DNA from: Rosellinia necatrix
Lineage: Eukaryota; Ascomycota; Sordariomycetes; Xylariales; Xylariaceae
Direction of reading: 5' to 3'
Assembly (NCBI GenBank): GCA_021209875.1
Contig: JAGYVD010000011.1
Coordinates: 434,001 to 498,000 of the forward strand
Length of the DNA stretch: 64,000 nt
Positions 1-64,000 of this stretch are shown here, piece after piece (within the stretch, counting starts at the first letter, position 1; every line of letters starts with the position of its first letter). Both the position numbers and the translations under genes were made by a program. The notes below the pieces were generated by a model. It was not told the DNA's origin. It did not search any database and saw nothing but the letters and a program-made list of their open reading frames with translations.

Positions 1-1831
1 ACCACGCCGCCTTGATCACGCGCCTGTGACATCCTGCACGTTCCTAGCCCGTGCCAAGTCGTGTTTACATTTCCACGCAGCCAGCTTTCTATTGCCTCAT
101 CGTCTTTGCTCGTATACTGGATCTTGGGGGCGGAGCCAAGAACAGGGCCATCGGTACAAGCGGCCGCCGAGCTTGCTGGGAACTCTGGGTGTGTGGTGGG
201 AAGCTCTCCTCTGAATACTCCCATCCGTCGTGCCATCATGCGTTGTTTCTTGTACATCCAAACATGCTTTTTGAGATCTATATCGTTCGGATCGGAGAGG
301 AACCCCGTGATGAACTCCGGGGTGGCCGTCGAATCCGCGCCTGTGATATGAATCTCTCCCCGAGAAATCGGATAGCCGCTAAAGGTCGCAATACAGAAGT
401 ATTGACCCTCGGGCACGCTCGTCGGGTCCCCAGGGAACCTGATTCGCTGTCAGTAAGTCTCGATTGAGCCTCTGGCATTTGTCGTTCTTCTACTTACCCG
501 CCCGCCAAGCTCACTAGCATCAAAGGCCGATCACTTTGCTGTTGATACTTCTCGCTCCATTCTCTCTCGAATGCTGGCCCAAGACCGGCAACATCTGCCT
601 CATCTGGGCGTAACTTACAGTATGCGTCAATTGAATTCCACGCTAAAATTGGCTCTTTGCGATCGACCAGATCTTGAAGCGTAAGGCGGCCGCTCGATAT
701 AGCGTCGATGGTCTCATCCGGTTCGAGGCATGACTTATAGGAATAGGTCATCATGTGATGATCTTGGTAATGGGAGCCGACATCCGGGATATCAGACACA
801 ATAGGAACGTTAGCAGACCGCAATATCCCGGGGTTGCCGATTCCCGAGTATTCAAGAAGTAAAGGGCTCCCGAGGGCACCACAAGATATGATAACCATCT
901 TTTTGGCCTTCACAGACATCCGCGTAACATGTTGGTCGCCAAAGCCAGTTTGACGTGCCTGATACTCGACCCCGACCGCTCTCTTGCCATCAAATATGAC
1001 ACGCTTTACTGGCGACTCGACCAGCACGTGTAGATTAGGATGACGCCCATCATGGAGCCTCGGGAACAAGTATTGATGAGCTGTGTCTTGGCGTCGACCT
1101 TCGAGGTCCACGTACCGCATTGCACGCTGCACACCAATAGTGGTGTCCATAGTTTGCAGGTCCTGGCACTCCGACCATCCCGTGGCGCTGACTGCGGCTA
1201 TAAAATCGTCTTCGAGACGAGAAGAGGAGAGTCGGCTTCCGGAGACGTGGATCGGGCCATCTCGTCCGTGACGGGCCTCGCTATTGGGGCCGTGATACGT
1301 TTCCAGCTAATGGGAGAGGGACTATTCAGCTGGCTTCCAATTGACCACGAACACTGCATTACGTACTTTATTCATGTACCTCAACATCTCGTCCGCGTCC
1401 CACCCCGGAATGGACCAGGCCTCGAAATCCGAACGCTGCGGCCGCGTGTATACCATCAGATTCACTGATGAGCCGCCCCCCAGTACGCCGCCTGTCGGGA
1501 TGACGAGCTCGCGCCCGGCGAGGTCCGGCGATGCCTTAGCTTTGTAGTAGAGGTTGTGTCTGTTTCCGGGCGCAAGGTTGCTCATGAGCATGGCCGGATG
1601 GGCGAGCTCGGGGATGTCGTGATTTGAGACACCCCCCTCAATCAATAAGATGGACAGGCGAGGGTCCGCATCGGAAAGCCTAGCTGCGATGATACAGCCG
1701 GCACTCCCGCCTTTGCCGCCACGAGTCAGCATTCATGGGTACGAGGCGCGACTTGGTGGGATCTGGATACCTCCCGCAATGATTACGTCCACTTCCCGAA
1801 TCTCTGCGGGCAAGGTAGTGTATATCGCCAT
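1..1831 (-). CDS. GMC alcohol oxidase, four exons, 3' end outside window
   Basis: FAD-dependent oxidase of the glucose-methanol-choline family, closest in pattern to fungal alcohol (methanol) oxidases, which oxidise short primary alcohols to aldehydes with release of H2O2, usually in peroxisomes. I read the exons as complement(1771-1831, 1367-1710, 498-1306, 1-438); the introns are 60, 60 and 59 bp and all frames join. The first splice creates the FAD-binding GGGSAG motif at about residue 20. GMC motifs follow: VLGGGSS in exon 2 and GALGSPLLLEYSGIG in exon 3. The catalytic-His motif NTTWHGLGTC lies near residue 534 (positions about 38-67). About 550 codons are visible against the usual 650-670, so the C-terminus, including any peroxisomal signal, lies to the left of the window. 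The start at 1831 gives the typical N-terminus MAIYTTLPAEI. No stops or frameshifts interrupt the joined reading, so the gene looks functional. Family certain; exact substrate inferred. Confidence 0.93.
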
Positions 1832-2519
1832 AGCGAGCAACTGAGAAAGCCAGCCGGTGTAAGAGCTGAGGGGCGAGGACCTATAGTGAGTATGCTTACC
1901 TGGCGCATGAAGGTGTATATTAAGTAGTTTACCTTGGTAATCGTTGGTTACATTGGACAAATAGACCCCGCAGCCTCTTCCACCCGAGAGTATGGCCATC
2001 TTCTATACAGGACCTGGGTATTATAGGCCCTGCATGGTCACTAGTCCAAGGGCCGACCCGGGGCCATTATTATCTCACATAATAGCCGCTCCTCGACTCG
2101 TCTACGCGCCGTGAAGTAGAGTTGGAGCGACATGATCAATGCTATAGTATGGGTATGGGGGAACTAGATCTCTACCCTATCGACCTACAATTCGTCCCAT
2201 CTTCTACGTTCTGCAGGTCCCCGGTCTAGGCACCCGTCGCCTCTGAGCGAGAGGCGGGAGACGCCTACTAATACGTAACGAGTGAACAAAAAAAAAAAAG
2301 AATAGAAAAGAAGGAAAAAAGCCGATATAGGTGACACCAAACGAGCGGTTGGTGGATAGGTAGGTCTCTGACAACATTGAATAACGGGTTCAGGTGAAGG
2401 GGTTTCTGCTGAGCCAATGGACTGACTTGCCTCGCTTACCCTGTTGCGAGCTCTTACAGCTCTGACAGAGCACACTTCCTATACCCACCTTATGATATGA
2501 GCCTGTGCGCTAGCGCCAG
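1832..2519. promoter_or_regulatory. upstream region of the alcohol oxidase gene
   Basis: Non-coding flank 5' of the minus-strand alcohol oxidase. It contains a pyrimidine-rich leader just before the start codon, a poly-A run near 2288-2299 and short GC-rich stretches. The open frames here show no family motif and look accidental. No defined operator was recognised. Confidence 0.4.
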
Positions 2520-2796
2520 GTGGCGAGAACCATATGTCGTCCAAATAAACTAATTATACAGAAGGGTATAGAGGGCCTTATAAATAAATGCCACCATGGT
2601 ATCCGTTTTCCTGAAACACGAAAAGGAACTACTAAAACGATAGTTGGCTTCTATGCGATGGACGGTTGCACGATAACCAACACCAGGTGGACTAGGATTA
2701 GTTATAAGGAGCACGTTCAGAACCTCTTTACTATGCTCGAGGGCTAGATAGATACCTACATACTTAGGTATTGGGGCTAATATAGACGCTAAAATG

Positions 2797-2853
<57 letters not shown>
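2797..2853. repeat. (CTA)19 microsatellite
   Basis: A perfect CTA triplet run of 57 bp, about 19 units. It is flanked on both sides by CTTAGGTAT words and should vary in length between strains. Confidence 0.97.
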
Positions 2854-2856
<3 letters not shown>

Positions 2857-2864
2857 AGGTATCG

Positions 2865-2880
2865 GGTTAGGTACCTAACC
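2865..2880. repeat. 16-bp perfect palindrome
   Basis: GGTTAGGTACCTAACC reads the same on both strands. It lies 12 bp to the right of the CTA repeat. It could be a dimeric protein-binding site or just part of the repeat environment; no function can be assigned. Confidence 0.6.
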
Positions 2881-3718
2881 TAGCTGTATTGATGCGGGTA
2901 CCTCTGTGTTAGCAGGGGATTATAGGTCACATCTAATCGTGAATTAAAGGGAATAGCCCTAACTACTACCTGGTTAGTGCCTAAGTAGGTATACCACAAC
3001 TACAGGCAATCTTATTCTCAGCAAGGCATGTCAAATAAGGAGAACGTCTCGTCCCCAACATCGTGAAGATATTCTCTTCCTTCAAAGTCAGAAAATCATT
3101 CGCTTGGGCGGCCCTTCGGATTAGCACTGCGGGAGCCTTGTAAAAAAAGAATCTACGCGTTAACAGACTCGATCCTAGGACGAGCTTTGGGATTAGAAAG
3201 ACGACAATGATATTAAATCTATCAACACGTCACACTGATTAGTTAGCAATGATCATTAAACAAGCTGTTTTTGAGATACGGCGAACTACTCGCTGACCTA
3301 CTGCATAGGCTGCTGCGTTGTGATGTATATATTTTCTAACAAAATTTCTCGGTATTTAACTCGCACACATTCCGTGTTCGCATACGGCAACTAGTATTTT
3401 CTCCTCTGCATTTTTAAGGATAACCTATGAGCGAGCGAAATAGAGCTTAAAAGCCTGTTGCCGGCATGGGTCTACACGCTATAATGGGTATAAATGTTAA
3501 AGGTCCACTTGTGCTTGCGTTGGTAATGGATGTCGTGACCGAATATAAGAGGAGTATTAATTCTGCATGGTATAAATCCAAAGAACATGATATATGCAGA
3601 TAAAAATAGTCGAAAATAGTCATACCATCGATCTTGTGAAATCGGTATGTATGTAGTTTTCTCCTCATCGGGCACAGGGTTTTGAACAAAATATGCCCAT
3701 GCCTTAAATGGCCCATGG

Positions 3719-6700
3719 CTAGGAAAGGATCGGTAACTTATCCCGAATAGCCTCGATCACCGTGACTTCCTTTTCTTGAACATACTTCCTCTCTTTTCTC
3801 TCTGTCCCAACGCTCACAGTATCGTTGATTTTAGACAGCCCGTTGGACCCGAACAAGATCCAAGGAGCAACGTAGAGCAAGTCCCCTTGTTTTTCAGACA
3901 TGTGTCTTTCGAATATCTCTCGTATCCGAGCCGTCTTTTTCAAGTAAGTATACTGCGCTGGACTCAGGGTGCTCTGCGCGTTCTCGGAATGGTAGTGCAA
4001 CCAGTCCAGAAAGGTAGCGGAGATGGCCGCAAGAATAGGGGTCGCGTACGACGTCCCTGAGCGACACTCTGCCTTGCCCTGCCAGCTTAGTCGAACCCCT
4101 AGTCCTAGGGTACCATAGTTCGCTTTTGCCTCGGTCGCAGGGTTGATCGAGTCCAAGCCTCCCAATCCATCGAGCGCGTGGACACAGATGACGCGCTCGT
4201 CTCTTGCCGGGTAGGTTCGTGGGTCGTTGAGCCCGTAGTTGGATGCCGAGGCAAAAACAATGGCCTTGTCTTTGCAGTCTATGATGGCAGTTTCGAGAGC
4301 GGAGATATGCTCGCGTGACCCAAACGACATGCTAATGATGTCCACCTCTTCCTCAAGGGCCCAATGGAAGGCGTCGACAACCTTGGTAGTATCGCTGAAC
4401 GCCATGCTTTTAGACACCTTGGCAATGTAGAGATCTACATCTGGCGCGCATTTTAGTAGAAGGTAAGCTAGCCATGTCCCGTGACCGACTTCGTCCCGTA
4501 CAGCGTCGTCTTCACCCGGCCAATACTTTTTGATCGGGTTGGTTTCTCGAGAGCCATGAAATCCTTGGTTCTCTCTTGATTCGATGACCTCGGAGAGGGC
4601 CTCGTCCAGCCACTTGTCCCCCTCGTCGATACCTGTGTCCAGCAACGCAATCCTCAGCCTTCGACGACCCCCGCGGCGGTCGGTCATCTTTGGCGCGATG
4701 AAGTGTTTCCTAAAAGTAGAGAAGTTATCGAAGAATGTTTTTGCGCGGGCTTCAGCTAAGCTGGACATGAAATCAGCGACTCGTGCACCTGCATTCGCCC
4801 AAGCGCGGAAACATACGCATTAACTGTTGGTGGAACGAGGTCATCAAAACAAAAGATACTGTCTGATATGGAGCCTCTTCTGTTAGATGAGATAGACGAT
4901 GGCCACAGCACAGCGTTTGTCGGCGGCCCGGGAATATCGAACGGCCCATGTCTATGTTTCTTGATGGCAGGGTAAGACGTTCGGTAGTTGATTTCGAGTG
5001 GTCGAACGACACTTTGGAATATTCTCCTCCGCAGGTCATCGAATGTAAGCCTTGAACTCGAAGCGACCTTGGATCGGGGTTGGGCGGGAGTGTTGAGCTT
5101 AGTGGGCGGCTTGGTGAGTTCAATGCATCCTCTGATGGCCTCCGCGTATTCGGCATTACCTCGTGTCTCGATATCTTTCGCCACGTCCAACAACTGGGTC
5201 TCAAACGATTCGTCTTGTTGCGGCTGGAAGAGCGAACCCGTCTCGATTTCGACTAGGAGCTGGGCGAAGGATTGCAAATAGACCCCATACTTATCTTTGG
5301 TGAGTTTTAATGTCGTAACAGGCTTCCTCTGAACAAGGGACGTGGCAATATACGGAAAGTGTATGTTGAATATCTGGGCGCCCGTCCTGGTCCGCTTGTG
5401 GAGGAAGTGTATTAATTGGGCGGTCCACCGCTGGTGCATCCACGAACTGTATAACAGGTGAAGCAGGCAGAGCCCGATGGAGAAGGACAGCACGGCCTTA
5501 TCTTCCTTTTTGAACAGGCCATGTTCCCCATGACCAAGGACACCGCGCTCAAGCAGCTCGGCAAGTGATATAGTTGGATACGCGTCGGGGAACGGGGAGT
5601 AGGACGTGCGTGGGTTTACAGGAGTCAAAAGCAACGTCGGGGTAAACAAGATGCTTTTGACTTCCGGAGAGTGGCTGCTAATGGCAAAATCGCAGAGATA
5701 AAATTGTTCGTCATCCTTCATTACTCTAGCACACTATATCAGCGCTACACTCGCGATATTGGATTTAAGAGAGAGCCAGCCTAACCGTGATGGAACCGCC
5801 TACCTTGGAACGGACATAAATTCTCCTTCCCGCCATTCTTCGGACGGGAGAAGCTGCGGACATTTGGATATGAAAACAGAAAATCTCACATAATCATTTG
5901 CCTCTCGACGGTTAAGTCCGCGACCATCTAGCTGAAGCCTTACAAGATGGCCGTCTTCGCGTGCGTTCCGACTGAGCAGATAGAAGAGTTGTGAGGAAGT
6001 ATCCCAGGGCCGACGGTAGTCCCAATGGCACATGGTCTCGTTAATGTGAGTGTCAACTTGTCCAGGCGGGCCGGCGGTCGAATTCGCGTTCAAGAAGCTT
6101 TTATAGAGCCACCGAGTTAGCTGCGTTATTTCATCAACCTGTTCATGAGTGTGGCCGGTTCGGATAAACTCCTGGCACAACCGAGATGCATTTAATTCTT
6201 TTCGCTGTTGGAAAATGATCCCCAACGCGTCAAGTTTGGGATACCGGACCTCTGTGCTATGTTCATCCTCGGAATTATTGACCCGTGGTAATGGAGAAGG
6301 CGGATTAGGATTAGCACCTCGCATTGTCGTAGGGAAGGACTTGTAAGGCGAAAAGTAGGAAAGAACGGAAGCAGAGAGGCCAGATACGGTTGAAAGAATA
6401 GACCCATAGGTTGCGTTGGTTGCGGTGTCCTGGAGCGCATCGTCATCGCTGTCACCATTATCCAAGACATCCTCATCGACCAGTTCTTCAAGCGCATCCA
6501 GCAAGCTGGATAGGCTTGTTTTGCATGATGCGATATGATCCCGTGGTAGTATGCCAGACGGCCTCATCTTTTCTATTTTGCCCAAATAGGAACCGAGATC
6601 TTCGAGTTTCTTTTTGAAGGGAACATTGTGTTTGTCGAGGGTGTTATTGACCTGATCAGGATCACTTGTGCACAGATGCCTATTCTGGCTGATCAGTGTC

Positions 6701-6807
6701 CACGTCCCCGGAATGCCCAAGGCAAAGACGGGAGCGACGTCGACGAAGACACGCCACTCGGGAACCTCCCGGTCTAGAATCTGGGGCATTACTTCATCAT
6801 CGTCCAT
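3719..6807 (-). CDS. DUF7580-subtilisin (peptidase S8) protein, 984 aa
   Basis: Exons complement(5804-6807, 4817-5725, 3719-4760); introns of 78 and 56 bp, the second with GTATGT, a CTGAT branch site and CAG. All phases agree and give 984 aa. The N-terminal and middle part (roughly residues 230-560) has the pattern of the fungal DUF7580 region: LVRLQL, then FYLCDF, a helical SIGLCLLHLLYSSW segment, and a late NAEYAEAIRGCIEL helix. The C-terminal 345 residues are a subtilisin-like serine protease with a complete triad: Asp679 (LLDTGID), His731 (VGHGTW), Ser875 (SGTSYATP), plus the oxyanion Asn812 (ASASN). There is no signal peptide, so it is likely cytosolic. The gene is divergent from the kinase-HET gene, with about 600 bp between starts. 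HET-Q2 of Podospora, a subtilisin-like protease that activates a gasdermin, is the best functional model. The role as gasdermin activator is inferred from context; the protease call is firm. Confidence 0.9.
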
Positions 6808-7406
6808 TGCTCTTTAAACTTCGCGTGTTCCGAAGGGAAATGGGCGATATCTAGCTGAGATCGAGCCGAGTGACAAGGCTTTGGTGTGTCTCAAGGTGGC
6901 GACACGCAACCATGGCAGATTGGCTCACTATCCGCCGAGGGTGGTGTCAAGCGGGGGTGAGCGACCTTGTCGGAATGGTGGCGCCGACTACCCTCCTAGT
7001 GGCATGCTGGAAACATCCTTACCAAGCTTAGGCTGCGGTCAACTCAGGTAGACTTCCCGAGAGAGCCATCAGCAGAGCTAGAGCTAAAGCTAGCGATCTG
7101 AGCGACCATAATGATTTCACTTCCCAACGATAGAACGAACGCTGCGCAAAGGACGCAAACTGTCAGAGGAGAGAAGAAGAGAGGTAATCGGGGCACATCG
7201 TACAAGCCCTGGGGCTCGGTACAAGTACCTATTGCGTTGGCTGGACCGCCTGACCATCGGATTGGTGGTTATTGGGCGGCGCAGGCCAGGGGTGTTCAGC
7301 TAATTACAGAATTGATGAATTACCGCATGCATGACTACCCCGCCCGACCCTTCAACACCGGCCTGGGCATCCGCGAATGTGGCACTGACTCACAGTGACT
7401 ATTGCA
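6808..7406. promoter_or_regulatory. shared divergent promoter region of protease and kinase-HET genes
   Basis: 599 bp between the two start codons (ATG at 6807 on minus, ATG at 7407 on plus). A 95-codon open frame at 7111-7398 ends just before the kinase-HET start and is at most an upstream ORF. A small internal repeat, agagctagagctaaagctag, lies at 7074-7093. Head-to-head placement suggests joint expression of the two genes; no known operator was recognised. Confidence 0.5.
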
Positions 7407-10400
7407 ATGGGCTTCCAGGAGGACGAGAACGAAGAGGAGAGCGGCTTGCTGCATGGAACGGAGCGCTGTAATAGTCTTTTTGAGGCCGTCCTGGCCAAAT
7501 TTCCTGGCCGCCAAGGAGATGCTTACCAGGCTGCACTGGATTCTCGCCAGCGCTTTCAAGCCTGGATACCGAGTCTCCTTGAATGCCTCCCGGGCATGGT
7601 TGGTGATGGAGGCGTGTTTATCCGGCAAGTCGTCAAATCGGTTGAGGCCAACCTACATTCGAGTAAGTTGACATCTTATGATAGTAAGTAGGGCATTGGC
7701 CAACTGACTTGTTGCTTTGAAGTTCTTGAGATAGAGAGCTGCAAGACAAAGCAAGGCGCGGAGCAGAGAGCAATGGGAGAGCTCGCTAAAGATGTGCTGA
7801 GCGTCATCTCGAACTCAATCAATCAACTCGAGAACTATACTACCGTAATATCGCGGAAGCTTGCGGAGGAAGATATTTATGTCCAACACCAGGCAGTTCC
7901 TGGCACCTATGACTCCCTGATTATACGGGGGCTCATCCTCAGCCGATTTCCCAAGCTGAGTGAATCGATTCTACGGCTGTTAGAGAGATCCGTAGTGGCA
8001 AGAAGAGAAATTTTATTATCTCTCAGAAATGGAAGATTAGCACAGAGCTGGGAATCCGAGCCAGATGAGGATCAAGAGTCATCTGACACTGGGTCCCTGT
8101 CCTCAGCGCAACCACTGTTCTGGAACGACCGGCGATATCCAGACCCCCCCGAGAGCGATGGCGATGCAAAAACAAAACGTTGTAGTTGGTGTCACGATGA
8201 TCTCGAGGTTTCTAAGCTGCAAGATATCGTATGGTGGCGGTAAGAGCTGCATTAAGTCCCATTAGGCACTGCCACCAAGATCACACGTCTAACGAGGCTA
8301 AGGAAACATTTTTTACGAGATCTGCAGCCCTATGTCTGCCTTGCAGGTTGTGAGCACCCGCGAATGCTTTTCTCGAGATTCCATGAATGGAAAGACCACA
8401 TGGACTTCTTCCATAACGTGGATTGGATTGAGAAGTTGCAAGTGCTTGATGAATGGCATTGCGATATCACCTCCTGCCCCTCCGAGGAGAAAAGATTTGG
8501 TACCTCACATGAACTTCAATCCCATCTCCACCTCGTGCACGGAAGGGAAGTATCTCTGGCGCGGATCGCCTTGATGCCGAAAAAAAGTGTTGAACCGCCA
8601 ACTGGCGAACTTGCTAGCTGTCCATTGTGCCATCAGCATGTTATGACGGAGGGTTTTGTTGGAAGTATCATTACCGATGGCATAAATGAGCAATCTGTGT
8701 ACTCGAAAACTCCTCAAGACCTAGGAGGTTCGGTCGCGGATGAATCCACGGACATGCCAATGCCAATTCCCCTTGAAGACCCATCCTCTCAAGAACTAGA
8801 AACAAGAGAGACTCTTATTAGACATATCGCAAACGATATTAAAGGCTTAGCTTTCTTATCTCTCGAAGGTATCGAGGCTGAGACTCTTCGTGGCGGGCCT
8901 TCTGACTCTTTAGAGCACCAAAAAAACCCGGATAGAATCTTGCGGGGGGACAACGACGGCGGGATTTCATTATCAGTCCGTACTTCAGGCTCACTTAAAT
9001 CTGCCCTCGGAACACCAAGCGGCGGGCGAGTGTCTATTGGAGCAGAGAACTCGATAGAGGTAAAAGAATCCTCGATATGGGATAATACAGACTATGTTTA
9101 CTGGTCTGGATTTCCTAGTAAGTCGCCTCACTCATGATTGTTTTCAAAGGAGTGTTGCATTGTTAAAAAGAAAAGCTCTAGACTTCAGATTGCCGACTCG
9201 GAGGCATCGGGGAAGCGGACACGACACAGACATTCCCGCGGCTGTCGGAGACTCTCAGGTGACGAGGTCGTTCCTAGCGGATGGTCAATTAAAAAAACAA
9301 GATGAAATCTCAGTGTCTACAGTTGCCACATCGTCCCACTTGAGAGATGAAATAAATGACGCCCTTGTCGAGAGCGCATTTGATAGCGGCCGACGATTTT
9401 TCCCTGAAGGTAATCTTGATCGGCTAGTGACATCTGAAAACGTTTGGGGAGCGTTGACATATAGGGGCTTTGGCAGTGAAAAGATTCAAGCCCTTGCTGA
9501 TTTCGTTCTCACCGCGGCGAAAAAGCTCTTTGCCATCATAGTATACACTGATATGATCGACGTTGGTGACGCCCTTGAGAGTTTCCGAAAGTCAGGCGTC
9601 ACAGACCGCCACCTACCCATCCCACAAGAGCTCATCGATTGCTGGGGGATAAAAGATCAGTCGATAGGGGAAATCTGCCACCACGACGCAGCGTTAAATA
9701 TGTTTCATGGGAAGCCATGGCGCCGTACCGCTATCTCAGCATTCTACCATTCACAGTGGCACTTTCTTGCGCCATTATTCACCCCCGACAATAAGGACAT
9801 GGCATTGGATGTCAGAGCGATTCTGCCATTGGTCCGTGTTGGCCGAGACGCCCGAATGGGGTTCTTTAGTGAGGTGTATGAAGTTGATCTGCATCGTGAC
9901 CATCACCGTGGGATAGTGCCATCTGAGGACGGACATGAGCTTCGCGTTGCGCTGAAAGAGCTGCGAATGGACTCCCGAGATGATGAAATCCGGCGTGTAT
10001 TTGAGCGTGAGACAAGATCCCTGAAAGAGCTTCGTCATTTCCGAAACAAACACATGATCACTGCTATCGCCTCGATTATCCGAGGCGAAAGGCGATATTT
10101 CATATTCCCCTGGGCGGATGGAGAAGACTTGCGGGCATTCTGGATGACAAAGGAGTTCTGGCCCCTGACACCCCATTTAATCCGGGAAACCGTGCAACAA
10201 CTCAGCGGTCTAGCCAATGCCCTGTACATACTGCATCAGGGAGGATGGAGGCACGGAGATGTGAAACCTGAGAATATCCTGATATTCAAAAATCAGACTA
10301 CCCTGGGGACCCTCAAGCTGGGGGATCTAGGGCTTGCCAAGACACACCACGCCAATACAGCACTTCGACGAGCCCCAACCGAGACAAGGGTTGGGACGAT

Positions 10401-13086
10401 GCGCTACGAGCCACCAGAGACCGTCACCTCCATTCATCAGCCGCGATCACGAAGATATGATATATGGTCGATGGGATGTGTCATAATGGAATTCGTCATC
10501 TGGTTGCTATATGGGCCAACTGGGCTGAACGAGTTTAGTCGGGCTCTCTCCAATGACAACACTATCGGAGAGGCATTCTATTCAACGAGACAGGGCGATG
10601 GCCGCGAATTACAGGCCGAAGTGCACCCCATAGTCAGGTTCTGGCTCGATGAGATTTCCCAAAATTCAGATTGGCCACGCGACTCGGTAATTGCCGACCT
10701 CGTGAGACTCGTAGCGACCAAACTGCTTGTGGTTCGGACATCACTTGCGCGACTCTCATCGCCCATAGTGGAACAATTAAGCCTAGGGCCATCGATCGTC
10801 CCTTCGGTAACGATAGGAATGGATTTGGAACCGGGCATATCCAATGTTCGAGCGGATGCCAAGATCTTACAAGAGCAATTAGAACTAATCCTGGGGAAAT
10901 GTTTGGCGGACCCCGAATATCTGTTTCCCGGGGCAGCGAGGGCAGCTCTCTATCGCCGCGTTATGCCAGGCCATAATACTCCTCGTGCTGGGAATTTAGC
11001 CCATCGCCATACAGATGACTTGAAATCAAATGCTCTTCAAGTCGAAGCTTACCCCAAGCGGTTGTCTCTACTGTCTCTAGCGCGCGAGGCAGAAGAGTAC
11101 AATGACAGGGAAGAAAGTAACCTTCAGGTAAGTTATCATTATCTGTATGCATTGAAATGAGTCGAATAGTTGATTCCATAAAAATAGGATCACTGGGAAT
11201 ATCTCACAGACAACAATTTCGCTAGTCAATTCTTCCAGTCTTTTGGTGGCGACATCCCGGCCACCCCTTGGTCAAGTGTAGACCAAATCTGCGATTATTG
11301 CGCAGATATCGACTTCTGCGTGCCGAAATTCTCCGTCGTCTACCCGACAAAGTATCTTGAAGAAAGTGCCATCTGCTGTCATCTGTGCTCCCTGTTGCAT
11401 AGCGCCCTTCCTCGTAGCGGTCTAAACCAGCTAGACTCTCCTACGATCCAGCTCAAACGATACGACTCTCTGATAAAACTCCAAACAGGTGGCCCTCCCA
11501 TTCTATCCATTGTTGCGGACTCAGGAAACTTGATAGCTTCTCCTACAGCACCTCTCATCCCAGCTGATATTCAAATCGGATTACCAAACTTACATAACTT
11601 TAGTAGCACAGCTTCTCGTCACATCCTCAGGCAGTGGTTAGCAAGTTGCGACGCCGGACACCAGTGCATCTTTAGAAACAAGTCTAATCAGTACTTTCCA
11701 ACCCGGATTCTACTTATCGAGAATAACGATGCCCCCACAGTGCGCCTGATTGAAACTGTAGGGATGGTGGATAAGTCTCAGCCATATATTACGCTCTCGT
11801 ACGTCTGGGGCTCATACAGTCCCGGCTGGAGGCTTGAAAACAGTAATTATGCACGATTCCAGCACGGGATGCCAGCTAGCGAGCTGCCGCCTTCGTTTCG
11901 GGATGCTGCTCTAGTTGCAATACAGATTGGCATACCGTATCTCTGGATTGACGCTCTTTGCGTTGTCCACGACAGCCGGTTCGACACAGAAGCAGATATC
12001 ATGGATAGAGACCTGGCTTTCCAGGGGTCGCACTGCACCATCTCGCTGAGCTCCACCGTCAGCATCAGTGATGGATTCCTGAAGCCACGAAGACACAGGC
12101 GGGCGGTGAAAATGCGAAGAGAAAACGGCGGCGTCTATTATGTCTGCGAACTGATCGATGACTTTAACAGAGATGTAGAGGAGTCGCCTCTCAGCTCGAG
12201 GGGATGGGCATTTCAGGAGCGCGTTCTATCGCGGCGAACGATATTCTTCACGGATACCCAGACATATTGGCAATGTGGCAACGACATCCGCTGCGAGACT
12301 CTGACGAAATTGAGAAAGTAAGTCTACAAGCCTGTGATCACGATGCTTTATCGACTCTAACTTGGCCGTGCTAGCTGGAGGTCGAGCATTCTGGGCGACC
12401 CTGATTTTCCTATGCTGTCCTTGGAAACTTTGCGGCCCGTCCAGACTTACCAGCAATTTTACGAGCGTTACTCGCTACTTAGGTTCAGTTTCGGCGTAGA
12501 CAGATTTCGTGCCATCCAGCCCCTGGAGAAACGAATTCTGCAAGCCCTACGATCTGAGGGTGGCTATGGAGTCGTCGCGCGTTTCCTCGGGCGCAGCCTC
12601 CTCTGGCGCCGGGGGCCTGGACAGACCCTGGAGCGAATAAAGTTCCCTGAAGACAAGCATATTCCAAGCTGGTCTTGGCAAGCATATATTGGTGGCATAA
12701 CCTATCTGAACATGCCGCCTGATACTATCGCCTGGAACCGGATTCATTGTTGGTTTGGAAATAGGGACTTTGATGGCCGGAGCGAATCCATCGGTGAACT
12801 TGAAGCTGAAGCGTGGGATTTCGATTTCCAAGCTCTGTCCGCTAACATATCCAACAATTTGACGGTGGTTTGGGACCGGGGTGAGCATGGCAGGAGGGGA
12901 GATCTCAAATGCATTACCGTCGGAAGTAGCAAGGTCCGCTCTGCTGAGATTGGGCCGCCTCGTGCGAATTACCTCCTCATTGTCGCACCTGGTGGGAATT
13001 ACAAAAGATTCGAGCGGCTCGGAGTCGGATATATGGACGGAGAGGAGGACATATCAAAGGATAAGGTAGTGATTCGAGTTCGGTAG
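7407..13086 (+). CDS. zinc-finger / protein kinase / HET-domain fusion, about 1,793 aa
   Basis: Six exons: 7407-7662, 7723-8239, 8303-9117, 9176-11127, 11188-12317, 12375-13086; introns 57-63 bp. The fourth exon may start at 9182 (two residues fewer). Every join keeps frame. Domains in order: a helical N-terminus (1-230); a fungal C2H2-like module (about 238-340; CSWCHD, DLQPYVCLAGC, RFHEWKDHM, then HLHLVHG, SCPLC); a protein kinase (about 747-1120) with Lys789 in VALKEL, HGDVKPENIL (catalytic Asp891), DLGLAK (Asp913) and YEPPE; then a Cys-rich linker and a HET domain (about 1379-1520; YITLSYVWG, LWIDALCV, GWAFQERVL) with the usual long C-terminal region (PSWSW). The kinase has HGD for HRD and DLG for DFG but keeps the key Lys and both Asp residues, so it may be active. 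HET domains trigger cell death in heterokaryon incompatibility. The gene lies between the protease and gasdermin-like genes. Family calls firm; the pathway role is inferred. Confidence 0.92.
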
Positions 13087-14047
13087 AAGAGGAGGAGAGA
13101 AAGAAGTGGCAGTCAGCCAGATATCATCACTAGGCAGCTAGGGGCAGATCCTAGACGGGTTTAATGAAGAATAAATGCGGCTCAAAATTATGAACGTTAT
13201 TGTTGGCCTAGTTATTTTGGCATTGTCCGAGATAAACACAAAAAGAGTGACCTGCTTCGTAGTAAAAGGACGTGGTTGTTGGGTAACTATAATGTGGTAA
13301 ACCCTTTCCTTTCAACCGATGGGGTTCTACACCTAACTACTACGTAGGCTAGCACTCACATGGATGAGTCCGACCGGACCCCTTAGAGGGCCCGTTCGCG
13401 GTGCGTTTGTCACGTACAGGTCTTGCTAAAGGGACTGGGAGAATAGAAGGTGGCCCGACCTCCCCCGGAGGGGCACTGCACTGACTGGCCGTTGTTTAGA
13501 GGCTTGCGCTCCTTTCTAATATACGCGTTCTACCAATCTGTACAGTGCCGCGTGAAAGTGTAGAAACTTAGTTTAACAGTAAGTCTTGTTAAACAGGCCA
13601 TATTTTCGGTCTGACGTGGTTTAGCTGAAGCAGACACCTTGCTGATGGGAACTATAGTGTAGTTGGGCCACCATCATGCTGGTTGCCGGCGCCGACAAAT
13701 ACGCCGCGTGGCTGCAGGCAGAGTTATCCCAGTTGGCTTGGACAGCTGAGAGAGGGGCGTCTAGTGGATTTGAGCCTTCAATGTGGTTGACCGAATAAAG
13801 ACCGTTGTGCGGGGTATTCCTTGGGGCTGGACTATTTAGCCGGTGTATGTGTGGCATATAGCGGTTATGGCGGCGTCACATAAGCGATGTCATCGATTAG
13901 CTGCCGTGTTTTCCTATATAGCCAAAATCTTCCTCCTACGGCAAAGGAATTGCTTCCCCTATTCGCGAGCTACACCCGGAGTGGCCCGCTCGTTGCCTGT
14001 CCCCCGTCTGCATTTCACCCAAACTGTGCGAGTCGATCCCATTAGCC
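13087..14047. other. intergenic region between kinase-HET and gasdermin-like genes
   Basis: 3' flank of the kinase-HET gene and 5' flank of the gasdermin-like gene. It holds no convincing coding frame. A short inverted repeat (GTTTAACA ... TGTTAAAC, around 13570-13593) could form a hairpin. The 78-codon minus frame at 13621-13857 has no family motif. Confidence 0.4.
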
Positions 14048-14923
14048 ATGTTCAAAACCTATGTCGTGGCCCCAAACTTTTCCATCCCCCCGGCTCCCGA
14101 AGTGCAGGGCTCTGCTGCAATCACTCCACAGGGCCAGCTGCAGCTTGGGGATATACTCAATAGGCCCTTTGGAGCCAAGCTGATTGCTATCAACCGCTAT
14201 GACCGCACTCCGATTGACGGTGACTATCTCGAAGATGTGGATATGAAAGGGGAAGTCGAACAAAATTCCCAAAATCTTTTTAGTGGACGACTCGGTGTCT
14301 GGGCTAGCCTGCTGGCTAATCTAGGCATCGGACTAGATGTCGACCTTAATATCCATAGTCTGAGCAATTCTGCGGATGTCATCAAGATCAAATCGCTAGA
14401 AACTCACTCGTTTGACGTTAGGGATGATTACGTTAAAAAGGTGCTCATGTCACAATCGGTAGCCGACTACATTAGCGAGTTCAAGTCGTCGGCCAAAGGG
14501 GTCAAAGAGGTCCCCCTATACATGGTGTCTGGCTTGAAGGTTGCCAAGGGTGCTTCGTCTAAGTTCACCGAGTTGTCAAAGGCGGGCGCTAATCTTGGCG
14601 CATCCGGATCTACAGGCAACGCAGACGCCAAGCTACTTGAGGTGCTCTGGAAACGGTACCGACGAGTCTCGTTCGAAACATCGACCGACTTCGTCCTGGC
14701 CTTCCAGCTGACACACATCAGGTACAACATAGCGACGGAAAAGACGGCGTGGGACGTGTCGCTTGAAAAGGTGACGTTGGCAGATGGAACCGCGATGCCG
14801 CCTGAAATCTTTGTCAACTATGCGGGAATGAATCAGGATTTTTCAGGGGCGAGAAAGCCGTATCAAGAAATATTCCATAGCGGGGATGATACCGAGCTTC
14901 TCTTGATCCCCGATTTGGAGTAG
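14048..14923 (+). CDS. gasdermin-like pore-forming cell-death protein (RCD-1/HET-Q1 type), 291 aa
   Basis: Single exon, 291 aa. The pattern fits the fungal gasdermin-like family. There is an N-terminal LGDILNRPFG segment followed by a TPI turn (30-55) and an amphipathic strand GIGLDVDLNIHSL (93-105). The central LETHSFDVRDDYV (118-129) leads to VPLYMVSGLKVAKGAS (155-170). After a Gly/Ala-rich loop comes FETSTDFVLAFQLTHIRY (209-226). There is no signal peptide or plain membrane helix, as expected for a soluble protein that inserts after activation. In Podospora HET-Q1 a C-terminal fragment of about 5 kDa holds the protein inactive until a subtilisin-like protease removes it; residues about 245-291 here could be that tail. 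The gene lies 0.96 kb downstream of the kinase-HET gene on the same strand, with a subtilisin gene nearby. It could instead be an unrelated fungal hypothetical family; this call rests on pattern recognition without a search. Confidence 0.62.
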   Translation: MFKTYVVAPNFSIPPAPEVQGSAAITPQGQLQLGDILNRPFGAKLIAINRYDRTPIDGDYLEDVDMKGEVEQNSQNLFSGRLGVWASLLANLGIGLDVDLNIHSLSNSADVIKIKSLETHSFDVRDDYVKKVLMSQSVADYISEFKSSAKGVKEVPLYMVSGLKVAKGASSKFTELSKAGANLGASGSTGNADAKLLEVLWKRYRRVSFETSTDFVLAFQLTHIRYNIATEKTAWDVSLEKVTLADGTAMPPEIFVNYAGMNQDFSGARKPYQEIFHSGDDTELLLIPDLE

Positions 14924-15648
14924 AAACTGACTCGGTATATAACTTATAATGCACGAGTAGAGCTGCGGATATGGATCTCTTCTCAATGTTTAATTCTACT
15001 GAAACGTAGTGATTAACACAATCCTGTTGACATGGCCGCGGTCATCTTGGTTTATAGTTATTTTATCTGAATGTTAGCAACTCTGAATGGAGTCGTTTTA
15101 GCCGAGTTGTTGTTCAGGCAGCCACTCCTTTTATCTCTCTGGTCATGGCTGTAAGACAAGCCATCACTTACCTGACACGACACTGTCAGCGCACGTAAGA
15201 CGAAGCTTCCGCATTCGAAGTCGCTAAAGCTATCTGGACTGCCCCTGACGACCTGGCTCTGTTCGTTTGTTGCTGCCCCCCAGGTCGAACGTCGAAGCAC
15301 CTCAGGACTCCATAGTTCCAGGATCTGCGCTTTGGATATTATCCACCCTCTTTAGTAGAGTTTGGCGTGAACTTTAGGGGGAACAGGAGACAGGTAATCA
15401 AGAAGTGGCCCGGGTGCTGTCATGGTGGTTCCATATTGTAATAGTTGATGGGGGAGATCGGGGTGGCTTGCGACGGGTCGCGGTTGTGTAATTACATTGT
15501 ATTGTCACAGTCTTCACAGCTGGTGGTTCCAGGTATGACTTATGTTATTGCACATGGAGGGAAGTTCCTTCCGTCAGGCTGTCGCCAGCTATTCTAGCTT
15601 ATATGTGTAGTCTTTTGGGCCTGTGCCCGATAGAGGCCCGTAGGCCGG
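14924..15648. other. intergenic flank of the gasdermin-like gene
   Basis: No convincing gene. It holds the 3' flank of the gasdermin-like gene and the left copy of a diverged direct repeat, and ends at the target site of a solo LTR. Confidence 0.45.
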
Positions 15649-15975
15649 TGTCGGGAGGATAAATCACACAGCGAGGTACCAGCTACCCTATGGTGTAGCT
15701 CTAGAGATATATTTGTGTATATAAGGACTGAATGCCTCCCACCTAGATGGTAGGCCCAGGAATCAATGATATTAAACCCTACATATATACTCAGCTATAT
15801 ACTTGCGACCTAGCTGCTACCTCCTAATGACTAGACCTTACTCTTGGCATTCTTTATATGGCAGCCGGCCTATCGAAGTATTGACTGATTGTATTGGCTT
15901 GTGGACTTAGTGTTACAGTTCGTACTGCTGATAATTCCAGAAATGACTTATGTTATTGCACAAGGAGGGAAAGTT
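15528..15975. repeat. diverged direct repeat flanking a solo LTR
   Basis: The stretch around atgacttatgttattgcaca followed by ggagggaa occurs at 15534-15563 and again near 15941-15971, with weaker similarity extending on both sides over about 100 bp. The solo LTR lies between the copies but has its own target duplication, so this repeat is probably older or separate. Confidence 0.7.
15649..15863 (+). mobile_element. solo LTR, 215 bp, target duplication GCCGG
   Basis: Starts TGTCGGGAGG and ends TATATGGCA. It is flanked by GCCGG at 15644-15648 and 15864-15868, an exact 5-bp target duplication. Inside is a TATA-like box (gtgtatataagg). A related copy lies in the opposite orientation at about 27128-27335. 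Confidence 0.88.
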
Positions 15976-16019
15976 CTTTACTTGGTCAGTCGCTAGCTAC
16001 TCGTTCTTTTTACACCTTT

Positions 16020-19000
16020 CCTTCTATTTATTATCCGTGCGCAAACTACTGTTAATAGCGTTGCTAGCACGCTACCTAAATCTTTAACAATGCTAAAAAT
16101 TAACGTAATTTTTATAAAATATTAAAAGCCTGATTAATAATATAAAACTATATTTATATATAAAGCTGCGTTTATTATATAAAATTTAATAACGCTGTTA
16201 TATTTAATTATAACATTTAAAACTAACTATATAAAAGCTTTAATTATTAATACGCTATTATAAGCTAATTTATTACTACTTAAAAAAATTAAAATTTAAG
16301 CGATTTATTTGTTTTTAAAGCTAAAAATAGCTAGAAAAAACATTTATAACTAAAAAATATTGCTTTAAAACTTATTAAATAAATAATACGTTAAAATTAA
16401 TTAAAAAAATAAAATTTAATAAAAAGTTATTATAACGCTAGTAATTATTTTTAATAATTTTATTTGCTTTTTTAAAAAAAATGTTTAAGCTAGCTATAAA
16501 TAAATAATAAAAAACTATATTAAAATATTAAAGCAGCATTTAAACGTTTTAATATATATATAGTTTAAAAAAAACTTTACAGCTTTTTTTAAGCTTGCTA
16601 ATATATAAGCAAAAATAAAAACATTTAAACAACTAATATTTATTATAACTACGTTTATATATATAAACGCAGCAAAATAAAAAGCTAGATTAAATTTTAA
16701 ACCTGCTTTAAAATTAAACTAATTAATTAAAATAAATTAATAGTTTATCTGCAGCGTTAATATAGCGCTAAACTTTTAAAAGCTTAAAAAAAACATATAT
16801 GTTTTTATACAGCTTAATAATAAAACAGCTAAACTCTGCTAGTCGATAGCTTTTATAATTAAAAAAACATTATTTTAAAATTTTTAACTATTTATAAAAG
16901 TTATTAAAAACGTTTAACTTATAAAAATAAACTAAATAATTAAAGCTATAAATCTTATAATAAAAAACAAGCTTTTTAAAAAACTAAATATTAAAATTAT
17001 TAAAAATATATTTAACGCTTATATAATAAAGCTGCTTAAAAAATAAATAGTTTATATAATCTTTTATATTTTTATATTAATTATTAATTATTTTATTAAT
17101 ATATTTATAAATATTATTTTAAAAATAATTACAGCTAAAATTAAAATATAAATAAAATATATTTTAATTAACATTTATATAGCTAAAAAAAAAATTAATT
17201 TTTAAACAAGCGAAATAATATAAGTAGTCGCGTTTAAAAAGCTTATAAAAAATTTTTATTTGTTTTTAACTAATAAGCTGCTTCGTAGAAAAAAAAAAAA
17301 AATATATTATTTAATATAACTTAAAATATTAAAAATTTTATACAACTAGATTTTATATTAAAAAACTATTTTATAAAAACTGCAGGGTTTATTTTAATAT
17401 TTATAAGCTAATAAATAACAGCAAATATATTTTATTTTTAAAATGCGCCACTTACTGCAGCTTTTATTTATTTAGCTATAAAAACTATTTTTATAAACCG
17501 CATAAAATAAATAAAAAAATTATTTTATTATTTTAAACAAAAATTAAAACTATTTAAAAAATAAAATATAAAAATATAATAATAAAAATTTTTTACTATT
17601 TATAACTATTATAAAAAAAAACTGTTATAATTAAACGTTTTAAATAATAAAATAATAATAACAAGCGCTAGGCTTTTTTTATATTTTTAAAGCAAATATA
17701 AAAAAAATCTAATATTAAAACTATTAGTTTATTAATTATAATATTATTAAACAGAACAACTAGTAATAATAAAAATAACAGAAAAATAAATATAAAAAAA
17801 AACCAAAAACAAAATTATTGCTATAGCCTTTTTAATACTTTTATTAATTATTGTTATACTTTTTTTTTAAATACTAGCTTTAGCTGTTTATATATCGGTT
17901 AAATATAATATAACTAAACTTATTAGCATTTTAAAAAAACTTTCTAAAATTATAAAAAAAAAAACCCTTAATAAACTTTATAAGCTATTTTATAAAACTA
18001 ATAATAACTTAAACTTATAATTAAATAATATTAGCAAAAAAATCTAGCTTAAACTTTTAAAACAATTAAAATAATAGTATAAAACGTTAAACATAAAATA
18101 AATAATTATTTAATTCTGCTTTAAAAATACTAAAATAAAAAAATCGACGTAATAATAATTATTAAATTATAAATAAACAAAAAACGCAAAAAAAAAACAT
18201 AAACTTATTAAAAATATAAAAACTATAGACTAATAAATATTTAAAATATAAAAAAATAAAATCGACTTAAAATAATAATATATATTAAAATATAAAAAAA
18301 ATTTATAGCAGCGCAAAAAGCCCCGGTATATTATAAAAATCTAATATAGTTTAACATAAACAGCTATAAACTATTTACGTACTATAAAACATTTAATATA
18401 AATATAATAATAAACTATATTATAATATTTAAACTATTTAAAAACTATTTAATAATAAACAATTTAAATATAAAACATTTAAACTAAAAACTTAAAACTA
18501 TAACTTTATATAATAGTTAATATATTTTAAAATAATTAGCTAAAACAAGAATATATTATATAAAAAAGCTAGGCAAAACAACCTATAAAGTAGGACACGT
18601 TTTAAATTTTTTTTTTTTAAATATTTTTTTTATTAATCGCTAAATAGCTAAAAAGTTAAAAATATTTTTAAATTATAAGCCGCTGCTAATTATACTATTA
18701 TAAAAAAAACCCTCTGCTTTTATAAAAAAAGCATTAAAAGTTTTTATTAAAAAAAAAAAGCTGTTTAAGCTTATAAATCTAATAAACATAAAAACATATA
18801 TACTATTAAATATTAAAAAAACAAAAATATTAAAAATAATAAAAGCTGTTGCAAAATTATTTATAATTTTAATAATAAATAATATATAAACTATTAAAAT
18901 ATAAAAAAAATTAAAAAGCAAAAGTATATTATAATAATTAATTAAATGTTCTAAAGCTTATAATAATGTTAAAGCTTTTAAAAGCATAAAAATTATTAAA

Positions 19001-21905
19001 AAAAAATAAACGTTAGTTTTTTATAATAATTAAATATATTAAAACAATATATTAATAAAATAAAATTAATAACGCTAAAAGCAACAAAAAACTACTAAAA
19101 ATAATTAATTAATATAAACAAAAAAAAATAATAAAAGCATCTTTTTTATAATTAAAAACAAAGTTATAATAAATATTAAAAAAAAACTAAATATTTTATT
19201 AAAAATATTTTAAAACGATTTAACGCTAAAAACAACTTATTTATTTTTAAACTTACTGTTTTTTTAAATTTTATAAACTTTTTAAAGCTTACTGCTTTTT
19301 TAAAACTTATAAAGCTTTTTAAATTAAATATAACTAACTGCAAGTTATTATAAAATATAACAGTTATTATAAAAAAAGCTTATAAATATATAATTAAAAT
19401 ATTTTTAATATTATTAAAAAAAAACCTAATTATAATTAAATATTTAACAGCAGTTTAGCCGGCTATAAATAAATATTATAAACAGCTTATAAAAAAATAT
19501 CTAAAGCATAATATATTTTTAAAAATTTAAAAAAAACTAACGTAGTTATGCTATTAAAACTAAGCAAAACAGACTTTATTTTATATAAGTTTTAAAAACC
19601 GATAGCACTTTATTTTGTTTAAAAAAAAACTTAAAAAACTTATAACGTATAAAATAATATAAACCGCTTTAAAAGCCAGCTTTATAAGCTTTTAGCACGC
19701 TAAAACAAGGCTTAAAAAGTCTGCTGTTGATTTAATAGTTAGCTTAGTCTATAATATTAAACTAGCTTTAATTAATAAAATAATCGCAATATTAATTATT
19801 ATAAATATATAACAAGTATTTAATATATTATTAAAAAATAAACTAATAAATAAAATAATAAAATAAAGCTAGCTTAAATTAATAATCTAAATTACTAAAA
19901 GCTTTTTAATAAAATAAACAATTACTATATATTTTAAAAATATAAAAATAAACTTTATAAAAGTTATCTGCAGCACTTTATAAAGCTTTTTAGCTTTGCT
20001 AATATTTTATATGCTTTATTTATATAAACTAATAAAAAAATACCCCAGCTAATAAAGCTATATTAATAATATCGTAGTGTTTATATTAAAAAAACTTTAA
20101 AATAAAACATATATAAAATTCAAAAACAAATTAACAAAATTTTTAAATATAAACGTATAAACAAAATTATATTTATATTTAAAAAAATAAAAGCAATTTA
20201 TTTTATATAAAGCCAGACTAAATCTAATTTTATTATTAACTTAAAAAAACCTTAAAAATAACGCTAATTTTAATTACCGACTTTATTAACTTATAAAAAA
20301 TTTTAACGCTATATTAGCTAAAAATCTTTTTAAATAAACGTTTAAAGTTCTAGTGTTATATAAAAAAAAAAACTGCAAAAAATATAAAAATAAATAATTA
20401 TATTAAAGCTATTTTAGCCGTATTATAAAGCTTACTAGCAGCAGGCCTATATAAAATAATTAAAACTATATTAATATTAATATTTTTTTACAAAAGCAAA
20501 ATCTAATATAAAAAACATATTAAACCTGTAAACAAAATAGCTTCTAGCTGCTAAAAAAATATTAATATTAAACTAAAAAAACATATATAAACTGTTTAAT
20601 AAACACTAGTCCGCGTAGCACGCGATATATTATTTATTTAAAAAACATTTTTTAAAAACAGACTATTTATTACTAACAGCATTTTAATTATAAATATTAT
20701 TTTAAAACAAATTAAAAATAAACAAGCTTTTAAAATTAAAATAGTTTATAAAACACACTTATTAACGCTTTATATAGCTTTAAAATATATATAATAAAAT
20801 AAAAAAACTAAACAGATCTAAAAAACTTATATAAACTTATAAATAATAGCAAGCCTATTATTAAATATTAAACATATAATGTTTTATATATTAAAATTTT
20901 TTAATAAATTAAAAATAAACTTTATAAATAACGTTGAAAAAATAAAGCAGCAGAAATATTTAAAAAATAGTTTATTAATAAATTAATATTTAATATAACT
21001 GTTTTTTTAAACGGCTTAAAAACTTTTAATAAACTAAAATATAAATATATTATTTATAAAAAGCTAGAAATAATTGCTAAAAAACACGCTAAACTTGATT
21101 TTTATAAAATAGTTTTTAACGCTAAAACATTAAAAGCATTTTAAAAAATTTAAAAAGCTGCGAAACTTTTTTTTACAAGCTATAAAATTATATTATATAT
21201 AAATAATACCGCAGCTATATAAAACGCTTAAAAAAACGCGCTTATAACTTCATAGTAAGTTTTTATATAAATATATAAAATTATAAGCAAAACAAATATT
21301 AAACTATAATAAAGCTTAAAGCACTGCAGCATTAAAAGCAATAAACATATAAACAAATTAATTAAAAAAAGCGTAAAAAAAAGACTTAAAACCTTTAAAT
21401 TAATATTTACAGCAGCTTAACTTAAAATAATAACTAAAAATTAAATAAAAAAAATAATTAATAAATAAATATTAAATAAAAACATAAATATTTAAAAGCA
21501 TTTATTCTGCTTAAAAAATATTTAGCTTATTATTTAAATATTATATCTGCTTATAAAAACTATAATTAATATTATAATAAGTTTAATTATTATAAAGCAG
21601 AAATTTACTGCTTTTATATGTTTTATTTTTAAAAAAAACAAAAAAAAACGCTAAAGCATATAGTTTATTATAAAACAGTAATTATAAGCTAAAAAAACTA
21701 GCTTAAACTATTTAAATTAGCTTTTAAATAAAATAGATCTAAATAAAACAAAAAAAGCTGGCTTATAAAATTATATAACTTAAACTTAAAGTTTTTTTAT
21801 AATAAATATAAGTACTAGCAATAGTTAATTTAAAACTTTATAACGTTTTAAAAGTTTTATTAAACAACTGGATATTTTAGCAAGATCTGTTTTTTTTTTT
21901 AATTT
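16020..21905 (+). mobile_element. RIP-degraded non-LTR retrotransposon (LINE, Tad-like)
   Basis: Very A+T-rich, with stops in all frames. Protein ghosts remain on the plus strand. At about 19985-20095 a reverse transcriptase palm reads SFLALLIFYMLYLY then SYINNIV; the two Asn replace the catalytic Asp pair, as G-to-A change would do. At about 21180-21390 an RNase H-like part reads LYINNTAAI and later HCSIKSNKHINKL. This order (RT, then RNase H) and the lack of LTRs fit a Tad-clade LINE. The 3' end is near 21905. Outer limits are approximate. It cannot encode any working protein. Confidence 0.7.
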
Positions 21906-21958
21906 AAAAAAAAATAATGGGGCTTATATAAGCGCTCCCTCTACACGCGCGTATCAAT

Positions 21959-23422
21959 AACGTAATAATAAACTGATATAAAAACTAATACTTCTTTTAA
22001 AACAGGCCAGTTTAGCCTGTATTAATATAAACTTTTGTTTTATATATATATATAATTATATATTTAGTTTTTATAACAGCTTATTTAAAACTTAACTTTA
22101 AACTGATATATATTTATGTTATATTTAGTTTATAATCACTTATTTTCAAACATTTATATATTATGTATTTAATTTAAAAAATAATATATATATATTTTTT
22201 TTATAAATAAAGCAACTTTATTAAAGCTTTAATTTTAAAACAAGTTTTAATTAAACTAATATTAAATAAAACCACAAAAAATAAAAACTGATATAATAGA
22301 TTAATAATTAACGCAGCTTTTATAATAGTTTAGCCCAACTTTTTATAACTAAGCAAAATTATATATAATAAATTTAATTTATAAAAGCTTAATAAAAAAA
22401 CCGCTTTAAGCTTATTAAAATTATTAATTTAACTTTTAATAAATAAAAACTATTTTTAAATATTATTATATAAAATAAAAATAAATAAAAAACGTTTTGG
22501 AATAAATATAACGATAAATATTATAAACAGCTTATTATATTTAATGATTTATATAATAAACTTTTTTAACTAAAATATTATTTTAATATATATATATAAT
22601 TTATTACTATTTTTTTGTTTTATATATAACGCGTTTTTAAAAACTAATACATTTTAGATGTTATAAAACTATTTATTATATTTAAAAGTTAATGATAATA
22701 TCTATTTAAATTATAGTTTTAAATAAAGCGCTGCGTAATATATATATAATATAAATATAAATAAAAACAATGGAAAACTTTTAAGCTGTTAAATATTAAA
22801 TATAAACACATGTTTGTATAAAACGTTTTTAATTAAAATATTAAAAACTAATAAATATTTTATATTTAATATAAGGTTAAACTTTTTTATATTATAAAAA
22901 CTAATAAAAAATTAAACCTTAGCTATATTTGCTGCGCTAGCTTAAATAACTAATAAAAAACTCATCTTTAGTTATTTTTATTGTCTTGTTTTAAAAGCTT
23001 ATTTAATATTAAATTTATAATAAATTTATTTTTATTAATAAATAAATAAATATATTTAATTTAAACATTAAATTTAATATAAATTTATTTTTAATTTTAT
23101 TAAAATTTAGCAGCAGTATATTTAATTAATTAAATAATAAATTTATAGCAAATTTGCTTTAAACTATTACATAAAAAAATATATATATTATTATATATTA
23201 AATTTATATCAAGTTTATAATAAAACATAAAATAATCAGACTATTTAAAAATATTTTATATTATATGTTTTTTATTTAACGTTTAAACTATCGCATATTA
23301 AATTTAAATTTAATTTATAGCTGATTTATTTATTATTAATAAGTTTTAGCATTAGAACATTAAAAAAAAAACTTTTATTAGGCAAATTTATATTTTTTTG
23401 TTATAATTTTTAATATTATTCA

Positions 23423-23455
<33 letters not shown>

Positions 23456-24917
23456 AAGTTTTTCCTGCAGCAGCTTTTTTAACTTATTTTTATTTTAAAC
23501 TTTAATTTTAAACTTTATTTATAGTTTTATATAATAAAGCTTTATAATTAATATTAAATTTATTATAAATTTACAGCAGATTTTTATTTTTAGTGTTTTA
23601 AAACGTTTTATGAATATTTAGTGCGATATAATTATAATAAGCGGCCGCTTAAGCTTATAAAAATAAGTTTTATTATTTCTTCATTTTTATATTATTTATA
23701 TTAATTCAGCAGTAAATTAATATTAAATTTATTATTTATTAGTTTTTATAATTTATATTAAAATATTTATTGAAACAGTTTTTTTTTAAACTTTTATATA
23801 ATATATATATATAAAAATTTATATATTAATATTATTTATATAAAACATGTTTATATTTTAAATAAATTTATTTTAAATTTATTTTAAATTATAATTATTA
23901 ATTTTATAATATAAAATATATAATAAATATAATAGATTTAACGTTTAATTATTATACCAAGCTTTTAATTTATAATATATTAGCATTAAATTCAAAAAAA
24001 ATATATTAAAAAACTTCTTTTTATTATATAATTTTAATTACAACAGGCTAAAAAATTAGCAATAAAGTAACGTGTTTTTATTTAATATTAAAAATATTAT
24101 TCTTTTTTAAAAGCTAGGTGTTATTATATTATTAACGTTTTAAATTTAACGCATATTTATATTATATTATTATATTTATTAAAAAAAACATTATAAAAGC
24201 TGAAGAAAAAAAGCTTTTATTTGCGGACTTAGTTATATTTTTTATACTATTTACCTAGTTTTATTTAATTATATTTAATTATATATTTTTAACCTTTTTT
24301 TATTTTATAGATTAATTATATTTTTAACTTTTATTATTTTATTTATGAATAAAATAAATGTTTAAAACATAAGTTCAAAATTTTTTTTAGCTAGCTTTTT
24401 AAACTTAATTATATTTTAAATTTAATATTAAAAAATAAATATATATTTATTACGTTTTTAGTTTTAGTTTTATATTAATAATAACTTATATTAAGCTTAT
24501 ATTTTTTTAAAAATATATTTTATTTATATTATATAATATATTTTATTAATAATCTAAATAATTAAGTTTTATTAAAATTAAAGCTTTATTATTTAATTTT
24601 TTTCTTATAATTTTAATTTTTAACTATCTTAAATTTAAAATAGCTTTAAATTTATTTTATTTCTTATTTAATAATAACAGGCGATTAAAAAAAAATAATG
24701 GTTTTTTTTAATTTATAAATAATATATATAATATAAAGCATTTTTATAGCTATTTTTTTAAGCCCAACTATATATTAAATTTAACGCTAAAAAATAAACA
24801 TATGTTTGCTACACTTTTAGCTGCGGCTTTATATTAAAAACAACCTGTATTAAGCTCACGCTCCCCCCCAGAATACATGCTATTTACACTGCGCGGTGTG
24901 CCCTGTTGGTGATATAG
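21959..24917 (+). repeat. 3-kb repeat, copy 1
   Basis: Matches 54306-57345 in the same orientation over its whole length. Shared marks are the start (aacgtaata ... ataaaaactaata), aaacaggccag, a TTA microsatellite (about 23425-23453), internal near-duplicate segments (about 24390-24510 and 24765-24870) and an unmutated G+C-richer tail with cgctcccccccagaatacat. The ends carry short, imperfect inverted words (TATCA.. and ..TGATA), so a non-autonomous DNA element or large LTR is possible. No coding frame is apparent. Confidence 0.8.
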
Positions 24918-25577
24918 ATGATCTGTTGTTGAGGTACATAACTCCTTGTAGTGTATCTCCCATAGATTAGACGTTAATACTACTTTTACTCTTTATTGTG
25001 TATCTTTTTGCAGAGACCCGCCAGACGGTCACGTGGCTTATGTGCTCCAGCAAAAATGTGTTTCAGCCTGGCCCTGTGTGCCCAATCTCCCCTACGTCGA
25101 TATCGTTTCCCTGTAGATTAGACCTCCTTAATTCTTGCAACGTAGACCCCAATCCGGGAGTAGGTTCGACGTCGTCGGCAAGGAGTCATACCAGCAGTAC
25201 CAACTACCCATCCCATTCAGTCAGCCCGCCTGAGCCGAGGAATATCATCCCTCAGGCATCACCTTCGAGGCCCAACTCGATGGGCTGTTCCCGGTCGACG
25301 ACTCCAAGCACCACGGACTTTTGCAGCATTCCGGCCTCTGTTTAGCAACCCCGGTGATAGCCGGGACGCTGATCATTAATTCTACGCGTCATCTTTAACC
25401 TCGGAAATAACATCAAGGCCAGTAAAGAATCAAGCTACTATATTAGGAAACTGGAGACCTGGGAGGCTTCCGACGCGGACAGGACAACTCGGCGATAATT
25501 AGTTGTTCCCATTGCCTGAGAGCACTACGATGTGTTTTCGGGGCTTTCAACTTCAACTCTGTTGTAGCCGCCCATGA
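24918..25577. other. left part of second gene island, no recognised gene
   Basis: Base composition returns to normal at once after the 3-kb repeat. A 115-codon Ser/Pro-rich frame at 24998-25345 has no family motif and may be a relic. Nothing else is recognised. Confidence 0.4.
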
Positions 25578-25784
25578 TGTCAGGTCCAATAATAACCCTG
25601 CTAGCTACCACCTGACACCTAAGGTGGTTCTAGTACTAGAAATAGGTGTATATAAAGACCTTCGGGACCCCCTTAGGTCTTGAAAGGTTCAGAAATCAAT
25701 TGTTAACCCTATTAAGCCCTAAATACAACCACCTACGGCCTAGAACATGCCTATCTATTCACTCTGTAATACCTACCCCTGACA
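25578..25784. mobile_element. solo LTR, 207 bp, target duplication CATGA
   Basis: Begins TGTCAGG and ends CCTGACA, perfect inverted termini of 7 bp. It is flanked by CATGA at 25573-25577 and 25785-25789. A TATA-like gtatataaag lies inside. It differs in sequence from the 15649 LTR but has a similar internal layout. Strand cannot be fixed with certainty. Confidence 0.9.
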
Positions 25785-25789
25785 CATGA

Positions 25790-27127
25790 ATTGCGACGTG
25801 GAGAGGGACAAAGGATAAGTAGTTCCTCTTCGATAGGACTTCTTAAACATAATATGGAGCGAACCAGCACTAGCATTTTTAGCCCCCCAAGGGGCCCCTC
25901 CTTGTCCCCCAAAGCCACTGTTCACACAACGATATCACGCCCTTCACTACCATCCGCTTCTTCTTTGGCAACACATCGCTGTACGGCCCGGACTGCTTGG
26001 CCAACGTGAGCTCGTCCAGTGTATAGGCGCTCTGTTGGCTAAATCGCGAGCTGGGCCGGTTGTAATGCTCTCCGTAGCTGAAGCATCAGTTACAGTGCCT
26101 ATTCCCGACTCTTCAGCCCTTCCTGTCCTTTGGTCCCTCCTTGTCTGCCTCGTTCCCGTCCGGTTCATCCTCTTCTAACCCACTCTGCTCCGACCCGCCC
26201 TCTTCTGCTTCTCCATCACTCTCTGGTCTTTCGATTCGCCTTCCATTGTCGTATACAAGAGGATTCATAGGATCAGCAAAGTACGGCCGCGGGCCCTTAT
26301 CGACGCTTTGCTTCCGCCCGTACTCCGCGGCTACCTTGACGTCTAACCTCGTGTTTCTTTGCATATAGTAGGCTTTCCCCTTTTCAAAGCCTTCGTAGAT
26401 TGGCTGTACGAGGCTTCGGGTAATCTGGCTTCGGACGGCTCATCGCATTCTTCGAGGAAAATATCGTAACAAATAAGCGCATAATTCCGGTTACGAAGTA
26501 ATTGAACAACATTCAGCTGTATATTAGCACTGGCTGCCTGTTACCCAATGTTTTCCAGCATTGCGTCACTACATGTGTTAACCAGCCTTTCAGCCCAGTC
26601 GATAACAGCTTTAGAGTGTCGGGCATCGCGGTTAAATCTCGCCTTAGAAATACATCGTACAGTAAGGTTCACCGCCAGCGCTGCGCGGGTTTCAAGGGCA
26701 ATATGGAGGTCCATTTCGTATTGTAGTAAGGTTTACGCAGGTGTGTAAAGATGCAAGCACATAAAAGAGTAAACCATATAGCATTCCGGGCGGCCTCTGA
26801 GGAGTAGAGGGACTTGTGCTAGGACATATGGCAAGCTAGTTTGCTCTGCACGCCCGCCCCCCTTCCCAAAATCTGACACCGTGTGTCAGGCTGCCTTCTC
26901 GGAAATTGCAACATCCGTACGAATGGCCACTGTGAAGTCTATCCGGTATTTCACAGCAGAACGACCCGGCGGCACTTGACAGCGGCCCTGAGAATTCGAA
27001 GTCCCTCGTCACCAAGGTAAAATAACATCCCAATTTCTCTTCCGAGCTCAGTCTTACCAAAACCCCGCTCCCCATCCCCACGCACCCATATGCCTTCTCG
27101 TCGGAGTTCATGCCACTGCTAGCTGTA
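25790..27127 (-). pseudogene. unidentified coding relics on the minus strand
   Basis: Several minus-strand stretches read like protein but are broken by stops and frame changes. About 26740-26350 contains a segment with LETRAALAVNL and VIDWAERLVN, and a stop after LENIG. A segment at about 26430-26113 contains KVAAEYGRKQSVDKGPRPYF and an acidic tail. About 26040-25930 contains YTLDELTLAKQSGPYSD. At about 27088-26950 one frame shows GERGFGKTEL, which resembles a P-loop. I do not recognise the family; these could be one decayed gene or pieces of a retroelement. Confidence 0.35.
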
Positions 27128-27335
27128 TGTGATATGAAGAAAGCCCAGAGTAAGGTCTCGTCACTAGGAGGTAGCAGCTGCGTCGCAAGTAGATAGCTGA
27201 GTATAGGTGTAGGGCTTAATATTATTGATTCCTGGGCCTACTACCTAGGTGGGAGGCCTTCAGTCCTTATATACACAAATATGCCTCTAGAGCTACACCA
27301 TAGGGTAGCTGGTGCCGCCCCCCTCCCCACCCCGG
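27128..27335 (-). mobile_element. inverted relative of the 15649 solo LTR
   Basis: The reverse complement of 27128-27310 matches about 15680-15863, including the end word that reads TGTGATATGAAG here on the plus strand, the gtgtatataagg TATA-like word and the ctagagctacacc block. The far end after 27310 has diverged. No target duplication was found. It lies directly against the broken oxidoreductase and may have disrupted it. Confidence 0.8.
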
Positions 27336-27965
27336 TACACACCAGGTTCCAGCCTGGCGATAAGGTATACGTGCTCGTGATCGCGTCGCGACCTGGCAAC
27401 GCGCGGCAGTACACGCTAGCCCGGACCTCGCAACTCGCGTTCAAGTCTAAGACGATGAACTTCATCGAGACAGCTGCGACACGACTATCCGCACCCATGG
27501 CGCGGCAGCTATTGTTCGCGCAGGACACGCTTAACGCGGCCGCGTTGATGGGAGACAAGACGGGTAGTGATCACGGCGCCGGGGGGCGGCTGGGTCGTAC
27601 ACCTGACTTGCCTTGCCAATGCGGGGGCAGTTTTCGCGATCTGCGGAAAGGACAAAGAGGAGATCTTTCGACAGCGGGGTGCTGTGGAAATCATTGAGTA
27701 TAACTAGCAGTCCATCGCTGAAGGAGCGCCTGCCGGTGCGGTAAATCGGGAGTGAGACCTGATCATCGACTGCATCGGTGGCTCGGCACTGGGACTCTGC
27801 TGGTCAGCAGTGAAGAATAGCGGTGCGACCCCCACTCCCAACATCAAACTCAGCAAGGAGCACGCCGAGCGCCTCGACGACTCCGCTTGCCAGGCATGAC
27901 GCCAATAGTCCTTGGTTCGCTCTCTTGATGCCTCCCTCTGGGGGTCTTGCATCTCTCAGATGAGT
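27325..27965 (+). pseudogene. broken quinone oxidoreductase-like (MDR, zinc-type ADH superfamily) gene
   Basis: The reading starts inside the family: FQPGDKVYVL, then PGNARQYTLARTSQLAFK and MNFIETAATRLSA. There is a frameshift near 27562, then VVITAPGG (the NAD(P)-binding turn) and AGAVFAICGKDKEEI, in-frame stops at 27705-27707 and 27753-27755, and LIIDCIGGSALGLCWSAVK. This is the usual order of the medium-chain dehydrogenase/reductase family. The N-terminal catalytic part is missing and an LTR abuts the left side. No product is expected. Confidence 0.75.
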
Positions 27966-28515
27966 TGTCGGTGGAGAATTAAGCTTTGAGCGTCTCTAGA
28001 AACAACACGTAACCAAAAATTAGAACGAAGAGAAGGAACGACAGGCGCTGACTTGGCTAGGACGTTTGCATGTTCGGCTAAAATAAATGTATCTAAGCCT
28101 ATTATAGAGACCCGGGCAACAGGTAATGGTTTTTAAGCCGTGCTTATGTCAGTGGTTCTATTAACTTTGGAAAACTATTCATATGTATAATAGTTTGGTA
28201 TTAGCTATATATATATTAAATGTTTTACTCGGCTGTTTATATATTTGCGGTATAAATAAAGATATTATTTAGCTAAATCCTTAAGTAGGTATGTTGGTTA
28301 ACCTGCGGAGCTGCTCGTTAGTGGTCTGGTTTTAACTAATGCACAGTCGTAAAATACCACGCCATGCCTAAATAGGCTTGGACCCATTCATTTCAGCCGA
28401 ACATATAATTGTTTTAGCCAAGGGTAAACAATAAATGTCATCCCGCCGCATATCGACTTTCCCTTCATAACAACAACTGCACACATACGCAACCGCACAC
28501 GTATACACGCGAGCG
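27966..28515. other. intergenic, upstream region of the nuclease-like gene
   Basis: No convincing gene. The 28130-28300 part is more A+T-rich than its surroundings and may be a small RIP-touched insertion. The rest is the 5' flank of the PD-(D/E)XK gene. Confidence 0.4.
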
Positions 28516-30163
28516 ATGAATCTCTGCCAGAGTCCGCCGTCTCCATCTAGGGAATACATCACCTTTCAACAGGTGGAAGATTGGCTCCGGGAGCTCCTCG
28601 ACAAGGATCGCGACAACGAGAAACCCGACACTTGCCGCAAACGTGCTGCATACCGAATGTCTTCCTCCCCGTCGACCCGTCGCGCTCCAAGTTCAACCAA
28701 GCGACATCGCATTCATGAAGGCGACGAGAATGGCGAGGCGCCCATTGATGATGGTGGGTTTGGACAATATCTCGACAGCCGTGACATCGTAACTCCACGG
28801 CCGAACCGCATCCTCCCCGAACGAAATAAATCGGACCTGCTGCACACTCCCGCTGCTTCCGACAAAGAGCTGAATAGGGTCGGTGATGGCAGACACAGAG
28901 ACGCGTTCTCGGACACGTCATCTGTGTCGCGGCGCTCTGGTCGTAGTAGCCCTACTAAGAGAGAGGTCGCTATGCGGAACGCCAATGACCTGCCTTTACA
29001 ACGGGTACCTCTGAAGGAACTTCTAGCTTTGCCATCCGCCGATCCAGCGACAACTTTATTAGTCAAGGACCTATCCACTATACGTCAGAAGATTGGGATT
29101 TTGCCGCGTGCTCTTAAGGTACGTGGGGTTCCTGTTTGCGTGCTTCTGGACGGCCCGTTGCTGTCACGGTCTGATCATGGCGTCTGACTTGTCGCGCTTG
29201 GTATAGCCGCTGCTTGAATCTCAAGAGTCTATTGACGATCCTTTGAACGATACTATGTTTTTTACAAGCTTAACAGCCGCCGCCGGTAGTTCCGTCAACT
29301 GTGACAAGAATCTCGAGTTTCAACACAGGCGTCTTCTCCGCATCTGTAGATCCTCTCTCCAATGCAGTGATCCAGCACGGCAGGTCCACGAGGCGGAATG
29401 GAATGACAAGGTCCACGCGCCTATACTTGAACTAGCCCTAGATGTGAACCGGAGCTTTGATGAGTCATTAGTCTTCCACAACGTGTAAGTAAGACGAGCA
29501 AAGTCTCGTTCTGGGCTACCTACCCAATTTGCTCCTGTCCCTCCCCTCGACCATATATTTTCTACTCACATTCTCAACATTCGTTGTTTCTAATAGTGGT
29601 ATGACAGGACGGATAGCCGGATTGCCGCCCAATTTCGTGATTCAAGCGCTCTCCTTAAAGACAACATGGTGGACTATGGCGTCTTTCTGGCGCCTGCCGT
29701 CTCGTCTCCCCTTGGGAGCCTAATTGCTTCTTTTATGGCAAGCAGCCTTTCTCTCGCCCAGTTCAATGCGCTTGAGAGTTTTGAGGTAGACCGGCCTCTG
29801 GCCATCGCCATAGAGACTAAGCGTCCCCGTGGCGGCGATGCCAACGCACCCAGCCAGCTCGCCAACTTCGCGCGCGCTCACTTTCGTTCAGCTCGATACC
29901 TTCTTGGTCCTTCGAATTGGAATATCGGTATCAGTGAGAGCCGTATTTCTGCAATGCAACCTTCTCGGATAACGGAGCCGATCGCTAGATCGTTAATGCT
30001 ACCACTCATCGAAGTAATTGGGTCGTCCTGGCGAATTAGCTTTGCCATCTTGGACGGGGACCGTGTATTAGTCTCGTCGGACCTCGCGATGGGCTCAACC
30101 GAGCAGATATCCGACTGCTACGTTCTTTTTACAGTCCTTGCTTCGACTAGCCCAATGGGTTGA
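28516..30163 (+). CDS. PD-(D/E)XK nuclease-like domain protein (PDDEXK_12 type), 478 aa
   Basis: Three exons, 28516-29118, 29207-29484 and 29608-30163; introns 88 and 123 bp. The second acceptor is the CAG at 29605-29607, the choice that restores frame into NVTDSRIAAQF. The protein is 478 aa. The N-terminal 180 residues are polar and low in structure, with RRSGRSSPTKRE typical of this family. GILPRALK marks the start of the folded part. EAEWNDKVHAPIL, then MVDYGVFLAP (Asp about 316) and IAIETKRP (Glu about 363, Lys about 365) form the expected D...ExK nuclease-like core. These proteins are common and poorly characterised in filamentous fungi; DNA or RNA cleavage has not been shown by sequence alone. 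The gene is intact although surrounded by transposon remains. Confidence 0.82.
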
Positions 30164-30465
30164 GTCTGAATGTACTGCGTGGTGGACAGCGCATCTTCAA
30201 GCAAGTCAAGACCAGGCGAGATGAACGCACTTATGGAAGTCCATCTGCTCAGCCTCGAATCTTTTAGCAGTACTACCCTTTTTGTAACAAGGAATGGATC
30301 AGTATGTATGCAGATGTGGAAAGGATAGGTAAGCCCAGGCCCTCGCACTATGGCTACTGTGCACTAAGTGCTGCGAAGCGAAGGATGTAGGTTCCCTAAT
30401 ACACATGGTGTCGCAGAACTAGTCTTAACCTAGGAACTCTACTAGGGCGCGGGCCAGAATACTAT
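30164..30465. other. 3' flank of the nuclease-like gene up to the A+T-rich border
   Basis: No gene seen. Composition is normal until the LTR fragment at 30466, after which the A+T-rich block begins. Confidence 0.45.
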
Positions 30466-30560
30466 TGACGCAGTCAGGAAGGGGGGGCTCCTTATCTAGC
30501 TAGTGCACACTAGCTAGATAAAGATTATATGGATAAGATAAAATGTGATGGGCTATGCCT
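30466..30560 (+). mobile_element. LTR fragment related to the Gypsy LTR at 41522
   Basis: TGACGCAGTCAGG, then a G run, then tatctagctag...ctagctagataa match the start of the LTRs at 41522 and 49663 over about 80 bp, then similarity fades. This copy is less mutated than the others. It stands exactly at the border between the gene island and the A+T-rich block. Confidence 0.75.
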
Positions 30561-31360
30561 GAAGGTATATTTATCAGGGTAGCAAATAAGGTTTATTTTT
30601 TAGCTAAGTAGCAGAAGCTATAAATAATATATATATAGCTTATAAAATATAGTGTTATAAAGCTGGTTAGTTCTAGCTATATAAGTTTAAATTAAATAAT
30701 TAGTTTATAAGCTGTTAAATAATAATTTAAAATAAAAATATATAATAGTTTATTTATATTAGTTTATATATTAAAATTCATTTATAAATATTATTTATAA
30801 TATAATCTTTTTATATAATTTTTAAAAAGGTTATAAATTAATTATACTTTATTTTATAATGTTTATATTTATATTTTAAATAAATAAATAACAGAATTTT
30901 TTGTTAAATTTTTATTTATTTATAAGTTTTTATATAATATATTAGACAGGTGAGCTGTACAGACAGGTGAGCTGTATATTTTTATAGACTTTTATATAAA
31001 AATATGTTATAATTTTATTAAAATAAATGAAATTAATTTAAATTAATTAAAATTGTTCTTATTAAATATTTTTATTTTATTTTTATATATATAAATATTC
31101 TGTTTAAATTTAACACAAGTTTTATAGTACTGTTATTATTTTATATTTTTATTTATATAACCACTATTTACTTATATTTTTATATTTAATTAATTTTTAA
31201 TTATATTTTTAGTTTTATTTTTTTTAAATATTAAACAATTTTTTAATCAATATATATTTATTTTTTTCATAATAACATTAGTTTAATTTATAATTAGCTT
31301 ATTAAAATTTAAAAACTTAAGTTTATAGTAATTTAATTTAAGGTTTTAATATTATTATAT
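30561..31360. other. A+T-rich RIP-type sequence
   Basis: No readable gene. The only distinct feature is a tandem 17-mer, described separately. Confidence 0.5.
30944..30977. repeat. tandem 17-bp duplication
   Basis: agacaggtgagctgta followed by c or t occurs twice, back to back. Its G+C content is clearly above that of the surrounding A+T-rich DNA. Confidence 0.9.
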
Positions 31361-34274
31361 TGTTAGAGTAGGTAAGGGGTGCCAGGCTTGGCACTACCAG
31401 TTGCCCTACTGTAAGATTAGATAAGGTGGCCCAGGCCACCTGGGCTAGCCCCACTTGGGCTAGGCTCACCCACCTACCTGTACTAATAAGTAGAATTCTT
31501 TATTTTGATTATTTTTATATGTTAAACTGTTAGAACTATGGCAATTGGTCATAGTTACTCACAGCTGTTGTACGTGCATATGTTTTATACAAGCATATGG
31601 CGTACATGTTATATATATATATACAGCGTGTATGCTTTGTATGTAAGACAGGCTGTGTTATCGCTATTATTTTAATAAGTTGTGCGCTAGCAGAATTCTA
31701 TAAGGCTTGAAATAATGCTACGCACGATAATTACTTAAATAAAAATCAAGCATAATAAACATCGTACAACAAGAAGTTGTATTCTGTTTTACGTGTGAAC
31801 AGTACGTGTATCGCACGTATAAAGCCCATTCAACATAAACAATATATAACATTATAATATAAACCAGTATATTATAAATTTACAGCTTTATATTTTTAAC
31901 CGGACTTATTAAATTAATGGTTTTAGAAAAATTAGACTACAAGCATGTTTTCAAGCAGCCTCTATGAACTATTGATTTAGGTTTTGCAGTTAAAAACGGG
32001 TTTTTTGCTCTACAGCAGTTCATATGCGCAGCTAAATATCAAAAAACTAGTAGAATTAGCTATAAATTATACTATTTTATTAATTGATTAATTAATTAAA
32101 GCTTTAAATTTATTTATTCTAGTTACTTTGATTAATTATATTGTTTTTAGCGTTTTTAGACTGATATATTAATTTTAGCTAATTTAATTAAACTACTAAT
32201 TCTATCAACATTAGTTTTTGCTGACTATCTTGTTTAAACTTAGCTAACCAAGCGGATTTAGTTTAGCCTAGCTTAGCCTGGTTTAGCTGGCCAGCCGGCC
32301 AGCTTAGTTAAGTTATAGCTTTTATTAGTTATTAAATAAAAGCTGTTTTAATAAACAATATATAAAAAAAATATTAGTATGCTATGATAACATATGAACA
32401 GCTTAAATAAAAAATATAATAAATTAGCTGTAAATATTATTAAATTGAAAATATTTTATATCGACTTAAAAGCTGCGGCTAAATGTTTTAATTTAAAAAT
32501 AAAAGCTTTAAAATTCATTATCAGCTTTATAAAGAATTGTTTAAATTTATTAATAAGCTATATATAAAATAGCAGTAGTTTTAAAAATTAAACAAGCCAT
32601 TAAACTAAAACAGTTTTAGTTAGCAAGTTTAAAGCTAATAATTTTATTAAAACTCTTAATAATATTAGCCAAAAGATTTTAAAAATATTAATGTTAGTTT
32701 TTTTTTCTATAAATACTGCAGCGTTAATTAATTTAGCTACATATTATAAACCGGTAATATATTTACATAATAATGCGGCTATATACAGTATTAATAACCC
32801 AGCAAAATAGAACTTATCTGTTAGCTATTTAAATAATCTCGTATAACTAATTAATCAAGTTGACTAAGCCGATTTAAATAATTAAATGTTTAATTATTTT
32901 AATAATTAAGCTTATTAAGCCTATTGTTTTAATTTAATTAATTAGATTGGCTAATTTGATTTAGTTAACTAGACTAGTCAAGCCGATCTAACAAAGCGGA
33001 GCTTTAAATATACAGTTTATTTAAAAGTTTTAAAAAGAAGCAATTTTAATTTTAGTTTTTATAACTTAATAAATATTAGAATCAGAATTATTAAAATTAA
33101 TATTATGTATATAAATGTTAAGTTGTTTATAAACAAACAGCAGGGTTTATTTAAAAAATAATATTTGTTTAGCGAAGTTTTAAGCAGGATTAATTATTTA
33201 TTATACAGCTAAACGTTTAAATAATAGAACAATAAATTATAAGTTAATTAATAATTTATTTTATATAAGACCAGCTTAAATAAAATTATTATAAGTTTAA
33301 AAAAATGATTTAAAATATTGTTTAAACATGTTGTATGTTTATTTATAATAAGCAACATGTTTTATATAATATAGTTAAAAAAAGATATATATATAATGTT
33401 CTAATTTATATAATATAAATTATAATATATACAAATTAAAAAAGTTTTTAAAAAATAATTTTATTTAGCTGAAAGTTATAATAATTATTTAAATTTAATA
33501 AAAAAGACTTATTTTTAATTATATAAACAAGTTTAAAAATTAAAAAATTGTAAAAAGTTATTTTAAGAAGATTAAATAAGCTTATAGTAAATTTAAATAA
33601 AAAAGTTAAATTTTTTATAGCAACTATATAAATAACATAATTTTTAAAATATTAAAAGCTTTAATTATTTTAATAAAACTAAGAGTTTTATTAATTTTAA
33701 AATATATAATTAAAACTGTAAAAGCACTAAAAATAGTAATAATTATAACAATAGCTATAGCAAAACTACCAGTATTTTTAATTAAAAAAATAATTAAATA
33801 ATATATTAGGTATTAACAGCTTGTTTTTATGATATTTTTATATAAATTAACATCTAAAAAAGTTTAAAACTAAATTAAAAGCTTAAAAATAAATAAAACG
33901 CTTAAAACTAAATAAAAAGTTAAAATTAAATTAATAAAATATTAAAAAATTAATTAGCCAGCTGCTGCTAAATAATTATTAAAAATAACAACTATTTTTT
34001 AAATACCTGGCATTTTATTAAAATAAATAAAAAATGGCAGGTTTAGCACTACTAGTTGCCCGACAATAAGATTAAATAAAGTGGCCCATGCCATCTGGGC
34101 TAGCCCTACTTGGTCTAGGCCCACCCACCTACCTGTACTAATAGGTGGCATTCTAGGACTGCACCTAGAATTCCATCATCTTCATCACCTTCATATATTC
34201 AACTACACACAACACCACGATACAGACCTGTATACTGCAAATACAGCTATTTACAGCTTTATACCCCTGACCAG
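31361..34274 (+). mobile_element. LTR-like direct repeats around a short non-autonomous element
   Basis: The left repeat starts TGTTAGAGTAGG at 31361 and the right repeat starts at 34016 with the same word changed by G-to-A. Both share a block with acctgtactaata, and a later block with tttacagctttata that ends at about 31905 (left) and about 34274 (right). The left copy is split by a foreign LTR (31528-31851). The inner part, about 2.1 kb, shows no coding frame. It is probably a non-autonomous LTR element; no target duplication was confirmed. Confidence 0.6.
31528..31851 (+). mobile_element. LTR-like insertion inside the 31361 repeat
   Basis: Interrupts the left repeat, which resumes after it. 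Its termini are TGTTA ... TAACA, typical of LTRs. It keeps many C and G bases (for example ggcgtacatg, acgtgtatcgcacg), so it is younger or less mutated than its host. I could not confirm a target duplication. Confidence 0.6.
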
Positions 34275-35746
34275 ATATATTATATACTTTTCATAATTAA
34301 CTAAATTACATGCAAAAAATTATAAAAGAATTATTTAAATATTATATGATTTTTTGTTTATAATATAGTTAGTTTATAACATAATATTTTGCATATTATA
34401 TAATATTTTAAAAGTATTTTTATTATAGTTTTTAACAGCAGTGTTAAAATAATATATATTAAATTATAGGAAAATAAATTTAAAAGTTTTAAAACTGTTA
34501 TAAATATTTTATTTTATTATAAATTTGTTGTTTATTGCATATAAATTATAAGATTCCTGCTAATTTATTAAATTATTAATTGCACAAGCCTTTTGAATTG
34601 TTAAAATAATTAATATTAAATTATTAAAACTTATATAATAAATAAAATAATATATAAAATATAAAAGTTTGATTTTTTTAAAATATCTACTATAGAGGTT
34701 TTTTATTTATTATTTATTCATTATTTAAACTTATAACTTTTTAGGTAAAGAAACAATTATGGTTTTAATATTAAAATGATTAAAAAAGAAACTTTTTCAT
34801 ATAATATATAATAAAATAATATAATTATATAAAAGATTAATTTAAACCATCTTGAATTATATATAATTATTTATATTAATTAAATAATATAATAATTGCG
34901 TTGACGTTTATTTTATTTATTATAACGCTGGTTTTATTAAATTATAAATACTTGTCTTCATATACTTCTTTTAATTATTTTTTATATAAAAAAAAAAGCC
35001 TTAATATATATTAAAATGTTCACAAATCTTTTTTTAATAATTTATTTAATAATGAAAACATATTTAAAAATTAAATTATGATTATATAAAATTTAAATCT
35101 TATTTAACTTGTATTAATTATATATTATTATTATATAATCCTTAATTTATTATTTTTAATATTTAAATTAAATATTTACTATCTAATGAAAATCTTTTTA
35201 TATTTTATTAATTAATATAATTTTAAAGATATCATCTTATAAATTCTTTTTAATATTAATTATATAACATAGCTTAAAAAGGATTATATTTCTACCGGTT
35301 TTTATATCAAAAAAAGTTACTATATTATAAAGCTCATAAACCTACATTTGAATTTTTAGATTTATAAACATAAACTATATTATTAACATGAAAATATTTA
35401 AAATATAAATCTATATTTATAAAAAGTCAAAATAATACGCTGCTTACCTGTTTATGCAGCTCATCTGTCCTGGATATTATATATGAATATTTTATGTTAT
35501 TCTTTTTTATTTGTTATTTCTTAGATTCATTGTAGGGATAAAAGGGTTAAAAAGAAACAAAGATTAATATAGTATTTATCTTTTAGTTGAATTAATATAT
35601 AGTTATGTTTAAAAGCTTTATAAAAAGAAAGCTTTTTTTAAAAAAGCTTCTTTAAAAAAAGCATCTAATAAAATATCTTTTTTAAAAAATTGTTAAGTAG
35701 GATATCTTTATAATAGCTTTTAATATAAATGTCTTAACGATCTTAT
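34275..35746. other. A+T-rich RIP-type sequence, nothing recognised
   Basis: About 1.5 kb of highly A+T-rich DNA without open frames or family words. Presumed transposon remains. Confidence 0.5.
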
Positions 35747-36016
35747 TGTCGTAACCCACAGCCATAATGGCCCGGATTAGCTGGACAAATAAGTGGCCTG
35801 GCGGCCCCTGATTAGTTCCCCGGCTAAATGGGTACAAATACAAGGTGGTAAATGCAGTAGGCCAGTCATGTAGTAAATAGCCAGTAGTATATATAAGTGG
35901 GAATTCTGGCCGTCGGCCCTGTATATAGTTCTCTTCTTTTCTTAACTTTAGTTTTTTTTTTTAATACATAGGTATAGTTCAGCTTTGCTCTAACTGCTGT
36001 TGTTGCAGCTATCACA
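35747..36016 (+). mobile_element. solo LTR, 270 bp, target duplication CTTAT
   Basis: Starts TGTCGTAACCCACAGCC and ends GCAGCTATCACA. CTTAT lies on both sides (35742-35746 and 36017-36021). Same family and length as the solo LTR at 62384. It keeps G+C-rich stretches such as ggcctggcggcccctgatta. Confidence 0.92.
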
Positions 36017-36021
36017 CTTAT

Positions 36022-38476
36022 TAATTTATAACAGTAAAAAAAAAAAGTTAAAATAAAAAAAATCTTTTACATTTTTTAACAGTGTTCATAGTTTAATAAT
36101 AATTATTAATAAAAACTTATAAATAATAACAGTGTTTTTAGTTAGCAAGTTTAAACTTAATTTATTAATAATACAACATAAAACCAGACAAAATAAAATA
36201 TAAAAAAAAACTGTAATATGTTGGATAAATATAATTTATAAATAATAATAATATTAACAGTTTATAAGTTTAAGCCTAGCTTATTAATATAAATACATAT
36301 AAAAAAGTTTAATATGTTAATAGTTTTTATATTATTATTAAAAATAAAAAGCTAATACTGTTGTTATAAAATATTGGCATAAAAATATTAAAAAAAAAAA
36401 TATTAAAAAAAAAAACAAAAAAAACAACTTCCAAGACAACAATAAAATAAATGTTGTTAAAAAATATTAATATAAAAAACAAGTAATAAAAGCTTTATTG
36501 TTAAAAGAAAATAGTTTATAAAAATAATTAATTATTTAAAAGCTAACCAGCTTTTTTAAACTTCATATTTTAATATTTTAACAAGCTAGGCTATATTTAA
36601 AAGCATCTGCTTAATATAACATTGTTTTTTTACTGTTTGTAATAGCGACTTTTTCAAGTTTAAGGTTATATTAATAAAAATTTGTTTATATATAATTTCT
36701 TTATATAATTAAAAACTTTTACCTATAAAAGTATTTTTGCTACTGTTTTTGTTAGTTAAACGGGCGTTATAATTAATATAATGTTTAAAAAAGGTTTTTT
36801 ATTAATTTCTTAACTAATAGAACTATAAAGATTGCTAGCATTATAAACATTGTTATAATTAGTTATATAGCTAGCAATATAAAAATTATTAAAAAGCTTT
36901 TGTGTTTTGTTTATACAGCTTTATTGATTTTAGGATTAATAATTTTTAATTTTAAAAAGATATTTAGCAGAATATAGTTATAATTTTATACTTTTATGTT
37001 TAACTTTTTAATTTAAATGTATAAAATAAAAATTTTAGTTGTTAATAATTAAATACCTTCAATTATTACGTTTAAAAGCTTTTTAAATTTGCTGTTAAAT
37101 ATTGTGATCAGTGTTCTTTATAAAAGCAATCCTTCTAGTCAAGGTTTTATATATATATTAATGAGAAGATAAGGAAGAGAAAACGCTATTCAAATAAAAA
37201 TTCAATATATATTTGTTTATAAGTGCATAGATGCTAGGTTATATGTTATATATACATATTATAAGCTTTAGCTTATAACTAAGAGGACTTTTTTTTAAGC
37301 AAGTTTTAATTAATAATATATAAATATATGTAGTCTTTATAACTACTTTTTTTACAAGAAAACTCTTGTTTTATTTTAAACAAAATGTTTTTAATTGCTT
37401 TGTAATAAAAAAAAATTACTTTAAGTTTTTATAACTTAATTATTATATTAGAAGCTTTTATTGTATAAGAACGTTATTTGATTTTTTTTTAACCGTTAGT
37501 AATAAAATTAATAAATCGTTTTATAAAACAGTTTTTTATTTTTTTGACGTTTCTTTTTATATAATTTATATAATATTTTAATTTTTTTTGTTATGTTGTT
37601 ATTTCAACATAACTTTTTAAACTAATTTTTTACAGCTGCTAATATTGAAGATCTTAATTATTTTAGTAGGTTTATATATTTTAAGTTATTTTAAGAAAAT
37701 TATAATAACAGTTTTAACAAATTTTTAAATTATTAGCTAAATACTATTAATTATTAAAGTTCTAACTTTTTTAATTTACTTGATATTATAGCTTTGTATA
37801 ATATATATAAAAGTTTAAAGCTGTGTTACTTTTTTTTGTTTTTTTTTACACTTTATTACTTTTTTGTTTAGTTGTTTACTTTTGATATTCATCATAAGTT
37901 GTTTAAATATTTTTCAAACTAATTTTTATAATAAAAATCTATTAATTATTAATTTAAGAAGACTTTTGATTAAAATGTCCCCGCTCTTATTTTTTTTTAT
38001 AATTTTGAAGTATTATTTTATTATAAAATAGTTTAGTTTATTTAAATGTGTGTTTATAATTTAAAACTATTGTTTTTTAATTATAAATATTTTAATTTCT
38101 ATGCTAAAGTCTAGTTTTTCTTTGTATTTTCTTTTTTTTTTTAATTATATATGTTTATATTTGTAACCAGGTCTTTCAAGCTATATTTATATATTTTTAT
38201 TATTAACTAAACGTTTTATTAGTTTAATTATGTTTTTATAAGCAAACCTTTTATATTTAATGCCCAGCTATACTAACTTTTATAATAAGATATTCAAAAC
38301 TTATATAATATTTTATAAACTTATAATTTTATAAAGTTATATAATAATAATACTATTATCTAATTTATTATTAATAAAGCTTTAGCTTTATTGTTTTAAT
38401 AATAGTTATAAAAAATCTTTAGTTTTTGGTTTAAATATTTAATAGTAATTTGAACTTTTTTTACTAATCTATAATG
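36022..38476. other. A+T-rich, T-rich on the plus strand; nothing recognised
   Basis: RIP-type sequence between a solo LTR and an inverted copy of the same LTR. The T-rich plus strand hints at minus-strand coding before decay, but no family words could be read. Confidence 0.45.
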
Positions 38477-38749
38477 TGTAATTGCTGCAATAACAGCAGT
38501 TGAAAAGATTTAATTATACCTATGTATTAAGAAGAAAAACTAAAGTTAAAGAAAAAAAAAAAACTATAAATAGGGCCAACGGCCAGATGTTCTATTTATA
38601 TATACTACTAGCTATTTAATATATAACTGGCCTGCTCTATTAACTACTTTATATTTATACCTGTTTAACTAAAAAGCTAATTAAAAATCGGCTAGCCGGT
38701 CGGCTAGCCAGCTAATTAAAAATTGCTATTATAGCTATAAGCTATAATA
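38477..38749 (-). mobile_element. inverted, heavily mutated copy of the 270-bp LTR
   Basis: The reverse complement follows the 35747 LTR from end to end (for example gttattgcagc, ggtatagtt-like and ggccagtta-like words, start word TATTATAGCTTATAGC), with almost every C or G changed to T or A. It is much more decayed than its relatives, so older. No target duplication is readable. Confidence 0.75.
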
Positions 38750-39813
38750 ATTTTTTTTTTATAAAAGAACTTAGCTGAAATTTTTAGCCGCATGTAATAG
38801 TAAAAATATAATAAACTGATTTTGTAAATTGTTTATGCTGTGCTTAAAGCTTAAACTGATAATTTTTAAAGTAATACTTTAAAGCAGTAAAAAAATACTT
38901 TTAATATATATAATTAATTTAATTTAAAAGTTTTTAATTTTTAGTTTTTATTAATTCTATTAATTAATTAATTTTTATTTATTTTAATTTTGCCTTAAAT
39001 TATTTATTATATTATTTATGCTATATTTATAATTTTAGCTATATTCTATTTTATAATATATTGTTATTGTTATATGTTTTAATAAATATATTTTTTTTTT
39101 CTCTTTTAATTTATTTTTATCATTGTTTTAACAGCTTTGCTTTTTTTAAATTCTTTTTATAATATTTCTTTCATTTAAATAAAACCTTTTTTGTACCAGC
39201 TGCTAAATATTAATTATTATTATATTTTTAGCTTTTTTAAAATATTTTATAAAATAATTCTTTTTTTGGTTTTTCTTCATTGCTTTATTAATTCTTTCCT
39301 TTTTTGCTGGAGTAATTTTTATTTATGCTCTCAGATTATTTATATATTTTTTTAATTGCTTAATATAAAACTTATAGCTTTTTTTATTATATTATTAATC
39401 ATTTTAGCTTAAATATTAATAATATTCAAACCTTGTTATATTATTAAATAGTTTAATTTTTTCATTAAAACTGTCAGTTTATTTTTTTTTATAAATGCTT
39501 ATATTTTTGTTTTAATCAGCTTTTTCTCCATTAATTTTTTTTTCGCTGATTTATTTTTATTTAAACTTTTTAATTAAATATTATATTTTTTAGTTTCTTT
39601 ATTAGCACTTTTTTTAAAAATCGCTCCTTAAAAGCTTTATAAAATAAAAATGCTTAAACTATATTTAAAGCTAAAAACATTTTTACCTAGTTATTTTAAA
39701 AATCATTAATATATAGTTATAACTTTTAATTTATTTATTAACAGTTTCTTTTTATTAGTTTTATTAAATAATAATGCTTTGTTATTAAAATGTTTAATTT
39801 TATATTATATATT
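38750..39813. other. A+T-rich, T-rich sequence; nothing recognised
   Basis: On the minus strand some Lys/Arg-rich reading is possible around 39310-39120, resembling a basic transposase tail, but too weak to call. It ends with ATATT, the target site of the outer LTR element. Confidence 0.4.
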
Positions 39814-40134
39814 TGTTGCGGAGGAACAGATGAATTATATAGGAACCGTAGAATTAAAGCCGAGCGATTAGTACAAGCAAGTTAATTCAAGCTTATAATA
39901 GTAATCTATTTAGTTAAGTTGTATTATCTAAAAATAATTAAACTGGCCAGCTTATATATACAGCTTAAAAAAGATTATATTTTTTCTGCCTTATAATTAA
40001 TCTGTTTAAATAAGTTAAGCTTATATAAACTTAACCGTTTATTTTAACCGCTATTAATTTAGCTATAAAGCTTACTGCGGCATTTAGGCTGCGATTACCA
40101 GGTTTTTGTTAAAGCTATTTATTTTATCGTAATA

Positions 40135-41516
40135 TATTTTTTAAATCTAGCTAATTAAAGTTTAATCTATAAAATAAATTTTAATAATCGCTTTATATAG
40201 CTTTATATATAAAAAATAAATAATAATTTTTGCAGTTAATTTAAATAATTACTTCTAAAAATCTTGTAGTTAAAAAGCTTTTTTTTTTAAATAAAAAGTT
40301 ATTATTTAAAATAATTAATAATAATAAAAAAAAAACGTAGTTATTAAAGCAATTAGCTAGCAAATAATTTTATAAAAGCAGTATAAATATTTTTTAAATA
40401 AATAGTAGCTTAGCTTTTTTTTTTTTTTAATTTTTATATCGATTAATTAATTTATATATAATTTTTTAAAGCGCTAATATTTTAACACGTGTTAATTTTA
40501 AATTAACAGCTGTTTTTTAATAATTTTTAAACAATTTTAAAAATTGTTTTTTTTATAAATAATTTTTTTTATTAAATATATGCTGCAGCAGGCAGTTTTA
40601 CGCGCGATTAGTTGTTTTAACCGGTATAAATAATATGAAAAATTTATTATATTGAATTTTTTAAGCCGCCGTTTTTTTTTTTTTATAAATAATTTTTAAA
40701 AGTTGTTCCAATTTTTTATGCTATATTTAAAAAATTAATTTTATTTTAATATAAATATTTTTATGCTGTTGCTGCTACTACTGCTATAACTGCTGCCGTT
40801 GCTGTTAATATTAGTACTGCTTTATTTTTACGCCGCCTGTTTATTTATTTATTTTTTTGCTTATTTTTATTTTTTTATTTTTATTACTGCTGCAGCTACT
40901 ACTGCTTAAACTGCTGCTGCTGCTAAAAAGCTATGCTTAATTATTATTATTTTTGCTGCTAACTTTATTTTAAAAAAAGCTGCCGAGCTAATAATAACTA
41001 ATATTATTAATAAAGCACTAGCTAATATTTATAATATTAAAAAGTTAAACTTTAAGTTTAACAGTTTTATATTTAATTTAGCTTTATATGTTTTTTTTAA
41101 ACTTTTTTTATTAATTATATATATTAATTTTGTTTTTAATGTTTTTTTAGCAAGCTTTAAAGCTAATTTTTTTAATAAAAAGTTTTAAAGCTTTTTATAT
41201 TGCTGCTATAACTTTTAGCTAATAATATAAATTTTTTTTTTTAATAAAAAGCTAGCTAGTTTAGTTTTTTTATTAAGCTTATATTACGCTAGTAATAAAC
41301 GTGCTAATAATAATAAACTTGTTTTTAAAAAACCTGCTAAAAAAAAAAGTTGTTTTATAAAAAATAAATTAAAAAAACGCTTTTACTACGCTTATGTTTG
41401 CTTAACTATATAAAAAAAGTTAAAAAAATATTATTATCAAGCTTAATATTTTAATTAACCGTATTATTTTTATATTAAGAGCTTTATTTTTTAAAAGCGT
41501 TTTTTTTTATTAAAAT
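40135..41516. other. left internal part of the outer LTR element
   Basis: A+T-rich, with a cluster of CTG/CTA-like triplets (about 40765-40930, tgctgctactactgct and similar) that may be the remains of a repeat-coding stretch. No domain is readable. Confidence 0.45.
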
Positions 41517-44500
41517 CTTATTGATACAGTCAGGAAGAGGGGGCTTTTTATCTAGCTAGCGCAGCTAGCTAGATAAGGATTATGTAGATTAGATAAGGTA
41601 CTAGCTTAAGGCTTCTGGTCCCTGCAGGACTAAAAGTTTTTTTTTTTTAAATTTTATATTATATTTTTATAGACTTAATATTATATTACTTTTAGTAAAT
41701 TATATTAAATAGTGCGGTAAGTTTTATGATTATACGATTTTATATTTTAGTTTTTTTTTTATGTTAGCAGATAAAGCACGCTTAGTTTTTTAACGTTTAC
41801 GTATATTTAATTTTTAATATAGCTTTTTTTTGTATTTTAAGCAGCGCTGTTTATAAAAGGAGTAAAATTGCTAGCTTTTAAGTTTAACTGTTGCTAGCAA
41901 GATTTACTAGTGTTTATTCGACTTATAGATTTAATAACTAACGATTTAATATATTTTGCGTTAGCTAGCTAGTTGATTAATTTATTAGCAGCTAAGTTTA
42001 ACTTTATATTATATTTTAAACAGCTTTACTAGCTGTTTATATATTATTGCATCCGGCTACAAATATATTAAAATGATCTGTTGTTTTTTTAAACTTTAAT
42101 TATTTTAGTATTAAATATTTAACGATTATAGTATTACGATTAGCTGTTTTTTTAAACTTTAATTAATATTATATTTAAATAATAAAGATTATAATTTGTA
42201 ATCGATACTAGCTTTATTTTTTTAAAAAGCCTGTGTTAAGTTTTTTAATAAGCATGCAGGTTTTTAATACTATTTGATTATATTTTTTATTTTATTTTTA
42301 ATTTTAAAATTTAATTTTGTTTTAGAACGTGTGCGTAAATATAAATTTATAGAACAGCTAATAATACTTGCTAGCTTAATTATAAAAATTATGCGACCTA
42401 TATATATTTGCTCTGTTATTAATATTAATATAGATTTTAACTATTAACCTATATAAACTTAACAATTATTAATATGTTAGAACGTAAAACCGACCTGGAA
42501 TTTTTAGCATTTAAAAAATTTAAAATAGTTTTAATAATTAAAAATTTAACTTTAAAGCTTATAAAAGCCGAAAAAATTTTTAGCTTTAAAATAGTTTAAC
42601 CTAAACTATTAATTTTTAAAATAATATAAAAAAAACGCTAATTTTTGCTAGCAAAACTTAAGTTTATTAAACCAGCACTTTTTTGCTTTATGCGAAAATT
42701 AAAAACTAAAACTATAAATGTTAAACATTTTATATTAAAAAAAAAAAATATAGTTTAAAATAAGTTTAGCAACAAGTTTAGATTAAATAACAACAAGAAA
42801 TTTTAAGTTTATATTTTAAATTTATTTAAAAAATAATATAAAATTAATAAAAGATTTAATAAAAACTTTAAAATTATTGCTTAATTTAGAGCTAAAAAAA
42901 GCAACGTTTAATAATTATAATAGTTTTTTAATTTTTTTTAAAAAAAATTAAATAATTTTAAAGACTATATCGTTAAAAATATAAATAAATTGCTATAGTA
43001 ATAGCAATTTAAGCTATAAGATTAAAAGTTAAAATTTAAACTAAACAAGCAAGCTTTTAAATTATTTATTTTAGCTATAAACTTTTTGCAGAATCGGTAT
43101 AACAAATTAAAAAATAATATAATTAAAATAAAAAAACATGCTGAAAATATTAAAGCAGCAAAAATAGTTAATTAATTAATACAATAACTAAGTAACGCTA
43201 AAATGCCGGCCGACATAAAGACTTTTGCTTTTAAAGCATTTTATCGCGCTATTAATTAGTTATTTAAAGCTGTATTAAATATAACTAGATACGCAGTAGT
43301 ACTGCCTGTTTAATTTTAATATTCTAGTTATTAATACCTAACTACAGCTATACTAGCACTAGGACTATTATTTAGATTGTTTATCCTAATGCTTTTAATA
43401 AAACTAGCATAAGTTTTAATAGTAGCGCTAGTATTTATTATTCTAATAGTCCGTTTTAAAATATAAGCTGTGTATTTATTAATAAAAGCTTTGTTTATTA
43501 AAGCGGTACAGCAACGTATAAAATTTTTTATTTTATATTAGTTTAAATATATATTTATAATATTTTTTATTATAACACTTTTAAAACTACGATATTTAGC
43601 AGGTAATAAAAACTTATTAAAACTATTTTTATAAAATAATAATTTTAACGATTTAAATAACTCGGATATAAATAATAAAAAAAGCAGTAAAAAAAAAGGA
43701 CTTTTACAAAAACTTTTTAACTAAAAAGGTCGGAGTAGCAAAAATAATTATAAGTACAGACAAAAAAATCAAAAAAAAAAATATTAAACGTTTAATAGCT
43801 TTGTTTTTTTATTATATAATAATTATATAAAATAAGCTAATATTAGCTAGTTTAACTTAAATAAAAAAAATAAAAACAATATAGGAATAGTAGCTAATAA
43901 AAATAAGCTTATTTTTACCGACGTATTTTGTTTCGCAAAAAAAGTTAATTTATTTTTTAAAAATTTAAAAATAGTAAAGCAGAATATTTAATAAATTTTA
44001 ATTATATTTTAAATATTATTAAAAAAACTAGCAGTTTTATAATAAAATAATAAACTAACTATTAATTAACAACTTAAGCTTAAAGTATAAAAATTAAATG
44101 TTATTTTAAATAAAATAACTACTTAATTTAATATATAACCTGCTGTAGCAACAAAACGTTTTGTTTAAACTAAATTATTATTAAAAAATATTATATAGCA
44201 AAATATTATTTTTACTACGTTTATATAAAAAAAATTAAAATATGTTTAAGTTATAAAAACTTTAAACGTTAATAATAGAAATTAGCACAGTATTATAATT
44301 ATAATATAAACTAGCATAAACTTTAAAATTAAATAATATTTATTAACGCCTAATATAAAAAATATTTTAGCTAGATATATAACTTAAGTTATTAAAACAA
44401 AGCTTTTATTAATAGCAGCAGCAAAAAATAAGTATCTGCAAGTTAAAAAAAATAATTAAAACTATAATAAAAAGTTTAATAATTAAAAAAATAAGCGTTA

Positions 44501-46952
44501 AAAAAGCATAAATTAAAATAAAAATAAAAAAAAATAATATAATAAAAACAAAAAAAAAAGCTGTAAGCCCAAATAAAAAAAAAAAAGTAACAAAAAAAAA
44601 AACGGCTAAAATAAACGTAAAAATAAATACAATTGCTATTAAAAAAAGCATGTTAATACGGCTAAGTTAGACTTGTTTATATTAAACATAACATTGTTTT
44701 ATATTTTGTTTAACTTTAAATTAAATAATAATAAAATGTTTATTATAATCGATTATAACTAATTATATAAATATTACGATTAAATATTTAATTTAGCGCG
44801 TAACTAAGGTTAACATATTATACGTTATATTAAACGTTTAGCTAAATATATTTAAAACATGTTATTTTTAACTAAATATATTTATAAACAATATAATATA
44901 TTGTTTATATTATATAATATATTGTTTTAATATTTATATAAATATAATTGTTTTAATATTATATTAAAAATTACGCCAAAATTATTATTTTTTAAAAAAC
45001 TAATTAGAAATACTGCGATAAATAAAATTATAAGTTCTAAACTAAATAATAAAACGATTATATTATTTGTTTAAAAAGCATCTAATAAAATATACGATTT
45101 TAAAAAAGCAGAAATAAAAAATAATAATTTTTTATATTTTAAAATTATTATTTAAAAATCTATTAATAGCAAAAATATTATTATAAGCTTAAATATAAGC
45201 TGTATTTGCTTAATAATAACAAAGCAATTATTAAGCAAATTTAAACATACTTTTAAAAATAAACCGGCTAGATTTAAAAAAATTAAAAGTAATTAAATTA
45301 AATATAAACAAAAAGTTATATTAAAATTTTATATGTTAAATAATAACGATTATAAATTTTTATAATTATTAAAATTTATTAATATAGCTTAAGTTATAAA
45401 AAAAAAAAACGATATTAAGATATTATTAAAAAGCAACTTTTTAAATATTTGCAGAGTGTTAATTAATTATAGTTTAAACGTGGTTATTTTTATAAATATT
45501 AAAAATTTTAAAGTATTTTTTTTAAATATTTTTTAAAGCAAACTTATATGTTCGTAAAATAATTTTAGCATAAAAAGTTATTTTAGCGCTTAAAATATTA
45601 ATACTAGTACTAGCTAAATATAAACTGCTACTAAAAAACAGAAACTTTATATTTAAGCTATTATAAAAAAATAATGTAGCAGTTTTAATTAAATTTATAA
45701 CTTTTGCAAACGTAGTAGTAGTTTATCTGTTTTTTAAAACTAAAACTATTTTTAAAAGTATTTAAATAAATATAATTTAAAAACAACTATATTAAAAAGG
45801 AAGTATTAAAAGTATATAAAAAAGATTTTTAAAAGCTGTAATAGTAGCTGCAGGCCTAGCAGTAGTTAAAGCTGTAGATATAATTAATTTATTACTGTTT
45901 AATACTGGCTTGTTATTTAACGCGTTTTAAAATATTATATTAGCTATTGATTTTAGTATTTTTATATTTAAAAATAAAATATATATTTCTAATAAATTTA
46001 AATTACTAAATATATATTTATTAGCAGACCCTGTGTTAATAACTTTTATTATCGCAGCTATTATTATTAATATATATTAGAATTACGACGCGATTTAATA
46101 TTTAGACCTGACTATAATAAAAACTAGCGTGATTGCTAAAATAATTAGCGCGTTAAAACAACATAGAATTTTTTTAGAGGGCTTTTTTTTTTTAACAAGG
46201 TTTTTAATATAATAAACGTAATAAGTAAGGTTAACGCGACTGACGCGCTTATAGCAAAAGCTGGCGAATAGCTGGACAAAGCTTTAAAGCTTAAAATTTA
46301 GGAAATTTTGTTAATATTAGGTATAAAAAAGCTTAGTAAAAAAAATAAAATTAAAGCTTTAAATAGACAGTTAATTCATAGAAGAGAAGATATTATAACA
46401 TTAAAAATTTTTAAATTGTTAAAAAAAATACCTTATATTTAAAAAAACTAAAGTATTATTAATATATTAAAAAAAGAACAAATAAAGATTTTTTTAATAA
46501 ATAATTAATAATAAACGAAGCTAAACTTTTAATTATATTTTTTTAGTGCACGCGATTAAAAAGCAGTTAATATAATATTTAATAGATTTTATAAGCAAAA
46601 TAAAATAGAATAAATTAACGGTTTTTTTTTATTTATATATTTAATTTTTATTATATAGCTTAAACGTAAAAGGGAATTATATTTACGTTTAATAGTTAAT
46701 TTAAAAGTTTTAAATAAAATCGCTGTTTTAAACAACTATTTATTACTGTTATAATTTATAATTATTGCGTTAATTAAAAAAAAGAAGTATTTAATTATAG
46801 TAAACGCGACTATATTTTTTTATTAATTTATAGTTTATTTTAACTATTAAAACTGATTTATAATAATAAGTTTTTAAAAATTAAAACGATTAATAGTAGC
46901 TTTAATAAGATTTTATAATATATCTGCATATATTTAACGTTTTATAAATAAA

Positions 46953-47210
46953 TTGTTTTGTTTTTACAAGCATTATTATAAAGCTTTTATTAATAATATT
47001 ATTATTTTTTTAAATATTAAAGCAGACTATTTAGCTTATTTATATAATATTTTTATATTGTTTAATAAAAAAAGAATTTTTTTATATTTAAAAAAAACTT
47101 TTATTGTATATTTTTTTGTAGAACTTTTAAGCTTTCAAGTAAACGTTTTAAATATATTAATAACAGAGGAACAGCTGGCAGCATTTAAAAACTTTAAATT
47201 TTTAAATTAA
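46953..47210 (+). pseudogene. reverse transcriptase remnant of the Gypsy element
   Basis: Open for 85 codons by chance. FYKHYYKAFINNIIIF corresponds to the palm of Gypsy reverse transcriptases, where the catalytic Asp pair should stand in place of the two Asn; GAY-to-AAY is the expected RIP change. LLSFQVNVLNI and TEEQLAAFKNF continue the family pattern. Catalytically dead. Confidence 0.85.
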
Positions 47211-48639
47211 TTAAAAGCTTTAGAGCAATATTTAAAAAGTACAGGATTTTTTTATATATTGTTGCTATATTATATTAAAGTTGTAAAATTTTTATAAAAG
47301 CATAAAATAAAGTTATTTAATAAAAAACGTAAAATAGAATAATATAAAGTTAATAATTATAACAAGCGTTAAATATATTATCGGTTTATATATTTTAAAC
47401 TAATTATAGCTAAAATAAAATTATTTAAAGCTTTTTAAAACTTAATCTGTTTATATATTATATTTTATTATTACAATCTTGCAAAAATATTATATATATA
47501 AATAAATAGCTTGCTAAAAAAAAGTTTTAAAATAATATTGTTTTATATTAAAAATAAATATATATAAGAACTAAAATTAGTAATTTTAAATATATAAGTG
47601 TTGCTAGTAATATTTTTAAGTTGTTATATATTGCAACTAAAAATAAAATATAGACTTTTTTAAACTAAAAATAGCTTGCGTAGTTTAAATATGTCGACGT
47701 TTACAAATTATAATTAAAGCTTTAATTAACTTAGTAGTTTTTTTTACTGATTATTTAGCGATAAAAAATATATTAAATTAAATTAAGCTTAATAATAGAT
47801 TTATAAACCGTATAAACAAGCGTTTAATTAATATGTTTATATATTTATTATAGTACTAATTATAAATATATTATATATTAAGCAGGTTAAACTTTGTTTT
47901 AAATATATTTAATCGATTAAAAAATATTATTAATTTAATAAATGCTGAAAAAAAAATAGTCTGAACAAATAAAAAACTAGTATTAAATAATATATAAATA
48001 ATATATTTAGACCTAATAATAAAAGAAATAATAAAAGCTGAAATTATAACGGATTATATTAAAGATTTTAAATATTAGAAAGTTCTAAAAGCGATCTGCG
48101 AAAGCAACAAAAACGTTATAAATTTTTTTAAGCCTGGATATTTTTTTATAATCGTGGATAATTTATTATATAACGTTAATTAAAAAAATAAGCATAAATT
48201 ATATATATTTAAAAAATAAATAGCTAAATTTCTGGCAATAATATACAACAACAAGTATTATTTTAATAAACAGCGTATAATAAAAAAAATTAGAGCTTTA
48301 TATAATTAAGTTAAAGATTTATAAAATAAAAATATATTTAGATTATTATAATAAATATAAGTTGTGTAATACTAGCAGAAAAAAGCTGTATAGTAATTAT
48401 TAATTTATTTAACCGGAAAATATTAAGCTAATAAAAATAATTGTAATAGATTTTATTAGAAGTTTATTTAAAATATTATTTTTAATTATACTGTAGTAAT
48501 TAAAAAAATTTAATTATTATAATATATTAATAATAATAATATGTGCTATATTAAAGCGTTTATTATTTATATTTAATAACAAGAAGTATTTTATTAAAAA
48601 CTAAGCAGAAGTATTAGCTAAGCAATTCTTATTATTTAA

Positions 48640-48800
48640 TTAAAGCGTATTAAGCGGCATTATTTTTAATCGAGATCGTAAATTTATTTTTAAATTTTAA
48701 ACGGAGCTTTAAAAAGCTATAAAAGCAAAACTTTTAATAATAACTTTTTATTATTTATAAAATAATAGATTGTTTAAACAAAAAAATTAAATAATAGAAA
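48640..48800 (+). pseudogene. integrase core remnant of the Gypsy element
   Basis: GIIFNRDRKFIFKF at about 48656-48697 corresponds to the central Asp motif of retroviral-type integrases, with Asn in place of the catalytic Asp. KAIKAKLLI and a broken reading of the next motif follow. Stops interrupt it. Confidence 0.75.
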
Positions 48801-49854
48801 TTATTATTTAATATTATATATATATATATATTTAAACTGCGAGTAAATAAATATGTTATTATTTTTACAGTAAAATTTAAACAAGGCGTACTTAGAACTT
48901 ATTAAGTTATTAGTTTATAAATAGCTTTTTAAATTCTGGCTATTTGGACTAAATAAAGTTTTTGTTAATGTAGAAGTAAATATAACTATTAAAAATATCT
49001 GATTTATACGAGAATATTTTCGCAAAAATATAAAATTAGCTATAGATTTTATACCAGCGCGCGTAAAATAATATTATAATAACAAGTATAAATTAATAAA
49101 GTTTAATATAAAAAAATAAAATATATTTAAAGCTTTATACAAAATATTATTTTTTTAAAAAGCTGTTTAAAAAGTATTTTTAATAGCGCGTAAAATTTTA
49201 AAAGATTAAAAAAAAAGTTAGTAAATTAGCTTATAAGTTAGAATTGCTAGAGATTTTTAATATTTATTTTATTATTTTAGTTGTATATTTATTATTTAAA
49301 AATATAAGCAAGGATTTTTTTTACTAGAAAATATTAGCATTAGGCCTAATGTTTAAAAAGCAGGACTTAAAAAAAGAGGGTAATTTATTTAAGATCGAAA
49401 TAATTTTTAAGCACTAAATAAATTATATTAAAAACGGATTTAATTATTTTATTAAATAAAAAAAATACAGCTATAAAAATAATTAATAAAAATCGGAGTA
49501 GCAACTATATGATGCTAAAAAATTAATTAAAAAATACTAGAATCGAAAAAAAAGTAGACCTCGGCTGGAAAAATTAAAGAAAGGCTATAGCCGACTTTAT
49601 AAACAATAAAAAAAAAGTTATAGTTATTAAAAATAATAACGTTTTATTGTAGCCCCGGCATTTAATATAGTTAAAAAGAAGGGGGCTTTTTATTTAGCTA
49701 GCGCAGCTAGCTAGATAAAGATTGTGTAGATTAGATAAAGTACTAGCCTAAAGCTTCTGGTCCTTGCGGGACTAGAAGCTTTTTTTTCTTGAATTTTATA
49801 TTATACTTTTACAGACTTAATACCACACTACCCTTAGTAAACTATACTACTTAT

Positions 49855-52800
49855 ATAACTAAAAAACAGACTAGCTTTTTATTATAGTTTTTTTTAAAAT
49901 AGTACGGGCTAAAAAAAGCGTTTTAATAAGCTTTTTTTTTTTTTTTAATCTGATTTTTTAGCGTAATAGCTTACAAAATTTGTAAAATTTTTTAATTTTT
50001 TACGCTTTTATTAAAGCTGTTATTTTTTAATTTAAATACGTTTTTATTAAAAATAAAACAAAGCAGGGCTAAGCTTAGCTGTAATAACTAAAAATAATAG
50101 CTTTAAAAAAAGATAAAAATAATAGTTTTAAGTTTAGCTGCTTTTTTTTTAAAAATAATAACGCTGATATGAACGCCAACGATATTTTTTTTTTAACAGG
50201 TAAAAAAGTTATAGCTGTTTTAGCAGCTAAAAAAGCTTTTGTTTCAGCAGAAGCAAATATTAAAAAAAAAAACAGTGTTATTAAATTTTTTTTTTAATTA
50301 TTTATGCCGCGTAAAATAATCAAATATAAAATAAGTTTAATAATTTAAAAGCTTAAAAATATAAGTAAATATTATAAAAGGTTTAAAAATTATAATTGCT
50401 TTTTTAAGTCGGCAGTTATAACGTTTTAATATAAAAATTTTAAATTAAAAAAAAAAATTATATGTTTTTAAGCTTTTTATAATATCTGCTAATCGTTTAA
50501 AAGTTTTAGTTGTTAAAAAAATAACTTAAATTTTAAGCTAGCTATTTATAAAAAAAAAAAAAAATACTGTTTTAATATAAAATCAATTCTAATAACAGTT
50601 ATTTTATTAATCTGTTTATAAAAACAAATATTTAAAAATAATTTAAAAAAATCTTTTTAGTTATAATTAATTAGTTTTTTATTGCTTACAAGCTATATTT
50701 CTTTTAAATTTTATAATTATAATTGTAAAATTAAATAAAGCGCGAAAATATTTAAATTAAGCGTGCAGTAGATTTTTTATAAGCTTATTTGTTAATATTT
50801 AAACAGTTAAAAAATATTTTATTTTAAATAATTTTTTTTAATATTTTTATTTTATTTATATATTTTATATATTAATATGCTGGATTTTCGTGCTAATTTG
50901 TTTATTTTTTTTTATAACTAATTTAATCGTTTATATATTATTTAAATAAATAGTTTATATATTTTTAAAATTAAGCAAAATATTTTAAAAAAGCTTTTTT
51001 AATATTATAGTTTTTTTAGCCGTAAAAACAATTATTTTAACTTTAGCTTTAAAAATTAATATTAAAATAATATTTTATTTTATTGCTTTTTAAATAAAAA
51101 AGCTTTTAAAAATCAGTATAATATATTTATGCGATAATTTACGGGTTTTTTTAATTTTTATAAACAATGCGTTTTTAATAATTATAAAAGCCTGTGCTTT
51201 TAAAAAGCTTATTTTAAATCTAACTATTAAAAATCTAGTTTTATATAAATATTTAATTAAATAATTAATTATAGCGCAATAATTAGCGTTTAAATTAATT
51301 AAAAACTATGACAATATTTTAATCGTAAAAACTATATTTATTTTTAATATTATTTTGCTATATAGTGTTAATTTAACCTTTGTTTAACAAGCTTTTATTT
51401 ATTTCTTTATAGCCTGACCTAAATTATATACAAAATTTTTATATAATAAAAAAGTAGTTAATGTATAAACTAAATTATTTAATTTATAATATTTAATAAG
51501 TTTTTTAATATATTAATTATAAGCTTGCTATTAACTTATATTTATATTAAATTAAACCTGCAACTTTTTTTAAAAAAACAAGCTAAAGCTAATATAGCAA
51601 GCATTTTTTTATTTTTAAAAAAAAAATCACTTAATATAAACTACGTTTTTGTTTATAGCGCTTTAAACGTAAAAAAAAAAAAAAACTTTAGTTAAACTAA
51701 CTTAAATTTAAAATTAAGCTAAGTTTAGCCCGTTTAAAAAGCTTAAATTTAAATTTTAAGTTTATTAAAATTTATAAATTATTTTTTAAAGTTTAATTAA
51801 TAACAGGCTAGTTTTTTAAAATTAATAAAAAATAAATTATAATAATATTTTGCAGCAACTTTAAACTAATAAACTTAATTAAGCTATATATAAAAATATA
51901 TATATTTTAAATATAGCTATAGTTTTATATATAAACTAAAAAAAATATTATAATATAAATAATATTTTTAAACTAAAAATATATAAAAATAATATTTTTA
52001 TTTAAATATAAAATTTTTAATTTTTATAGCGTTTTATATATAGTTATTTAAATTATAATTATATATAGCTTTAATTATAAATAATTTTATTTATATAATA
52101 TATAAGCTAAGTTTAATATATAAACTAAAAGTAGTAATTTATTTTACAGCAGCTTATATAAAATATTATTTAATAACGCTATATATAGCTGTTTTATAGT
52201 TAAAATAAAATTAAAAATAAAAATTCAGCTATTTATTCGTTTTAAATTTAAAAGTAATAAATTATATTAGTTTAATAATAAACTAAACTAAAAATAACTT
52301 ATGTTTAAATATATTTTATTAAAAAAATAAACTTTATAAGAAATAAAATAATTATAATTATATTAAAGCCGGCTTAGTTTTATACTGCTATAAGCACATG
52401 TGCTGCTGCTGCAGAAACATATATAAAAAACCAGCTTGTATTAAAAAAAAGCTTAAAATAAATCAGCTGTTTTATAATCTAGTTATAGCTTAACAATTTA
52501 ATTAAAACTTAATCTATATTTATTTTAAAAACAATTTAAAATACTGCTGATTATTTAAATAATAATATTAGCTTTAAAACTATTATTTAAACCTGTAGCA
52601 AATATAATACTAAAGTTTAAAGTTTTTAATTAAATAGATTTTTTATTTATAGCTTTTTTATTTTTATTTTAATTTAATTTTTAATAAAAAGCGTTATAAA
52701 ATTATTTAAATAATTTAAAAAAACTATTAATTAATATTTTATGCTATAAAATATATTTAAGCTGTAAAAACGATTTTAATCTAAGCTTTTTAAACAATTT

Positions 52801-54305
52801 AAAATCGGCTAATAAAAACTATTTAATAATTAAATAATAAATTAAAACAGATTTAACGTAAAATTAGATTATAAAACAAAACAGCTTTTCAGGCCTAGTT
52901 TGCCTTTTTTTAAGCTTAATTTTAAAATCTTTTAGAAAATAACGCCGGATATATTACCTGTTTTTTTTTAAAAACGGTTTAATTAATAACTAAATCCGAC
53001 CTAAAATAATAACGCTTAAATATTTAATAATATAACAAGTTTTTAACTTGGTTCAAGCCGCAGGCTTAAACGCACACTTTATTAAAAAAAACTTAAAAAA
53101 CGCGTTTTAATTAATTTTAGTTGTATTTTTATAATAAACACTGCTTAAATTTAAATAAAAATTAAAGTTTTTTTATAAAAATTGCTTTTTATTTAGCTTA
53201 TATATAGTTTTTTTTAATTTTAATTTATTTATTAAAAGTCTGCATTAAATTTTAAAAGCTTTTTTTTTGTTTATATTAATAATATATTATTTAAACGATT
53301 TTATTTTTATAATATTTACGTTATATATTTAAAAATATTTAATATTTATTCAAAATATAACTATTTTTAAATATATTAAGTTTAATTTTAAACTATAATA
53401 AAAACTATGAAAATATTTATATAAAAGTTTTTAGTATTAAAATTAATATGTTTTTAATATAAATATAACTTGCTAATAAAAAAAAATAAAAAATAAAGCA
53501 AATTATATTTAAAGCAATATTAAAACCGCAGATATTTTAAAAAAAAACTAAAAAAATCGCAAGCTATTTAAGCTTTTGCGTTATAATAATTTTAATTAAT
53601 AAAACTTTTTTTTATAAGGTATAAATATTGCTGTTTAAATTTAGCTTGTAGCTGCTTTAACTATTATTTAAATATATAATATAAAATTTTATTTAATAGT
53701 TTAACGTTTTAAAAAATTTTAACAAAATATTTAAATTAAATATAAGCGATTGCTTAATTTATTATTTATTTGTAAACGTTTTAAAATTAAAGCTTAATAA
53801 ATTTTAATTTAAAATAAAAATAAATATTTATAACTAATATATAATGCTATTTATTTTTAAAAACCAGGCCTACAGCTATTTATATTTTAAAAATAAAATA
53901 TTATAAAATATTAATATTTTTAAAATTATAGCGATTTAAATCGCGTTTTAATATTATAATTATTTATATAAATAATACAACTATATAAGCTGGTTTAATT
54001 AACATATTTATAAAAAACTTTTTATTATTATATTTACTTTATAAAATATTTGTTTTAGCTATATAAAATAATATCTGCTTTTAAGTTAAACAGGTTATAT
54101 TATAAAATAATAGCTTAATTAATCCTTTATTTTAAGCTGAATTTGCAATAATTGTTAACTTGTGCTTTAATTAGCAGTTTTTATTAAAAACAACCTAACT
54201 TTGCGTTTTTTAAACAAGATTTAAAATAATAATTTATTTTATTTTAAAAATAATTATATTTATTTATTATATATAAGTTTAATAAATTTAATTTAAAAAA
54301 TATAT
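49855..54305. other. A+T-rich internal part of the outer element
   Basis: About 4.4 kb of RIP-type sequence between the Gypsy element and the second 3-kb repeat. No domain could be read. Confidence 0.45.
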
Positions 54306-57300
54306 AACGTAATAGCAAACTTATATAAAAACTAATATTTTTATTAAAACAGGCCAGCTTAACTTATATTAATATAAACTTTTGTTTTATATATATATAA
54401 CTATATATTTAGCTTTTATAACAGCTTGTTTAAAGTTTAATTTTAAATAAATATATATTTATATTACGTTTAATTTATATTAATTTATTTTTAAACATGT
54501 AAGTTTTTTAAATATTTATATATTAAACGTTTAATTTAAAAAGCAGCATATTTTTTTTTTTATAAATAAAACAACTTTATTAAAGCTTTAATTTTAAAAC
54601 AATTTTTAATTAAAATAATATTAAATAAAGCTACAGCAAAAAAAACTTATATAATAAACTAATAATTAACGCAGCTTTTATAATAGTTTAGCACAGCTTT
54701 TTATAACTAAGCAAAATTATATATAATAAATCTAACTTATAAAAACTTTATAAATAAGCTGCTTTAAGCTTATTAAAATTATTAATTTAATTTTTAATAA
54801 ATAAAAACTATTTTTAAATATTTTTATATAGAATAAAAATAAATAAAAAACGCTTTAAAATAAACGTAATAATAAGCGCTATAAACAGCTTATTATATTT
54901 AATTATTTATATAATAAACTTTTTAAAATAAAGTATTATGTTAATATATATATATAATTTATTCCTATTTTTTTATTTTATATATAACGTTTTTTTAAAA
55001 ACTAAAACATTTTAAATTTTATAAAACGCCTAATTATGTTTAAAAATTAACTGTAATATATATTTATATTATAGCTTTAAATAAAACGCTGCTTAATATA
55101 TATATAATATAAGCATAAATAAAAATAATATAAAACTTTTAAGCTGTTAAATATTAAACATAGTAAAACGCTACTATAAAACGTTTTTAATTAAAATATT
55201 AAAAACTAATAAACGTTTTATATTTAATATAAGCTTAAACTATTTTATATTATAAAAGCTAATAAAAAACTAACTTTTAGTTATATTTGCTGCATTAGTT
55301 TAAATAACTAACAAAAGATTAAACTTTAGTTATATTTATTATTTTTTTTTTTTTAAAAGCTTACTTAATATTAAATTTGCATTAAATTTGCTTTTATTAA
55401 TAAACAGATAAACATATCTAGCATAAACGTTAAATTTGTTGTAAATTTGCTTATAACTTTAATAAAATCTAGCAGCGGCATATTTAATTAATTATATAAT
55501 AAATTTGCAGCAAATTTGCTTTTAACTATTAAATAAAAAAAAATATGTATTACTATATATTAAATTTATATTACGTTTATAATAAAACATAAAATAATTA
55601 AACTATTTAAAAATATTTTATATTATATAACTTTTATTTAACGCTTAAATTATTACGTATTAAATTTAAGCTTAATTTATAGCTAATTTATTTATTATTA
55701 ATAGCTTCTAGCGTTAAAACATTTAAAAAAAAACTTTTATTAAGCAAATTTACACTTTTTTTGCCGCGATTTTTATTATTTTTACTACTGCTTGTATTAT
55801 TATTATTATTATTATTACCGCTGTTATTATTACTATTACCGCTGTTGTTGTTGCTATTATTATTATTATTAAAAGCTTTTGCTGCAGCAGCTTTTTTTAA
55901 CTTGTTTTTATTTTAAACTTTAATTTTAAATTTTATTAATAGTTTTACTTAGTAAAGCTTTATAATTAGCATTAAATTTGTTATAAATTTGCAGCAGATT
56001 TTTATTTCAGGCGTTTTAAAACGTTTTATAAATATTTAGCGCAACACGATTATAATAAGCAGCTGCTTAAGCTTATATAAATAAGTTTTATTATTTTTTA
56101 ATTTTTATATTATTTATATTAATTTAGCAATAAATTAGCATTAAATTTGCTATATATTAATTTTAATAACTTATATTAAAATATTTATTTAAACGGTTTT
56201 TTTTTAAGCTTTTATATAATATATATATTTAAAAGTTTATATATTAATATTATTTATATAAAAAACGTTTATATTTTAAATAAGTAAATATTAAATTTGC
56301 TTTATATGATAACTATTTATTTTTATAATATAAAATATATAATAAATATAATAAATTTAACGCTTAGTTATTATAATAAGTTTTAATTTATAATAAATTA
56401 ATATTAAACTTAAAAAAATTTGCTAAAAATTTATTTTTGTTATACGATTTTAATAATAGCAGGCCGAACAGCTGGCAATAAGTTAACACGTTTTTATTTA
56501 AAATTAAAAATATTATTATTTATTAAAAACCTGGCGTTAATATATTATTAATGCTTTAAATTTAAAATAAATTTATATTATATTATTATATTTATTAAAA
56601 AAAAAGTTATAAAAGCTAAAAAAAAAAGCTTTTATTTATAAACTCAGCTATATGTTTTATTCTGTTTAGCCAGCTTTATTTAAAAAATTTATTTAATTAT
56701 ATTTAATTATATATTTTTAACTTTTTTATTTTATAAACTAATTATATTTTTTAATTTTTATTATTTTATTTATAAATAAAATAAACGTTTAAAGTATAAA
56801 TTAAAATATTTTTCTAGTTAGCTTTTTAAGCCTGATTATATATTAAATTTAACGTTAAAACATAAATATATATTAATTATATTTTTAGTTATAGCTTTAT
56901 ATTAAAAACAACTTATATTAAGCTTATGTTTTTTTTTAAAATATATTTTATTTATATTATATAATATGTTTTATTAATAATATAAATAATTAAGTTTTAT
57001 TAAAGTTAAAGTTTTACTATTTAATTTTTTTTTTTATAATTTTAACTTTTAAATATATTAAGCTTAAAATAGCTTTAAATTTGTTTTATTTATTATTTAA
57101 TAATAACAGGCCACTAGAAAAAAATTAGGTTTTTTTTAATTAGTAAATAGCATATACAACATAAAGCACTTTTCTAGCTAATTTTTTAAGCCGGACTATA
57201 TATTAAATTTAACGCTAAAAAATAAGCATACGTTTATTACACCTTTAGCTGCGGCCTCGTACTAAAAGCAACCTGTATTAAGCTCACGCTCCCCCCCAGA

Positions 57301-57345
57301 ATACATGCTATTTACACTGCACCGTATGCCCTGTTGGTAATATAG
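54306..57345 (+). repeat. 3-kb repeat, copy 2
   Basis: Same orientation as 21959-24917 and alignable throughout. It starts aacgtaata with the shared ataaaaactaata, has a longer and more varied triplet microsatellite (about 55785-55870), and ends cgctcccccccagaatacat ... ccctgttggtaatatag. It carries more C-to-T and G-to-A change than copy 1 in most of its body, but the last 60 bp are nearly untouched in both. Confidence 0.8.
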
Positions 57346-60300
57346 AAAAGCTCTTTCAAAAAAATAATTATTTTTAACATTTTAAATATTAATAAAAACT
57401 TTTTATATTAAAAAAACAGGCAATTTTTTAAGCTATATAGCGCTTTATTTAACAATATTATTTTATTTAACTATAAAAAGCTTTTAAAAAAATAGCATCT
57501 TATTAATATTTTTTTAGTTTATAAAACGTTTAAAAATATAAAAACTATATTAAACTAAAGCATGTTTAAGTCGAAATATACTGCTAAAGCTATTATAAGC
57601 TTAAAAGTTTTTATAATAAATGTTGCTGCATAAGTTGTTTATAGCGTATTTTCTATCTAAAAATTATTTTATATTATAATATATAATTTATATTGTTTAA
57701 CGTATTTTCTTTTATTAAAGTTATATTAAAATATTTATTTAAGCAGTAGTAGAAATTTTAAAACTTTATTTAATTTTATTATTTTAACTTTTTTTTTTTT
57801 TCAGCGATTTTATTTTTATATAAACATTAGCATAAAACTGCTTGTTTATTAAGTAATTTTAAATTTTTTTTTACCTTTTTGTTAACAGTTTTAATAAATT
57901 GTTTATATATACAGGCTTTTTTATTTTAATATTTATTTTTTCTGCTTTATTTTAATTTATTGCGGCTGTAAATATTATATATAATATTTTATGTTTTTTA
58001 TTTTTTTATAAAGCGTTTATTTCTAATTAAATAAATAAATTTTTATAAAATTAAATTGATTTTAATTATTTTGAACGTCGATAATATTATTTAAATAAAT
58101 TATTATAATAAATATAAATATATTATTATTTTTTTTAATATTAAATTAAAAGTTTTAGTTTTTAATTTTTTAGTTTAAACAAAAAACCGCTGAAAATATT
58201 TTATATATATATACGCTTTATTAGTTTATTTAATCGATTAAACAATTAATAAGCTGTTTATGTTTTAATAATTAGTATTTTAAAGCTATTTTATAATATT
58301 TAATTATTTTAATTTTAAAAAACAACTTTTTAAGCTTTTTTTTAAAGCTAATTAATTTTATATTAAATAAAAAGCTTTATTTTGTTTTATATAATCGTTT
58401 TATTGTTTATGTTTAAGCTTAAAAGTTTTTTTTAGCTTATAATTTGTTTTTTTACTTTTAACATTTAATTGTTTTTTAGTTTAAAAATATTTTAAAAAAT
58501 TATAAGTTTATATAGCTAAATATTATAAGCGCTGCTTTTAATAGTATATTTTTTAGCTGTTTTTATTTTTAATTTTTGTTTTCTTAGTTAGTTTTTTTAA
58601 AGTTTATTAGTTAGATTAAAAGTATTTTTATAAAAAGCAGAAGTAATAAAAATATTTTTAAGCTTATATATAGCTATAGGTTTAATATTTTATATATTTA
58701 TTATAATAAAAACATTTAAAAGCTTAAATTTAATTTTAATAATTTGTTTAATAAAAGCTTTATTTCTTTTAATAGTTAGTTTTTTTTGGTTTTTTTAATA
58801 AAAGATTTTTTTATTAAATTTAACGTTTTATGTAATAATTATTTTATTTAATTAAAAAATTTACACGTAGTATAAATTATAAGCTTAATAGCTTATAAAA
58901 TATTTTATATAAGCATAAACTTGTATTTTATATTTTTGCTAATTATGTCCCGCAAGCTTCTTAATTTTTATTAAATAAGCTTTATATTTACATATATATA
59001 TTCTATTTTATTTAAAACATAAATCGCTTGTTAGTTTTTTAATATGTTTTAAAATATATTAACAGAATAAATGCTTAAACTAATTTTTTAAAACGTAATA
59101 AAACAAATAATAGCTTTTTATCGCAGAAATGCTTTTATTATATAGCTAAACTACTGCTTTAATAATTTTTAGCTTAAACTTTTTTAAAAGTTCTGCTTTT
59201 TTTAATATTTTAATAGTTTAATTAATAATTTTTTAGCTAACACGCTTTAATATGTTATTTAATTTAAAAACTTTATTAAATGTGAGTTTATTTTTAATTT
59301 TTTAATATTTAACCTAACGCTTATATTTTATTAAGCTTTTAATAATAATTATTTTTTTTTTATTATTACTTTAGATTTTATATATTAAAAGTTTAAATTT
59401 TATAATTAAATTAACAATTGTTTTTATAGCTTTAATGAAAAGAATATATATATAAATTATACTGCTGTATTTTTTTTTAATAATAATAAATATTTAGTTT
59501 AATCTATTATATTTTTAAAAATAGTTAATCAAATCTTAATAAATATATTAAAACAAGCGGGCTATGCGCTGTTTTAAGCGCTTTTTATCCATTTTTTTTT
59601 AGCCTGCATTTTAGCACAGCTTTTATATTTAATTTATAAAATCTTTTAGATTTTTATATTTTTTATTTTATATAGAAGCGCTTATAAAACGTTTTGTTTT
59701 AAATAATTTAATTTTAAATGCTATAAATTTTAAAAATTGAATTTTAATTTTAAAAAGGTTTTTATAAAACAATATAAGCGCTTAAAAGTTTTAAGCGTAG
59801 TTATAACGTTTAAACTTATAATGCTTGTTTAAATAAAATTAAAAAAATTATATAAATTAATTATTCATACGCTGCTTAAATAAATAAAAATAAGCTTATA
59901 TTTAAAAAAAATCAAGTTATATTATTTGAATAAATTAATAATAATTATATTATTTTATATTTTTTATATTTTAGCCTGTAATTAATTTTATAATACTAGA
60001 TTTTTTTTTTGTTTAAACAAAGTTTTAATATAATATTTACGTAAAATCTTTTAATTAAAGCTATATTTTTCAAAACTATATTTATAAACCGCTTTTTTTT
60101 AAATATATTAAATGTTTTACGTATAATTTTTATATTTTTTTTTAAAATCAGAAATTTTATAAATTTTTGCTTAAACTATTTTTTTATTATAAGCGATTAT
60201 AAACAAGTTAAGTTTTAAAAGCAATTTATTATTTATTAAATATAAAACGTTATAATTATTAATTAATATGCTGTTAAAAAATATATAACGTTTAAACTTT

Positions 60301-61719
60301 AAAATAATAAATATTTTAGCAATATAAGCGATGTTTTTAAAAAAAATAAAATTAATTATTATAAAGTTTATTTTAAAATTAAGCTTTTTATTAAACTAGT
60401 TTTTGCTGCTGCTAGCTTTATTATTAAGCTTTTTTTAAAATATAAATTGTTTAAGCATTTTTTAGCTTTAGTTATTAAAAGCTTATATAAATAATTTTTA
60501 ACGTGTAGCTTTTTAATATGTTTTAATTTAATTAATTATTTTTTTTTTAAATAAGTTGTTTATTTTTTAATTAGTTTTACTTATAACAGCAAGTTAAAAA
60601 AATCGCATATTTTTTTAAGCTTTATTTATAAATATTATTAATGTTAAGCTTGTATAAGCATTATTATTTATTAATTAATTTATTTATATAATTATTTCGA
60701 TTTTTATAAAATAATTTACCTGGTTTTTTATTAAACTGATTTTTTTATATTTAATTGCTTAATATAGCAAAAATTAGTGTTAATCTTTTAAGTTTTATAT
60801 TATATTAAATCTTAAAACTTTTAAAAAACCTTTTATATTTATTAAATAACATAATTTTTTTTTTTATAATTTTTTTTTTATTACGTTAATAAGTTTAGCA
60901 CCGGTTTAATTTAAACTTAGTTTTTTATTAAAAGCTTTTAAAAAAGCTTTAGTTATAAGCATTTTTTAAACTTTAAAAAAATTATAAGCAACAGCTTGCA
61001 AATAAGCTGTTTATTATTTTTTATATTATTTGCTAGTTTTAATATTTTTTTGTTTAACACTTTTAAAAACTTAAGCATATTTTTTTTAAATTATTATTTA
61101 TGTTTATAAAGCTAAAAAAGCTAGTTAGTCGTAAAAAGCAAAAATAATTGCTTAAATTATTTATTTTTTGTTTTTATTTATTATAGCTGCAACTTTTATA
61201 TATTTAATTTTAACAGTTTTTCTTATTTATTTACGCATTATTAAATATTTAATAAACTTAGCTAAGCCTGCGTTATATAGCATTATAACTTTTTATAATT
61301 TTTTAAAATGTTTAAAATCGATTTATTAAATTATCAGCTTAAAATTTTTATTTTTATATATTTTTTTAAGTTTAGCAATAATTTAATTTTTTATTAAAAA
61401 TACTAATTTAATATTAAAATAATAAGTCGTTTTTAATATGTTTAAATTTACGATATTTTAAAGATTTTTATTTTTAGCATAAATTTTAAACTTTTTAAAC
61501 CAGCAAAACTAGTCTGCTAAACCGTTCAGAATACCAGGCTTAATATTAGTTGCTATAATAAAAAATAAATGGCTAAGTTCTAGCAATTAAATTAAATAAT
61601 TGTTTTAAATACAAAGTAAATAAAAATAAAAAATAAAATCTTTAAATTAACGAGCTTTAAAGCAAAAATCGTTTTTATAATAAAAAGCACTAGCTTAACT
61701 AATAAACCAGGCTTATAAC
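57346..61719 (-). pseudogene. decayed coding region of the outer LTR element, probably minus strand
   Basis: T-rich on the plus strand. The minus strand has fairly long readable stretches (for example about 58130-57960 and 59190-58900) with scattered stops. No domain was identified. Position beside the LTR at 61720 fits the 5' coding part of a minus-strand element. Confidence 0.4.
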
Positions 61720-62040
61720 TATCGCAAAAAAACAAATAAATTATATAAAAACAATAGAGTTAAAGCTAAGCAATTAATACAAACAAGTTAATTTAAGCTT
61801 ATAATAATAATCTATTTAATTAAATTATATTATATAAAAATAATCGGACTAGCCAGCTTATATATACAGCCCAGAAAAGATTATATTTTTTCTGCCCTAT
61901 AATTAGTCCGTTTAAATAGGTCGGGCTTATACAAGCCCGACCGCTTACTCTAACAGCTACTAACTTAGCTACAGGGCTTACCGCGGCACTTAGGCTGCGA
62001 TCACTAGCCTTCTGCCAAGGCTATCCACTTCATCGTGACA

Positions 62041-62383
62041 ATATTTTTATTAGCTTGTTTATAAAAGCAGCAATAAATTGTTTTTTTTGTTGCTATTGAT
62101 ATATTTAATAAAAGCTTTTTTAATATATTATAACAGCATTTTTTAGTATTACAGATTTTTTTATATAATTATTTATATTAGTTTTACTAATCTATTAATT
62201 ATATAAAAAACTATATTATTTTAAAATTTGTTTTTAAAAAAACTTTAAAAATAATTACTGTTAAATAAGCTTTATATATGCAATGCATATACTCTTTATA
62301 TATAAAACTACATATAACTTCTTGTTATATACTGTTTATTATGTTTAATTACTCCATATAAAAACTTTTATGCGCAGCAGGAT
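62041..62383. other. A+T-rich spacer between the outer element and a solo LTR
   Basis: Starts with the ATATT target duplication of the outer element and ends with AGGAT, the target site of the next LTR. Nothing else seen. Confidence 0.5.
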
Positions 62384-62653
62384 TATCATGACCCACAGCC
62401 ATAATAGCCCTGATTAACTGGACAAACAAGTGGCCTGGCGGCCCCTGATTAGTTCCCCGGCTAAATGGGTACAAGTACAAAGTGGTGAATATGGTTAGCC
62501 AGTTATGTAGTAAATAGCCAGTGGTATGTACAAGTAGGAATTCTGGCCGTCGGCCCTATGTATAGTTGTCTTTATTTTTTAACCTTAGTTTTTTTTCCTA
62601 ATGCATAAGTATAGTTAGGCTCTGCTCCAACTGCTGCTATTGCAGCCATCACA
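62384..62653 (+). mobile_element. solo LTR, 270 bp, target duplication AGGAT
   Basis: Same family as 35747-36016 and the same length. It starts TATCATGACCCACAGCC and ends GCAGCCATCACA, with AGGAT at 62379-62383 and 62654-62658. Confidence 0.92.
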
Positions 62654-62658
62654 AGGAT

Positions 62659-64000
62659 TCTTGCATATAAGTGCAAAAGTTCTGCTAGCATACAAGCTAG
62701 CTAGATAATAAAAATAACATATATCCTGTTCTGACGCGGTAGCTACACGCTTCCCTGCAAAAGCTAAACACGTTTAATAATAGCTACAGTCTGCAACTAA
62801 TTGCCAGAATTCCAACAATTTCTATATATTACTAAATATATTTTAATATTTTATCATAAAAATCTTTTATAAAGCAGCAAAAACAGTTTACAACATCTTA
62901 ATTCATTTTATAATATAGCTTTAGCCATTAATAAGATTAAAATATTAAACCTTTTATTCTTTTATAATTTAAATATACTTTTGCTACTTTTATAAACACT
63001 TTTTAATTATTTAAATTTATAAGTTGATTAATTTAAAAATAATTGGTTTTTTTTTATATAATAACAATTTATTTATTATTAATCGATGCAAGTTTTTATT
63101 AGCTTGTGCTTTTTTGAATATTTATTCAAAATAAGATTATATTAATTTACTTTTAATGCAGCGTTTATAAACCTTATTTTTAAAAATACTACAAATATAA
63201 AATTCCTTCTAAGATATATTTTATATCTATTTCTTCTTATATAATAAATTACTAGTTTAAAAAAAACTATGATGTTTTGTTTATTTTTTCGTTGTTTTTT
63301 TAATTTTAAGTTTTTTTTTAGTTTAAAAAAATAATCTATTGTTGTATTTTTTAATTTTAAAAAATATATAATTAGCTCGGCTTTTTTAGCTTGTTTTAAA
63401 TTTAAACATTGTTTTATATTAAAATATTTTAATACACCATAATTTACTATAACTAAACACAGCTGTAGTTATTACAAGCTTATTAATTCTTTTTTCTAAT
63501 ATAATACTTTTTTTATAACACCTAACATTTTTTCATGATAAAAATTATAATTTAATTTGACATGATAAAAGGTTTTTAAATAAAATATTACTAGCTGCTA
63601 TACATTCTTTAATATTCTTTGTTATAACAGCACGCCGGCTGCTATTTCTTTACACGCGCTTATTTTTGCTCATATTTTATTTTTATCCTTAAAATATTAT
63701 AATATTAATATCTTAATTAGCTTGTTTTTTAATATTTTAAACATCTTTTAATAAGCTTTTAACTAAATTAAATGAGCTTTTATACAAGTTAAATTATTTT
63801 ATAGTTTAATTATTGCATTATATTTTTCAATAAACATTTTATCAAAATTATAAATGCTTAAAAATAAGCAGACTTTTTTAATAACGTTTCATATTTTTTT
63901 CAGGCGTTTTTTAGCGAAAAACAGTTTTTATTTTATTAAAATTAACTTTTATTTCATAGTTGTCATAAAAAATTTAAAAGATTTGGTTTTTTTACTATAA
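62659..64000. other. A+T-rich sequence to the right edge
   Basis: The first 150 bp keep some G+C (for example ctgacgcggtagctacacgc), then RIP-type sequence continues. No gene recognised. Confidence 0.5.

Follow-up and report, generated by a model that had tools for sequence, protein, structure and literature searches.

Genes at the Locus

A window of 64,000 nucleotides from one Rosellinia necatrix genome was analysed together with the other contigs of that genome. Three genes, encoding a DUF7580-subtilisin (peptidase S8), a zinc finger (ZnF)-kinase-HET protein and a gasdermin, were all found between positions 3719 and 14923, where the initial annotation had placed them. It had also described the trio as uninterrupted, and the gaps held no extra gene among open frames at least 100 aa long. 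An AT-rich block begins at about 16.1 kb of the window and continues onward.

The DUF7580-S8 gene (3719..6807, minus strand) comprises three predicted exons (5804-6807, 4817-5725 and 3719-4760), separated by predicted introns of 78 and 56 nt that keep the frame, and its product is 984 aa long. The DUF7580 domain (4984..6018, minus strand; residues 264-581; E 4.1e-36) is split by intron 1, and the Peptidase_S8 domain (3998..4654, minus strand; E 7.9e-14) scored 52.1 bits against the Pfam cut-off of 21.8. The translation contains Asp (LLDTGID), His (GHGTW) and Ser (SGTSYATP) of the triad as well as the oxyanion Asn (SASN), and these residues together with the family matches agree with the earlier call of a DUF7580-subtilisin with a full catalytic triad. 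An intergenic region of 599 bp (6808..7406, unstranded) is common to the divergent start codons of this gene and the next.

The ZnF-kinase-HET gene (7407..13086, plus strand) has six predicted exons (7407-7662, 7723-8239, 8303 (or 8297)-9117, 9182-11127, 11188-12317 and 12375-13086) encoding 1791 aa. A zinc-finger block (8298..8732, plus strand) is common to the partners of other DUF7580 genes, and the ZnF and kinase-HET halves are connected across a predicted 64-nt intron (9118..9181, plus strand; GTAAGT...CTAG). The protein kinase domain (9943..10506, plus strand; Pkinase E 1.9e-26; PF00069 score of 93.5 bits, cut-off 31.7) appears intact in translation, with the motifs VALK, HGDVKPEN, DLG and PPE, and is followed by the HET domain (11785..12219, plus strand; E 3.8e-18; PF06985 score of 66.6 bits, cut-off 22.5). 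No zinc-finger family reached E 1 in the Pfam search of this protein, and two relatives gave zinc-finger matches only below the cut-offs; the zinc-finger assignment is made because Cys/His columns align among the relatives. The N-terminal and zinc-finger regions were alignable across all four partners tried. The zinc-finger/kinase/HET fusion proposed in the initial annotation is retained as a predicted gene model, its kinase and HET domains identified by Pfam and its zinc fingers by aligned Cys/His. A Pfam search with matches listed up to E 1 detected neither NACHT nor NB-ARC in this protein or in the DUF7580-S8 protein.

The third gene (14048..14923, plus strand; one exon, 291 aa), previously termed gasdermin-like, matched no family in the Pfam search, and its top PDB match as a single sequence was RCD-1-2 (E 2.5e-4). 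A profile of four sequences, the window gasdermin and three paralogs, matched RCD-1-2 at E 2.7e-16, RCD-1-1 at 4.1e-15 and the HET-Q1 pore at 3.5e-6. Profile homology to RCD-1 and HET-Q1 therefore identifies 14048-14923 as encoding a fungal gasdermin (fGSDM). AlphaFold2 run on the single sequence gave a pLDDT of 29, and this model was set aside as unusable. A C-terminal tail of about 65 aa (14726..14920, plus strand) extends past the RCD-1-2-matched stretch and is putatively inhibitory; C-terminal tails were seen in all five gasdermins found in the genome. A scan of viral contigs with the four-gasdermin alignment gave 35 pattern matches, not one of which was a relative.

Gasdermin Neighbourhoods across the Genome

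The genome census considered the best candidates listed and disregarded introns, and its counts are lower bounds. An S8 locus was located less than 12 kb from each of the five gasdermins found. In 20,000 random placements, which assumed a guessed length split between contigs C3 and C12 (their sum being fixed by the total), the maximum was three of five, reached once; the association of S8 genes with gasdermins is not due to chance. The gap from gasdermin to S8 match was 9.4 kb in the window, which places a protease gene within about 10 kb of the gasdermin, versus 0.4-2.7 kb at the four other loci. In the window the ZnF-kinase-HET gene stands between the two, a separation absent from the other four. 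The S8 proteins carried DUF7580 at three of the five gasdermin loci found. Conversely, DUF7580 and S8 adjoined at three places in the genome, each with a gasdermin; the two domains occupy a single frame at C4, whereas at C6 and C9 they are linked via a predicted intron that keeps the frame.

The kinase-HET half showed a different distribution. Among the matches listed, none to the kinase exon lay at the four other gasdermin loci, and the four other kinase-HET copies counted all stood away from gasdermin, ZnF and DUF7580 genes. Within this genome the kinase-HET half does not recur as a partner, and the trio that includes it occurs once among the listed loci. A separate HET gene without a kinase match adjoins another gasdermin/S8 pair (C8:901665-904835), so that HET-domain matches were located 1.8 kb (window) and 2.4 kb (C8) from a gasdermin at two of five loci, the remaining three having been assessed by eye from the match list. 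The number expected within 4 kb, a distance picked post hoc, was 0.12 (Poisson P 0.006), and no conclusion is drawn from it; the genome has at least 129 HET matches. The kinase-HET copy on C9 had a candidate S8 match 7.7 kb away (C9:3349660, E 1.4e-5), in a long open frame.

The Head-to-Head ZnF/DUF7580 Pair

ZnF relatives adjoined DUF7580 genes head-to-head at 8 of the 14 sites listed, and all eight pairs were divergent; in 20,000 random placements, pairing never exceeded two sites. The 14 sites are the union of four ZnF queries, an earlier tally having used the first 11, and the total of 14 keeps the C11 site (a match to the C-terminal zinc ribbon only) and the C3 site (which has stops). Among the matches listed, six ZnF sites out of 14 were unpaired, as were four DUF7580 matches out of 12. 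The pairs may stem from duplication and hence are not eight independent origins. A head-to-head ZnF partner was present at all three DUF7580-S8/gasdermin loci. The one at C9 ends without kinase or HET, indicating that neither domain is needed by the module in general.

When the DUF7580 profile was compared with PDB, all 12 matches were of kinase fold (E 0.19-0.94), mostly JAK2 entries, with MLKL among them. The hhalign score of DUF7580 against the window kinase was 24.3, versus 17.8 or less in 30 shuffles, at a probability of only 3.4% or less. These comparisons are statistically weak overall, with no E below 0.09, and on such tests DUF7580 is probably a degenerate kinase-like fold. A HeLo domain was sought in the MSGFE-type N-termini and is not claimed: none of 27 PDB matches up to E 10 was HeLo, and Pfam HeLo appeared below the cut-off in one of six (E 0.05). 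PigL_N likewise appeared below the Pfam cut-off in one of six (E 0.042).

Proposed Pathway and Alternative Explanations

We read the core of the module as a ZnF/DUF7580 sensor-relay pair with interchangeable outputs, which in the window are S8 and gasdermin. With its three components, the locus is probably a fungal gasdermin cluster for regulated cell death, conserved in its ZnF and DUF7580 pair. The ZnF protein would act as sensor or adaptor and the DUF7580 protein, here carrying the subtilisin, as relay. Upon a trigger, the ZnF protein would signal to the DUF7580-S8 protein, whose unlocked protease would take off the C-terminal tail of the gasdermin, and the trimmed gasdermin would form pores in the plasma membrane. 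The kinase and HET domains gained by the ZnF protein may introduce phosphorylation into the pathway and provide a second means of killing. The initial annotation had treated the kinase-HET protein as a component between protease and gasdermin. The gene does belong to the module, but by way of its ZnF half, which recurs head-to-head with DUF7580; no listed match to the kinase exon lies at the four other gasdermin loci.

More speculatively, a kinase-pseudokinase relay with the RIPK3-MLKL logic of necroptosis could drive a pyroptosis-type output: the ZnF kinase would phosphorylate DUF7580, the subtilisin would be unlocked and the gasdermin activated. ZnF/DUF7580 would then be one fungal switch for either a HeLo-type killer or a protease with gasdermin. 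We consider this improbable as it stands.

The locus could instead serve allorecognition (heterokaryon incompatibility), with alleles differing among strains as at het-Q, rather than immune sensing. HET domains, gasdermins and S8 proteases are each known in incompatibility in the available text of PMC12881547 and PMC10197012, yet few HET genes serve as het loci (in P. anserina, 5 of 125; PMC10197012, available text), and this function is considered possible but less than likely.

It is unlikely that an ordinary protease-gasdermin pair was interrupted by an unrelated kinase-HET gene with no role in the pathway. Such an insertion would fit the wider S8-gasdermin gap of the window, the abundance of HET matches and the location of the other four kinase-HET copies counted, away from gasdermin, ZnF and DUF7580 genes. 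The ZnF half, however, faces DUF7580 in a layout found at eight places, including both other DUF7580-S8/gasdermin loci.

A split of the third gene into two, with ZnF alone in the module and kinase-HET as its neighbour, is doubtful. The C9 ZnF gene does stop without kinase or HET, and an ATG lies in the kinase frame (9064-11160) close to 9094, before the predicted junction. Two genes would nevertheless require a same-strand overlap of about 44 nt with zero intergenic space, and the GTAAGT-AG intron maintains the frame. Finally, a decayed, non-functional remnant next to RIP-degraded DNA, as the AT-rich sequence from about 16.1 kb and the contig of only 600 kb might suggest, is very unlikely given that ordinary introns keep the three genes readable, the expected catalytic residues are present and GC is normal.

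Comparison with Known Systems

According to the available text of PMC12881547, over 80% of gasdermin genes in fungi are found in clusters with protease genes, and HET-Q1 is likely cut by HET-Q2 at F238. The comparison with HET-Q1/HET-Q2 of Podospora anserina, drawn in the initial annotation, is sound as an analogy: both systems combine a gasdermin bearing a short C-terminal tail with an S8 protease as its presumed regulator. The same source describes HET-Q1 and HET-Q2 as idiomorphs of one locus, whereas here both kinds occur in one genome. Unlike HET-Q2, the window protease carries DUF7580, and the ZnF-kinase-HET gene sits between protease and gasdermin. RCD-1-1 and RCD-1-2 of Neurospora belong to the same gasdermin family and include the best PDB match; cleavage does not control RCD-1 (PMC12881547), and the C-terminal tail of the window gasdermin is longer.

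The five S8-less DUF7580 partners, with an N-terminal hydrophobic region and a putatively kinase-like DUF7580, resemble MLKL and the fungal HeLo/HELL-(pseudo)kinase proteins in plan; their HeLo membership is at most putative, given one below-cut-off Pfam match in six N-termini and none in PDB. The divergent layout is also that of head-to-head sensor/helper NLR pairs in plants and Sordariales (in the latter, 13 of 225 two-NLR clusters; PMC12258605, available text), although the two window proteins have no NACHT or NB-ARC by Pfam.

As in the two-gene fGSDM/Q2L clusters (Clavé 2022, as covered in reviews), the window gasdermin lies near a multidomain S8 protease. Two- and three-gene clusters and protease fusions to predicted kinase-like domains are already noted in PMC12881547, and the available text of that paper and of PMC10197012 contains no mention of 'zinc finger'. 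The former names the stimuli that activate fungal sensors as a major open question, and the recurring head-to-head partner provides a named upstream candidate for DUF7580-type proteases. It also suggests that one switch may be common to necroptosis-like and pyroptosis-like fungal death. In summary, the window cluster is a variation of the known gasdermin-protease cluster, set apart from the two-gene fGSDM/Q2L clusters by its head-to-head ZnF partner gene as the added element.

Gene structure of the cluster

The window corresponds to bases 434001-498000 of C6, a small contig of 599,870 bases in a genome of 49.1 Mb and 12 contigs that is fungal judging from its genes, and the exons of all three genes were predicted without transcript support. 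On the minus strand, three predicted exons (6807-5804, 5725-4817, and 4760-3719) make up the DUF7580-subtilisin gene, and its product matched the Pfam families DUF7580 (E 4.1e-36) and Peptidase_S8 (E 7.9e-14). The motifs of Asp, His, and Ser, together with that of the oxyanion Asn, were seen in the translation, confirming the full catalytic triad proposed in the initial annotation. The middle gene (7407-13086, plus strand, six predicted exons) encodes a protein matching Pkinase (E 1.9e-26) and HET (E 3.8e-18). No zinc finger was called in this protein by Pfam; in the alignment, its Cys/His columns line up with those of its relatives. The gasdermin gene (14048-14923) had no Pfam match, and its best PDB match was the Neurospora gasdermin RCD-1-2 (E 2.5e-4).

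The zinc-finger (ZnF) half of the middle gene is joined to the kinase-HET half by a predicted 64-nt intron that has a GTAAGT donor and keeps the frame; if the halves were two genes, some 44 nt would belong to both (from an ATG near 9094 to a stop at 9137). The related ZnF gene on contig C9 stops without a kinase or HET domain, and at C4:294919-298276 the ZnF frame precedes a same-strand WD40 frame that may be fused to it and that we take to resemble TUP1. Thus, the C-terminus of the ZnF protein seems to be variable, as might be expected of a sensing end.

The blocks 16001-25000 and 30001-64000 are very rich in AT (GC 0.10-0.34 per kb), have raised TA/AT ratios, and look like RIP-degraded repeats starting about 1 kb past the gasdermin gene. 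The outermost bases of C6 are AT-rich at both ends, the terminal 10 kb on each side hold one telomere-type hexamer in all, and the contig may represent either a fragment or an accessory chromosome. Two minus-strand frames at 494-1732 are presumably, from their motif, pieces of a GMC oxidoreductase, and a run of ACT triplets lies at about 2797-2853.

Gasdermins and their protease neighbours

A profile of the window gasdermin and three paralogs matched RCD-1-2 (2.7e-16), RCD-1-1 (4.1e-15), and the pore structure of HET-Q1, the Podospora anserina gasdermin (3.5e-6), in PDB; bacterial gasdermins were also matched, not significantly (E about 0.4). This profile search supports the initial assignment of 14048-14923 as gasdermin-like. 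The closest relative found within the genome was C7:5395829 (E 2.6e-8), and a single-sequence structure model of the window protein was unusable (pLDDT 29). The RCD-1-2 match extends as far as residue 226, so that about 65 of the 291 residues form a tail beyond it, and sequence beyond the matched stretch is also present in all four other gasdermins. According to the available part of PMC12881547, the C-terminus of HET-Q1 is shortened by about 5 kDa, likely by the subtilisin-like protease HET-Q2.

Searches that took the gasdermins of the window, C7, and C8 as queries, and from which the best candidates were listed so that counts are lower bounds, gave at least five gasdermin loci: C6 (window), C7:5395769, C9:1052286, C8:904915, and C4:302213. 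All five lie less than 12 kb from one of 25 S8 loci (merged from 31 matches), with gaps between hits of 9.4, 2.7, 1.1, 1.4, and 0.4 kb for C6, C7, C9, C8, and C4, respectively; 20,000 random placements reached a maximum of three of five, once. At C6, C9, and C4, no more than 0.8 kb separates the S8 match from a DUF7580 match. The two domains share a single open frame at C4; a predicted intron connects them at C6 and another, of 51 nt, at C9. These loci agree with the available portions of PMC12881547 and PMC10197012, where over 80% of the gasdermin genes of fungi are clustered with protease genes, fusion of the protease to kinase-like domains can occur, and clusters of two or three genes are described.

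At C8:901665-908153, a second cluster of three genes combines a HET protein (in a 1057-aa frame) with a gasdermin and with an S8 gene that lacks DUF7580. At C7:5395757-5400319, a gasdermin is followed by an S8 gene, and the frame ahead of the latter looks patatin-like by eye, with no Pfam match.

The divergent ZnF/DUF7580 pair

Four ZnF queries yielded 14 sites, which were compared with 12 DUF7580 matches. Eight of the sites lie within 5 kb of a DUF7580 match, all eight in head-to-head orientation; at most two such pairings arose in 20,000 random-placement trials. A ZnF partner is present at all three DUF7580-S8/gasdermin loci. Where both first ATGs were readable (five pairs), the shared intergenic region measured 325-599 bp, counted by hand with the first ATG assumed as start. 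The N-terminal and zinc-finger regions of four partners, three of them joined by eye, showed 23-24% identity to the window protein. The pairs are known from this one genome, in which they may have arisen by duplication.

The six unpaired ZnF sites are C5:3139323, C3:2234778 (which contains stops), C10:1572802, C8:4992045, C10:1822627, and C11:2953919 (matched by the C-terminal zinc ribbon only). Four DUF7580 matches were unpaired, two with several stops, one under the Pfam cut-off, and one intact (C5:3083924). At C11:2948413-2954005, the zinc ribbon at the C-terminus of the ZnF protein from C9 was matched at a distance of some 5 kb from an S8 match.

Eight DUF7580 matches were above the cut-off without an internal stop, and the intron-cut window copy makes nine. 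Three of these lie with S8 and a gasdermin; an N-terminus of the type MSGFEIAGVVLGAIPLL is common to the remaining six, five of which have a ZnF gene as partner. This N-terminus with DUF7580 presumably resembles the HeLo-kinase proteins of fungi. Such proteins are mentioned in the available text of PMC12881547. Pfam HeLo was matched below the cut-off in one of the six N-termini (E 0.05), and none of their PDB matches was HeLo. All 12 PDB matches of the DUF7580 profile were kinase-fold, but with E 0.19-0.94; besides MLKL and the Nod-factor receptor NFR5, they were JAK2 or chains labelled simply as tyrosine-protein kinase. In hhalign, DUF7580 scored 24.3 against the window kinase, at a probability of only 3.4% (0.6% untrimmed); the scores were at most 17.8 against 30 shuffled kinases and 14.5 against the HET exon. 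As judged from these comparisons, DUF7580 is likely, if unproven, to be kinase-like. At C5:2650572-2657623, a HET match lies about 3 kb past the DUF7580 match of a head-to-head pair, possibly a third kind of output.

Kinase-HET copies and the proposed mechanism

Matches to the window kinase and HET exons revealed at least four further kinase-HET copies (C9:3338443-3341915, C2:6078005-6081865, C3:2364827-2367579, and C2:301646-304410). No gasdermin, ZnF, or DUF7580 match was found near any of these four, and therefore the kinase-HET part is no standing member of the module; a weak S8 match lies 7.7 kb from one copy. The cell-death module initially proposed thus stands for the ZnF half of the middle gene, which recurs with DUF7580-S8 and gasdermin, but not for the kinase-HET half. 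Further related kinase frames lie close to kinase-HET copies at C9:3334371-3344374, C2:6074287-6081865, and C3:2361418-2370825, which look like small local clusters.

From the gene content and linkage observed, we infer the biochemical steps. Most likely, the ZnF protein would sense a trigger or relay it to the DUF7580-S8 protein, the protease of which would cut the gasdermin tail, and the cut gasdermin would form pores. The kinase and HET domains present in the window copy may bring in an additional phosphorylation step and a second way of killing.

Comparison with known systems

Clusters of protease and gasdermin are already known, and the literature mentions proteases fused to kinase-like domains. 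No description of the head-to-head ZnF partner of DUF7580 was found in the open literature; Clavé 2022, the principal publication on clusters of gasdermin genes in fungi, lay outside this search, and a prior description is possible. The term "DUF7580" was likewise not found in the open literature searched, and "zinc finger" is absent from the available texts of PMC12881547 and PMC10197012. In the open literature searched, nothing nearer appeared for HET domains combined with a kinase and a gasdermin, for gasdermin clusters of three genes, or for HeLo-like domains with a zinc finger. The available part of PMC11138114 includes gasdermins, with neither kinase nor zinc finger. In the NLRs of PMC12258605, as far as its available text extends, zinc fingers and kinases occur within the NLRs themselves, whereas the arrangement here is a different one.
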